Below the pieces are notes generated by a model that was given only the letters and a program-made list of their open reading frames with translations, did not search any database and was not told the DNA's origin. Below are positions 1 through 35,654 of a stretch of 35,654 bases of DNA, one piece after another. Each line of letters starts with the position of its first letter. Positions within the stretch are counted from its first letter, which is position 1. This stretch comes from a virus. Location: positions 1-35,654 of IMG/VR virus record IMGVR_UViG_3300043654_000076; one strand, given 5' to 3'. The translations under genes and the position numbers were made by a program.

Positions 1-1
1 G

Positions 2-1717
2 CTGCTGGCGCTCGGCAGCATCTCGCCGGACTGCTCCTACGAGGAGTGGCTGCGTGTCGGAATGGCGCTCAAGTCGTGCCTGGGGAAGGACGGGTTTAAA
101 GTGTGGGACGAGTGGAGCGCGGCGGGGAGCAAGTACCGGGGTTCGGGCGAGTGCGCCGGCAAGTGGCGCTCGTTCCGGGGCTCGGGGGTAGGCGCCGGCA
201 GCCTGTTCAAGCTCGCGCGCGCCGGCGGCTGGGACGACCGCCATTCGGCGGCCGCGGACTTTGCGCCTGCTACTGCTGGCTCGGGAGGCGACCCTGGCTC
301 GCCGAGTCCCCCGGCCGGCGTCGAGCCGGGTGACCAGTACGAGCGCGGCTCGCTGCACGCCTGGCGCGCCGCCGGCCTGCACCTGGTCGAGGTGGGCTCC
401 GGCAAGAGCGCCACCATCCGGCCGAGCGAGGGCGGCGCAAACGTCGGCCTGTGGCTCCAGAACCACCCGACCTGCGGCCGGCTCCGGCTCAACGAGCGGA
501 CGCAGGAGGTGGAGCTCTCCGGCCGGGCGGTGGACCTGCACGAGCTGACGCGCGCCGCGGTCCACTTCTGCGGGTGGCGCCGCTCGCCCTCCGAGGAGGT
601 GGTGCAGCAGGCGGTGCGCGCGGTGGCGGCCAGGGACCCCTACGATCCGGTGGCCGAGTGGCTGCGCGCGCTCCCACCGCACGACGGCCGGCGGCGCCTG
701 GGCGCGGAGGGCGGCCTCTGCCGCGATCTCGGCCTCGAGGACGGCGCGGTGGCCGAGCGCAAGCTCATGCGGTGGATGGTCGGCGCGGTGGCCCGCGCCC
801 TCGAGCCGGGCTGCCGGATGCAGAACATGCTGGTCCTGTGGGGCGAGCAGGGGCGGCGCAAGAGCGAGGTCTTCCGGCGGCTCGCGGTGCGGGAGGAGTG
901 GTACGGCGAGAGCGAGGTGGACATGGGCAGCAAGGATGGCCAGCTCGCGCTCCTCGGCCCGTGGGTCGTGGAGTGGGGCGAGCTGTCGGGGATGAGCCGG
1001 CACGAGGTCGAGCGGGTGAAGGTCTTCATCAGCGAGTCCACCTCGCGCTTCCGCCGGCCGTACGGGCGCAGGGTGGAGGCGCACCCGCGGCGGGCGGTCC
1101 TCGCCGGCACCACCAACCGGGAGGAGGTGCTGCGCGACGCCACGGGCTCGAGGCGCTTCTGGCTGGTGCAGGTGCCCGAGGGCGACCTGCGCCTGGAGGC
1201 GGTGGCGCCGGGCGCGGTGGAGCAGCTCTGGTCGGAGGCCCTCGCGCTCTACCTGGCGGGGGAGCGCTGGTGGGACGAGGGCGAGGAGGTGCGCGAGCTG
1301 TCGCGGGCGAACGAGCGCCACTACGAGGCGTCCGCGCTCGACAACTGGGTGGAGGCGCTCCTCCCCGAGCTGGCCCAGAAAGGGGCCACCACGATGGTGG
1401 AAGTTGTGGCCCGGCTGTCGGAGCGCCACCGCCTGGGGCCGACCGTGCGGCAGCGCGACATAGGAGATGCAATGCGACGGTGCGGCTGGAATTTGAGCCG
1501 GCTCCGGGTGGAGGGGGAGATGCGGCGGCTCTGGGTGCCACCGGGCGCGACGGCTGAAACGTCGCGCGAGGCCCAGGTGCTCGCGTTCCGCCGGTCGTCG
1601 GCGCCGGAGTTCTCCCCCGAGACGCCTGGAACGAACGGTGCGACGCATGGCAAAATTCAGGCGTCTCAAGATTCTCTCCTCTGTGAGACACCTGAGACGC
1701 CTGAGACTCATGAATAG
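2..1717 (+). CDS. PriCT-2/VirE-type primase-helicase, 5' end outside window
   Basis: Replication protein that would prime and unwind phage DNA. The reading frame is open from base 2, so the gene begins upstream; 571 residues are visible. Residues 1-60 read as the end of a PriCT-2 primase C-terminal domain (SISPDCSYEEWLRVGMALKS, then WDEWSAAGSKY and GSLFKLAR). Residues about 250-420 form a VirE/D5-like P-loop domain: Walker A GEQGRRKS at 281-288, an acidic WVVEWGEL stretch near 320, and AGTTNREEVLRDATGSRRFW near 367-387, the usual VirE arginine-rich sensor. The Walker A has Arg where VirE proteins normally have the third Gly. A primase-polymerase domain presumably lies upstream of the window. 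The last ten codons are a 9-bp tandem repeat (ETPETPETHE) that belongs to the inverted-repeat cluster. It lies on the late strand although its partners (DUF2800, DUF2815, PolA, VRR-NUC, SNF2) are on the opposite arm. Confidence 0.88.
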   Translation: MLALGSISPDCSYEEWLRVGMALKSCLGKDGFKVWDEWSAAGSKYRGSGECAGKWRSFRGSGVGAGSLFKLARAGGWDDRHSAAADFAPATAGSGGDPGSPSPPAGVEPGDQYERGSLHAWRAAGLHLVEVGSGKSATIRPSEGGANVGLWLQNHPTCGRLRLNERTQEVELSGRAVDLHELTRAAVHFCGWRRSPSEEVVQQAVRAVAARDPYDPVAEWLRALPPHDGRRRLGAEGGLCRDLGLEDGAVAERKLMRWMVGAVARALEPGCRMQNMLVLWGEQGRRKSEVFRRLAVREEWYGESEVDMGSKDGQLALLGPWVVEWGELSGMSRHEVERVKVFISESTSRFRRPYGRRVEAHPRRAVLAGTTNREEVLRDATGSRRFWLVQVPEGDLRLEAVAPGAVEQLWSEALALYLAGERWWDEGEEVRELSRANERHYEASALDNWVEALLPELAQKGATTMVEVVARLSERHRLGPTVRQRDIGDAMRRCGWNLSRLRVEGEMRRLWVPPGATAETSREAQVLAFRRSSAPEFSPETPGTNGATHGKIQASQDSLLCETPETPETHE

Positions 1718-1803
1718 TAATAATACCCCTATACACGCGCGCGCACACGCGCATGTGGATGGAAAGTTTGAAACGTCATGCGTCTCGCGTCTCAGGCGTC
1801 TCA
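1619..1803. repeat. Inverted and 9-bp tandem repeat cluster with AT-rich core
   Basis: The 12-mer TGAGACGCCTGA occurs at 1693-1704 and its exact complement TCAGGCGTCTCA at 1657-1668 and 1792-1803; the right-hand pairing extends to 15 bp (1693-1707 with 1789-1803). GAGACGCCTG also occurs at 1619-1628. Around them run 9-bp tandem copies: TGAGACRCC three times at 1684-1710, and the opposite orientation at 1781-1803. Between the arms is the most AT-rich intergenic stretch of the window (1710-1735), followed by an alternating CG/CA tract (1736-1753). Iteron-like repeats beside an AT-rich tract next to a primase-helicase fit a replication origin or an operator. The function is inferred. Confidence 0.6.
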
Positions 1804-1836
1804 CGGGCTGGGCCGCGCCCTGCAGTGGTGCTGTAA

Positions 1837-1968
1837 AGTTGCGAGGAGAAGTACCTGGTCGCGTGGTGGGGCGGCGCGCGGCTCGACGCGGAGTCCGGCC
1901 TGCCGCACCTCGCGCACGCCGCCTGCTGCCTGCTATTCTTAATGGCGCTGGATCCGCAGAGGGAGTAG
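1837..1968 (+). pseudogene. C-terminal fragment of a dATP/dGTP diphosphohydrolase-N (DUF5664) gene
   Basis: The frame between an in-frame TAA (1834-1836) and TAG (1966-1968) translates to KYLVAWWGGARLDAESG followed by LPHLAHAACCLLFLMALD. That matches, from memory, the C-terminal signature of the phage dATP/dGTP diphosphohydrolase N-terminal domain (RHLWAWW-x-G-x-x-LDPESGLPHLAHA). The N-terminal 70-90 residues of the family are absent and no ATG/GTG/TTG precedes the conserved part. A GAGGAG lies 6 bases before a CTG at 1855, so a short CTG-started peptide cannot be excluded. The stop lies 2 bases before the terminase start, the spacing of an operon gene. The missing half is replaced by the repeat cluster, suggesting a recombination junction. 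The homology is an inference without a search. Confidence 0.55.
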
Positions 1969-1970
1969 CC

Positions 1971-2486
1971 GTGCTCACGCCGCGCAAGCGCCTGTTCGCC
2001 CTCGAGCTGCTTGCCGACCCTGAGCTGTGCCAGTGGCGCGCGGCAAAACGGGCCGGTTACCGCGGCAATGAGCGGACACTGACCGTCTGCGCGTCCAGGC
2101 TGATGACGGACGTTGACGTGAGGGCGATCGTGGACGCCGCGCTCAACCGGAAACTGGTCAAGCTTGACGCTGAGTCCGAGCGTATTTTAAAGAATGTATC
2201 ACAGATGGCCAACGCGGACGTGCGCGACCTGTTCGACCGGGAGACGGGCGCGAGCCTGCCCATCCACCTGCTCCCCGACGGTATCGCCGCCGCGGTGGTC
2301 GGCGTCGACACCACCTCGCTCGTCGGCTACAAGCTCAAGCTCGCTGACAAGCTGCGCGCGAACGAGCTGCTCATGCGCTACAAGCAGCTCATCCGCGAGC
2401 CGGGCAGCGACGGCGAGCCGATCGTGGTAAAGGTCCTGCGGGTGACCAAGGCGGACCTCGAGAAGCAGGCCCGCGAGGAGGAGTAG
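1971..2486 (+). CDS. terS: Terminase small subunit (Terminase_2-like)
   Basis: DNA-recognition subunit of the packaging motor, 171 residues. The GTG at 1971 is chosen because it follows GAGGGAG (1960-1965) at good spacing and the upstream in-frame sequence is non-homologous. The N-terminus LTPRKRLFALELLADPELCQ is the helix-turn-helix region typical of Terminase_2 (K-x-x-F-x-x-E-x-L-x-D, then AAxRAGY at 25-31). The family's usual NADVRDLFD segment is present near residue 83, and the C-terminus is a mixed-charge helix ending KQAREEE. It lies upstream of the large subunit, separated by small membrane-protein genes. It contains one TTTAAA element (2186-2191) encoded by the unusual codons TTA AAG. 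Confidence 0.85.
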   Translation: MLTPRKRLFALELLADPELCQWRAAKRAGYRGNERTLTVCASRLMTDVDVRAIVDAALNRKLVKLDAESERILKNVSQMANADVRDLFDRETGASLPIHLLPDGIAAAVVGVDTTSLVGYKLKLADKLRANELLMRYKQLIREPGSDGEPIVVKVLRVTKADLEKQAREEE

Positions 2487-2489
2487 CCC

Positions 2490-2783
2490 ATGCCCGACGA
2501 GAAGCCGAGCCTGGAGGAGCGCGTGAACCTGTGGGCCCAGTCGGTCAAAGACGTGGGCTACCACGGCATCGCCGACCGGGCGCTGGTGCTCTTCGGCGAG
2601 TACCAGGCCGCGCTGGCCGACGACTCCAGCCAGCGGGCCAAGCTCGAAGACGCGCAGCTCGAGGTGGAGACCTTGCGCACGGAGCTCGAGGCGGCGCTGG
2701 CTTCCGCCGAGGTTTCGCAGCAGCACGCCGCGGACCTGCAGGCGGCGCTCGATGCGCGGGCGGCGCCGACGCAGCACGGCTGA
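2490..2783 (+). CDS. Small coiled-coil protein
   Basis: 97 residues, unrecognised. The ATG lies 3 bases after the terminase small subunit stop and reuses the GAGGAGGAG of its last codons as ribosome binding site. Residues 1-45 contain a helical segment (LEERVNLWAQSVKDVGYHG); residues 45-90 are a heptad-rich coiled coil (QRAKLEDAQLEVETLRTELE). The position between the terminase subunits fits a packaging accessory or small structural protein, but nothing in the sequence defines the role. Confidence 0.7.
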   Translation: MPDEKPSLEERVNLWAQSVKDVGYHGIADRALVLFGEYQAALADDSSQRAKLEDAQLEVETLRTELEAALASAEVSQQHAADLQAALDARAAPTQHG

Positions 2784-2829
2784 CCTGGCCTCCGCGCTGG
2801 CCTGGGCGGCGGTGTGGTGCAGGTGCCGC

Positions 2830-2859
2830 TCGACTTGCCCGTGGTGCCGGCGTTACACT
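2830..2859 (+). promoter_or_regulatory. Candidate sigma-70-type promoter
   Basis: TCGACT (2830-2835, 4/6 to the -35 consensus), an 18-base spacer and TACACT (2854-2859, 4/6 to the -10 consensus) in the 108-base gap before the two-helix membrane protein gene. This gap shows no coding sequence. The match is weak and GC-rich sequence gives such matches by chance. Confidence 0.3.
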
Positions 2860-2891
2860 CTGGCGCTGCTGTGGCTGCTGGGGAGGCGCGC

Positions 2892-3095
2892 GTGACCATC
2901 TTCGGCCTGCTGGTGCTGCTCATCGTCCTGGCGGCGGTGTTCTGGCTGCTCTCCGCCTACGTCGTGCCGGCGCTGCCGCCGCCGATCGGCAAGGTGGTCC
3001 TCGCCGTGCTCGCGCTCCTGGTCGTGGTGTGGCTGCTCTCCGCCTTCGGCGTCGTGCCGGGCCTCGGGGCCGACTGGCGCGTGAGGTACCGCTGA
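2892..3095 (+). CDS. Two-helix membrane protein (Thivi_2564-like)
   Basis: 67 residues with two near-identical hydrophobic helices: residues about 3-22 (GLLVLLIVLAAVFWLLSAY) and 33-55 (KVVLAVLALLVVVWLLSAFG), joined by a Pro-rich turn, ending in a basic tail. The layout, including WLLSAFG near the end, resembles the small Thivi_2564 family membrane proteins. The GTG at 2892 is preferred over an upstream in-frame GTG (2814) because GGGGAGG precedes it and because the hydrophobic helix then starts at the N-terminus. The two-helix form would suit a holin or other inner-membrane phage protein, but the lysis genes are elsewhere (9.6-10.9 kb), so the role is open. Confidence 0.7.
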   Translation: MTIFGLLVLLIVLAAVFWLLSAYVVPALPPPIGKVVLAVLALLVVVWLLSAFGVVPGLGADWRVRYR

Positions 3096-3096
3096 C

Positions 3097-3225
3097 ATGC
3101 TCGACTCCCCCGCGGACGTGATGGACCTGTTGGTGTGCCTCGTCTTCGGCGGCCTCTCCGCCGGCGCTATCCTGGTCATGTTCGTCGCCTGGGGTTTCCT
3201 CAAGTGGCTCGGCGAGGAGATTTGA
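3097..3225 (+). CDS. Single-helix membrane miniprotein
   Basis: 42 residues. The ATG follows the previous stop by one base. One strong membrane helix covers about residues 10-33 (LLVCLVFGGLSAGAILVMFV, then AWGFLKWLGEEI). The GEE of the C-terminus is cytoplasmic if the basic/acidic end stays inside. The stop overlaps the TTG of the next small gene (TTTGA). The tight overlaps on both sides and clear amphipathy support a real gene despite its size. It may work with the two-helix protein before it; no family is recognised. Confidence 0.6.
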   Translation: MLDSPADVMDLLVCLVFGGLSAGAILVMFVAWGFLKWLGEEI

Positions 3226-3329
3226 GCGCCTTCGACCACCTGCTGCGGCTCTGGTGCCTGCTCTCGCGGCACGACTGGGTCGACTGCGGCCGGGCGAGGT
3301 TCTGCCGGCGCTGTTGCCGCGCCGCTTGA
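3222..3329 (+). CDS. Mini zinc-ribbon-like protein
   Basis: 35 residues from a TTG that overlaps the previous stop (TTGA), ending in a stop that overlaps the TTG of the large terminase (again TTGA). The sequence carries RHDWVDCGRARFCRRCC: Cys22, Cys28, Cys31 and Cys32 plus His17, a plausible metal-binding knuckle. Small proteins with an HDW-x-x-C...FCxxC pattern are often seen near phage terminase genes, but this is from memory. The unusual start codon and size keep confidence moderate. Confidence 0.5.
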   Translation: MSAFDHLLRLWCLLSRHDWVDCGRARFCRRCCRAA

Positions 3330-4783
3330 GCCGGGCCCTCGTCCTCCCCAACGCCTTCGAGCCGCGGCTCTACCAGTCGCGGTACATGAACTACTTCGAC
3401 GACGGGGGGAAGCGCGCGGTGGCCATCTGGCACCGGCGCGCGGGCAAGGACCTCGCCGACATGCACCAGACGGCGAAGATGGCGCACGAGCGCGTCGGCG
3501 CCTACTGGCACTTCCTCCCCACCGCGGCGCACGCCCGCCGCACGCTGTGGGAGGCGCGCGACCGCGAGGGGCGCCGGCTCATCGACTGGGCCTTCCCGCC
3601 GAGCGTGGTGCGGCGCAAGAACGAGTCCGAGATGTACGTTGAATTTAAAAACGGCTCGCTCTGGCGCCTGATGGGTTCGGACCAGAGCGAGTTTGTCGGC
3701 GCCGGCCCGGTCAAGGTCACCTTCTCCGAGTACGCGCTCTGCCGGCCGACCGTCTGGGACCTCGTGCGCCCGATGCTCCGCGAGAACAACGGCGCCGCCG
3801 CGTTCATCACCACACCACGCGGGCGCAACCACGCCTGGGACATCTACGAGACGGCGCGGGGCAACGCCGGCTGGTACAGCGACCTGCAGACGGTGAAGGA
3901 CACGCGGCTCAAGTTCGCCTCCAACGTCCACCCGGAGCTGCAGCTCGGCTGGGAGGAGATGGTCGCGGAGGAGCGCGCTGAGGGGATGGAAGAGGCGCTC
4001 GTCCGCCAGGAGTATTTCTGCGACTTCAGCGCGGCGAACGTCGGCGCCATCTGGGGCTCGCTCGTCTCCTTGGTAGAGCAGGAGGGGGGCCTGCAGGCCT
4101 TCGAGCACGAGCGCGACGGCGTCTGCACGAGCTGGGACCTCGGCATCTCCGACTCCACCGCCATCTGGTTCTGGCGCGCGGTGGACGGCGGGGTCGACGT
4201 GGTCGACTACTACGAGGCGCACGGGCGCCCGATGAGCCACTACTTTGGCGTGCTCGAGGAGCGGGCCGAGCGCCTGGGCTTCCGCTACCTGCGGCACTGG
4301 CTGCCGCACGACGCGCGGTCGCGCACGCTGGTCACCGGCACCAGCATCCTCGACGAGTTCCTCAATTTCTGCGCCTCGCACAAGCGGCAGGGGTCGGACC
4401 CGATGGGCGCCGTCAGCGTGGTGCCCTCGCTCTCGCTGGTGGACGGCATCCAGGCCGGGAGGCGCCTGCTGCAGCGGAAGATCCGCATCCACCCGCGCTG
4501 CGACGAGGAGAAGGGCGTGGCGGCGCTCCGGCAGTACCAGTACGAATACGACGAGGACGCCAAGACCTTCAGCAGCAAGCCGCTGCACGACTGGAGCTCG
4601 CACGGCGCGGACGCCTTCCGCATGGCTGCGGTGGTGGCGCTGCTCGAGGAGAAGGCGCGTCCCAAGCCCAAGGAGAGGAAGCCGCTCCCGCAGCGCCTGG
4701 TCAGCGGCGCGGACAAGTCCGTGAACCTCGACGAGCTGTGGAAGCAGCATCGCCGGGACTCGCGCCGCGACCGCAGGCGGTGA
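3326..4783 (+). CDS. terL: Terminase large subunit
   Basis: ATPase and nuclease of the DNA packaging motor, 485 residues from a TTG overlapping the upstream stop; homology starts directly there (ALVLPNAFEPRLYQSRYMNY). ATPase: Walker-A-like WHRRAGKD (35-42), Walker B VTFSEYAL with Glu135 (131-138), coupling motif ITTPRGRNH (161-169). Nuclease: first acidic residue in SWDLGISDSTAIW (Asp271) and the late DWSSHGADAFRMAA motif near residue 430, whose Asp is a usual metal ligand. Length is normal for Terminase_6-type proteins of podophages. It sits in the usual position before the portal. It contains a TTTAAA element at 3644-3649 encoded as TTT AAA, while other Phe and Lys codons are mostly TTC and AAG. 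Confidence 0.93.
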   Translation: MSRALVLPNAFEPRLYQSRYMNYFDDGGKRAVAIWHRRAGKDLADMHQTAKMAHERVGAYWHFLPTAAHARRTLWEARDREGRRLIDWAFPPSVVRRKNESEMYVEFKNGSLWRLMGSDQSEFVGAGPVKVTFSEYALCRPTVWDLVRPMLRENNGAAAFITTPRGRNHAWDIYETARGNAGWYSDLQTVKDTRLKFASNVHPELQLGWEEMVAEERAEGMEEALVRQEYFCDFSAANVGAIWGSLVSLVEQEGGLQAFEHERDGVCTSWDLGISDSTAIWFWRAVDGGVDVVDYYEAHGRPMSHYFGVLEERAERLGFRYLRHWLPHDARSRTLVTGTSILDEFLNFCASHKRQGSDPMGAVSVVPSLSLVDGIQAGRRLLQRKIRIHPRCDEEKGVAALRQYQYEYDEDAKTFSSKPLHDWSSHGADAFRMAAVVALLEEKARPKPKERKPLPQRLVSGADKSVNLDELWKQHRRDSRRDRRR

Positions 4784-4798
4784 TATAGGGGGCAGTCT

Positions 4799-6946
4799 GT
4801 GACTGACTTCGCCTACGATGAGGCCAGTTCCGACCGCGCGGTGGCGCTCGAGGACGATGCGCCCCCCAAGGACGCCGCCGAGCTGCAGGAGCGCTGGTCG
4901 GTCGAGATGGCGAAGTTTGAGAAGTTCGCCAAGCGGTGGCACCGCGACGCCGAGAAGACGGTCAAGCGGTACCTCGACCAGCGCGAGGCCAAGCAGAACG
5001 GCGACACGCGGCTCAACGTCTACACCTCCACCATCGACGTGAAGCGCGCCGTCCTGCTCGACAAGCCGCCGTCGTGCGACGTCTCGCGGCGCTTCTCCGA
5101 CGCGGACGACCAGGAGGGGCGCGTGGCCAGCGAGATGCTGGAGCGCATCCTCAACACCGACGTCGAGCGCCGCTCCGACACCACCGAATTGGCCTTTGAG
5201 CTGGCGGTGGAGGACCGGCTGGTGCCCGGCCTCGCGGTGGTCCGCGCCGTCTACAGCGTCCGCTTCAAGAAGCGGAAAGGGAAGAAGGCGCGCAGCTACA
5301 AGGGCGAGGAGCGGCCCGAGACGGAGGTACCCGAGGGCGACGAGAAGGAGCACGAGGACGTCGAGGCGCGGCACGTCCACTGGCGCGACTTCCGGTGGTC
5401 CCCGACGCGGTCGTGGCCGGAGATGCGCTGGGTCGCCTACGGCGCGGATATGACTAAGACCACCCTCAAGCAGCACTTCGGCGCGCGAGCCAAGGACGTG
5501 CCCTTCGAGGGCAGGGGCAAGAAGAACCGCGACAGCGTCTCCGGTGGCTCGGTCGACGGCGACGCCGCGGCGGCGGACCCCTACGCGCGGGCCCGCGTCT
5601 GGGAGATATGGGACAAGGAGACCCGCCGCGTCTACTGGTTCGCCGCCGGCATGGATGGTATTTTAAAAGTAGAGGACGACCCCCTCGAGCTGGAGGGTTT
5701 CTGGCCGATGCCGCGGCCCCTCATCTCGCACGCCACCTCGAGTGCGTGGCTGCCGCGCCCCGACTGGTGCCTGATGGAGGACATCTACGAGCGCATCGAC
5801 ATGATGGAGACGCGCATCGGGCTCCTCATCGACGCCGTTCGCGTCTGCGGCCTCTACGACAAGGAGCAGCCGGAGATAGCGCGCCTGGTCGGCGAGGCGG
5901 ACGTCAACGAGCTGTACCCGGTGGACAACTGGGCCATGCTCGCCGAGAAGGGCGGCCTCAAGGGTGTCGTCGACTGGTTCCCCCTCGAGCAGATAGTGGC
6001 CGCGACGAATGAGCTCATCGAGAAGCGGCAGGGCCAGATGGACCTGCTCTACCAGCTCGACGGCACCGCGGACCTCCTGCGCGGTCAGGCCGCCGCCGCG
6101 GAGACGGCGACCAAGTCGCGCATCTCCTCGCGCGCGATGGGCGTCCGTATCCAGCGCCTGCAGAACGAGCTGGCCCGGTTCGTCGGCGACTACATGGCGG
6201 TGAAGGCGGAGATCATCTCCAGGCACTATGACGACGGGACCATCATCGCCCGCAGCAACATCGACCGCACGCCAGACTTCCCGCTCGCCGCCGCCGCCAT
6301 CAAGCTCCTGCGCGAGGACTTCTCCTGCTACCGCATCAGCGTGCGCCCCGAGGCGCTCGCGATGACCGACTTCGACGCCGTCAAGCAGGAGCGCGCCGAG
6401 TTCATGGAGGGCGTCGCGAAGTTCCTCACCGCCGCCGCGCCGCTGGCGCAGCAGTCGCCGGACATGGTCCCTTTCCTCCTCGAGATGCTGAAGCACTTCA
6501 TCGCCGGCTTCCGCGGCGCGACCATCCTCGAGGGCATCGCCGACCGGGCGATCGACGACGCCAAGAAGAAACTGCAGGCCGCCGCGCAGAACCCGCAGGC
6601 CCAGCAGGACCCCGCGCAGGCGCAGCTCCAGGTGGAGCAGGGCAAGGCGAAGATAAAGCTGCAGCTCCTGCAGCAGACTGCCCAGGTGAAGGGCCAGCAG
6701 GACCAGCAGCACGCGCAGCTCGAGGCGCAGCAGCGGGCGCAGGAGCAGCAGAGTGAATTGCAGGCCAAGGAGCAGGAGCGGGCGCTGGACCACCGCTACG
6801 ACATGCAGGAGCTGCAGGAGAAGACCGCGCTCGAGGAGCAGCGCGACGCGCGCCGCAACCAGGAGCGCGAGGCGCAGCAGGTGGCCCGCGAGCGGCAGCA
6901 GTCGCAGAAGCAGGCGCTTCGGCCTGGGCTGCGGGGGCCGCGATGA
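4799..6946 (+). CDS. Portal protein, P22-type
   Basis: Dodecameric channel at the packaging vertex, 715 residues, close to the 725 of P22 gp1. Start GTG at 4799, with AGGGGGCAG shortly upstream. The N-terminal third has the stem/wing pattern of this group (RLNVYTSTIDVKRAVLLDKP, then MEDIYERIDMMETRIGLLID near residue 325). Residues about 585-705 are a long Gln-rich coiled coil (QQDQQHAQLEAQQRAQEQQ), comparable with the barrel of P22-like portals. A TTTAAA element (5662-5667) is encoded as ATT TTA AAA, including the very rare TTA codon. The stop overlaps the next gene (ATGA). Confidence 0.9.
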   Translation: MTDFAYDEASSDRAVALEDDAPPKDAAELQERWSVEMAKFEKFAKRWHRDAEKTVKRYLDQREAKQNGDTRLNVYTSTIDVKRAVLLDKPPSCDVSRRFSDADDQEGRVASEMLERILNTDVERRSDTTELAFELAVEDRLVPGLAVVRAVYSVRFKKRKGKKARSYKGEERPETEVPEGDEKEHEDVEARHVHWRDFRWSPTRSWPEMRWVAYGADMTKTTLKQHFGARAKDVPFEGRGKKNRDSVSGGSVDGDAAAADPYARARVWEIWDKETRRVYWFAAGMDGILKVEDDPLELEGFWPMPRPLISHATSSAWLPRPDWCLMEDIYERIDMMETRIGLLIDAVRVCGLYDKEQPEIARLVGEADVNELYPVDNWAMLAEKGGLKGVVDWFPLEQIVAATNELIEKRQGQMDLLYQLDGTADLLRGQAAAAETATKSRISSRAMGVRIQRLQNELARFVGDYMAVKAEIISRHYDDGTIIARSNIDRTPDFPLAAAAIKLLREDFSCYRISVRPEALAMTDFDAVKQERAEFMEGVAKFLTAAAPLAQQSPDMVPFLLEMLKHFIAGFRGATILEGIADRAIDDAKKKLQAAAQNPQAQQDPAQAQLQVEQGKAKIKLQLLQQTAQVKGQQDQQHAQLEAQQRAQEQQSELQAKEQERALDHRYDMQELQEKTALEEQRDARRNQEREAQQVARERQQSQKQALRPGLRGPR

Positions 6947-7428
6947 GGCTGACGCTCGTCCACCGCCCCGGCCACCCCCGCGCCAACGAGCGCGGCATGG
7001 TCGACGCGCGCGACCTGTCCGCCGAGGAGGCGCGCCTGGCACGCGACGGGCCGTCGCGGGTGGCGGTGGTCGGCGACTCCCATTACGACGGCGTGCGCTC
7101 GCCGGTGGACGGCTCGGACATCGGCTCGCGCCGGAAGCGCCGGGACCACATGCGCCGGCACGGGCTCGCCGACTTCGACGACTTCAAGGGCATCTGGGAG
7201 AAGGAAGCGAAGGTGCGCGAGGCAGAGTTCCAGCCCGGCAATCGCGAGCGCCGCGAGGACGTGGAGCGTGCCATCCACGAGCTGGAGACCGGCAAGACCA
7301 AGGCCTCCCCGCGCTCCGACGCCGAGGTCCGCGGGCCTGACGCCGAGGGCCGCGACGCGGTGGCGATGCCGGAGGGCGGCTTCACTGCCGCCGCGGAGGC
7401 GGTGCTCGAGGAGCAGAAGGGAGTTTAA
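6943..7428 (+). CDS. Small conserved phage protein after portal
   Basis: 161 residues, ATGA overlap with the portal gene. The middle carries HYDGVRSPVDGSDIGSRRKR followed by RDHMRRHGLADFDDFKGIWE. The pattern 'SPVDGSxIxSRxxRxxHxxRHG' recurs in small proteins encoded beside portals of P22/T7-like phages and in some HNH-adjacent zinc proteins, but no catalytic residues are evident here. The C-terminal third is charged, helical and acidic. The stop (TAA) is part of the TTTAAA element that precedes the next gene. Function unknown. Confidence 0.75.
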   Translation: MRLTLVHRPGHPRANERGMVDARDLSAEEARLARDGPSRVAVVGDSHYDGVRSPVDGSDIGSRRKRRDHMRRHGLADFDDFKGIWEKEAKVREAEFQPGNRERREDVERAIHELETGKTKASPRSDAEVRGPDAEGRDAVAMPEGGFTAAAEAVLEEQKGV

Positions 7429-7430
7429 AA
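7424..7430 (+). promoter_or_regulatory. TTTAAAA element in SD-to-start spacer
   Basis: The order is GGGAG, TTTAAAA, TTG start (7431). The A/T heptamer fills the whole 7-base spacer between the ribosome binding site and an unusual TTG start, and supplies the stop codon of the gene before. The same layout is found at 13292 and 35425. Confidence 0.6.
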
Positions 7431-9584
7431 TTGGCACCGCTCCTGACCGTCGCCAGCGACTTCGACCCCGAGGTCAAGAAGACTCGCGGCGTCGCCCAGG
7501 CACTGCAGCGGAAGAACCCGCTCTTTTACGGCGCCGGGGAGGCGGCGCTCGCCGCGGCCAGCGGGCAGGGGCGCGGGCTGCTCCGCGGCATGGAGGACAT
7601 GCTGCCGCTCGGCCAGCGCGTCACCGACGAGGGCCGCGACTTCGAGCCGGAGACGCCGGTCGGGCGGGGCCTCCTGCGGGTGCTGGGCCTGCCGATGGAG
7701 GTGGCCCACGGGGTGGGGGAGAAGCTGAAGGACAAGCTCTCCGGCTGGGGCCTGCCCGCGGCGCTGGCCGCCGGGGTCGGCGCGGTGCCGGAGCTCGCCG
7801 CGGGGCTCGCCGAGCACCTGACGCCGCGGGTGGAGTCATTTGCCAACCTCCCCAAGAATCGCGTCATCCCTTGGAAGGACCTGACCACGGCGGAGGCCCG
7901 CGCCACCGCGTCGCAGGGGCTGCACCTGCGTCGGGAGGGTCGCGGCTACCAGGGCGCGCCGGCCGGCGTCGGCCCGAAGAACATCGGCGACCTGCGCGCC
8001 AAGCTCGACGTGGCGGTGGCCGGCGGCCTCGAGGGCGCCGACTGGTACCCCAAGGGTCGGGAAGCCATCTCCTCCTCAATGGGCTCACCGGAGGCCGGCG
8101 GGCGCCTCGCGAACATCGCCAGCGCCTACTCCCCGCAGGTGAGCGTACCGCAGTCCATCGAGCTGGCGCTGGGTCACATGGGCGCCCGCGGCGTGCTCGG
8201 TGAGGAGGGTGCCGGCCGCGCGATGCCGGCGCTCGAGACGAGCAAGGCCGCCGCGGTCCGCGGCGCACGCGGGGAGCGCCCCGGCGGCCCCAAGACGGGC
8301 CCTTTCGCCGAGGGCCTCGACCCATCGTTCGACCCCGCCAACTTCTCGCGATCGGTGAACGATACGCACATGATTCAGCTCTTCGGCTACCCGAAGAGCG
8401 GCGCCAAGACGAAGGCCCTGACCGCGTCGCAACACTCGTTCGTCATGGGTGAAATGCACCTCGCGCACAAACGGGCGGTGGAGGCCGGCGTGCTCCCACC
8501 GGCCAGCAGCGTCCACGAGGCCCAGGCCGCGGCCTGGGCCGGCAAGAGGCTCGCGGCGGGTGAGGCGCCGGAGGCGATCTTCCAACCCTTTGATAAGCTA
8601 TTCAAGAGGCATGAGGCGCCGGAGACGTTTCCCGCGCTGCCGTCCGCGCCGGGCCACATGGAGGGCGCCCGGTCGCTGCCGCTCGCCGAGCAGGAGCGCC
8701 TCGCAGAGGCGCTGCAGTGGTCGGCGCCGGGAGAGCGCGACCCAATCTGGGAGGCGCTCGAGGTGCCGCAGGGGCGGACCGGCAAGTCGCGCGAGCGGCT
8801 CCTGTCGCCGGCCCTGCGCGATGAGGCGGGGCGCCTCCACTCTGGTGGCGCCACGCACTCCGAGGTGCTCCTGGGGCTCGACCCGGAGCGCTCCTCCGCC
8901 TTCGAGGACTCCAAGCACTTCGCCTTCTCTCCGAGCGAGGCGGAGGCGGGCTTCCCCGATTCGTGGGCGTCAGGCTTCCTCGACCGGTCGGTGGACCACC
9001 CGGAGGGCAAGTTCGTCGGCCGCACCGAGGCATCGAGGCGCGCTAGCGCCGCGCAGCCGGAGGGCGGCGAGTTCGGCCACTATGAGGGCCCGATGACGTC
9101 GGAGGAGATGCTCTCTAAGCCGCCAACTTTTGAGCGGCGCGAGGCCCGTCCGATGCTCGGGCACGGGCCGACGGACGCCGCGGCGATGGACCAAGTGCGG
9201 GCCTTCCGCGCCGCGATGGATGCGCGCAAGGACGCCGGCATGCCGTGGGGCGACGAGGGCTCGGGCGCGGTCACCGCCGAGATCCTCGACCGCGTCTCCC
9301 CGCACGCCGGCAAGATGCTCGACGCGAGCCCCGGCATCGCGGACGCGCTCCGGCGCAAGAACGTCGGCGAGGGCGCGTGGGCCTCACCTGGCAGCACGCC
9401 GCGCGGGGACCTCCAGCTCCTGCGCCACAAGGTCGGCTCGCAGGGGCTCGAGGGCGTCCGCGCCGAGGTCGGCGACATCGCCCAGAAGCGCGGCATCAGC
9501 CTGCAGGAGGCGGCGGCCACGCTGGGCTTGCCGGCGGCGCTCCTCGGCCTGCAGCAGGCCGCGGCGCCCGACGAGGGCCCGTGA
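7431..9584 (+). CDS. Large virion-associated protein with embedded THM-motif domain
   Basis: 717 residues, TTG start directly after GGGAG-TTTAAAA. Residues 1-130 are Ala/Gly-rich with amphipathic, possibly membrane-active helices (LPAALAAGVGAVPELAAGLA near 103-122). Residues about 308-380 (VNDTHMIQLFGYPKSGAKTK, then SQHSFVMGEMHLAHKRAVEA and VHEAQAAAWAGKRLA) follow the pattern 'THM...G...S..Q......A.......P..QA..W', which I associate with a domain (DUF7178-like) found in phage polyvalent or internal proteins and in some toxins. The C-terminus returns to helical, Ala/Gln-rich sequence. The position after the portal suggests an internal or ejected protein. No enzyme motif could be confirmed. Confidence 0.7.
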   Translation: MAPLLTVASDFDPEVKKTRGVAQALQRKNPLFYGAGEAALAAASGQGRGLLRGMEDMLPLGQRVTDEGRDFEPETPVGRGLLRVLGLPMEVAHGVGEKLKDKLSGWGLPAALAAGVGAVPELAAGLAEHLTPRVESFANLPKNRVIPWKDLTTAEARATASQGLHLRREGRGYQGAPAGVGPKNIGDLRAKLDVAVAGGLEGADWYPKGREAISSSMGSPEAGGRLANIASAYSPQVSVPQSIELALGHMGARGVLGEEGAGRAMPALETSKAAAVRGARGERPGGPKTGPFAEGLDPSFDPANFSRSVNDTHMIQLFGYPKSGAKTKALTASQHSFVMGEMHLAHKRAVEAGVLPPASSVHEAQAAAWAGKRLAAGEAPEAIFQPFDKLFKRHEAPETFPALPSAPGHMEGARSLPLAEQERLAEALQWSAPGERDPIWEALEVPQGRTGKSRERLLSPALRDEAGRLHSGGATHSEVLLGLDPERSSAFEDSKHFAFSPSEAEAGFPDSWASGFLDRSVDHPEGKFVGRTEASRRASAAQPEGGEFGHYEGPMTSEEMLSKPPTFERREARPMLGHGPTDAAAMDQVRAFRAAMDARKDAGMPWGDEGSGAVTAEILDRVSPHAGKMLDASPGIADALRRKNVGEGAWASPGSTPRGDLQLLRHKVGSQGLEGVRAEVGDIAQKRGISLQEAAATLGLPAALLGLQQAAAPDEGP

Positions 9585-10153
9585 CGCGCGCGGCGGCGGC
9601 GCTCCTCGCGCTCTGCGCGTGCTCGCGCACCGTCGAGGTGGCGCGGCAGTCGGAGTCGCACGACTCGTCCCAGCAGAAGTGGGACGAGTCGGTGGTGGAG
9701 GACAAGCAGTCGGAGCAGAAGCGCACCGAGACGGAGGTGCGCGAGCCGACCGTGACCGAGACGGTGGGCGCCTGGGACGAGCTGGTCTTCATCGAGCAGG
9801 ACGGTGGCACCGCCTCTGCGGGGCTGATGGGGAGTGCCACCCCACCCCCGCTGCTCGACGCTGGCCAGCTCGTCCGAGTCGTCCACCACCCGGCCACCAC
9901 GAGGGTGGTCACTGGCGAGGTCAGGCGCGAGGTGGTGGTCGACCGGCGCGCCGCCGACGAGGTCAAGCGGGCCGACGAGGCGCAGTCGGTGGCGAAAGCG
10001 GACAGCTCGGTCGAGGAGCGGTTGAAGGAGGACACCCAGGTGGGCACATCGTTCCTGCTCCACCTCTTCCTGCTGGCCCTCGGCGGGGGCGCGGTGCTCC
10101 TGCTGTTCGTCTTCAGGAAGTCCATCCCGCTGCTGCGGCTCCTGCCGTGGTGA
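9581..10153 (+). CDS. Candidate unimolecular spanin (u-spanin)
   Basis: 190 residues from a GTG overlapping the previous stop. N-terminus MTRAAAALLALCACS is a lipoprotein signal with lipobox L11-C12-A13-C14, so Cys14 would be lipidated. Residues about 20-150 are highly charged, Glu/Lys/Val/Thr-rich and partly heptad-like. Residues about 158-178 form one transmembrane helix (FLLHLFLLALGGGAVLLLFVF) followed by a short basic tail. An outer-membrane lipid anchor at the N-terminus and an inner-membrane helix at the C-terminus is the T1 gp11 u-spanin layout, though this protein is longer than gp11 (131 residues). The next genes are a holin-like protein and an endolysin, which supports a role in disrupting the outer membrane at lysis. 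Function inferred from topology. Confidence 0.65.
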   Translation: MTRAAAALLALCACSRTVEVARQSESHDSSQQKWDESVVEDKQSEQKRTETEVREPTVTETVGAWDELVFIEQDGGTASAGLMGSATPPPLLDAGQLVRVVHHPATTRVVTGEVRREVVVDRRAADEVKRADEAQSVAKADSSVEERLKEDTQVGTSFLLHLFLLALGGGAVLLLFVFRKSIPLLRLLPW

Positions 10154-10160
10154 GGTCCGA

Positions 10161-10550
10161 ATGTTGGCGACCGTGGCTTGTGCGATGATGGCTGCCAGAG
10201 AAGTCGTAGGGTTGCACGAGGTGGCCAACGATGAGGGGGCGCTGGTGACCCTGCCGAGGGACGAGGAGAGGCGGGCGGTCGGGGACCTCGCCGGCCTGGA
10301 GACGACGCGGAAGGAGGACCACGGGGTCGACGGGAAGACGTTCGTCATCCTGCACCACGTCCAAGAGGTGCGGACGATGCTCTCCGAGCGGGTCACCGCC
10401 CACGGCGTCGCCCAGGACAAGCTGCACTCCGACCTCGAGTCGCGGATGCGCGAGGTGGAGAAGTTCAACGCGCGCATCTTCGGGGCGCTCGTCCTCGTCG
10501 GCGCCACCGCCGGGCTCATCGGCGGCCTCGTTTCGAAGCTCCTGAAGTGA
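10161..10550 (+). CDS. Holin-like protein with C-terminal membrane helix
   Basis: 129 residues. GAGG lies 5 bases before the ATG at 10161; later starts (10185, 10188, 10221) are possible. Residues 20-100 are charged, with a coiled-coil helix (EVRTMLSERVTAHGVAQDKL onward). The C-terminus is one membrane helix (ARIFGALVLVGATAGLIGGL) ending in SKLLK. This resembles XhlA-type holin accessory proteins, which have a soluble helix before a terminal membrane anchor. Its place between the spanin candidate and the endolysin suggests a role in permeabilising the inner membrane. Confidence 0.6.
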   Translation: MLATVACAMMAAREVVGLHEVANDEGALVTLPRDEERRAVGDLAGLETTRKEDHGVDGKTFVILHHVQEVRTMLSERVTAHGVAQDKLHSDLESRMREVEKFNARIFGALVLVGATAGLIGGLVSKLLK

Positions 10551-10554
10551 CCCG

Positions 10555-10932
10555 ATGATCGTCTACCGCATCAGGGACGGTGGCATCTTCCTCGCCAACA
10601 TGATGGGCACCTCGCTCATCGGTCGCGGCTATGCCGGCAACGGGCAGTGGAAGGACGACCCGGCGGCGACGGCGGAGCACGGGCACGGGCCGCTCCCGGT
10701 GGGGGCCTACAAGATCGGCCGCCCCTACGACCACCCGCACCTCGGCCAGCACGTCATGTTCCTCGAGCCGGTGCCCGGCACCGACATGCTCGGGCGCGGC
10801 GGGTTCTTCGTCCACGGCGAGAACGCCGCGCACCCGGGGGAGTCCTCCGATGGCTGCATCGTCGCCGAGCGCACCATCAGGGGGTGGGTGGCGAAGGAGT
10901 CCCTCCTGGTGGTGGTGCCAGATTCATTTTAA
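10555..10932 (+). CDS. Endolysin-like protein, Tlde1/DUF2778 L,D-transpeptidase fold
   Basis: 125 residues, whole protein one domain. Layout: YRIRDGGIFLANMMGTSLIG at the N-terminus, HGHGPLPVGAYKIGRP at 42-57, LGRGGFFVHGENAAHPGESS at 79-98, then DGCIVAERTIR. His87, Ser98, Gly100 and Cys101 match the HG...S-x-GC catalytic motif of L,D-transpeptidase-like enzymes. The 'GPLPxGxYxIG' and 'GRxGFxxHG' blocks match DUF2778/Tlde1, whose Salmonella member attacks the peptide stems of peptidoglycan. Placed last in a spanin/holin cassette, it is the best endolysin candidate; no lysozyme or amidase is seen. It has no signal peptide, so release would need the holin. Enzyme class inferred. Confidence 0.75.
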   Translation: MIVYRIRDGGIFLANMMGTSLIGRGYAGNGQWKDDPAATAEHGHGPLPVGAYKIGRPYDHPHLGQHVMFLEPVPGTDMLGRGGFFVHGENAAHPGESSDGCIVAERTIRGWVAKESLLVVVPDSF

Positions 10933-10936
10933 TAAC

Positions 10937-10944
10937 TTTAAAAA
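10937..10944 (+). promoter_or_regulatory. TTTAAAAA element merging with the scaffold gene's SD
   Basis: An A/T-rich run (10926-10944) contains TTTAAAAA directly followed by GGAG, then ATG at 10957. The palindrome abuts the ribosome binding site of the scaffold gene in an otherwise very GC-rich context. Confidence 0.5.
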
Positions 10945-10956
10945 GGAGAGCGGAGC

Positions 10957-12192
10957 ATGGGTGAGGCAAACTTGGGCGCGGGAGACGAACCCTCCCTGCG
11001 CGATGACATCGCGGACGCCTTCGCCGAGGTCGAGGCGCCCGCGGAGAAGCCGGGCGACGGCGGCGCCGCGTTGCCGGACGCCGGGGAAGCCGAGCCAGAG
11101 GAGCCGTCCGGCGACGAGTCGGAGGCGCCGAGGGACCGCCCGCGGCGGGAGGACGGCAAGTTCCTCGACAAGAAGAAGGCGGAGCGCATCGCGCGCCGCG
11201 CCGAGGAGGCCGCTCAGCGGGCGGCGGCGAAGGCCGCGAAGGCCGCCGGGCGCCCCGCGCCGGAGGCCGGCAAGCCGGCGCCGGCCGCCGCCGCCGCCGC
11301 CGCCGCCGCCGCTGCGTCGAAGGCGCCGCAGAGCTGGAGCGCGACCGAGCGCTCGAAGTGGGACGCGATGCCGCCCGAGGCCCAGGCCGCGGTCCACCGG
11401 CGCGAGCGGGAGGCGGCGGTCGCCTTTCAGGAGCGCGCCCAGGCGCGCGGGATGCTGCAGGGCGTGGTGTCCACCATCGCGCCCTTCGAGTCCATGATTC
11501 GCGCCGAGCAGGGCGCCCGCGGCGAGCAGTACAACCCGATGAGGACGGTGGCGTCGCTGCTCAACACCGCCGCCGCGCTCCGCACCGGCTCGCCGTCGAC
11601 CAAGGTCAACCTGGTCGCGGACATCATGGCCGAGTACGGGCTGCTCGACCCGCGGATGATCGACGCCCTGCAGGACGCCATCGTCGCGCGCCTCGAGGGG
11701 CGCGGCGGGGCGCGGCCGGCGGACCTCCCGCAGGCCGAGCGCGGCGACCCGCGCGTCGACCGCATCCTCCAGCACCTCGAGCAGCAGGAGCGGGCGCAGG
11801 AGGAACGGGAGCAGGCGCGCTACTCGGGGCAGGTGCAGGCCTTCGCCAACGAGGTCGACGCCGCCGGCAAGCCGGCGCACGAGTACTTCGAGGACGTGCG
11901 CGAGGACATGCGCGACGTCATCCTGCTGGCGAAGAACCGCGGTGTTGCAATGACCCTGCAGCAGGCGTATGACAAGGCCTGCTCGCTGCACCCCGAGGTA
12001 AGCAAGCTCGTGGCGCAGCGGAGGGAAGCGGAGAGGGCCAGGACCGCCGAGGCGGCCACCAGGCGCTCCCGCAGGGCGGCCTCCAGCGCGCCCACGTCCC
12101 CGGTGGTCCAGCCGCGCGGCGGCCGGAAGACCGAGGACGCCGACGACCTCCGCGGCGACATCGAGGAGGCCTTCGAGGAGCTGACGGGCTGA
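10957..12192 (+). CDS. Capsid scaffolding protein (putative)
   Basis: 411 residues directly before the major capsid gene, the standard scaffold position. The N-terminal 100 residues are acidic and disordered, followed by a Lys/Arg/Ala-rich helix and a poly-Ala tract around residues 110-120. Residues 125-330 are helical (APQSWSATERSKWDAMPPEA; ILQHLEQQERAQEEREQARY). The two ends carry related motifs: SLRDDIADAFAEVE (about 13-26) and DLRGDIEEAFEELTG (about 397-411). The terminal helix of scaffolds usually binds the capsid protein, so two copies are notable. Rich in Ala, Glu, Arg; no protease motif seen. Function inferred from position and composition. Confidence 0.78.
   Translation: MGEANLGAGDEPSLRDDIADAFAEVEAPAEKPGDGGAALPDAGEAEPEEPSGDESEAPRDRPRREDGKFLDKKKAERIARRAEEAAQRAAAKAAKAAGRPAPEAGKPAPAAAAAAAAAAASKAPQSWSATERSKWDAMPPEAQAAVHRREREAAVAFQERAQARGMLQGVVSTIAPFESMIRAEQGARGEQYNPMRTVASLLNTAAALRTGSPSTKVNLVADIMAEYGLLDPRMIDALQDAIVARLEGRGGARPADLPQAERGDPRVDRILQHLEQQERAQEEREQARYSGQVQAFANEVDAAGKPAHEYFEDVREDMRDVILLAKNRGVAMTLQQAYDKACSLHPEVSKLVAQRREAERARTAEAATRRSRRAASSAPTSPVVQPRGGRKTEDADDLRGDIEEAFEELTG
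11284..11316 (+). repeat. GCC trinucleotide run encoding poly-Ala
   Basis: Nine consecutive GCC codons (11284-11310) followed by GCT GCG, inside the scaffold gene. It encodes an uninterrupted Ala tract and could change length by slippage. Confidence 0.85.
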
Positions 12193-12207
12193 AGCAGTAA
12201 GGCGGGA

Positions 12208-12270
12208 GCCCCGCGGGGCCCACTCGCTCGAGAGGCGAACGGCGATCTCAGCCGTCCACGCGATTTCGCG
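12208..12270 (+). promoter_or_regulatory. Structured leader of the major capsid gene
   Basis: Within the 109 bases between scaffold and capsid are three inverted repeats: GCCCCGCGGGGC (12208-12219), ACGGC...GCCGT (12239-12255) and CGCGATTTCGCG (12259-12270). They precede AAAGGGG (12289-12295) and the GTG start at 12302. This is the longest leader in the late arm and belongs to what should be its most expressed gene. No U-tract follows, so an RNA stability or translation structure is as likely as a terminator. Confidence 0.4.
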
Positions 12271-12301
12271 CAGTGAACCCTCGGAGCGAAAGGGGCCCGC
12301 C

Positions 12302-13264
12302 GTGGCCTTCCCGAACGCCAGCGACATCATTGCGACCACGATCGACAAGCGGTCGCGCCGCCTCGCCGACAACGTCACCAAGAACAACGCCCTGCTGATG
12401 AAGCTGAAGCAAAAGGGCAAGATCCGGTCCTTCGACGGCGGCGCCACCATCGTCGAGGAGCTGACCTTCGCCGAGAACGGCAACTTCGGCTTCTACGCCG
12501 GGTACGACCTGCTCCCGGTGGCCGCGCAGGACGTCATCTCCTACGCGCAATACAGTATCAAGCAGGCCGCCTGCCCGGTCATCATCAACGGGCTCGAGAT
12601 GCTGCAGAACGCGGGCCGCGAGCGGTTCATCAACCTGCTCGAGGGCCGCATGACGGTGGCCGAGTCCACCATGAAGAACAACCTCACCGCTGCGCTCTAC
12701 AGCGACGGCACCGGCTACGGTGGCAAGCAGCTCGTCGGCCTCGCCGCGGCGGTCCCGACCGCGCCGACCACCGGCACGTACGGCGGCATCGACCGCGCGG
12801 TGTGGCCCTTCTGGCGGCCCGCAGTGGTGGCCGCCGCCGGCTACACCTCGGCGACCATCCAGGGGTTCATGAACACCCTGTACTTCTCGCTCATCCGCGG
12901 CGCCGACAAGCCCGACATCATCATCGCCGACACCCTCACTTTCACCGCGTACCTCGCGTCGCTGCAGTCGCTGCAGCGCTTCACGCAGGCGGAGAAGGGC
13001 AGCCTCGGCTTCCCCACGCTGCAGTACATGATGACCGACGTGGTCCTCGACGGCGGCGTCGGCGGGTTCGCCCCGGCGAACTCGATGTGGATGCTCAACA
13101 CCGACTACATCTTCTACCGGCCGCACGAGGAGCGGGACATGGTCCCGCTCTCGCCCAACCGCCGGGTGAGCATCAACCAGGACGCCGAGGTCCAGATCAT
13201 CGCCTGGGCCGGCAACATGACCGTCAGCAACTCCTTCCTCCAGGGCTTCCTCAAGGGCTTCTGA
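12302..13264 (+). CDS. Major capsid protein
   Basis: 320 residues, GTG start after AAAGGGG. The sequence follows podophage HK97-fold capsid proteins: helical N-terminus (ASDIIATTIDKRSRRLADNV), a beta-rich E-loop-like region (GGATIVEELTFAENGNFGFY), helix MLQNAGRERFINLLEGRMTV, P-domain, and a C-terminal beta region (MWMLNTDYIFYRPHEERDM ... RRVSINQDAEVQIIAWAGNM). The length suits an uncleaved T=7 capsid subunit with separate scaffold. Position between scaffold and decoration-like protein agrees. The A-domain segment includes LIRGADKPDIIIADTLTF, commonly conserved in this group. Confidence 0.88.
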   Translation: MAFPNASDIIATTIDKRSRRLADNVTKNNALLMKLKQKGKIRSFDGGATIVEELTFAENGNFGFYAGYDLLPVAAQDVISYAQYSIKQAACPVIINGLEMLQNAGRERFINLLEGRMTVAESTMKNNLTAALYSDGTGYGGKQLVGLAAAVPTAPTTGTYGGIDRAVWPFWRPAVVAAAGYTSATIQGFMNTLYFSLIRGADKPDIIIADTLTFTAYLASLQSLQRFTQAEKGSLGFPTLQYMMTDVVLDGGVGGFAPANSMWMLNTDYIFYRPHEERDMVPLSPNRRVSINQDAEVQIIAWAGNMTVSNSFLQGFLKGF

Positions 13265-13291
13265 GCCGGGCCGCCGGCCCAGAAAGAGGGT

Positions 13292-13297
13292 TTTAAA
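13292..13297 (+). promoter_or_regulatory. TTTAAA element in SD-to-start spacer
   Basis: GAGGG, TTTTAAA, ATG (13298): the A/T run fills the spacer of the decoration-like gene and the start codon reads out of the palindrome (TTTTAAAATG). A small GC hairpin (GGGCC-GCC-GGCCC) lies just upstream at 13268-13280. Confidence 0.6.
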
Positions 13298-14068
13298 ATG
13301 TCTGGAGTCAGCCACATCACCACCGACAGCAAGAAGCTCGGGGACATGTCCTCGAGCGGCGCCGTCCCCCCGTTCACCAGCGGCGGCGCCGGCATCCCGG
13401 CCGGCGGTGTCGCGAGCTGGAAGGCGTCGACCGCCTACCTGCTCAACGCGCTCGTCACCAACGCCGGGTGGCTCTTCCAGTGCTCGGTGGCGGGCGCCTC
13501 CGCGGCCGAGGTGGCGGCACCGGCCCAGGCCGGGCCGACGCCCAACGCCCTGGTCGACAACGCGGCGACCTGGACCCTGGTCGGGCCCGTCTCCTCGTTC
13601 TGCGTGGTGGACGCGACCGCGCAGCAGGAGCTCGGGTTCACCATCGAGGGCCGCGACTCGAGCGTCCACACCTACGGGCTCGCCGAGTTCATGTACGTGA
13701 AGTTCACGGCGGCCATCCCGGCGCCCGGCGATTTCTGCATCGTCGATCGGGCCGACAACACCTGCGTGCAGGCGCCGGCCGCGACGCTGGGCGCGAGCAA
13801 GTACTCCACCGTCGGCATCTGCATGGGCAAGCCGACGGCGGGCTCGCCCTTCGGCTGGGTGATGATCCGCGGCGTCCACGACTGGGCGAATACCACCGCC
13901 GCGGGCTTCGCTGCCGGCACCATTCTCGCGGGGTCGGGCACCGCCGGTCGCTTCCTCTCCTCGGCGCAGACCGCCAACTACCTCATCGACGGGGCGACCC
14001 ACCGGTCGGCGGGCATCGCCGGCAACGGCACCGTCGAGCTGTACTGGCCGAGCTGCTCCGGCAGGTAA
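13298..14068 (+). CDS. Capsid decoration-like protein with CBM-like module
   Basis: 256 residues following the capsid gene. Residues 41-96 form a module starting WKASTAYLLNALVTNAGWLF, then QCSVAGASAA and LVDNAATWTLVG. The pattern 'W..(N/S)TAY..NA.V.N.G..(F/Y).C..AG.SA...VDN...W' resembles CBM5/12-type carbohydrate-binding modules and is repeated in the tail adaptor gene at 14972. Residues 105-256 are a separate beta-rich domain (SVHTYGLAEFMYVKFTAAIP; SPFGWVMIRGVHDWANTT), probably the capsid-binding part. No enzyme motif. The likely role is surface decoration of the head, perhaps sticking to glycans; this is inference. Confidence 0.72.
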   Translation: MSGVSHITTDSKKLGDMSSSGAVPPFTSGGAGIPAGGVASWKASTAYLLNALVTNAGWLFQCSVAGASAAEVAAPAQAGPTPNALVDNAATWTLVGPVSSFCVVDATAQQELGFTIEGRDSSVHTYGLAEFMYVKFTAAIPAPGDFCIVDRADNTCVQAPAATLGASKYSTVGICMGKPTAGSPFGWVMIRGVHDWANTTAAGFAAGTILAGSGTAGRFLSSAQTANYLIDGATHRSAGIAGNGTVELYWPSCSGR

Positions 14069-14089
14069 AGACCCCGCGCCCCAAGCGGC

Positions 14090-14121
14090 CCCCGCGCTCG
14101 CCCTGGAGGGCGAGCGCGGGG
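14090..14121 (+). terminator. Perfect 15-bp GC hairpin
   Basis: CCCCGCGCTCGCCCT (14090-14104) is exactly complementary to 14107-14121, with 2 bases between, so the real loop opens some inner pairs. It lies in the 89-base gap after the decoration-like gene. No T-run follows, so it may be a processing or attenuation structure rather than a simple intrinsic terminator. Confidence 0.5.
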
Positions 14122-14157
14122 TAGAGTGCCCCGCACCAACTGACAAGGAGTCGCGCG

Positions 14158-14952
14158 ATGCGGAGCGAGTCGATGTTCCCCGAGGCGAAGGCGGACGAGA
14201 CGGAGCTAGCGGCGAGCGTGCTCGACAAGCGCTCGCGCGACGGCATGAACAGCGCGGTGGCCAACCGCGGCGCCCTGGCGAAGGGCAACCAGATCGTCAT
14301 CTTCTACAACCGCGCCGTCGAGGACGAGCAGGAGTCGGCCCAGGCCGGGCGTCCCATCTACAAGCCGGTGGTGTTCGTCAAGGTCGTGACCCCCGGCGAC
14401 CGCGACAACATCATCGACCGCGTGGCGTGGCTCGACAAGCGCATCCCGTCGAGCGACATCAACCGCTTCCGCGACGACTACGCCGCCTTCTTCGAGGACG
14501 GCAAGCGGGTGGTCCGCGGCACGCCGCTCACCGCCTGCACCTTCCTCTCGCGCGAGCAGATCGAGGAGGTCAAGCGGCTGCCTGGATTCGAGGATGAGCC
14601 GGTGGTCACCGTCGAGCAGCTCTCCGAGCTCGGCGACGACGTCGCCGCCCGCTATCACCTGGTCAAGCTCAAGCACCTGGCCAAGGACTTCCTCGAGAGC
14701 AGCAAGGGCATGGCCGGCCTCACCTCCCTGCGCCACGAGAACGAGAAGCTGCGCGCGGAGATGGAGGCGCAGGCGCGGCAGCTCGCCGAGCTGTCCGCCC
14801 TGGTCAACGCCAAGGCCGCCCGCCGCGTGGAGGCGGCGGACGAGACCGGCGTGGAGGAGCTGAGGGAGCGGCTCAAGGCGCCCGTCAAGAGGGCCAAGCC
14901 GAAGGCCGGGAAGCGGCGCAGCCCGGCGGAGCTGCTCCAGGGCGCGGGGTAG
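14158..14952 (+). CDS. Uncharacterised head-associated protein
   Basis: 264 residues, AAGGAG 7 bases before the ATG. Residues 30-110 are a mixed alpha/beta region (GNQIVIFYNRAVEDEQESAQ; YKPVVFVKVVTPGDRDNIID), with FRDDYAAFFEDGKRVVRGTP near 103-122. Residues 190-235 are a coiled coil, ending in a Lys/Arg-rich tail (KAPVKRAKPKAGKRRSPAEL). A similar architecture occurs in podophages between the capsid and tail adaptor genes, but I know no function. The basic tail suggests nucleic-acid contact. Probably a minor virion or assembly protein. Confidence 0.75.
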   Translation: MRSESMFPEAKADETELAASVLDKRSRDGMNSAVANRGALAKGNQIVIFYNRAVEDEQESAQAGRPIYKPVVFVKVVTPGDRDNIIDRVAWLDKRIPSSDINRFRDDYAAFFEDGKRVVRGTPLTACTFLSREQIEEVKRLPGFEDEPVVTVEQLSELGDDVAARYHLVKLKHLAKDFLESSKGMAGLTSLRHENEKLRAEMEAQARQLAELSALVNAKAARRVEAADETGVEELRERLKAPVKRAKPKAGKRRSPAELLQGAG

Positions 14953-14971
14953 GCGCTCCCCGAGGTGACGA

Positions 14972-16090
14972 GTGTCGCTGCCGGTCTACGAGACTGCGGG
15001 CTCCATCATCAACAAGGCGCTCGCGTCCGCGGGCCTGCCGAGCGTGGCCGACCCGTACCTCCTGGCGGCCACCGACACCAACTACTCCGTCGCCACCCAG
15101 CTCCTCGAGGACGTCGGGCAGGACCTGCTCTCCGAGCACGACTGGACGGCATTCCAGACGGAGTACATCTGGACCACCGTCGCCGGGCAGCAGCGCTACC
15201 CGTTCCCGGCCGACTTCTTTAAAATGTACGACCAGAGCGGGTGGGTGCGGAACACGCGCCTGCCCGTCGGGGGCCCGCTCTCGCCGCAGGAGTGGCAATT
15301 CCTCTCCGCGCGCCTGGTCGGTGTGACCTGGACGGTGCTCTTCCGCCCCGCCGTGGGCGCCCTCAACATCTTCCCCAGCCAGGGTGCCACCCCCGGCACC
15401 TTCGTGGTGGCCTTCGAGTACTTCTCCGCCTACTGGGTGAAGTCGAACGCGGTGTTTGGCGCCATCGGCGCGGTGCCGTGGACCGCCAACACCGCCGCCT
15501 TCTTGCCCGCGCCGACGTCGGCGCAGTGGCTGCCCAACACCGCCTACGCGTTCGGCGCCCGCGTCTACAACCTCGGGTCGAGCTACGTCTGCTCCCAGGC
15601 CGGCGTGTCGGCGGGGGCCGGCGGCCCGGTCGCTACCGGCACCAACATCGTCGACAACACCTGCCGCTGGAACTTCCAGCTCACCGCCTGCAGCGTCGCC
15701 AGCAACGTGTACGTCTGCACCAGCGCCGGCACCACCTCCAACGCGGCGGGGGCGACCGGCCCGACGAACTTCGGCAGCTACCTCGACGGCACCGCGCAGT
15801 GGAAGTACCAGTGGAACAGCGGCACCGCCGGCACGCCGAACACCCTCACCCCCTCCTCCAGCTCGGACGTGGTCTGCTTCGACCCGCTCCTGATGCGCCG
15901 CGCGCTCAAGTTCGCGTGGCTGAAGGACCGCGGGTTCGACTCCGCGCAGGCCGAGGAGGACTACCTCGAGACGCTGCGGAAGACCAAGAGCAGCGAGTCT
16001 TTCGGCGCCGTCCTGCGCCTCGGCGGCAAGCGCTCCCAGGACCCGCTGCTCTCCACCGCCAACCTGCCGCTCACCGGTTACGGCCAGTGA
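14972..16090 (+). CDS. Head-to-tail adaptor with two inserted CBM-like modules
   Basis: 372 residues, GTG start with GAGG upstream. Residues 5-150 match the gp4 (P22)/gp11 (T7) type connector: SIINKALASAGLPSV, ATQLLEDVGQDLLSEHDWT, QRYPFPADFFKMYDQSGWVR. The C-terminal part (LMRRALKFAWLKDRGFDSAQ onward) completes it. Between them lie two extra modules, about 186-235 (WLPNTAYAFGARVYNLGSSY...C...VDNTCRW) and 239-281 (shorter, ...YVCTSAG...W), related to the module in the decoration-like protein at 13298. The module position would put them on the outside of the neck. A TTTAAA element sits in codons TTT AAA at 15218. Confidence 0.82.
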   Translation: MSLPVYETAGSIINKALASAGLPSVADPYLLAATDTNYSVATQLLEDVGQDLLSEHDWTAFQTEYIWTTVAGQQRYPFPADFFKMYDQSGWVRNTRLPVGGPLSPQEWQFLSARLVGVTWTVLFRPAVGALNIFPSQGATPGTFVVAFEYFSAYWVKSNAVFGAIGAVPWTANTAAFLPAPTSAQWLPNTAYAFGARVYNLGSSYVCSQAGVSAGAGGPVATGTNIVDNTCRWNFQLTACSVASNVYVCTSAGTTSNAAGATGPTNFGSYLDGTAQWKYQWNSGTAGTPNTLTPSSSSDVVCFDPLLMRRALKFAWLKDRGFDSAQAEEDYLETLRKTKSSESFGAVLRLGGKRSQDPLLSTANLPLTGYGQ

Positions 16091-17796
16091 GCGAGGCCGG
16101 CGCGGACCCCGACCGGCGGAGCGCCCGCGGGTGGAAGTTCCGGCGCGTCGGCAAGCCCTCGCGCCTCATCTGCGCCACGGTGCCCGCGCCCGACGGCGTC
16201 AACACCGTCGAGGTGGGCCCGAGCATGCCGGGCTCGGACGCCTCGTTCATCTACAACATGGTGCGGAACGAGCGCGGCCTGCGCGTGCGCCTCGGCTACC
16301 AGGAGTGGTGCACCAACCTCGGCGCGGGCCCCTCCGACCAGGTCGTGCGGACGGTGGTCCCCTACTTCGGCTCGACCGCCAGCGGCTCGAAGGACCGGCT
16401 GTGGGGCGTCACGCAGAAGGGCATCTACAACTGCACCAACAGCAGCGCCGGGCCCGCGCTCCTGCAGGCGTGGCCGAACCAGGGCGCGCTCGCCGGCTAC
16501 GGGACCTTCCACGCCTTCGCCACCGCGGCGGGCCGGTTCGTCATCCTCTGCGACGAGGTCAACGGCTACTGGCTCTACAGCGAGGCCACCGACGCCTGGG
16601 CGCAGGTGACCGCCGGGGCCGGCGCCAACCAGATCCAGGGCAATGACCTGCAGGGCAACCCGATTGACCCCACCCGGTTCGCCTCGGTCACCTTCTTCAA
16701 GCAGCGGCTGTGGTTCACCTACCGCGACAGCTCGCAGGCCTTCTACCTGGGCCTCAACGCCATCTACGGCGCGGCCACGCCCTTCGAGTTTGGCGCCCGG
16801 TTCCGCTCCGGCGGCTCTCTGGCGACCCTCAACAACTGGAGCTACGACGGCGGCTCCGGCATGGAGACGTACCTCTGCGGCTTCTCCACCTCCGGCGACG
16901 TGGTCATCTACCAGGGCATCAACCCGAATGACATGACCAGCTTCCAGATACTGGGGGACTGGAACGTCGGGGCGGTGCCCACCGGGCGCAGGTTCACCAC
17001 CTCCTTCGGCGGCGAGCTGCTCGTCCTCTGCAGCAAGGGCGTCATCCCGCTCTCGCACCTCATCTACGGCAAGAGCGCCTTCGACTTCAAGCAGTATGAT
17101 ACTTTTAAAATAACTAACTTCTTCACCGCGCTCTTCGCCCAGTACCGCGGCTACCAGGGCTTCAGCATCCACGTCCACCCCTCCGACAACTGTGTGGTGG
17201 TGACCGTGCCGCCGACGCCGGGCGCGGACCCGATGCAGCTCTGCATGTCGCTGGCGAACGGTGGGTGGACCTTCTACCGCGGCGTGCCGATGTACTCCGC
17301 CGCGAGCTGGGAGGGGCAGCTCTACTTCGGCACCGGCAACGGGAAGGTCTGCGTCAACGTCGGCTTCCTCGACGGCACCGGTATCAATGGGGCCGCGGGC
17401 TCCCCCATCCAGTTCTCCCTGCTCACCGCCTTCACCAACCGCGGCAACAGTCGGCGCAAGCGGGCGGGGCAGTGCCGCGCGACCTTCATCAGTGAGGGCG
17501 CGCCACCGACCTGGGTGGCCGTCGCGCGCTACGGCTACGACTTCACCGAGGCGGTGGTGCCGCAGGGGGTGCAGGGCGGCGTCGGCGTGCCGTGGGTGCC
17601 ACCCGCCGCGCCGGCCGGCTGGGACCAGGCCCTGTGGGACCAGGCGGTGTGGGGTGGCCAGTTCAGCAACACGCAGGCCCGCGCCGGCCTGGGCGGCGCG
17701 GGGCCGGATGTCGCGGTGGCCGTCGCCGGCAGCGCGAACGCGAAGGTGTCCCTGGTCCAGATAGAGGCCTACTTCGACGAGGGGAACACGCTGTGA
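16087..17796 (+). CDS. Tail nozzle/tubular protein B-like
   Basis: 569 residues, GTG overlapping the adaptor stop. The start region VEVGPSMPGSDASFIYNMVR followed by NERGLRVRLGYQEW is typical of podophage tail nozzle proteins (T7 gp12 / P22 gp10-like groups), in which the ring is built from a beta-propeller-like fold. Many short beta strands follow, e.g. FVILCDEVNGYWLYSEATDA and GGSGMETYLCGFSTSGDVVI. Follows the adaptor, as in T7-like gene orders. Contains a TTTAAA element encoded TTT AAA at 17104-17109. Confidence 0.82.
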   Translation: MSEAGADPDRRSARGWKFRRVGKPSRLICATVPAPDGVNTVEVGPSMPGSDASFIYNMVRNERGLRVRLGYQEWCTNLGAGPSDQVVRTVVPYFGSTASGSKDRLWGVTQKGIYNCTNSSAGPALLQAWPNQGALAGYGTFHAFATAAGRFVILCDEVNGYWLYSEATDAWAQVTAGAGANQIQGNDLQGNPIDPTRFASVTFFKQRLWFTYRDSSQAFYLGLNAIYGAATPFEFGARFRSGGSLATLNNWSYDGGSGMETYLCGFSTSGDVVIYQGINPNDMTSFQILGDWNVGAVPTGRRFTTSFGGELLVLCSKGVIPLSHLIYGKSAFDFKQYDTFKITNFFTALFAQYRGYQGFSIHVHPSDNCVVVTVPPTPGADPMQLCMSLANGGWTFYRGVPMYSAASWEGQLYFGTGNGKVCVNVGFLDGTGINGAAGSPIQFSLLTAFTNRGNSRRKRAGQCRATFISEGAPPTWVAVARYGYDFTEAVVPQGVQGGVGVPWVPPAAPAGWDQALWDQAVWGGQFSNTQARAGLGGAGPDVAVAVAGSANAKVSLVQIEAYFDEGNTL

Positions 17797-18236
17797 GCGG
17801 GCGCGGCTACATCGTCGGCCCGGCACCGGTCAAGCACTACGGGTGGCTCATGGTCCGCGTCGGCCTGCGGCCCGACGGGGTCACCCGCGGCTTCCGCGCG
17901 CTCGAGGCGCACGGCGCCGACGGGGAGCCGGTGGCCATGGTCGGCTACGACCAGTGGACCGAGACGAGCGTGGCCGTCCACATGGCGTGCGAGAGGCCCG
18001 CGGCGTGGCGCTCGCTCCTCGGCCCCGCGTTCCACTTCCCCTTCGTCGAGGCGGGCAAGCTCGTGCTGGTCGGCGGCGTGGCGGCGAGCAACGCCGCGAG
18101 CCGGAGCATGACCGAGCACATGGGCTTCCGTGAGGTCGGGCGTGTGCCCGACGGTTACAAGCCGGGGGACGACCTGATAGTCTACTCGATGAGGCGCGCC
18201 GACTGCCGGTGGATCGCGCCGGAGCAGAGGGGCTGA
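17793..18236 (+). CDS. GNAT-fold acetyltransferase-like protein
   Basis: 147 residues, GTG overlapping the nozzle gene stop. The C-terminal half reads GGVAASNAASRSMTEHMGF followed by REVGRVPDGYKPGDDLIVYS and MRRADCRW, the N-x-x-A-...-GF-x-x-x-G...Y pattern of GNAT acetyltransferases. Phages often carry this short type between tail genes. The acetyl-CoA loop (R/Q-x-x-G-x-G/A) is not obvious, so the enzyme may be degenerate or structural. The substrate is unknown. Confidence 0.7.
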   Translation: MSGRGYIVGPAPVKHYGWLMVRVGLRPDGVTRGFRALEAHGADGEPVAMVGYDQWTETSVAVHMACERPAAWRSLLGPAFHFPFVEAGKLVLVGGVAASNAASRSMTEHMGFREVGRVPDGYKPGDDLIVYSMRRADCRWIAPEQRG

Positions 18237-19273
18237 TGGGAAAGAACTCCGCGCCGCCGCCCGGCGGCACCCAGAAGTACCCCTGGCAGACCTCCGGCGG
18301 GTCGGGCCCACAAGGGCCGGACTACGTCGGCGCGGCCGGCGCGCAGGGCGCGAGTGGCGTGGCCAACATCGGCGCGCAGACCGGCGCCAACCGGCCCGAC
18401 CAGAGCACCGACTTCGCCAGCTCGCAGTGGACGCAGGGGCCCGACGGGCAGTGGCAGCAGCACCTCGGGCTCACCGGCGAGATGGCGGGGCTCTCCGGCG
18501 AGCTCCAGAACAACGCCTTTGGCGCGGAGCAGGGGCCAATGTTTGGCAACCTCGGCTCGCTCGGCGATGGGCAGCAGGCGATCGACGCCTCGTACAACCA
18601 GGCCAAGAGCCGCCTCGACCCGCAGTGGGCGCAGTCGAAGGACAACCTCGACACCCAGCTCGCCAACCAGGGGCTCGACCCGAACGCGCCCGGCGCCGGC
18701 CAGCGCGCCGAGGGCAACTTCGACCGGGCGAGGACCGACGCATACCAGACCGCGGAGAACAACGCCGTCCAGCAGGGCATTGCGCAGCAGGGCATGCAGC
18801 TCCAGCAGCGCGGCCAGCTCGCGGGCGAGGACATCGCCGGCCGGCAGGTGCCGATGCAGCAGCTCCAGCAGCTCCTCGGCTTCGAGGGCATGCCCCAGTT
18901 CGTCGGGGCCGGCGCGGCGCCGGCCACGCCCTACCTCGGCGCGATGCAGGGTCAGGGCAACTACCAGCTCGGGCAGGCGGACCAGAACAACCAGCTCATG
19001 GGTGGCTTCGGCCAGTTCGTGGGCGCGGGCCTTGGCGCCGGCTTCGGCGCGGCGTCCGACGAGCGCGTGAAGGAGGACGTCCACCGGGAGGGCCGCGAGG
19101 TGCTCCCCGGCGTGCCGTCGGCCACCTTCCGCTACAAGGGCGACAAGAAGAGACAGAAGTACCGCGGCGTCATCGCGCAGGACGTGGAGCGCGCCGGCCA
19201 CGGGCACCTCGTCCGCGAGGGCGCGGACGGCGTCAAGCGGGTGGACGCAAGCCTGCGCCCCTTCGCACTTTAA
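18236..19273 (+). CDS. Virion protein ending in an S74 intramolecular chaperone domain
   Basis: 345 residues, ATG sharing one base with the previous stop. The N-terminal 60 residues are Gly/Pro/Ser-rich; residues 60-240 are Gln/Ala-rich helices (LDTQLANQGLDPNAPGAG; DRARTDAYQTAENNAVQQG). The last 72 residues, SDERVKEDVHREGREVLPG onward with FRYK...YRGVIAQDVE, are a Peptidase_S74-like chaperone domain. Autocleavage would be expected before Ser274-Asp275. S74 domains usually cap trimeric spikes, but this body looks like a helical ejection or tail-tip protein, as in other podophages with genes here. Confidence 0.78.
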   Translation: MGKNSAPPPGGTQKYPWQTSGGSGPQGPDYVGAAGAQGASGVANIGAQTGANRPDQSTDFASSQWTQGPDGQWQQHLGLTGEMAGLSGELQNNAFGAEQGPMFGNLGSLGDGQQAIDASYNQAKSRLDPQWAQSKDNLDTQLANQGLDPNAPGAGQRAEGNFDRARTDAYQTAENNAVQQGIAQQGMQLQQRGQLAGEDIAGRQVPMQQLQQLLGFEGMPQFVGAGAAPATPYLGAMQGQGNYQLGQADQNNQLMGGFGQFVGAGLGAGFGAASDERVKEDVHREGREVLPGVPSATFRYKGDKKRQKYRGVIAQDVERAGHGHLVREGADGVKRVDASLRPFAL

Positions 19274-19285
19274 ACAGGAGCACCC

Positions 19286-19732
19286 ATGCTGCCCTACGAC
19301 CCGATCGACTCGTCCCAGGGCGCGGTGCCGCCGCCACCGCGCCGCCCGGTCCCGCCCGCGCGGGCGGCCCCCGGCGCGGTGGCGCTGCCCGGCATGGGCG
19401 CCGACCCCAACTCGCAGGCGAACGACGTCGCCGGCTACAACGAGTCGAGCGGCGAGCAGGGGATGCTCAAGGACCAGCTCGGGCTCGCCCAGGCGCTGCA
19501 GCGGCCCCAGCAGCACGGGCAGCCCTACGGGTTCGCCGCGGGCCTCGCGCCGGGCGTCACGCAGGCCGGCGGCGCCATCCGCGAGCACCTGCTGGACGAC
19601 AAGATGCTGGAGGCCCTCAAGCGCCAGCGCGGCCTGGAGGCCAACGTGCGCGGGCGCGCCGCCGCGGCCTACGCCGACCCGAGCGCCGCGTCGGGCGCCA
19701 GCCCGCAGCCCTTCAGCTTCACGGGTGAGTGA
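19286..19732 (+). CDS. Small Pro/Gln-rich virion-region protein
   Basis: 148 residues. CAGGAG lies 6 bases before the ATG, directly after a TTTAAAC (19269-19275) that contains the previous stop. Residues 10-40 are Pro-rich, 55-85 Gln-rich, and 95-135 helical (IREHLLDDKMLEALKRQRG). Unrecognised; in the ejection-protein block, so probably a small internal virion protein or chaperone. Confidence 0.7.
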   Translation: MLPYDPIDSSQGAVPPPPRRPVPPARAAPGAVALPGMGADPNSQANDVAGYNESSGEQGMLKDQLGLAQALQRPQQHGQPYGFAAGLAPGVTQAGGAIREHLLDDKMLEALKRQRGLEANVRGRAAAAYADPSAASGASPQPFSFTGE

Positions 19733-20838
19733 TGCCCGACAACGCCTACACGCTCAACAGCGACGACCCGGAGGCGCTCGAGGAGGCACGCCGGCTGGCC
19801 GAGGCGGTCGGGCGCCGCCGGCAGGTGGGCGCGGCCATGCTCGGTCCCGGCCCCTTCGGCGACGCCGGCAAGCTGCTCATGGAGCAGGGGCAGCACCAGC
19901 AGGACCAGATGGGGGAGGCCGGCCGGCAGCAGCGCGCCTTCTCCCTGGACAAGGCGCGGCAGGCGGTGGAGGCCAAGCTCGCCGGCAGCCACATCGGGGC
20001 CGAGGGGCCGCAGGAGGCGCTCGGCGGCGAGCGCGTGCCGGCATACCAGGCGGAGACGGCGCGCCTGCAGCAGCAGAACCAGTGGGAGCTGGTGCCCGAC
20101 CCGCTCCTGAAGGGCGGCATGTTCCGCGTCAACCGCGGCACCGGCGATGCCCACTACATCCGCCCCGGCCAGCTCTGGGGCAAGGAGCCGCCCGGTGGCC
20201 AGCCCGCGCCACCGGGCACCCCCGGTGGCCAGCCGGGGGTGCCCGGCGCCGGCCCCCAGGCCCCCGACCGGGGGCCGCACCTGCAGGCCCCCAACGTGGA
20301 CGACGCCGCCTACGCGGAGGGACTCAAGGACGCGGGCCCGGCGGGCGAGGAGATACGCAACCTCGACCGCTCCATTCAGAACCTGCACCAGGCCCTCGGC
20401 GTGGTGAAGGCGCGGCCCAAGGCCTTCGGCATGGGCCAGGACGTCGCCGGCTACATGGGCGGCGGGGGCCTCATCTCTGGCCCGCTCAAGAAGGTCGTGG
20501 GCCACATGCAGCAGAACCGGCGGTCGCCGGAGGACTTGCAGGCCCGCACCGTCGTCTTCCAGAACGCCGCCCAGGCGATGCGCGACCTCGGCGGTGCCCG
20601 CGCCTTCACGCCCGGCGAGCAGCAGCTATTCAGCAAGTCGCAGGTAGTCGAGGAGGACAACGCCAAGGTGATCGAGCAGAAGCTCCTCTCCGCGCTGCAG
20701 GTGGCGGCCAACCGGCGCGCCTCGCTGCGCGCGCAGGCGATGCCGCACCTCTTCCGCGCGGCCCCGCAGGCGCAGCCCAGTGGAGCCGCGCCGTCGCTGC
20801 GCGGGAAGTACGGGCTGCCGGAGGGGGCGCAGCAGTGA
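19732..20838 (+). CDS. Ejection/internal virion protein with collagen-like linker
   Basis: 368 residues, ATG sharing one base with the preceding stop (TGATG). Residues 1-130 are helical and Gln-rich; about 155-180 is a Gly-Pro linker (PPGGQPAPPGTPGGQPGVPG); residues 190-368 are helical (NLDRSIQNLHQALGVVKARP; LIEQ-type coils). The linker is encoded by two strong hairpins. No catalytic motif. Position and composition fit an internal virion/DNA-ejection protein, cooperating with the following 581-residue protein. Confidence 0.7.
   Translation: MPDNAYTLNSDDPEALEEARRLAEAVGRRRQVGAAMLGPGPFGDAGKLLMEQGQHQQDQMGEAGRQQRAFSLDKARQAVEAKLAGSHIGAEGPQEALGGERVPAYQAETARLQQQNQWELVPDPLLKGGMFRVNRGTGDAHYIRPGQLWGKEPPGGQPAPPGTPGGQPGVPGAGPQAPDRGPHLQAPNVDDAAYAEGLKDAGPAGEEIRNLDRSIQNLHQALGVVKARPKAFGMGQDVAGYMGGGGLISGPLKKVVGHMQQNRRSPEDLQARTVVFQNAAQAMRDLGGARAFTPGEQQLFSKSQVVEEDNAKVIEQKLLSALQVAANRRASLRAQAMPHLFRAAPQAQPSGAAPSLRGKYGLPEGAQQ
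20212..20246 (+). repeat. Perfect 14-bp intragenic hairpin
   Basis: CCGGGCACCCCCGG (20212-20225) is exactly complementary to 20233-20246, with loop TGGCCAG. It lies inside the Gly-Pro linker of the ejection protein gene. Short direct copies of CCCGGTGGCCAGCC occur at 20191 and 20221. Confidence 0.8.
20259..20276 (+). repeat. Second intragenic hairpin
   Basis: GGCCCCC (20259-20265) pairs with GGGGGCC (20270-20276), loop GACC, 12 bases after the 14-bp hairpin. In RNA both would form consecutive very stable stems. Confidence 0.7.
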
Positions 20839-22580
20839 GCGGCCTGATGCCCGAGGGCGGCGCGGTCGGGCCCTCCAGCGCCGTCGGCGCCGAGCAGCAG
20901 TCGCCCGGCGAGGTCCCGCTCGAGGTGCTCGCGCGCGATTTCCAGCAGGCCAGGTCGGCCGGCGACGCCGAGCTGGCGGCGCACATCGGGGGGCTCATCC
21001 AGAAGTCGACCGCGCGCGAGCGCCAGCGCGACGTGGAGTCCATCCCGCACTCCCTCCCCGCGGGCGTCGGCCACGGGCTGGTGGAGCTCGGCATGGACGC
21101 CGGGGACGCCCTCGGCGGCGTGTCGCCCCAGGCGTGGCGCGAGTTCCGCGACGACTCCGCGCCGCTCATGTCGACCACCGGCGGCAAGGTCGGCAGCGTG
21201 GTCGGGCAGGCCGCCGCGCTGGCGCCGGTCGGCTCCCTGGTCGAGGGCGCGATGGGCGCCGCGGGCGTCGGCCGCGCCCTCCCGAGGGTGGCCGAGTGGC
21301 TGAAGGGCGCGCCGCTCACCCGCGCCGCCGCCTCCGGCGCCGCGCAGGGCGCCCTCGCGTCCCCCGGCCGGCGGCTCGAGGGCGCGGCGGAGGGCGCGCT
21401 CGGCGGCGCCGCCACCGCGGCGGTGCTCGGTGGCGGCCGCCGCGCGCTCCGAGGCCAGGAGCCCACGCCGGAGGCCGCGCTGCTGGAGCGGGAGGGCGTG
21501 CCGCTCACCGTCGGCCAGCGCAACCCCACCGGGCAATTCGGCGGCAACGTGGTCACCGGCGAGGACGCCGGCCAGAAGATGCCCCTGGTGGCGCCGCTGC
21601 TCGTGCGGGCGCGCGAGGCGGCGCGGCGCGGCTACCAGAACGCCGTTGCGCGGAAGGGCACCGCGCCGGGTGCGCCGCCGCCCGACCCGGCCCTGCCGAT
21701 GGACGAGCAGCTCCAGCAGGTGGCGGAGGGCTACGAGGTGCCCTACGGCAAGCTGAAGGGGCAGCAGGTCTACCCGAGCGTGAAGACCCCCCAGGGTGGG
21801 CGCAGCCTGCTGTCGACCACCACCGGGCGCTCGCCGGGGCTGATCGAGGAGGCCGCGATGGACCTCGACGTGCCAGCCAGCGAAGAGACGCGCAAGCGCG
21901 CCAATGACTGGCTGCAGAACCAGCTCTCCATCCTGCCGGGCGGCAAGAACCGGCCGCCGGTGGCGCAGACCGTGCCGGCGGAGGACATCCACCGCATCCG
22001 CTCCAACGTGCGCGAGATGGTGCGGAAAAGGGGCACCTCCAGCGCCCACGGGGACCAGGACTTCGCCGACCTGGTCGACGCCGCCGAGGGCCACCTCACC
22101 GACACGCTCAACTCCTGGCTGCCGCCTGACGTCGCGCAGGGCATCGCCGCGGCCGACAAGCGCTACGTGGTCAAGAGCATCGTCGAGGACGCGGTGGCCC
22201 GCGCGAAGGACCGGCCGGAGGGGCTCACCCCGAACAACCTCTCTGAGGCCATCCGCGCCACGACGGAGAAGGGCAAGTACGCGCGCGGCCAGCACGCGCC
22301 GCAGGTCAAGGAGCTGCGCGACTTGGCCCAGGCCGGGCGCTCCGTGCTCGACCAACGGACGCCGAACACCGGCGCGCTCATTCTCGGCGGCGTCAACGCA
22401 CCCCTGGCCTACCTCGCCAACCACCCCGCGCTGAAGCCGATGGTGACCGGCAAGCTCGGGGTGCAGCGCGCCTTCAGGAAGCTCGAGGACTTCATGCGGC
22501 AGCACGGGGGCCAGTCGGTCATCCCGCGCGCGGCCGGCGCGGCCGGCGGCCAGATGTCGAGGGAGGACCTGCAAGAATGA
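20835..22580 (+). CDS. Large ejection protein with glycine-zipper region
   Basis: 581 residues, GTG overlapping the preceding stop. Residues 110-205 form several Ala/Gly-rich, membrane-prone segments (GGKVGSVVGQAAALAPVGSL; AASGAAQGALASPGRR; ALGGAATAAVLGGGRRALRG), resembling the glycine-zipper parts of pore-forming ejection proteins. Residues 220-560 are helical and charged (RANDWLQNQLSILPGGKNRP; FADLVDAAEGHLTDTLNSWL). No lysozyme motif found. Likely forms part of the DNA translocation channel. Ends overlapping the fibre gene (ATGA). Confidence 0.72.
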   Translation: MSGLMPEGGAVGPSSAVGAEQQSPGEVPLEVLARDFQQARSAGDAELAAHIGGLIQKSTARERQRDVESIPHSLPAGVGHGLVELGMDAGDALGGVSPQAWREFRDDSAPLMSTTGGKVGSVVGQAAALAPVGSLVEGAMGAAGVGRALPRVAEWLKGAPLTRAAASGAAQGALASPGRRLEGAAEGALGGAATAAVLGGGRRALRGQEPTPEAALLEREGVPLTVGQRNPTGQFGGNVVTGEDAGQKMPLVAPLLVRAREAARRGYQNAVARKGTAPGAPPPDPALPMDEQLQQVAEGYEVPYGKLKGQQVYPSVKTPQGGRSLLSTTTGRSPGLIEEAAMDLDVPASEETRKRANDWLQNQLSILPGGKNRPPVAQTVPAEDIHRIRSNVREMVRKRGTSSAHGDQDFADLVDAAEGHLTDTLNSWLPPDVAQGIAAADKRYVVKSIVEDAVARAKDRPEGLTPNNLSEAIRATTEKGKYARGQHAPQVKELRDLAQAGRSVLDQRTPNTGALILGGVNAPLAYLANHPALKPMVTGKLGVQRAFRKLEDFMRQHGGQSVIPRAAGAAGGQMSREDLQE

Positions 22581-23674
22581 ACCGCATCGACAAGGCGCTG
22601 GTGGCGGTGGCAGCGGGCGCGATCGCCCTGGTGGTCGGCGTGCAGTGGGAGCGCGAGCTGCGCCTCCGCCGCGCGGGGAACGGTGAGGCCCACTTTGAGG
22701 CCTCGCCGTTCCCTTCCATCCGCCCGACGCTGGTGCCTGAGGCGCGCGCGGCGCGGAACGGTGGAGGCACCTTCAGCCTCTACACGCCGGGCAACCCGGT
22801 GGTCACACAGACACCCATCACGGTGACCTGGGCGAACAACACGCTGAACGACATCGCCACCGAGATCACCGACTCCCTGGACCGCTCAGGAAAGGGCGGC
22901 ATGCTCGCACCGCTGGGGCTCACCACCGGCTCGGCCGGCGCGCCCTCCCTGACGTTCAACAGCGCGACCACCACCGGCCTCTACCTCAACGGCACTGGGG
23001 TGCGGGTGAGCGTGACCGCGACCGACTCCTTCAAGTTCGACCCCGCAGTGAACACCTCCATCTTGCTCTTCCAGCTCGGCAACAACGGCGCGGTCACCAC
23101 CCCCTCGCTGAGCTGGACCTCGGAGCCGAACAGCGGCCCCTACCGCAACGGCGCCAACGATATCCGCTGGGCCATCGCGGGCGCGGACGTCCTGAAGTTC
23201 TCCACCGCCGCGGTGGCGCCGCTCGCGCTCACCCCGTTCTCCGCCACTCGCGGCGTCCCTTTCGTCGGTGTGGCCACCCCCGCGTCGCCGAGCAACGGGG
23301 ACCTCTGGTACGACACCACCACCCTGCGCTTCGGCGGGCAGGTGAACGGCATCACCGCGGGCGTGTGGCAGACGCTATCGCTCGGCTCGGGCTGGACCGC
23401 GGGGGCGCCCGCCCCGGCGGTCACCAAGCAGCTCGACGGCACTGTCCGCTACCGGGGCAATGCGACGTGGGCGACCGGCGGCAGCAGCACCCCCTTCACC
23501 GCCGCCGCGGGATACCGGCCGGGGGCACAGTTCTACGCTATCTTTCCCGACAACAGCACCGGCACCGCCGCCAACGCCACCGTGAACACCGGCGGGGTGT
23601 GGACCGTTCAGTCCGCCTTGACCAACACCCATGCCTACTACTTCGACAACGTCACCTACCTGGGCGAGAACTGA
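22577..23674 (+). CDS. Tail fibre/spike-like protein with N-terminal membrane helix
   Basis: 365 residues, ATGA overlap. Residues 7-24 (ALVAVAAGAIALVVGVQW) are a strong hydrophobic helix behind a short basic head, as in a membrane anchor. Residues 60-105 carry the tail-fibre adapter pattern: GTFSLYTPGNPVVTQ, then TWANNTLNDIATEITDSLDR and GGML. The rest is Thr/Ser/Gly-rich beta repeats (GSAGAPSLTFNSATTTGLYL; FVGVATPASPSNGDLWYDTT), common in fibre shafts. An exported N-terminus is odd for a virion fibre. Confidence 0.78.
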   Translation: MNRIDKALVAVAAGAIALVVGVQWERELRLRRAGNGEAHFEASPFPSIRPTLVPEARAARNGGGTFSLYTPGNPVVTQTPITVTWANNTLNDIATEITDSLDRSGKGGMLAPLGLTTGSAGAPSLTFNSATTTGLYLNGTGVRVSVTATDSFKFDPAVNTSILLFQLGNNGAVTTPSLSWTSEPNSGPYRNGANDIRWAIAGADVLKFSTAAVAPLALTPFSATRGVPFVGVATPASPSNGDLWYDTTTLRFGGQVNGITAGVWQTLSLGSGWTAGAPAPAVTKQLDGTVRYRGNATWATGGSSTPFTAAAGYRPGAQFYAIFPDNSTGTAANATVNTGGVWTVQSALTNTHAYYFDNVTYLGEN

Positions 23675-23675
23675 G

Positions 23676-23683
23676 TTTAAAAA
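23676..23683 (+). promoter_or_regulatory. TTTAAAAA element at fibre gene start
   Basis: GAG, TTTAAAA, ATG (23683): the palindrome separates a weak GAG from the start codon. It immediately follows the TGA of the previous fibre gene. Confidence 0.55.
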
Positions 23684-24714
23684 TGGCACCCCCGAGCCAG
23701 GCACAGATCGATGACATCCTGCGCCGCCTCGCCGCCATTGAGGCCTCTTCCGGCAGGGTGTCCTCGGTGCTGGCCCCTCTCACCGGCAACGGACTTCCGG
23801 CGACCCCACTCGGCCTGCAGACGCCACTCGCTGCGGCCCTCGGTGGTACCGGGGTCGCTGGATACAGCCAAGGTGACCTCCTGTATGCCTTGAGCTCCGT
23901 GCAGCTCGCGCGTCTTGCCGCCGGCCCGGTCAACACCGTCCTCACCAGCAACGGACCAGGCGTCGCGCCCTCGTGGCAAGTCGTCACCGGAGTCTCCGGC
24001 GGCTGGCAGACGCTCTACTCGATGGACCTCACCGGGCAGGCGAATCAGAACCTCCTAACCGGCGGCGACGGGGTGAAGACCATCGGCGGCAAGCCGTGGA
24101 CGCTGAACAACTCCGCGCATGTCACGACCGCGCGCATCGACAACGGCGTCGGATTCACGTTCACCGCGAGCGACGCAACCGGCGGCACGCTGAGCGCCAA
24201 GATTACCGACCTCTATGCCAACGCCAATCTGCTCCACGACGACATAGAGCTGTGGGTGCGGTCGATATTCACTGTCCCGGCCACCGCGGGCGCCTATCCC
24301 GTCGTCGGCTTCGGCGACTCCAACACGTTCACGAATGGAGCGAATTTCGACGCCATCACTGGCCCTCGATACACCGCCGGGCTGGCCTGGCTCAGCGTCT
24401 TTCAGATCAACGGGAACAACAACCCGTCCTCCCTGAACAATCCATATAGTAACAGCCTGACGGATGACGTCGTCGTTATCCGAATGCACTCGGCGTATTC
24501 ATATTCATTCTTCAGCGGCGCCTGGGTCGGGCCAAACTTCCCCGTCTTCAATACCCTCCGCAACCGGGGGAATATCATTTATCCGGTGCAATCAACGCAG
24601 TTGACCGGCAAGGAGCCCGTCAACGTAAGCGATATGGTGATCGGCCTTGCGGTCGGCGGCGCGGCCAACGCTCAACAGGTAGCGACCCGTATCGATCTGG
24701 TGGTGCGCCAATGA
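23683..24714 (+). CDS. Tail fibre / receptor-binding protein
   Basis: 343 residues; the ATG at 23683 is chosen as the longer open frame upstream overlaps the previous fibre gene. N-terminus is helical (SQAQIDDILRRLAAIEAS); residues 45-100 carry the fibre repeat LAAALGGTGVAGYSQGDLLY ... NTVLTSNGPGVAPSWQ. Residues 105-343 are one beta-rich domain (WTLNNSAHVTTARIDNGVGF; ELWVRSIFTVPATAGAYP), of the lectin or jelly-roll style. From about 24000 the base composition falls clearly below the neighbours (GC by eye near 55%) and A/T-ending codons increase, as expected for a recently acquired host-recognition domain. Confidence 0.78.
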   Translation: MAPPSQAQIDDILRRLAAIEASSGRVSSVLAPLTGNGLPATPLGLQTPLAAALGGTGVAGYSQGDLLYALSSVQLARLAAGPVNTVLTSNGPGVAPSWQVVTGVSGGWQTLYSMDLTGQANQNLLTGGDGVKTIGGKPWTLNNSAHVTTARIDNGVGFTFTASDATGGTLSAKITDLYANANLLHDDIELWVRSIFTVPATAGAYPVVGFGDSNTFTNGANFDAITGPRYTAGLAWLSVFQINGNNNPSSLNNPYSNSLTDDVVVIRMHSAYSYSFFSGAWVGPNFPVFNTLRNRGNIIYPVQSTQLTGKEPVNVSDMVIGLAVGGAANAQQVATRIDLVVRQ

Positions 24715-24772
24715 GGGTCGGCCCCGTCGACTTTCATCTCTGCGACGTGCACTTGCGTGTTCTGGGGCGGCG

Positions 24773-25078
24773 ATGATTTTAAAATGGCGCACGGCCTTCG
24801 TCATCCTGGCCCTCTCGCTGGTGCTGCTCGCGGGCATGTACCTATGCCTGCGCCAGGGCGGCGACACCTCGCAGAAGCTCTTCTCGGACCTCGCCACCGC
24901 GCTGGTGCTCCTCGCCGTCAGCATGGCCGGCAAGAGCAGCGTGGAGCACCTCGCCGACGGCGGCGGGGTCCGCGGCGCGATGAGGTCCTTGCTCACTGAG
25001 GCCCGGCCAGGCGATGCTCCGGCGCAGGGCACGACCACCGTGACCGAGACGTCCAAGACCACCGAGGTGAAGCCGTGA
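24773..25078 (+). CDS. Two-helix holin-like membrane protein
   Basis: 101 residues, ATG at 24773 after GGGGCGG; a TTTAAA lies right after the start codon (ATGATTTTAAAATGG). Helix 1 is about residues 7-26 (AFVILALSLVLLAGMYLCLR), helix 2 about 38-53 (SDLATALVLLAVSMAG). The tail is hydrophilic and Thr/Lys-rich. Size and topology are holin-like, so the phage may have a second holin or antiholin besides the 10161 gene. The stop overlaps the next GTG. Confidence 0.65.
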   Translation: MILKWRTAFVILALSLVLLAGMYLCLRQGGDTSQKLFSDLATALVLLAVSMAGKSSVEHLADGGGVRGAMRSLLTEARPGDAPAQGTTTVTETSKTTEVKP

Positions 25079-25851
25079 AGCTCCCGCTCGCAGCACTCCT
25101 GCTCCTCGCCGCGCCCGCGGCCCTCGCTCAGTACATCCCGCCGGTGGTGGGCTCCGTCACGGCGTCCAACGCGAGCTGCTCCTCCACCTCCCAGGCCTAC
25201 CAGGTGCTGGCCGGCGTGGCCGGCGCCAACTCCGTCGGCGTGTCGATTCCGACCTCCACCGCCACCTTCGCCTTCTTCGGCTCCCGCGACGGCGGCGCGA
25301 GCTGGGCGCCGCTCCCCGGCGGCCCCGACGCGACCACCAGCGGTGGGAACTTCACGACCGGAGTCACCCTCTCCGGCGCGGCCTGGAATGGGGTGGTGTC
25401 GGTTGTTGGCATGCGCCAGTTTTGCCTCATTGCCACCGCGTTCACCTCGGTGGCCGGGCAGGTCTGGGTGCAGCCGTCCACCGCGCCAGTGGTTCCCGCG
25501 CAGCTGCTGTACGCGAGTGTGTCGAGCGGCGGCGCGCTGAAGGTCGGCTCACCAAACACCGCTGGCGCCGTACCGACCCAGGTGTCGGTCACCACCAGTG
25601 CGACGCGCATCTTCCTGGCCTCGCCCTTCGACTGCTCGGTCACGGTGCAGAATGAGAGCAATGCGCAGGTGGCCACTTGCGGGTCCACCAATGCGGTGAC
25701 TGCAGGTGCCATCGGCATCACGCTCAAGAAAGGCACCGCCGCGGGGGACGGCACTGGTGGCTCAATGTCCTTTCCGAGCGGCGCCGACATCTGGTGCATC
25801 GCCGACGCGAACACCCTCAACGTCGGTATCCAACCCTTCACCTGCCCGTGA
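25075..25851 (+). CDS. Exported beta-sandwich protein
   Basis: 258 residues, GTG overlapping the preceding stop. MKLPLAALLLLAAPAALAQ is a classic Sec signal with cleavage after ALA. Residues 40-140 follow a module often seen in phage tail proteins, 'SxGVSI..(T)ATFxFFGSRDGGASWxPL...GQVWVQPS'. The second half (VTTSATRIFLASPFDCSVTV; SGADIWCIADANTLNVGIQP) is also beta-rich with Cys that may pair. Exported form of a virion-type module; the role (periplasm, host surface, virion decoration) is unknown. Confidence 0.68.
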   Translation: MKLPLAALLLLAAPAALAQYIPPVVGSVTASNASCSSTSQAYQVLAGVAGANSVGVSIPTSTATFAFFGSRDGGASWAPLPGGPDATTSGGNFTTGVTLSGAAWNGVVSVVGMRQFCLIATAFTSVAGQVWVQPSTAPVVPAQLLYASVSSGGALKVGSPNTAGAVPTQVSVTTSATRIFLASPFDCSVTVQNESNAQVATCGSTNAVTAGAIGITLKKGTAAGDGTGGSMSFPSGADIWCIADANTLNVGIQPFTCP

Positions 25852-25859
25852 GGCCCACC

Positions 25860-26342
25860 GTGCGCTACCTGTCCCTCGCGCTCTCGCTCGCCCTGCTGCT
25901 CCTCGGCGCCGGCATGGTGGCCAGCTCCGCCCGCGCGGTGGCCGGCTCCAACGTCGACAACGGCGCGCCCCCGGTGCCGGGCCCGACGACGCTGTCGAGC
26001 TTCTTGGTCAACGGCGTGGTCACCGCCGCGAGCTACGGCGGCACGGTGCTGCCGGCGCGGGCCTTCCTGGTGCAGGCGGTGCGCTTCCGCGTGTCGGTCG
26101 CCGCCTCCGGCGCCGGCACCGTCACCCTCCGCGCCAGCGACGGGACGAACAACTGCGACGCGGCGGTGAGCTGCGCCCTGGCGACCACCAACACGAGCCT
26201 CCGGCAGGCCGCGGCACCGAGCGCCGGGAGCTGCACCTTCCCGGCGTCGGCGACCATCACCTACTCCGTGGCCAGCTCCACCTGCGCCGTCACCCAGCCG
26301 CTCGTCCTGGGGACGGTGGACGTGGAGGGGACGTGGCAGTAG
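25860..26342 (+). CDS. Exported Cys-containing beta protein
   Basis: 160 residues, GTG 8 bases after the previous stop. Signal peptide MRYLSLALSLALLLLGAGMV ... ARA. The mature part is beta-rich with four to six Cys (DGTNNCDAAVSCALATTNTS; SAGSCTFPASATITYSVASS; STCAVTQP), suited to disulphides in the periplasm. It may be co-expressed with the preceding exported protein as a pair. Its 3' end overlaps a convergent minus-strand gene by 53 bp. Confidence 0.65.
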   Translation: MRYLSLALSLALLLLGAGMVASSARAVAGSNVDNGAPPVPGPTTLSSFLVNGVVTAASYGGTVLPARAFLVQAVRFRVSVAASGAGTVTLRASDGTNNCDAAVSCALATTNTSLRQAAAPSAGSCTFPASATITYSVASSTCAVTQPLVLGTVDVEGTWQ

Positions 26343-26505
26343 TCGTCTCCGGCGGCAGCTCCTCGCGGGTGTGGAGCGCGAGCTCCATCATCCGGCCGCG
26401 GGGGTAGAAGGCGCGGAGCAGCCGCCGCGCCCCGTTGATGACCACCCGGTAGCACAGGGCGCTCTCGGGCTCACCCAGGCCGCTGCTGACCAGCTTGAGC
26501 GCCAC
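26290..26505 (-). CDS. Small uncharacterised protein, end of early arm
   Basis: 71 residues from a GTG preceded by GGAGGGCGGCG, within the 3' end of the upstream gene (35-base overlap). Sequence MALKLVSSGLGEPESALCYR and INGARRLLRAFYPRGRMMEL looks like a real small domain; the tail is Pro/Thr-rich. The last 53 bp overlap the plus-strand exported-protein gene, so one of the two tails may be wrong. Unknown function. Confidence 0.5.
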   Translation of the reverse strand: MALKLVSSGLGEPESALCYRVVINGARRLLRAFYPRGRMMELALHTREELPPETTTATSPPRPPSPGRAAG

Positions 26506-26734
26506 CGCCGCCCTCCTCGTCGAGCACCGTGTCCGCGTCCTGCAGGGCGGCGAGGCCGCCGCAGAGGGTCACCTCGTAGCCCACGCGCTGGCCGACCGGG
26601 GAGCCGGTCGGGAACAGCGCGGCCAGCGCCTCGAGCACCAGGCGCGCCTCGCCCGCCGGGCAGGCCCCGTCGCCCAGCAGGAGCTGGACGAGGGGCCCGT
26701 GGTTCACCACCCGCAGGATGGTCGCGACGCGCAT
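26471..26734 (-). CDS. Small uncharacterised protein after SprT-like gene
   Basis: 87 residues, ATG overlapping the SprT-like stop (TGATG). It begins MRVATILRVVNHGPLVQLLL and contains LVLEALAALFPTGSPVGQRV and GYEVTLCGGLAALQDADTVL. A plausible alpha/beta fold; no family recognised. It is co-transcribed with the SprT-like gene. Confidence 0.6.
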   Translation of the reverse strand: MRVATILRVVNHGPLVQLLLGDGACPAGEARLVLEALAALFPTGSPVGQRVGYEVTLCGGLAALQDADTVLDEEGGGGAQAGQQRPG

Positions 26735-27393
26735 CACTCCGCCTTCTCGAACTTCTCGCCGCAGGCGTTGCAGGTGGCGTCGAAGTTCTCGACCGCGACG
26801 CGCACGTTGACCGGCTTCTCGCACTGGCAGCTCCACTTCTTGAGCGGCGAGCCGGCCGGCTTCATCTTCCGGGCGACCCTCATCAGCGGCTCGTCCGGCA
26901 CCTTGGCGGCCTCGAGGTAGTCCGTGAACGGCGAGCCCTTGGTGATGCCGGTGGTGTGGCCCCCGGCGTCGCAGGGCACGCCGAGCGCCTCCGCCCAGCC
27001 GCGGAAGCGGGCGTCGTGGCCCTGCTTGGTGCCCTTGCCGGCGAGGTGCTCGGCGGCGTGGAGGGCCTCGTGGAGCAGGACGTGGAGCACGAAGCGCTTG
27101 CTCTCGCCGAGGTGCATGACGTTCATCACCACCCGGTCCTTGAGTCCCAGCCCATCGCGGCCGAGCTTGTAGTGGCCGTACTGCTTGACGGCGATCTTCT
27201 CCACCGAGATGTTCACGGTGGGGCACGGCACGCCCACCGTCTTCTCGATGAGGCGCCCGAGCGGGCGCGCGTGCGAGTAGAGGAAGTTGATGACCTCCGT
27301 CGGCACCACCCCGCCGAGCACCCCGCCGATCGCCTTCCTCGTCGCCAGCCTCCGCACCGCCCCGTGGGCCCTCATGTCCTCATTCTGCGCCAT
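26734..27393 (-). CDS. SprT-like zinc metalloprotease
   Basis: 219 residues, ATG with GGAGGTCGACA upstream. The HExxH motif is at LLHEALHAAEH (His108, Glu109, His112), with a further ligand likely in GHDARFRGWAEALG (His126). A C-terminal zinc ribbon has Cys189, Cys191, Cys208 and Cys211. This is the layout of SprT/Spartan-type proteases, which digest DNA-bound proteins. In a phage replication operon it could clear DNA-protein crosslinks or host nucleoid proteins. It has its own promoter candidate (27414-27442). Confidence 0.8.
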   Translation of the reverse strand: MAQNEDMRAHGAVRRLATRKAIGGVLGGVVPTEVINFLYSHARPLGRLIEKTVGVPCPTVNISVEKIAVKQYGHYKLGRDGLGLKDRVVMNVMHLGESKRFVLHVLLHEALHAAEHLAGKGTKQGHDARFRGWAEALGVPCDAGGHTTGITKGSPFTDYLEAAKVPDEPLMRVARKMKPAGSPLKKWSCQCEKPVNVRVAVENFDATCNACGEKFEKAE

Positions 27394-27413
27394 TGTCGAC
27401 CTCCTTGAATTTT

Positions 27414-27442
27414 TAAATAGCAGGTCAGACAGCGCTTGTCAA
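27414..27442 (-). promoter_or_regulatory. Sigma-70-type promoter before SprT-like operon
   Basis: On the minus strand: TTGACA (27437-27442, perfect -35), a 17-base spacer and TATTTA (27414-27419, 3/6 -10) that runs into TTTAAAA. It lies in the 3' end of the helicase gene. The -35 shares GTTTGACAA with the promoter at 33041-33069. Confidence 0.55.
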
Positions 27443-28831
27443 ACTGTCCAGAAACCTCCTCTGGTAGCCGGCCTTCTCCTCGAGGATCGCGGCCACCCGG
27501 TCGTCGGTCGGGCCGCAGAGGAGCGCGCAGGAGGTCACTGACGGCGCCCGCTGGCCGACGCGGGCGAGCCGGCCGTCCCCCTGCAGCCGCAGGCGCGTGG
27601 ACCATGGCAGCGTGTACCAGACCGCGTGCGCCCCACCAGCCTGGAGGTTCAGCCCGTGGCCGGCGCTCTCCGGCTGCAGGAGCAGCGCCTCCAGCTCCCC
27701 GCGGTCCCAGCGCTCCATCGCGCGCGGGTCGTCGATGTGGGCCCAGGCGCGGCGGGCGCGGTCGAGCTCCCGGCCGACGCGCTCACGCTCGTGCCGGAAC
27801 CAGTAGAACACCAGCGCGGGCGCGCCCTGCAGTTCGTCGAGCACGCCGGAGAGCGCGGCGAGCTTCTCGCCGTGGACCTCGTCCCAGTCGTCCTCCCCAC
27901 CGCCCAGATACACCGCGCCGCCCGCGAGCTGGCGGAGCTTCTGGGCCACCGCGCTGGCGGAGAGCGCCTCCAGCTCGGCGCCGGAGTCCAGCTCGGCGAA
28001 GAGCTGCCGCTCGAGGTCTCCGGCCACCCTGGCCACCCCCGCCGGCCAGCGGCAGCGCACCGAGTGCGGCACCACCGGGGGCACGCGCGCCTCGGGCTGC
28101 GGCGGGATGGAGAAGCACCAGGGGCGGGCGCGCAGGTGGATGGAGGCCTCGCAGTCGGCGGAGGTGCGGCAGCAGCCGCCCCCGGCGGAGGGCAGGGCGC
28201 AGTCGTGCCCGTGCTTCAGGCGCCACTGCGGGTGGCGCCAGCCGACGTCCTCGAAGTAGCGCGCCTGGAAGTCGGTGAACGTCGGCCCGAGCGGGCCCTC
28301 GCCGCCGACCATGAACAGCTCGCCCCACAGGTCCATCAGGTGGTTGCCCACCGGGGTGCCCGTCATGCCCAGGCGCACCGGGATGCCCATCGCGCAGTTC
28401 CTGACGCGGCGGAAGCGCACGCTGCCGGGCGCCTTCATCTTGTCCAGCTCGTCGAAGACGACCGCCCGATACCGGCGCTCGAGGTCGACCGCCTCCGAGA
28501 GGTGCCAGAGCTGCTCGTAGCTGACGCACTCGACGTGCGCGTCCTCGGGCATCGGCGCCGCGCGGCCGGAGCGCAGCCCGTCGCCGACGTGCGCCACCTT
28601 CAGATTGGCGAGGTGCTCCCAGGCCGCCAGCTCCGGCGCCCAGACCTCGCGGGCGACGCGCGCCGGGGCCACCACCAGCGCCGGCCATGCGCCGAGGTCG
28701 GCGAGCGCGGTGGCCGCGACGGCGGTCTTGCCGTGGCCGAGCTGGACGAGCAGCGCGACGCGGGGGTCGCCGGAGACCACCCGGTCGACCCCCGCGCGCT
28801 GGAACCCGAACAGGGCGGACCTCGGCCTCAC
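27425..28831 (-). CDS. SNF2/DEAD-type helicase with Cys-rich insertion
   Basis: 468 residues, GTG overlapping the preceding stop. Motif I LGHGKT (31-36), motif II DELD (127-130), motif III TGTP (157-160), and motif VI QGDGRLARVGQR (417-428), the SNF2 superfamily-2 set. Phages with the same replication module carry such a SNF2 helicase. Between the halves is an unusual Cys/His-rich segment, residues 207-240 (HGHD-C...GGGCCRTSADC...WCF) with Cys211, 220, 221, 227 and 239. Likely remodels replication or recombination intermediates. Confidence 0.86.
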   Translation of the reverse strand: MRPRSALFGFQRAGVDRVVSGDPRVALLVQLGHGKTAVAATALADLGAWPALVVAPARVAREVWAPELAAWEHLANLKVAHVGDGLRSGRAAPMPEDAHVECVSYEQLWHLSEAVDLERRYRAVVFDELDKMKAPGSVRFRRVRNCAMGIPVRLGMTGTPVGNHLMDLWGELFMVGGEGPLGPTFTDFQARYFEDVGWRHPQWRLKHGHDCALPSAGGGCCRTSADCEASIHLRARPWCFSIPPQPEARVPPVVPHSVRCRWPAGVARVAGDLERQLFAELDSGAELEALSASAVAQKLRQLAGGAVYLGGGEDDWDEVHGEKLAALSGVLDELQGAPALVFYWFRHERERVGRELDRARRAWAHIDDPRAMERWDRGELEALLLQPESAGHGLNLQAGGAHAVWYTLPWSTRLRLQGDGRLARVGQRAPSVTSCALLCGPTDDRVAAILEEKAGYQRRFLDSLTSAV

Positions 28832-29148
28832 CCCTCGAAGACCCCTTGGTGCTCGGGCGGCGCCCCGGCCAGGAGCTGCGCGAGCTCCTCCTCAGTGGCG
28901 GAGGGCGCGCCCGCGGGCGGGTCAACCTGGACGACGTGGGAGGGTTGCTTGCCCACGAGCTCGCCCATGTCGACCAGCGGCTTCACCCCGTAGCGGGTGG
29001 CGGCGCTCCCCCACAGGCGCGAGTCGCAGGCGCGCGGCCTGCCGGAGGCCTGGCAGAGCGCGACCACCGCGCGCTCGGTGGTGAGCCCGGCCACCTCGTC
29101 CTGCAGCTCGACCGGGGACTTGCACATCGGGCATTGGATCGTCCTCAT
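28828..29148 (-). CDS. Small Cys-containing protein
   Basis: 106 residues, ATG overlapping the VRR-NUC stop (ATGA) with GAGGGAGG upstream. N-terminus MRTIQCPMCKSPVE has a CxxC knuckle (Cys6, Cys9), with further Cys at 32 and 41. The C-terminus is acidic (ATEEELAQLLAGAPPEHQGV). A zinc-binding accessory protein is plausible; no family recognised. Confidence 0.65.
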   Translation of the reverse strand: MRTIQCPMCKSPVELQDEVAGLTTERAVVALCQASGRPRACDSRLWGSAATRYGVKPLVDMGELVGKQPSHVVQVDPPAGAPSATEEELAQLLAGAPPEHQGVFEG

Positions 29149-29474
29149 CGTACCTCCCTCGTGTTGAACTTCTCCTCGGCGACCGTCCTGCCACCGAGGG
29201 TCATCGCCTTGCGCCTGCGAAGTGAGTCCACGAGCCCCTCCAGGCGGTCGGCCACGACTACCAGCTCGCCGTTCGCCCGCAGTCGCGGGATGCGCCGCCG
29301 CTGCGCCGGGGTCAGGTCGCCGTCCTCCGCCTTCCACTCCACCCAGGCGTGCACCCCGTGGCCCATGAGCACCAGCCGGTCGGGCCAACCCTCGTGGCCG
29401 ACCTTCAGGGCCTCCCAGCCCTCGGCCTCGAGCAGCCGCTGCCCGGCCCGCTCCAGCGAGGACTCGCGGCTCAC
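29145..29474 (-). CDS. VRR-NUC nuclease
   Basis: 109 residues, GTG overlapping the previous stop. The PD-(D/E)xK core is clear: GHEGWPDRLVL (Asp32), then AWVEWKAEDGDLTPAQ (Glu46-x-Lys48, Gln58). This is the VRR-NUC family of single-domain phage nucleases, related to structure-specific enzymes such as FAN1. Length is typical. It sits among the PolA/SNF2/DUF2815 genes as is usual. Confidence 0.85.
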   Translation of the reverse strand: MSRESSLERAGQRLLEAEGWEALKVGHEGWPDRLVLMGHGVHAWVEWKAEDGDLTPAQRRRIPRLRANGELVVVADRLEGLVDSLRRRKAMTLGGRTVAEEKFNTREVR

Positions 29475-29764
29475 TTGGCCCCCGCGGCCTGGGGCTCGTG
29501 CAGGCGGCACCACTGCTCGGGCCGCATCAGCGGGAACCAGGAGAAGGTGGCCCACCCGACGCCGCCCTTCTGCGGCACCGGCGCGCAGGTGGTGCTCGGC
29601 GGGTTGAAGCGGCACTCCCAGGTGGCGCCCACCTGCCGGATGAAGCGGCAGTTGCAGCAGGCCGGGGAGGTGGCGCCGCTCGCGCCCGCCGTCGCGGCGT
29701 CGGCCGCGGCCCTCGCGGCCTCCGGCGTCGCCTCGTCGCTCCCGAGCAGCTCGTCGCCGGGCAC
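29471..29764 (-). CDS. Small Cys/Trp-rich protein
   Basis: 97 residues, GTG two bases after the upstream stop. After an Ala-rich 30 residues it reads CCNCRFIRQVGATWECRFNP, then C...GWATFSWFPLMRPEQWCRLH. Cys36, Cys37, Cys39, Cys51, Cys60 and Cys86 form a pattern commonly seen in small phage proteins, consistent with a metal or iron-sulfur site. Function unknown. Confidence 0.68.
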   Translation of the reverse strand: MPGDELLGSDEATPEAARAAADAATAGASGATSPACCNCRFIRQVGATWECRFNPPSTTCAPVPQKGGVGWATFSWFPLMRPEQWCRLHEPQAAGAK

Positions 29765-29766
29765 GG

Positions 29767-30027
29767 TCAGGCCCCCCGCGCGAGCAGCGCGGTGACGCGC
29801 CGGGCGTTCTCGGAGCGGAGCGCATTGTGGTAGACGCCGAGCAGCCGCGTGACGAGCGACAGCCTCCGCCGCCCGGTCACCTCGACCTTGAGCATCCTCT
29901 CGAGCTGGGGGAGGCCAGGCTGCCCCTCCCGCTTCCAGCGCTGGTGCAGCGCGTCCCAGTTGCCCATCTGCTCGTCGAGCAGCCGGCGGTCGCGCCGCGA
30001 CACCCTCACCCGCTTCAGGTCCAGCAT
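29767..30027 (-). CDS. Small basic helical protein
   Basis: 86 residues, ATG separated from the TTTAAAA element by one base. MLDLKRVRVSRRDRRLLDEQ and ERMLKVEVTGRRRLSLVTRL with LLGVYHNALRSENARRVTAL indicate a basic helical DNA-binding-type protein. No family recognised. Confidence 0.65.
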   Translation of the reverse strand: MLDLKRVRVSRRDRRLLDEQMGNWDALHQRWKREGQPGLPQLERMLKVEVTGRRRLSLVTRLLGVYHNALRSENARRVTALLARGA

Positions 30028-30030
30028 GTT

Positions 30031-30147
30031 TTAAACCAGCCCTTCCTTGTCGGCGAACCACTGCTCCACCACCATCTCGCCCGGCTCGCTGTCCTCCGCC
30101 CACACCTCGGAGTCGTCGTGGATGACCCTCGCGCCGGGGCCGCTCAC
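30031..30147 (-). CDS. Acidic miniprotein
   Basis: 38 residues, GTG overlapping the polymerase stop and TAA inside the TTTAAA element at 30030-30035. The sequence is rich in Glu/Asp (IHDDSEVWAEDSEPGEMVVE) and ends QWFADKEGLV. The tight overlap between two real genes is the main support. Confidence 0.5.
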   Translation of the reverse strand: MSGPGARVIHDDSEVWAEDSEPGEMVVEQWFADKEGLV

Positions 30148-32141
30148 TTCCGGTACCTCTCGCAGGCGAAGCACTCCGCCTTCAGCGGCAGGCCCTCGGC
30201 CCAGGCTGGCACCACCGCCACCAGGCGCTCGAAGGCCCGCAGGTTGCCCTCCGGGTCAGAGCCGCCGCCGGGCCCACCGTCGGGCAGCTCTGACACCACC
30301 TCGTCGTGGACGGTGAGCACGACGGGGAAGCCGGCGTCGGCCACGCGGAGCATCGCCTCGGCGAGCAGGTCGCGGGAGGTGGCCTGCACCACGTTCTCGG
30401 TGATCTTGCCGCCGTAGGTGCGGACCATGCCCCAGGAGCCGCCGCGGTACTGGTCGCGGCCGAGGTACTGGACGTCGAGGCCGCCGGAGCCGTCGGACAC
30501 CAGCTCCGCGCGCTGGTAGTAGAGGCGCCGCCCGCTCGGCAGCTCCACCCAGGCGTGGGGCACGCGCCCGGCCGCGCCGACGCCCATCCGCACGGGCCCG
30601 ACCTCGACGCCGCGCTCGCAGCCCTCGCGCAGCACCCAGACCAGGCCGCGCCCGAGGAGCTCCCACAGCCGCACCACCTTCGGGAAGCGGCGACGGAAGG
30701 TGGACACCACGCGCTGCGCGAAGGCCTCGTCGACCTGCACGTCGGCCTTGACGTCGAGGTGCTCGGCGAACTTGCGCGCGCCGAGCTGGTAGCCGCAGCC
30801 GAGCACCGACTCCTTGCCGATGAAGCGCTCGAAGGGGTGCTCCTTCTTGGTCACCGGGCGCCCGTAGATCGCGCTGGCCATCTCGCAGTAGGGGTCCGCA
30901 CCGTCGCGGAACATCTGGGTGAGGTCGTCCTGGCCCGCCATCCAGGCGAGCGTGCGGCACTCGACCTGCGCGAAGTCGCCGACCAGGAGCGGCCCCAGGA
31001 TGAACCCGCGGAGCATGCCCGAGAGGGTGGCCAGGACGTCGTCGTGGACCAGCTCGAGGGCGCCCGAGCGCAGCTCCCCGAAGGCGGCGTCGGTGCCCTC
31101 GCCGAGGCCGCGGGGGAAGTTGTGTGGCTGCACCCCGCCGGCCGACCAGCGCGCCGTGCGCTCCGCACCGCAGTAGACCATCGAGCCCCGCAGGCGCGCG
31201 TCGGTGTCCGAGGTGCGGTTCAGGAAGGCCTCGAGCTTCTTGACGCTGCTCTTGGCCACCCGCTGGCGCACCTCGAGCGCCTCGCGCTGCACCGGCGTCA
31301 GGTCCGGCCGCTTGAGCGCGTCGCGCACGGTGGCCTTGTCGAGGCTCGACAGCCCCAGCACCTCGCGCGCCCGCGGGCTGCGGGGCCCGACCCCCACCAG
31401 CTCCTCAAAGCGCCGGTCGAGCGATCTGCCCGCCCTGGCCGACACCTCCAGCGCGGTGCCCAGCGCCGGCAGGTCCACCCGTAGGCCGCGCAGGTTCATG
31501 CGCGCGGTGAGCTCCCAGCGGCGGCGCTCCGCCGGCTCCAGCGGCGGCAGCGCGCGGTCGACCGCCGCCAGGGCGCGGACGTCGGCCAGGCAGTAGGCGT
31601 AGAGCCGCGCGAAGTCCTCCGGCTTCTTGGCCTCGGACCAGAACTCGCTGCGGTCCTCGCGTGAGGGCCGGCGGGGCCGCGCCAACTTCATCATCACGTG
31701 GGCCCCGTCCGCGGCCTTCTGCTCGTCGAGCGCCAGCGCGTCGCACAGGTCGTCAAGGGCCGGCGGCAGGCCCGCGCGGCGCGCCCTGGCCGCGGTGTCG
31801 TCCAGGCGCGAGAGCGGCACCTCGACGCCGAACTTGCGCAGGAGCACCGCGCGCTCCACCTCGGCGTTGTGGGCCACCACGCGCACGGAGGGGTCCGCGG
31901 CGAGCTCGAGGAAGCGGTCCTGCGAGGGCCCGCAGGCGGCGCCGAGCAGGTCGAGGCCGGCGGCGGTCGCCGCCTGCGGCATCCACAGGCGCGGCTCGCT
32001 CTCCGGCGCGCCGTCCGCCGCGAAGCGCCACCCGCAGCAGAGCACGCGCATGGTGGGGTCGGCCGCGCAGCGGTAGAGCCCGTACCTCCTGATGGAGAGT
32101 CGGGATTGCCATTCGAAGTCGAGGTAAAGCGTGCTCCCCAC
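30144..32141 (-). CDS. DNA polymerase, family A with 3'-5' exonuclease domain
   Basis: 665 residues, GTG directly after the upstream stop. Exonuclease: YLDFEW (Asp8, Glu10), AHNAEVERAVL (91-100), YCLADVRA (Asp187). Polymerase: motif A VGDFAQVECRTLAW (Asp389), finger region FIGKESVLGCGYQLGARKF (440-458), motif C TVHDEVVSE (His612, Asp613, Glu614). The phage-type PolA that goes with DUF2800/DUF2815 modules. Exo II has Glu-Val-Glu-Arg rather than an FD, as is common in this subgroup. Replicates the phage genome with the VirE protein. Confidence 0.93.
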   Translation of the reverse strand: MGSTLYLDFEWQSRLSIRRYGLYRCAADPTMRVLCCGWRFAADGAPESEPRLWMPQAATAAGLDLLGAACGPSQDRFLELAADPSVRVVAHNAEVERAVLLRKFGVEVPLSRLDDTAARARRAGLPPALDDLCDALALDEQKAADGAHVMMKLARPRRPSREDRSEFWSEAKKPEDFARLYAYCLADVRALAAVDRALPPLEPAERRRWELTARMNLRGLRVDLPALGTALEVSARAGRSLDRRFEELVGVGPRSPRAREVLGLSSLDKATVRDALKRPDLTPVQREALEVRQRVAKSSVKKLEAFLNRTSDTDARLRGSMVYCGAERTARWSAGGVQPHNFPRGLGEGTDAAFGELRSGALELVHDDVLATLSGMLRGFILGPLLVGDFAQVECRTLAWMAGQDDLTQMFRDGADPYCEMASAIYGRPVTKKEHPFERFIGKESVLGCGYQLGARKFAEHLDVKADVQVDEAFAQRVVSTFRRRFPKVVRLWELLGRGLVWVLREGCERGVEVGPVRMGVGAAGRVPHAWVELPSGRRLYYQRAELVSDGSGGLDVQYLGRDQYRGGSWGMVRTYGGKITENVVQATSRDLLAEAMLRVADAGFPVVLTVHDEVVSELPDGGPGGGSDPEGNLRAFERLVAVVPAWAEGLPLKAECFACERYRK

Positions 32142-32207
32142 TCAGGCCTCCGGCCTCGCCTGCACCAGCGCATCCTTCAGCATCGCCTGAGCCGTGCGCC
32201 TCTTCAT
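32142..32207 (-). CDS. 21-residue miniprotein
   Basis: MKRRTAQAMLKDALVQARPE-A, ATG overlapping the preceding stop (ATGA), GGAGGT 7 bases upstream, and stop directly before the polymerase GTG (TGAGTG). The basic helix could be a real micropeptide or simply a translational-coupling leader for the polymerase. Confidence 0.4.
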   Translation of the reverse strand: MKRRTAQAMLKDALVQARPEA

Positions 32208-32389
32208 GAGAGCAACCTCCACAGGTCCCACAGCAGCCCGACCAAGACGCCGACCCGCACCAAGTCGTGCGAGGCCAGCCAGAGTGCGGGGGTGCCGGGT
32301 AGTGGCAGCTTCCGGCTAGGCCGCTCGGCGACGTGCCTGCCGGCACCCCGAGCTACCGGCCCACCACCGCGTGGGCCCTGCTGGCTCAC
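32204..32389 (-). CDS. Small protein with C-terminal hydrophobic helix
   Basis: 61 residues, GTG overlapping the DUF2815 stop. Residues 1-33 are Gly/Arg/Pro-rich; the end (ALWLASHDLVRVGVLVGLLW) is a hydrophobic helix finishing DLWRLLS. Coupled on both sides by overlaps. Unknown; perhaps a membrane-binding early protein. Confidence 0.45.
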   Translation of the reverse strand: MSQQGPRGGGPVARGAGRHVAERPSRKLPLPGTPALWLASHDLVRVGVLVGLLWDLWRLLS

Positions 32390-32997
32390 AAGAGGTCGGC
32401 GGCCCCGACTCCCCCCACTGCAGCCCGCTCCTGCTCGCGGAACTCCGCGAAGTCCTCCTCGGGCGGCTTGCGCCCATCCATCCGCGGGCCCTTCTCCACC
32501 GCCTGCAGGTTGTTCAGGCCGATGGCCACGCCGCGGTTGCCCGCCTTGTTGAAGGCGAAGAGCGCCACCGTCGCGCGGAAGGTGCAGCCGGAGTAGGCCT
32601 CCGCCTCCTCGAAGATGGGTTGGACCTTGGCGTCCACCAGGCCCGGCTTGCGCTCGCTGGAGAGGTTGGCGAAGTAGCAGCCCTTGAACGCCGGGTCCTC
32701 GGGGCGCTCGACGTCGCCGTCGCGCAGCGGGTTCTTCAGCTTGCCGCGGCGGAGCAGGTCGACCACGTCGACCGCCTTGCCGTCGGCGTCCAGGCCGAAG
32801 GTGCCGCGGGCCACCGCGACGATGGCGTCCTGCAGCGGCTGCAGGCTGGCCTTCTCGGCCTTGGGCCAGACGAGGCAGATGCCGTACTTCTGCTTGGTGC
32901 CCGGCGGCGAGCCCTCCGGCGGGTCCCTCGGCTTGAAAATGAAGGCGTAGGTGCCGAGGGTGGGGCCGAGGGTGAGCTTCTTGACGGTCTTTGCCAT
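32386..32997 (-). CDS. DUF2815 ssDNA-binding protein
   Basis: 203 residues; ATG at 32997 after CAGGGAGA. The longer upstream in-frame sequence is rejected because it is promoter DNA. MAKTVKKLTLGPTLGTYAFI at the start, YGICLVWPKAEKASLQPLQD, and the hallmark EAYSGCTFRATVALFAFN followed by GNRGVAIGLNNLQAVEKG are DUF2815. The family has a T7 gp2.5-like OB fold and occurs with DUF2800 and PolA. Coats single-stranded DNA at the fork. Confidence 0.88.
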   Translation of the reverse strand: MAKTVKKLTLGPTLGTYAFIFKPRDPPEGSPPGTKQKYGICLVWPKAEKASLQPLQDAIVAVARGTFGLDADGKAVDVVDLLRRGKLKNPLRDGDVERPEDPAFKGCYFANLSSERKPGLVDAKVQPIFEEAEAYSGCTFRATVALFAFNKAGNRGVAIGLNNLQAVEKGPRMDGRKPPEEDFAEFREQERAAVGGVGAADLL

Positions 32998-33040
32998 TGT
33001 TTGTCTCCCTGTCAGTTTGACTGCTTGTACTGCGATTCCG

Positions 33041-33069
33041 GTTCTACTTCTCCAGCTCCCGGTTGTCAA
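33041..33069 (-). promoter_or_regulatory. Sigma-70-type promoter before DUF2815 operon
   Basis: Minus strand: TTGACA (33064-33069, perfect -35), 17-base spacer, TAGAAC (33041-33046, 4/6 -10). It lies in the 136-base gap after the DUF2800 gene, which shows no coding sequence. Transcription would start near 33034 and read DUF2815, polymerase and downstream genes. Confidence 0.65.
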
Positions 33070-33074
33070 ACCGG
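33059..33074. promoter_or_regulatory. Palindromic operator over the -35
   Basis: CCGGTT-TGAC-AACCGG (minus strand), a perfect 6-bp inverted repeat with a 4-base centre covering the -35 box. A second small inverted repeat, GTCA-GTT-TGAC, lies downstream at 33011-33021. Likely a repressor or activator site, but the regulator is unknown. Confidence 0.5.
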
Positions 33075-33133
33075 CGACGGCGCCCACAGGTATAGTTTGT
33101 TCTTCACCGTGCGGTCCACCACCACCACCATAG

Positions 33134-34327
33134 TCACCCATTGACTGGCTCGAAGTCGCCCGCGATCGCCCTGCGGCGGTCCTCGGCGGGCGCGGCGACC
33201 GGCTCGCCCTGCGGCTTGGTCCACCACGGCTCGAGCTTCTCCGCCGGCACGAGCTTCTCCGCCTGGGCCGGCGTCATCAGCTTGGCCGGCGGGCGTGGCT
33301 CCCTGACGCCGAGGTCGCGCAGGAGCTGCTCGGCCACCTGCTCGTCGAGCCACTGGCGGTGCTTGGTCCCCCGCACGAGCTTCAACCCCGGCACGCTCTG
33401 GCCGAGCACCAGGAGCGCGGTGGCGTGCGCCCTCGCCGACTTGAGGCCCCGCTCGATCATCGGCGCGGCCCGCACCAGCTCGCCGAGCTGCTCGCGCGTC
33501 AGCCGCTGCGGGTCGAGGAACTCGCGGCGCGCCAGCTCCAGGCCGCGCCGCTGCAGCGCCGGGCACACCGCGGCGGCCCGGCAAAACTGGCAGCCCTCCT
33601 CGGTGGGCACCAGTGGGGCGTCGGGCGCCAGCGCCGCCCGCACCAGCGGGGCCAGGCGCGTCCGCGCGTCTTCGAGCTCGCGCGCCTCGAGCACGCACTC
33701 CTTCACCGGCGCGGCCGAGCGCGGCTGCAGCACCGCCAGGCGGTAGCGGTCGTGGGCCCAGCCGTAGAGGTTGGCCGCGCCGATCGCGTAGAGCAGGAGC
33801 TGCTCGTTGCGCTCCACCGGTACCTCGGCCTCGCCGAAGAGGTCGACGGGCTCCGCGCCGTCCCACTCCAGCTCCACCTCCCAGTGGCCGAACTTGGCGT
33901 CCGCGACCAGGAGCTCGCGCCCCGCCGGGTCGGACACCAGCACGTCCGCCGTGCCCCACAGGTCGTCGGGGCAGCCGAAGGCGCGGCCGACGTGGACGCG
34001 CTCCTCGGAGTAGAGGGTGGAGCTGGGGTGGTCCACGAGGTAGCCCCTGACCCACCGGGCCACCTGCGCGACGTGGTCGACCATCTCCTGGTCCACCTCG
34101 ATCTCGACCGCTCGATCAGCCGCCTCGTCGACCACCGGCAGCCTGCTACCTGCGGCGATGCGATCACCGGTGCGCAGGGAGAAGGACAACATCGAGTGGC
34201 ACGCCGTGCCCCGGTCGGCGTGCGCCCCGCCGGAGTCCACCACGGTGGCGGACAGGCGGACGCTGCCGGGGCAGACCGTCCACCGCGAGGCGGCGGACGG
34301 CTGCAGGATGGCGTGGGAGGCCCTCAC
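33134..34327 (-). CDS. DUF2800 Cas4/RecB-like nuclease
   Basis: 397 residues, GTG overlapping the preceding stop. N-terminus MRASHAILQPSAASRWTVCP is the family signature. Nuclease motifs: His44 (GTACHSML), GTADVLV (Asp128), LLVADAKFG (Asp143, Lys145) and QLLLYAIG (Gln176...Tyr180), the PD-(D/E)xK RecB/Cas4 set. Cys19, Cys246, Cys249 and Cys255 (CQFCRAAAVC) match the 1+3 cysteine layout of Cas4/AddB iron-sulfur nucleases. Probably a recombination exonuclease working with DUF2815. Confidence 0.87.
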   Translation of the reverse strand: MRASHAILQPSAASRWTVCPGSVRLSATVVDSGGAHADRGTACHSMLSFSLRTGDRIAAGSRLPVVDEAADRAVEIEVDQEMVDHVAQVARWVRGYLVDHPSSTLYSEERVHVGRAFGCPDDLWGTADVLVSDPAGRELLVADAKFGHWEVELEWDGAEPVDLFGEAEVPVERNEQLLLYAIGAANLYGWAHDRYRLAVLQPRSAAPVKECVLEARELEDARTRLAPLVRAALAPDAPLVPTEEGCQFCRAAAVCPALQRRGLELARREFLDPQRLTREQLGELVRAAPMIERGLKSARAHATALLVLGQSVPGLKLVRGTKHRQWLDEQVAEQLLRDLGVREPRPPAKLMTPAQAEKLVPAEKLEPWWTKPQGEPVAAPAEDRRRAIAGDFEPVNG

Positions 34328-34797
34328 CGGAGCACCTCGAGCAGGACATCGCGCAGCGCCTGCGCCAGCTTGTCGTCGCCAGCAAGGAACGCGGCGATCG
34401 CCTTCTCGCGGAGCGCATCCACCGCGCTCGTGCTCGCGATCGCCTTCGCCGGGCTCTTGCGCTTGCCCCCACTTCTGCATTTTGAGTGAGCGTCCGACTT
34501 GCAATCGGAGCGCATCGATTTGTCGCAAATAACGCAATTACGTTTCTCGGTTTCGGCCACGACGGACCTCCCTTGTGCGTGTGCGGCGGCCAGGTCTCGC
34601 CAGAATCGGCGGTCGCCAGCGCCGTCGGTGGAGTCGCCCCACACGTGCGACCAGCGCTTGCGGACGGTGTGCGGCTCGTCGCCACGAGCGAGCGCAGCGG
34701 CGATCACCTCGCGGCGCCACTCGGGCGTGTGCTCGTCGCCGCACTCGGTGCACAGCTCCCCGAGCGGCAAGATGGCGTGGGAGGCCGTCCCGATCAC
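34324..34797 (-). CDS. Cys-rich protein with a DUF2800-like start
   Basis: 157 residues from GTG at 34797, overlapping the previous stop; a second GTG at 34806 is possible. First ten residues (IGTASHAIL) repeat the start of DUF2800 (RASHAILQ), and the DNA matches over 20 bases. The body is unlike DUF2800: CTECGDEHTPEWRREVIAAA (Cys16, Cys19), HTVRKRWSHVW, and a second knuckle CVICDKSMRSDCKSDAHSKC (Cys88, 91, 99, 107). Zinc-binding or HNH-like function possible, not shown. Bases 34440-34560 are notably AT-rich, suggesting transfer. Confidence 0.7.
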   Translation of the reverse strand: MIGTASHAILPLGELCTECGDEHTPEWRREVIAAALARGDEPHTVRKRWSHVWGDSTDGAGDRRFWRDLAAAHAQGRSVVAETEKRNCVICDKSMRSDCKSDAHSKCRSGGKRKSPAKAIASTSAVDALREKAIAAFLAGDDKLAQALRDVLLEVLR

Positions 34798-35423
34798 GCG
34801 GCGCACTCCCCGACGAACGCGGCGAGCTGCGGGAGCGGCACCTCGGAGAGGCGCGCGGCTTTGTACTTCGCCAGGAGCGCCACCCCGGCATCGCGCCCTT
34901 TGGCCTGCACAAGGCGCAGGAAGGCGGTCTTGGCCTGCTCGGGGGTGACATCAGTCACCGTGACAGGCGCAGGAGCAGCCGGCGTACCGGAAGCCCCAGC
35001 AGCAATCGCAGGGGCTGCGCTGGCCCCCTGCTGCGGCGGCGCCGAAACCACCTCGGGGGCCGCACTGGGGGCAGTGGAGTTCGCCGCGGACGAGGCGGCC
35101 GGAGCAGCGGGGGCAGCGCTCGGCGAGGAAGGGCCCGCGGCCTGGGGGGCCTCCTTGGGCGCGCGGGGCTTGGCCGGGGCCTTCGCCGCCAGCGTCACCA
35201 GCACCTCGGTGAGCAGCTTCTGCCCTTCGGCCTGCAGCTTCACCTGAGCCAGGATGTCGGTGAGCACCGAGAGCACGGAGTCGAAGTCGATGCTCGGGGT
35301 GCGGACGTTCCTGGCCTCCTCAAGGATGTCGTCCCGCTTGGCCAGCTCCTCCTGCAGCTCGCGCGTGCTCCACTCGTGCAGTGCCAGCTTCACCTCGGTC
35401 GTCGACCTGCTCACCTTCGTCAT
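34794..35423 (-). CDS. Early protein with linker-joined terminal domains
   Basis: 209 residues; ATG at 35423 after GAGGAG-TTTAAAA, preferred to the longer in-frame extension. Residues 1-70 are helical (STRELQEELAKRDDILEEAR; SVLTDILAQVKLQAEGQKLL), 75-150 is an Ala/Pro/Ser linker, 152-209 a compact helical domain (TPEQAKTAFLRLVQAKGRDA; LLAKYKAARLSEVPLPQLAA). The last domain resembles one seen at the C-terminus of various phage early DNA-binding proteins. Exact role unknown. Confidence 0.7.
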   Translation of the reverse strand: MTKVSRSTTEVKLALHEWSTRELQEELAKRDDILEEARNVRTPSIDFDSVLSVLTDILAQVKLQAEGQKLLTEVLVTLAAKAPAKPRAPKEAPQAAGPSSPSAAPAAPAASSAANSTAPSAAPEVVSAPPQQGASAAPAIAAGASGTPAAPAPVTVTDVTPEQAKTAFLRLVQAKGRDAGVALLAKYKAARLSEVPLPQLAAFVGECAA

Positions 35424-35424
35424 T

Positions 35425-35431
35425 TTTAAAC
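35425..35431 (-). promoter_or_regulatory. TTTAAAA element in SD-to-start spacer
   Basis: Minus strand GAGGAG, TTTAAAA, ATG: same layout as at 7424 and 13292 but on the early strand, with the A-run again toward the start codon. Confidence 0.6.
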
Positions 35432-35467
35432 TCCTCTCAAAGCCCGGGTAGAATTTCTGCATCTCGT

Positions 35468-35654
35468 TCACGGTGACACCGGCGCAGCCGCCAGCAGCTC
35501 GACCAGCTTGTCGGCCATCCTGCCCCACGCCGCCGCCTCCGCCGCCACCCGCGCCACCCGCGCCGCCTCCGCCTCCGCCTCCGCCTCCGCCGCCGCCGCC
35601 TCCGCCGCCGCCGCCGCCTCCTCCGCCGCCCGCGCCGCCCGCGCCGCCGCCACC
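35468..35654 (-). CDS. Alanine-rich protein, C-terminal part
   Basis: The frame is open to the window edge, so the gene starts beyond it; 61 residues visible. An Ala/Glu/Arg helical repeat (AAARAARAAEEAAAAAEAAA ...) leads to AWGRMADKLVELLAAAP. Proteins with A-A-x-A-rich helices ending in a '(W)xxMADKLVELL' motif are common in high-GC phages and bacteria. The Ala part is encoded by simple repeats. The function cannot be judged from the fragment. Confidence 0.5.
   Translation of the reverse strand, partial: VAAARAARAAEEAAAAAEAAAAEAEAEAEAARVARVAAEAAAWGRMADKLVELLAAAPVSP
35529..35654. repeat. CCGCCT/CCGCCA/CCGCGC simple repeat
   Basis: Plus strand is almost only CCGCC-type 6- to 9-base units (CCGCCT, CCGCCA, CCCGCG). 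It encodes the Ala/Glu helix on the minus strand and could vary in copy number. Confidence 0.75.

Follow-up and report, generated by a model that had tools for sequence, protein, structure and literature searches.

A Tlde1-domain protein of L,D-transpeptidase fold as the probable endolysin of a podovirus-like phage with Mx8/Mx9-like virion genes

The window, the whole stretch of viral DNA analysed here, is an IMG/VR record of 35,654 bases. The genes that bear on lysis in it are listed below with the evidence for each assignment.

2814-3095, plus strand: 93-AA protein with two or three transmembrane (TM) segments, an alternative holin candidate (hydropathy)
7431-9584, plus strand: 717-AA protein of unknown function (Pfam, PHROGs, comparison with Mx8/Mx9)
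9581-10153, plus strand: 190-AA protein of u-spanin topology, with a short signal, a lipobox-like LCAC and a TM segment near the C-terminus (sequence, hydropathy)
10161-10550, plus strand: 129-AA XhlA/holin-like protein with a coiled-coil-like body and one C-terminal TM helix (TM prediction, coding signature)
10555-10932, plus strand: 125-AA Tlde1_dom (DUF2778) protein of L,D-transpeptidase fold, the proposed endolysin (ORF, Pfam, model)
16084-17796, plus strand: predicted tail nozzle of the P22 gp10/T7 gp12 type, mislabelled 'amidase' (predicted structure, homologues)
24773-25078, plus strand: 101-AA protein with two hydrophobic stretches, an alternative holin candidate (hydropathy only)

The ORF at 10555-10932 runs from an ATG to a TAA and starts 4 nt after the stop of the gene at 10161-10550. 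Its G+C content by codon position (0.67/0.46/0.93) followed the pattern of the window's known genes, portal (0.70/0.41/0.94) and capsid, whereas the overlapping minus-strand ORFs were unlike them, and we therefore regard it as a real gene. The product matched Pfam PF10908 (Tlde1_dom, formerly DUF2778) with an E-value of 1.2e-12 and 48.7 bits, above the curated cut-off of 30.1, and fell into PHROG 24118 (phrog_24118, unknown function; 1.8e-22); its match to the YkuD family (PF03734, 1e-3) was weak and below the Pfam cut-off. PADLOC and NCBIfam gave no match, a single-sequence scan for close relatives found nothing, and a PDB sequence search returned chance matches only (KdpC/OmpG), with a profile search of the PDB adding a weak and uninformative match to one YkuD-family protein. 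No signal peptide or other export signal was seen in the sequence. The residues HG (87-88) and SSDGC (97-101) are in place, with H87 and C101 intact, so that the coordinates, residues and Pfam match all agree with a sequence-only reading that had placed here a small protein with HG...SSDGC, C101 and a Tlde1/DUF2778 fold.

When viral contigs were scanned with four divergent homologues, 75 loci were recovered, and across 52 non-redundant phage sequences the residues H87, G88, S98, G100, C101, R81 and R109 were invariant. The catalytic motif H...[ST]xGC is present as H87 and S98-D99-G100-C101, and the residue between S98 and G100, D here, is H, D, S, N or E in most other homologues. The AF2 model of the 125-AA protein (pLDDT 96.2, pTM 0.89) consisted of one L,D-transpeptidase (YkuD/Tlde1) fold. 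The kinship with Tlde1 suggested by the sequence-only reading was borne out by Foldseek searches of the PDB, in which Bd1075 and Tlde1a (TM 0.62) came first, followed by Ldtfm, YkuD and other L,D-transpeptidases, all with prob 1.00 and TM values of 0.53-0.62 but E-values of only 1.6e-3 to 1e-2. Bdellovibrio Bd1075 (PDB 7o21), an L,D-transpeptidase-fold carboxypeptidase, had the best E-value of the fold matches (1.6e-3; prob 1.00, TM 0.60); it differs from the phage protein in being larger, in coming from a predator bacterium and in not being a phage lysin.

Tlde1a, a type VI secretion system (T6SS) effector of Salmonella Typhimurium (PDB 7uma, 7uo3, 7uo8), shares with the phage protein the Tlde1_dom, the L,D-transpeptidase fold, the His and the Ser-x-Gly-Cys, its own motif being H121, S128, H129 and C131 (PMC9638812). 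It also shares, by motif spacing only, an Arg six residues before the His, R115 before H121 in Tlde1a and R81 before H87 here; R115 binds the carboxylate of a free D-amino acid (PMC9638812). Unlike Tlde1a, the phage protein is encoded by a late gene, has SDGC rather than SHGC, and is too distant for a PDB sequence search to find. The H129A variant of Tlde1a kept its exchange activity and partly lost its carboxypeptidase activity (PMC9638812), and since D99 stands in place of H129, the leaving-group pocket may differ. At 125 AA against about 172 in Tlde1a, the phage protein is some 50 residues shorter and thus probably lacks a capping subdomain. No T6SS or immunity gene was seen near 10555-10932, where Pfam and PHROGs identified phage structural genes.

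The capsid protein (57-60% identity) and TerL (51% to Mx9) match those of the Myxococcus phages Mx8 and Mx9 and of contigs L083 and L086, as do the portal, adaptor, nozzle and acetyltransferase genes. Between portal and scaffold, Mx8 and Mx9 have one or two small genes and the window four more. These occupy 7431-10932, between the p161 and scaffold genes, and comprise the gene for the 717-AA protein, 9581-10153, 10161-10550 and the Tlde1 gene; the stretch has no Mx8/Mx9 counterpart and looks like an insertion. The Tlde1 gene is absent from Mx8, Mx9, phiGT1, L083 and L086, and phiGT1, L083 and L086 differ from the window in having lysins of the usual types. In L083 and L086, which share the virion genes of the window, a coiled-coil/TM gene precedes the gene for an M15 peptidase or SLT transglycosylase at a distance of 0-2 ORFs: in L083 the tail fibre gene is followed by a 74-AA ORF with a coiled coil and a C-terminal TM segment, one short ORF and then an M15_4 peptidase, and in L086 a 94-AA ORF of the same kind shortly precedes a 312-AA SLT-like protein (SLT by inspection). 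A 78-AA coiled-coil/C-terminal-TM ORF likewise overlaps the Tlde1 gene of L044 by four bases. The coiled-coil/TM genes of the window, L044, L083 and L086 are alike in architecture and not in sequence.

In the window, this architecture belongs to the 10161-10550 protein (alternative start 10185), in which a charged, probably coiled-coil region precedes the TM helix. The protein at 9581-10153 begins MTRAAAALLALCAC... and has a TM segment from about residue 154 followed by RK; by inspection and hydropathy it thus combines the N-terminal lipoprotein signal and the C-terminal TM anchor of a u-spanin. Pfam, PHROGs and NCBIfam gave no family match for either protein, and a single-sequence scan found no close relatives of the u-spanin-like one. 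With topology alone as the basis of the u-spanin and holin calls, it is plausible that the two genes complete a lysis cassette with 10555-10932. Gene order and topologies would be those of canonical holin-endolysin-spanin cassettes (M15, SLT, GH19 and GH108 lysins; T1 u-spanin), which use a metallopeptidase, amidase or glycosidase, whereas the lysin here has the predicted fold of a thiol L,D-peptidase. The alternative holin candidate at 2814-3095 had a weak membrane-protein match, below the cut-off. Downstream of the tail fibre genes, a 2-TM protein is followed at 25075-26342 by two proteins with signal-peptide-like N-termini and Ser/Thr/Ala/Gly-rich bodies, which are unusual for phage proteins and gave no family match.

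Profile searches of the record for Phage_lysozyme, Amidase_2, GH108, GH19, M15_4, M15_3 and Muramidase found no match, although those for GH19 and Muramidase matched no control either and are weak negatives. Among the remaining window proteins, Pfam and PHROGs pointed to no lysin with one exception, 16084-17796, which matched the 'amidase' phrog_5107 over 16084-17793 (E=2.2e-84), a label derived from Mx8 p52, whose RefSeq name is amidase. If the label were right, this protein would be the true endolysin and the Tlde1 protein secondary, a reading that we consider very improbable. It has no Pfam amidase domain, and its homologues are annotated as head closure in Mx9 and as tubular tail B (HHpred) in phiGT1, a phage with a separate GH19 endolysin. 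Its model (pLDDT 81) matched tails or nozzles of Pa223, VP1, P22 (gp10) and T7, with a best E-value of 8e-17. Predicted structure and homologue annotation together indicate a nozzle, and we rejected 16084-17796 as an N-acetylmuramoyl-L-alanine amidase or standard endolysin. A search of the record for a standard endolysin thus left this predicted nozzle as the sole candidate, and the claim of the sequence-only reading that the Tlde1 protein is the only peptidoglycan-directed protein in view held insofar as no standard lysin was found, less firmly for the GH19 and Muramidase families. The record is linear and a VapE-like helicase gene is cut at its left end (window 1-60); with at least the start of that gene absent, a lysin could be missing as well. 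The right end (35500-35654) is a GGC-type low-complexity repeat. The assembly probably broke at the record ends, with the loss of some early-region sequence.

In about 50 divergent homologues from phages the catalytic residues are intact, and holin or spanin-like genes often adjoin them, the neighbours including several endolysin families, GTA_holin_3TM (3) and four matches to Rz-like spanins. Small TM proteins were found no more than two genes away at 31 of 47 loci against 52 of 110 control genes (p=0.04 pooled; p below 1e-4 by within-locus permutation), a modest result, given a crude gene picker and the frequency of TM segments in small ORFs of phages. Standard lysins were rarer in domain-bearing records than in related records without the domain. 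Seven lysin families were counted in 37 domain-bearing records of at least 20 kb and in 13 controls with a nozzle homologue and without the domain, giving 4/37 against 8/13 (Fisher p=0.0007), or 3/25 against 7/10 among records of at least 30 kb (p=0.0016). These counts are lower bounds, as a lysozyme-like neighbour in L021 escaped the PF00959 search, and its inclusion moved p to 0.0017 only; the control set was small and all of one virion lineage, and records may be fragments, so we treat the difference as suggestive. The domain was also found in Citromicrobium microvirus P1 (L002, MG214764.1), an ssDNA phage of 4.36 kb and six genes, as ORF2 (L002:1358-1738), with His and Cys intact and no function assigned by its authors. 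A single-sequence scan found no close relatives of this protein, which is likely to be a lysis gene.

Other phages carry the domain along with a normal lysin. The records L005, L077 and L073 have it together with a lysozyme or GH108, and in L021, L029, L030 and L056 the Tlde1 gene directly adjoins a gene for a lysozyme, GH108, glucosaminidase or SLT, possibly forming two-enzyme lysis cassettes. In jumbo Erwinia, Yersinia and Dickeya phages an annotated endolysin or glycosyl hydrolase lies within a few kilobases of the domain gene. Burkholderia phage JC1, also a podovirus, has its DUF2778 gene (gp41) near the terminase and portal genes and a full lysis module elsewhere (PMC9144972), and neither in JC1 nor in the jumbo phages has the domain protein been assigned a function. 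Presence of the domain is therefore not enough to assign an endolysin role, and the domain can be auxiliary.

Based on these data, we conclude that 10555-10932 probably encodes the endolysin of a podovirus-like phage with Mx8/Mx9-like virion genes, in a cassette of u-spanin, XhlA-like holin and lysin. The endolysin role proposed by the sequence-only reading is supported by the fold, by the position in the cassette, by a record in which no other lysin could be recognised and by the place that an M15 or SLT enzyme takes in relatives. Next in our ranking, and unlikely by comparison, comes an auxiliary lysis enzyme that would trim tetra- to tripeptides or swap D-amino acids and so help a second lysin, unrecognised or missing; this could include an activity such as that of the YkuD-family enzyme DpaA, which removes protein-peptidoglycan links. 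The pairing with a second lysin in L021, L029/L073, L030 and L056, the endolysins annotated near the gene in jumbo phages, the chemistry of Tlde1a (PMC9638812) and the agreement of R81 with the spacing of the D-amino-acid-binding R115 all speak for such a helper, but the window yielded no second lysin and few of the other domain-bearing records (4/37) did. Less probable again is that the gene has no part in lysis and encodes an L,D-carboxypeptidase that modifies the wall or works in the cytoplasm and serves to exclude superinfecting phages, recycle muropeptides or take over the host. An enzyme of this kind would fit a protein in which no export signal was seen, the location of the JC1 gene near the terminase and away from the lysis module (PMC9144972), and the L019/L024/L034/L042 group and others, where no TM gene is adjacent. 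It fits poorly with the position of 10555-10932 directly behind two membrane-protein genes, the frequency of holin, spanin and lysin neighbours among homologues, the retention of the domain in so small a genome as that of the microvirus, and the lack of a PADLOC match.

For the 125-AA protein, the sequence-only reading suggested that it might cut or exchange stem-peptide D-amino acids, which would be the chemistry of the effector Tlde1a (PMC9638812). The holin would open the inner membrane and let the enzyme reach the periplasm, where C101, activated by H87, would attack stem peptides at the mDAP3-D-Ala4 bond and form a thioester, which water would resolve (L,D-carboxy/endopeptidase); turgor and the spanin would then finish lysis of the weakened wall. 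Tlde1a itself trims stems and exchanges D-amino acids as a carboxypeptidase/exchange enzyme, and cutting of 4-3 cross-links was not reported for it (PMC9638812). By itself such chemistry would leave existing 4-3 cross-links intact, and for a lysin it is necessary that cross-links are cut or repair is blocked. The least certain step is that the enzyme may cut cross-linked stems (L,D-endopeptidase) rather than trim them alone. According to a review of L,D-transpeptidases, LdtCd2 and LdtCd3 have L,D-endopeptidase activity (PMC12729407), and the fold is therefore capable of it.

In the literature searched, we found no function for DUF2778/PF10908 phage lysins and no description of the distribution across some 50 divergent phages, the cassette context or the near-exclusion of other lysins. 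The PhaLP database of phage lytic proteins has a YkuD class of 10 entries, one of them with PF10908 (PMC8310338); this class shares the fold and is counted among catalytic domains, as a listing and not as an activity. The idea of such a lysin is therefore not wholly new. The protein is most likely a little-recognised kind of endolysin, its chemistry being proposed by analogy, and dozens of other phages carry what by sequence is the same gene, largely unannotated. A broader proposal, which we hold tentatively and at somewhat less than even chances, is that Tlde1-domain proteins (phrog_24118 and kin) form a widespread and overlooked class of sole lysins, lytic L,D-endopeptidases of tailed phages and a microvirus.

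This result may have implications for lysin surveys, which the database label 'amidase' (phrog_5107) may mislead by hiding the absence of a standard lysin. If the broader proposal is right, lysis would come from thiol attack on the mDAP3-D-Ala4 bond, and the secretion-system effector would put the domain to a related purpose. A sole lysin of L,D-transpeptidase fold would add one chemistry to the few that endolysins use, assign a role to a PHROG of unknown function found across many phages, explain lysis in seemingly lysin-less genomes and link phage lysis with the antibacterial effectors of secretion systems.

Follow-up and report, generated by a model that had tools for sequence, protein, structure and literature searches.

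Two proteins encoded at the end of the late operon of a virus contig from a soil-type phage, here called A and B, are read with moderate confidence as late, Sec-exported, disulfide-bonded and beta-rich accessory proteins that belong to an exported receptor-binding module of some Mx8-like podoviruses. As judged from the sequence, the support consists of the coding, export signals, position and cysteine enrichment of A and B and, in relatives, of a signal peptide joined to the fibre domain where that domain canonically begins. A and B are orphans of a recurrent arrangement that is undescribed as far as the searches reached.

Late operon end and proteins A and B

The window, which is the whole stretch of DNA that was analysed, contains 35654 bases with a GC content of 71.4%. 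The Mx8-type structural genes identified in it encode a terminase small subunit, a terminase, a portal (phrog_12082) and a capsid protein (phrog_9953). The capsid protein shows 62.8%, 58.8% and 57.8% identity with those of BUCT555, Mx8 and Mx9, respectively. The capsid family was found in 1 of 19 genomes of the phylum of a Bdellovibrionaceae assembly versus none of 14 control genomes. A GCC-rich run at 35575-35654 forms the contig end and is possibly an assembly edge. The plus-strand late genes, which are convergent at their end with minus-strand genes, close with the following features in this order:

22577-23674, plus strand: tail fibre of 365 aa, with a hydrophobic segment at residues 6-24 and a podoviral fibre N-terminal domain at about residues 59-131
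22592-22648, plus strand: membrane segment at the fibre N-terminus (residues 6-24)
22742-22750, plus strand: A-R-A of the fibre just before the canonical fibre N-terminus (A)RNGGG
23683-24714, plus strand: second fibre-like protein of 343 aa, without signal and without Cys
24773-25078, plus strand: small holin-like protein with two hydrophobic segments and weak family matches
25075-25851, plus strand: protein A, 258 aa, signal peptide at residues 1-18, six Cys in the mature part, predicted all-strand
25848-26342, plus strand: protein B, 164 aa, signal peptide of about 30-32 residues, four Cys in the mature part, predicted all-strand; final late gene

The start codon of A is a GTG that overlaps the stop codon of the preceding gene, and B starts at the GTG at 25848, which overlaps the stop codon of A. 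A longer TTG frame at 25677 was considered for B and rejected in favour of this GTG. The codon model scores 0.19 per codon for A versus 0.08 in the best alternative frame, and 0.31 versus 0.09 for B; both are real open reading frames, as proposed earlier.

Export signals were assessed with a rule-based Sec-signal test made for this analysis. Four of the 36 gene N-termini pass the rule, namely those at 22577 and 24773 and those of A and B, and all of them lie in the last five late genes. None of the 8418 interior 45-mers of the window proteins passes. Among 193 Shine-Dalgarno-like starts opening at least 90 aa, only the three belonging to 22577, A and B pass. The predicted signal ends in ALA followed by Q in A and in AVA followed by G in B, which is a Sec signal with an AxA-type end in both. 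Hydrophobic segments occur in 6 of the 36 window genes, and four of these belong to the final five genes of the late operon (hypergeometric test over the 25 plus-strand genes, 0.0055). These results bear out two statements of the earlier note, that A and B carry clean signal peptides and that four of the last five late genes encode exported or membrane products. The holin-like gene is also part of the cluster as described there, but it lies between the second fibre-like gene and A, not between A and B. A second holin candidate of 93 aa with two strong hydrophobic segments is encoded at 2814-3095, immediately before the terminase gene. A and B have no lipobox and no further hydrophobic segment, and neither has the features of an o- or u-spanin.

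A and B contain six and four Cys, respectively, whereas the six genes from 18209 to 24714 contain none in 2159 aa. This corresponds to 10 Cys in 422 aa for the two proteins versus 0 in 2159 aa for the six preceding genes (Fisher 1e-8) and versus 103 in 11050 aa for all other window genes (p 0.009). The even Cys numbers are compatible with disulfides forming in the periplasm. With their clean signals and even Cys counts, A and B appear as clearer exported parts of the window than its fibre.

No homologue of A or B was found in any collection searched. Searches with tblastn against phages gave A at E 0.01 and 5 and B at 5, and no homologue was obtained from pattern searches of viral_contigs, from 31 relative records or from PDB sequences. 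A phmmer --max search of 19589 ORFs of 130 loci gave weak matches alone (best E 0.058), as did tblastn on 80 fibre loci (best E 0.35, no homologue). Matches in Pfam, PHROGs and NCBIfam were at chance level alone. Single-sequence AlphaFold models of A and B were poor (mean pLDDT 38.9 and 44.5, respectively) and contained strands without helices; fold searches with these models returned nothing at E 0.001 or below. A virion-type beta-sandwich had been claimed for one of the two proteins, and this claim was not confirmed: among protein families A matches phrog_1958 (minor tail) best, at a weak E of 0.34. The observation made in the earlier note is thus partly confirmed, being sound except for the virion module. 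The pair had also been suggested for a search in relatives; A and B were not found together elsewhere in phages, viral_contigs, the 31 relative records or the 130 loci, which include the fibre loci. Two candidate relations were dropped. A high profile score between the two halves of A, obtained with single-sequence profiles, was an artefact of a 10-residue overlap between the two pieces. The profile score of B with Mx8 p66 exceeded those of its 12 shuffles, but this pair was one of 28 compared, and a relation is not claimed. Since A and B have no homologue, they are linked to exported modules by position and type only.

Fibres with export signals and the genes that follow them

The fibre N-terminal domain is a widespread podoviral domain that normally starts with MPRNxSGTY. 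In the domain alignment, BUCT555 and contigs G001, G006 and G023 start with M-x-R, two residues before the conserved R, whereas Mx8, Mx9 and the window have an N-terminal extension with a hydrophobic stretch. A signal peptide fused exactly at the canonical domain start was identified in 13 distinct relatives, including the Myxococcus phages Mx8 and Mx9. Directly before [TSA]R[ND], 12 of them have A-x-A as the predicted cleavage motif and the remaining one has T-W-A. The fibre samples are non-random and comprise the best 80 of 515 confirmed loci from a domain scan of viral_contigs, 72 stretches (many unrelated) found by a DNA pattern for A-x-A before the domain, and the best 80 of 555 loci from a third scan of viral_contigs with an exported-type query. 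The DNA pattern selects for A-x-A, and L237, L242, L250, L260 and L279 were found through it alone, so that their A-x-A is by selection; among the eight pattern-independent exported fibres (Mx8, Mx9, L132, L133, L134, L141, L170 and L365) the motif is A-x-A in seven and T-W-A in one. The main set contained 106 inspected fibre ORFs, of which 17 carried a signal, duplicates included. A start codon within four codons of the canonical start occurs in 88 of the 89 other rows versus none of the 17 signal rows, and inspection of the DNA of Mx8 p64 revealed no alternative in-frame start before the domain. Inspection of a second set of 78 fibre ORFs, 46 of them new, added one fibre with a signal (L365).

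The domain is present as a single copy in all 13 records examined, which are the complete Mx8 and Mx9 genomes and 11 virus contigs that are possibly fragments. Its mean identity is 0.565 among exported fibres and 0.546 among others, and it is thus equally conserved in both. In the domain tree the exported state requires four label changes (3-5 in bootstraps) versus a shuffle mean of 12.3, and none of 500 shuffles was as low; exported fibres may have a single origin. After removal of duplicates and of fibres with at most 200 aa after the domain start, 12 exported fibres contained 38 Cys in 3807 aa versus 103 in 34329 aa for 68 others (about threefold; Mann-Whitney 6e-5), with L141 counted via its truncated copy L235 (0 Cys; the full L141 fibre has 4 Cys in 381 aa). 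The difference in density persists against 17 others with a GC of at least 0.63 (p 0.0012), and the Cys of exported fibres are located mostly in the C-terminal part (tip). In bacterial assemblies with Mx8-like capsid genes (27 assemblies, from 28 of 65 loci), nine domain copies were detected in eight assemblies, none of them with a signal. In titles and abstract openings no description of exported phage tail fibres of this kind was found; a term search of the accessible text of a myxophage review (PMC6070905) gave no mention of tail fibre, receptor or signal, and the accessible text of the Mx9 genome paper (PMC10281127) contains nothing on exported fibres.

The fibre of the window has an ATG that overlaps the preceding stop codon, with AGGGAGG upstream, and possesses the conserved Mx8-like podoviral N-terminal domain; its residues 56-157 show 55% identity to Mx8 p64. 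Its A-R-A occupies the same place as the predicted cleavage site of the 13 exported fibres, but 34 residues past the membrane segment, and no cleavable signal lies directly before the domain. The charges flanking the membrane segment are compatible with either orientation, and the protein has no Cys. Its domain shows an identity of 0.555 to exported fibres and 0.511 to others, and groups weakly with non-exported fibres in the tree (86/80). The window fibre is a variant, with a membrane anchor and a linker. The second fibre-like protein at 23683-24714 has no family match in profile searches of Pfam and PHROGs.

Several relatives encode exported proteins after the fibre, where 'beta-rich' is a by-eye reading of the sequence. 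In Mx8, fibre p64 is followed by exported p66 and, after it, by p67, a protein that fails the signal rule and resembles GDSL esterases (PF13472, 1.5e-6, slightly short of the cut-off). Mx9 p15 consists of a signal, a short part and an esterase half (phrog_6102, 2e-11). The exported part of p15 is also present in Mx8, split over two frames at L048 26863-27137 (Mx8 record 37862-38136); this counterpart lies beneath the annotated minus-strand p65 and is unannotated or broken. In L141, the exported fibre is followed by an exported 133-aa protein (7174-7575), an exported 810-aa protein (7579-10011) and an M15 peptidase. The 810-aa protein, which has a signal peptide, matches NF048003 (head-spike-fibre domain, 3e-12) and PF13472 (GDSL esterase, 1e-12), and is a predicted exported depolymerase-like spike. 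L132 encodes a signal-bearing 193-aa protein following a pectate-lyase-like protein without a signal, and L187 also encodes a short exported protein. In G001 and G023 (L052 and L053) the fibre has no signal and the operon is closed by a 138-aa exported protein after a peptidase. BUCT555 and ppBjS10J-1 have no such proteins at the operon end. At 10555-10932 the window encodes a protein with a match to the Tlde1 domain (PF10908, 1e-12) and a weak one to YkuD L,D-transpeptidase; its homologue in L134 is located directly 3' of the exported fibre.

Loci with less than 2.5 kb downstream and duplicates were dropped from a count of downstream exported ORFs, leaving 61. By the signal rule, such an ORF is present on the sense strand in 4 of the 8 loci with an exported fibre and in 10 of the 53 others, several of these ten looking spanin-like by eye, and on the antisense strand in 2 of 8 and 0 of 53, respectively. 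The count is only suggestive because two of the eight exported-fibre loci also pass on the antisense strand. The simple gene caller used on the loci misses genes and served as a guide alone. Exported proteins recur at this place in the operon, but by sequence they are different proteins.

Interpretation and rival explanations

The proposed module would lie at the end of the late operon and comprise a fibre with a signal or an anchor, exported beta-rich proteins and/or a GDSL esterase, followed by holin and endolysin. The export signals of its proteins would be in use, disulfides would form in exported A and B, both would bind surface glycans, and the module would act on the cell envelope or on virions at cell lysis. 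Several points do not fit easily: G001 and G023 have an exported last protein yet a normal fibre, BUCT555 and ppBjS10J-1 lack such proteins at the operon end, and the anchored window fibre, with no Cys and an A-R-A 34 residues on, is a deviation that the module fails to explain. The earlier note had interpreted the cluster as an uncharacterised cell-surface system, and this is partly supported: relatives bear signal peptides both on a tail fibre and on the beta-rich proteins or esterases after it, but A and B are only candidates for a place at the surface and their pair was met nowhere else in the collections searched.

What exported fibres do can be read in several ways. That the signal lies strictly where the fibre usually begins, and that the domain is retained and occurs only once, points to exported fibres still encountering virions. 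The fibre and accessory proteins might accordingly fold in the periplasm, with disulfides forming there, and be added to the short tail at lysis, which we regard as a tentative possibility. In P22, tailspikes can be added to finished heads in vitro as a last step. The virion-fibre domain, as well conserved in exported fibres as in others, its single copy in 13 of 13 records and a predicted mature end that equals the normal fibre start all speak for such assembly, whereas the window fibre is anchored and lacks Cys, and a sole domain copy might also indicate that virions rely on a different protein. It is also conceivable, though rather unlikely, that exported fibres act together with beta-rich proteins and esterases on the surface glycans of the infected cell, masking them or stripping them off, and so prevent superinfection or re-adsorption of progeny. 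The signal-bearing GDSL esterases of Mx9 p15 and L141 (with Mx8 p67 similar but failing the signal rule) and the late position next to the lysis genes would fit this; retention of the tail-binding N-domain would not be required, however, and the proteins would need a way across the outer membrane before lysis.

The place of A and B directly after the holin-like gene recalls periplasmic lysis or exclusion factors such as a spanin, a T4 RI-like antiholin or a Spackle-like inhibitor. According to the accessible text of PMC8385771 and PMC7677548, phage T4 has two proteins located in the periplasm, namely RI, whose signal is cleavable, and Spackle. A and B are predicted to be all-strand and lack a spanin lipobox or a C-terminal membrane segment, and such a role is improbable. 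That the choice of start codons in a GC-rich genome has created spurious signals, on proteins that are ordinary cytoplasmic virion proteins, is suggested by the high Ala/Leu content and by a predictor that is rule-based alone; it is very improbable given that no interior segment among 8418 passes, that no alternative in-frame start precedes the domain in Mx8 p64 and that A-x-A is found in 12 of 13 exported fibres. Returning to the exported module, a more far-reaching proposal, offered as speculation, is that some short-tailed phages Sec-export their fibre and accessory receptor-binding proteins, cut the signal exactly at the normal fibre start, fold these proteins with disulfides outside the cytoplasm and complete the virion as the cell lyses. 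The window phage would then be a variant in which the fibre is tethered to the membrane and two accessory proteins are secreted.

In the established view, tailed phages are built wholly in the cytoplasm, and export signals on their tail fibres run against that expectation. A signal at the start of the tail-binding domain of the only fibre of its type either challenges this view or reveals an exported decoy or receptor-stripping module. The question is directly testable since Mx8 and Mx9 grow on Myxococcus xanthus, and the exported fibres are the part of the finding most deserving of experimental attention.

Comparison with known systems

Mx8 (p64, p66 and p67) and Mx9 (p14 and p15) share with the window the same structural module, a fibre in which an export signal precedes the common N-domain, and subsequent exported proteins and lysis genes. 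Mx8 has been placed in a P22-like lineage, and the fibre N-domain is presumed to be kept for tail-hub binding (PMC10386132, accessible text). The fibres of Mx8 and Mx9 have a cleavable signal, whereas that of the window has an anchor and a linker, and the exported proteins encoded after these fibres show no sequence homology with A or B. Downstream, Mx8 encodes a GDSL esterase and an NlpC/P60 protein, neither of which the window has there, and Mx9 encodes an esterase half, likewise missing from that place in the window, and a last protein near-identical to that of Mx8.

In the Mx8-like phages G001 and G023 the last late gene encodes a short exported beta-rich protein (138 aa) in a position like that of B, but the fibre has no signal and the protein is not related in sequence to either A or B. 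The IMG/VR contig L141, with an exported fibre and then exported proteins, has a comparable arrangement with no sequence relation to A or B. Pantoea WceF is likewise tailspike-like with an export signal, but in the accessible text of PMC7949094 it is the product of a bacterial gene in a polysaccharide cluster, with a Tat signal and a beta-helix. T4 RI and Spackle, which are known lysis-inhibition or exclusion proteins, are likened to A and B by description alone, as phage proteins located in the periplasm, the site also proposed for A and B.
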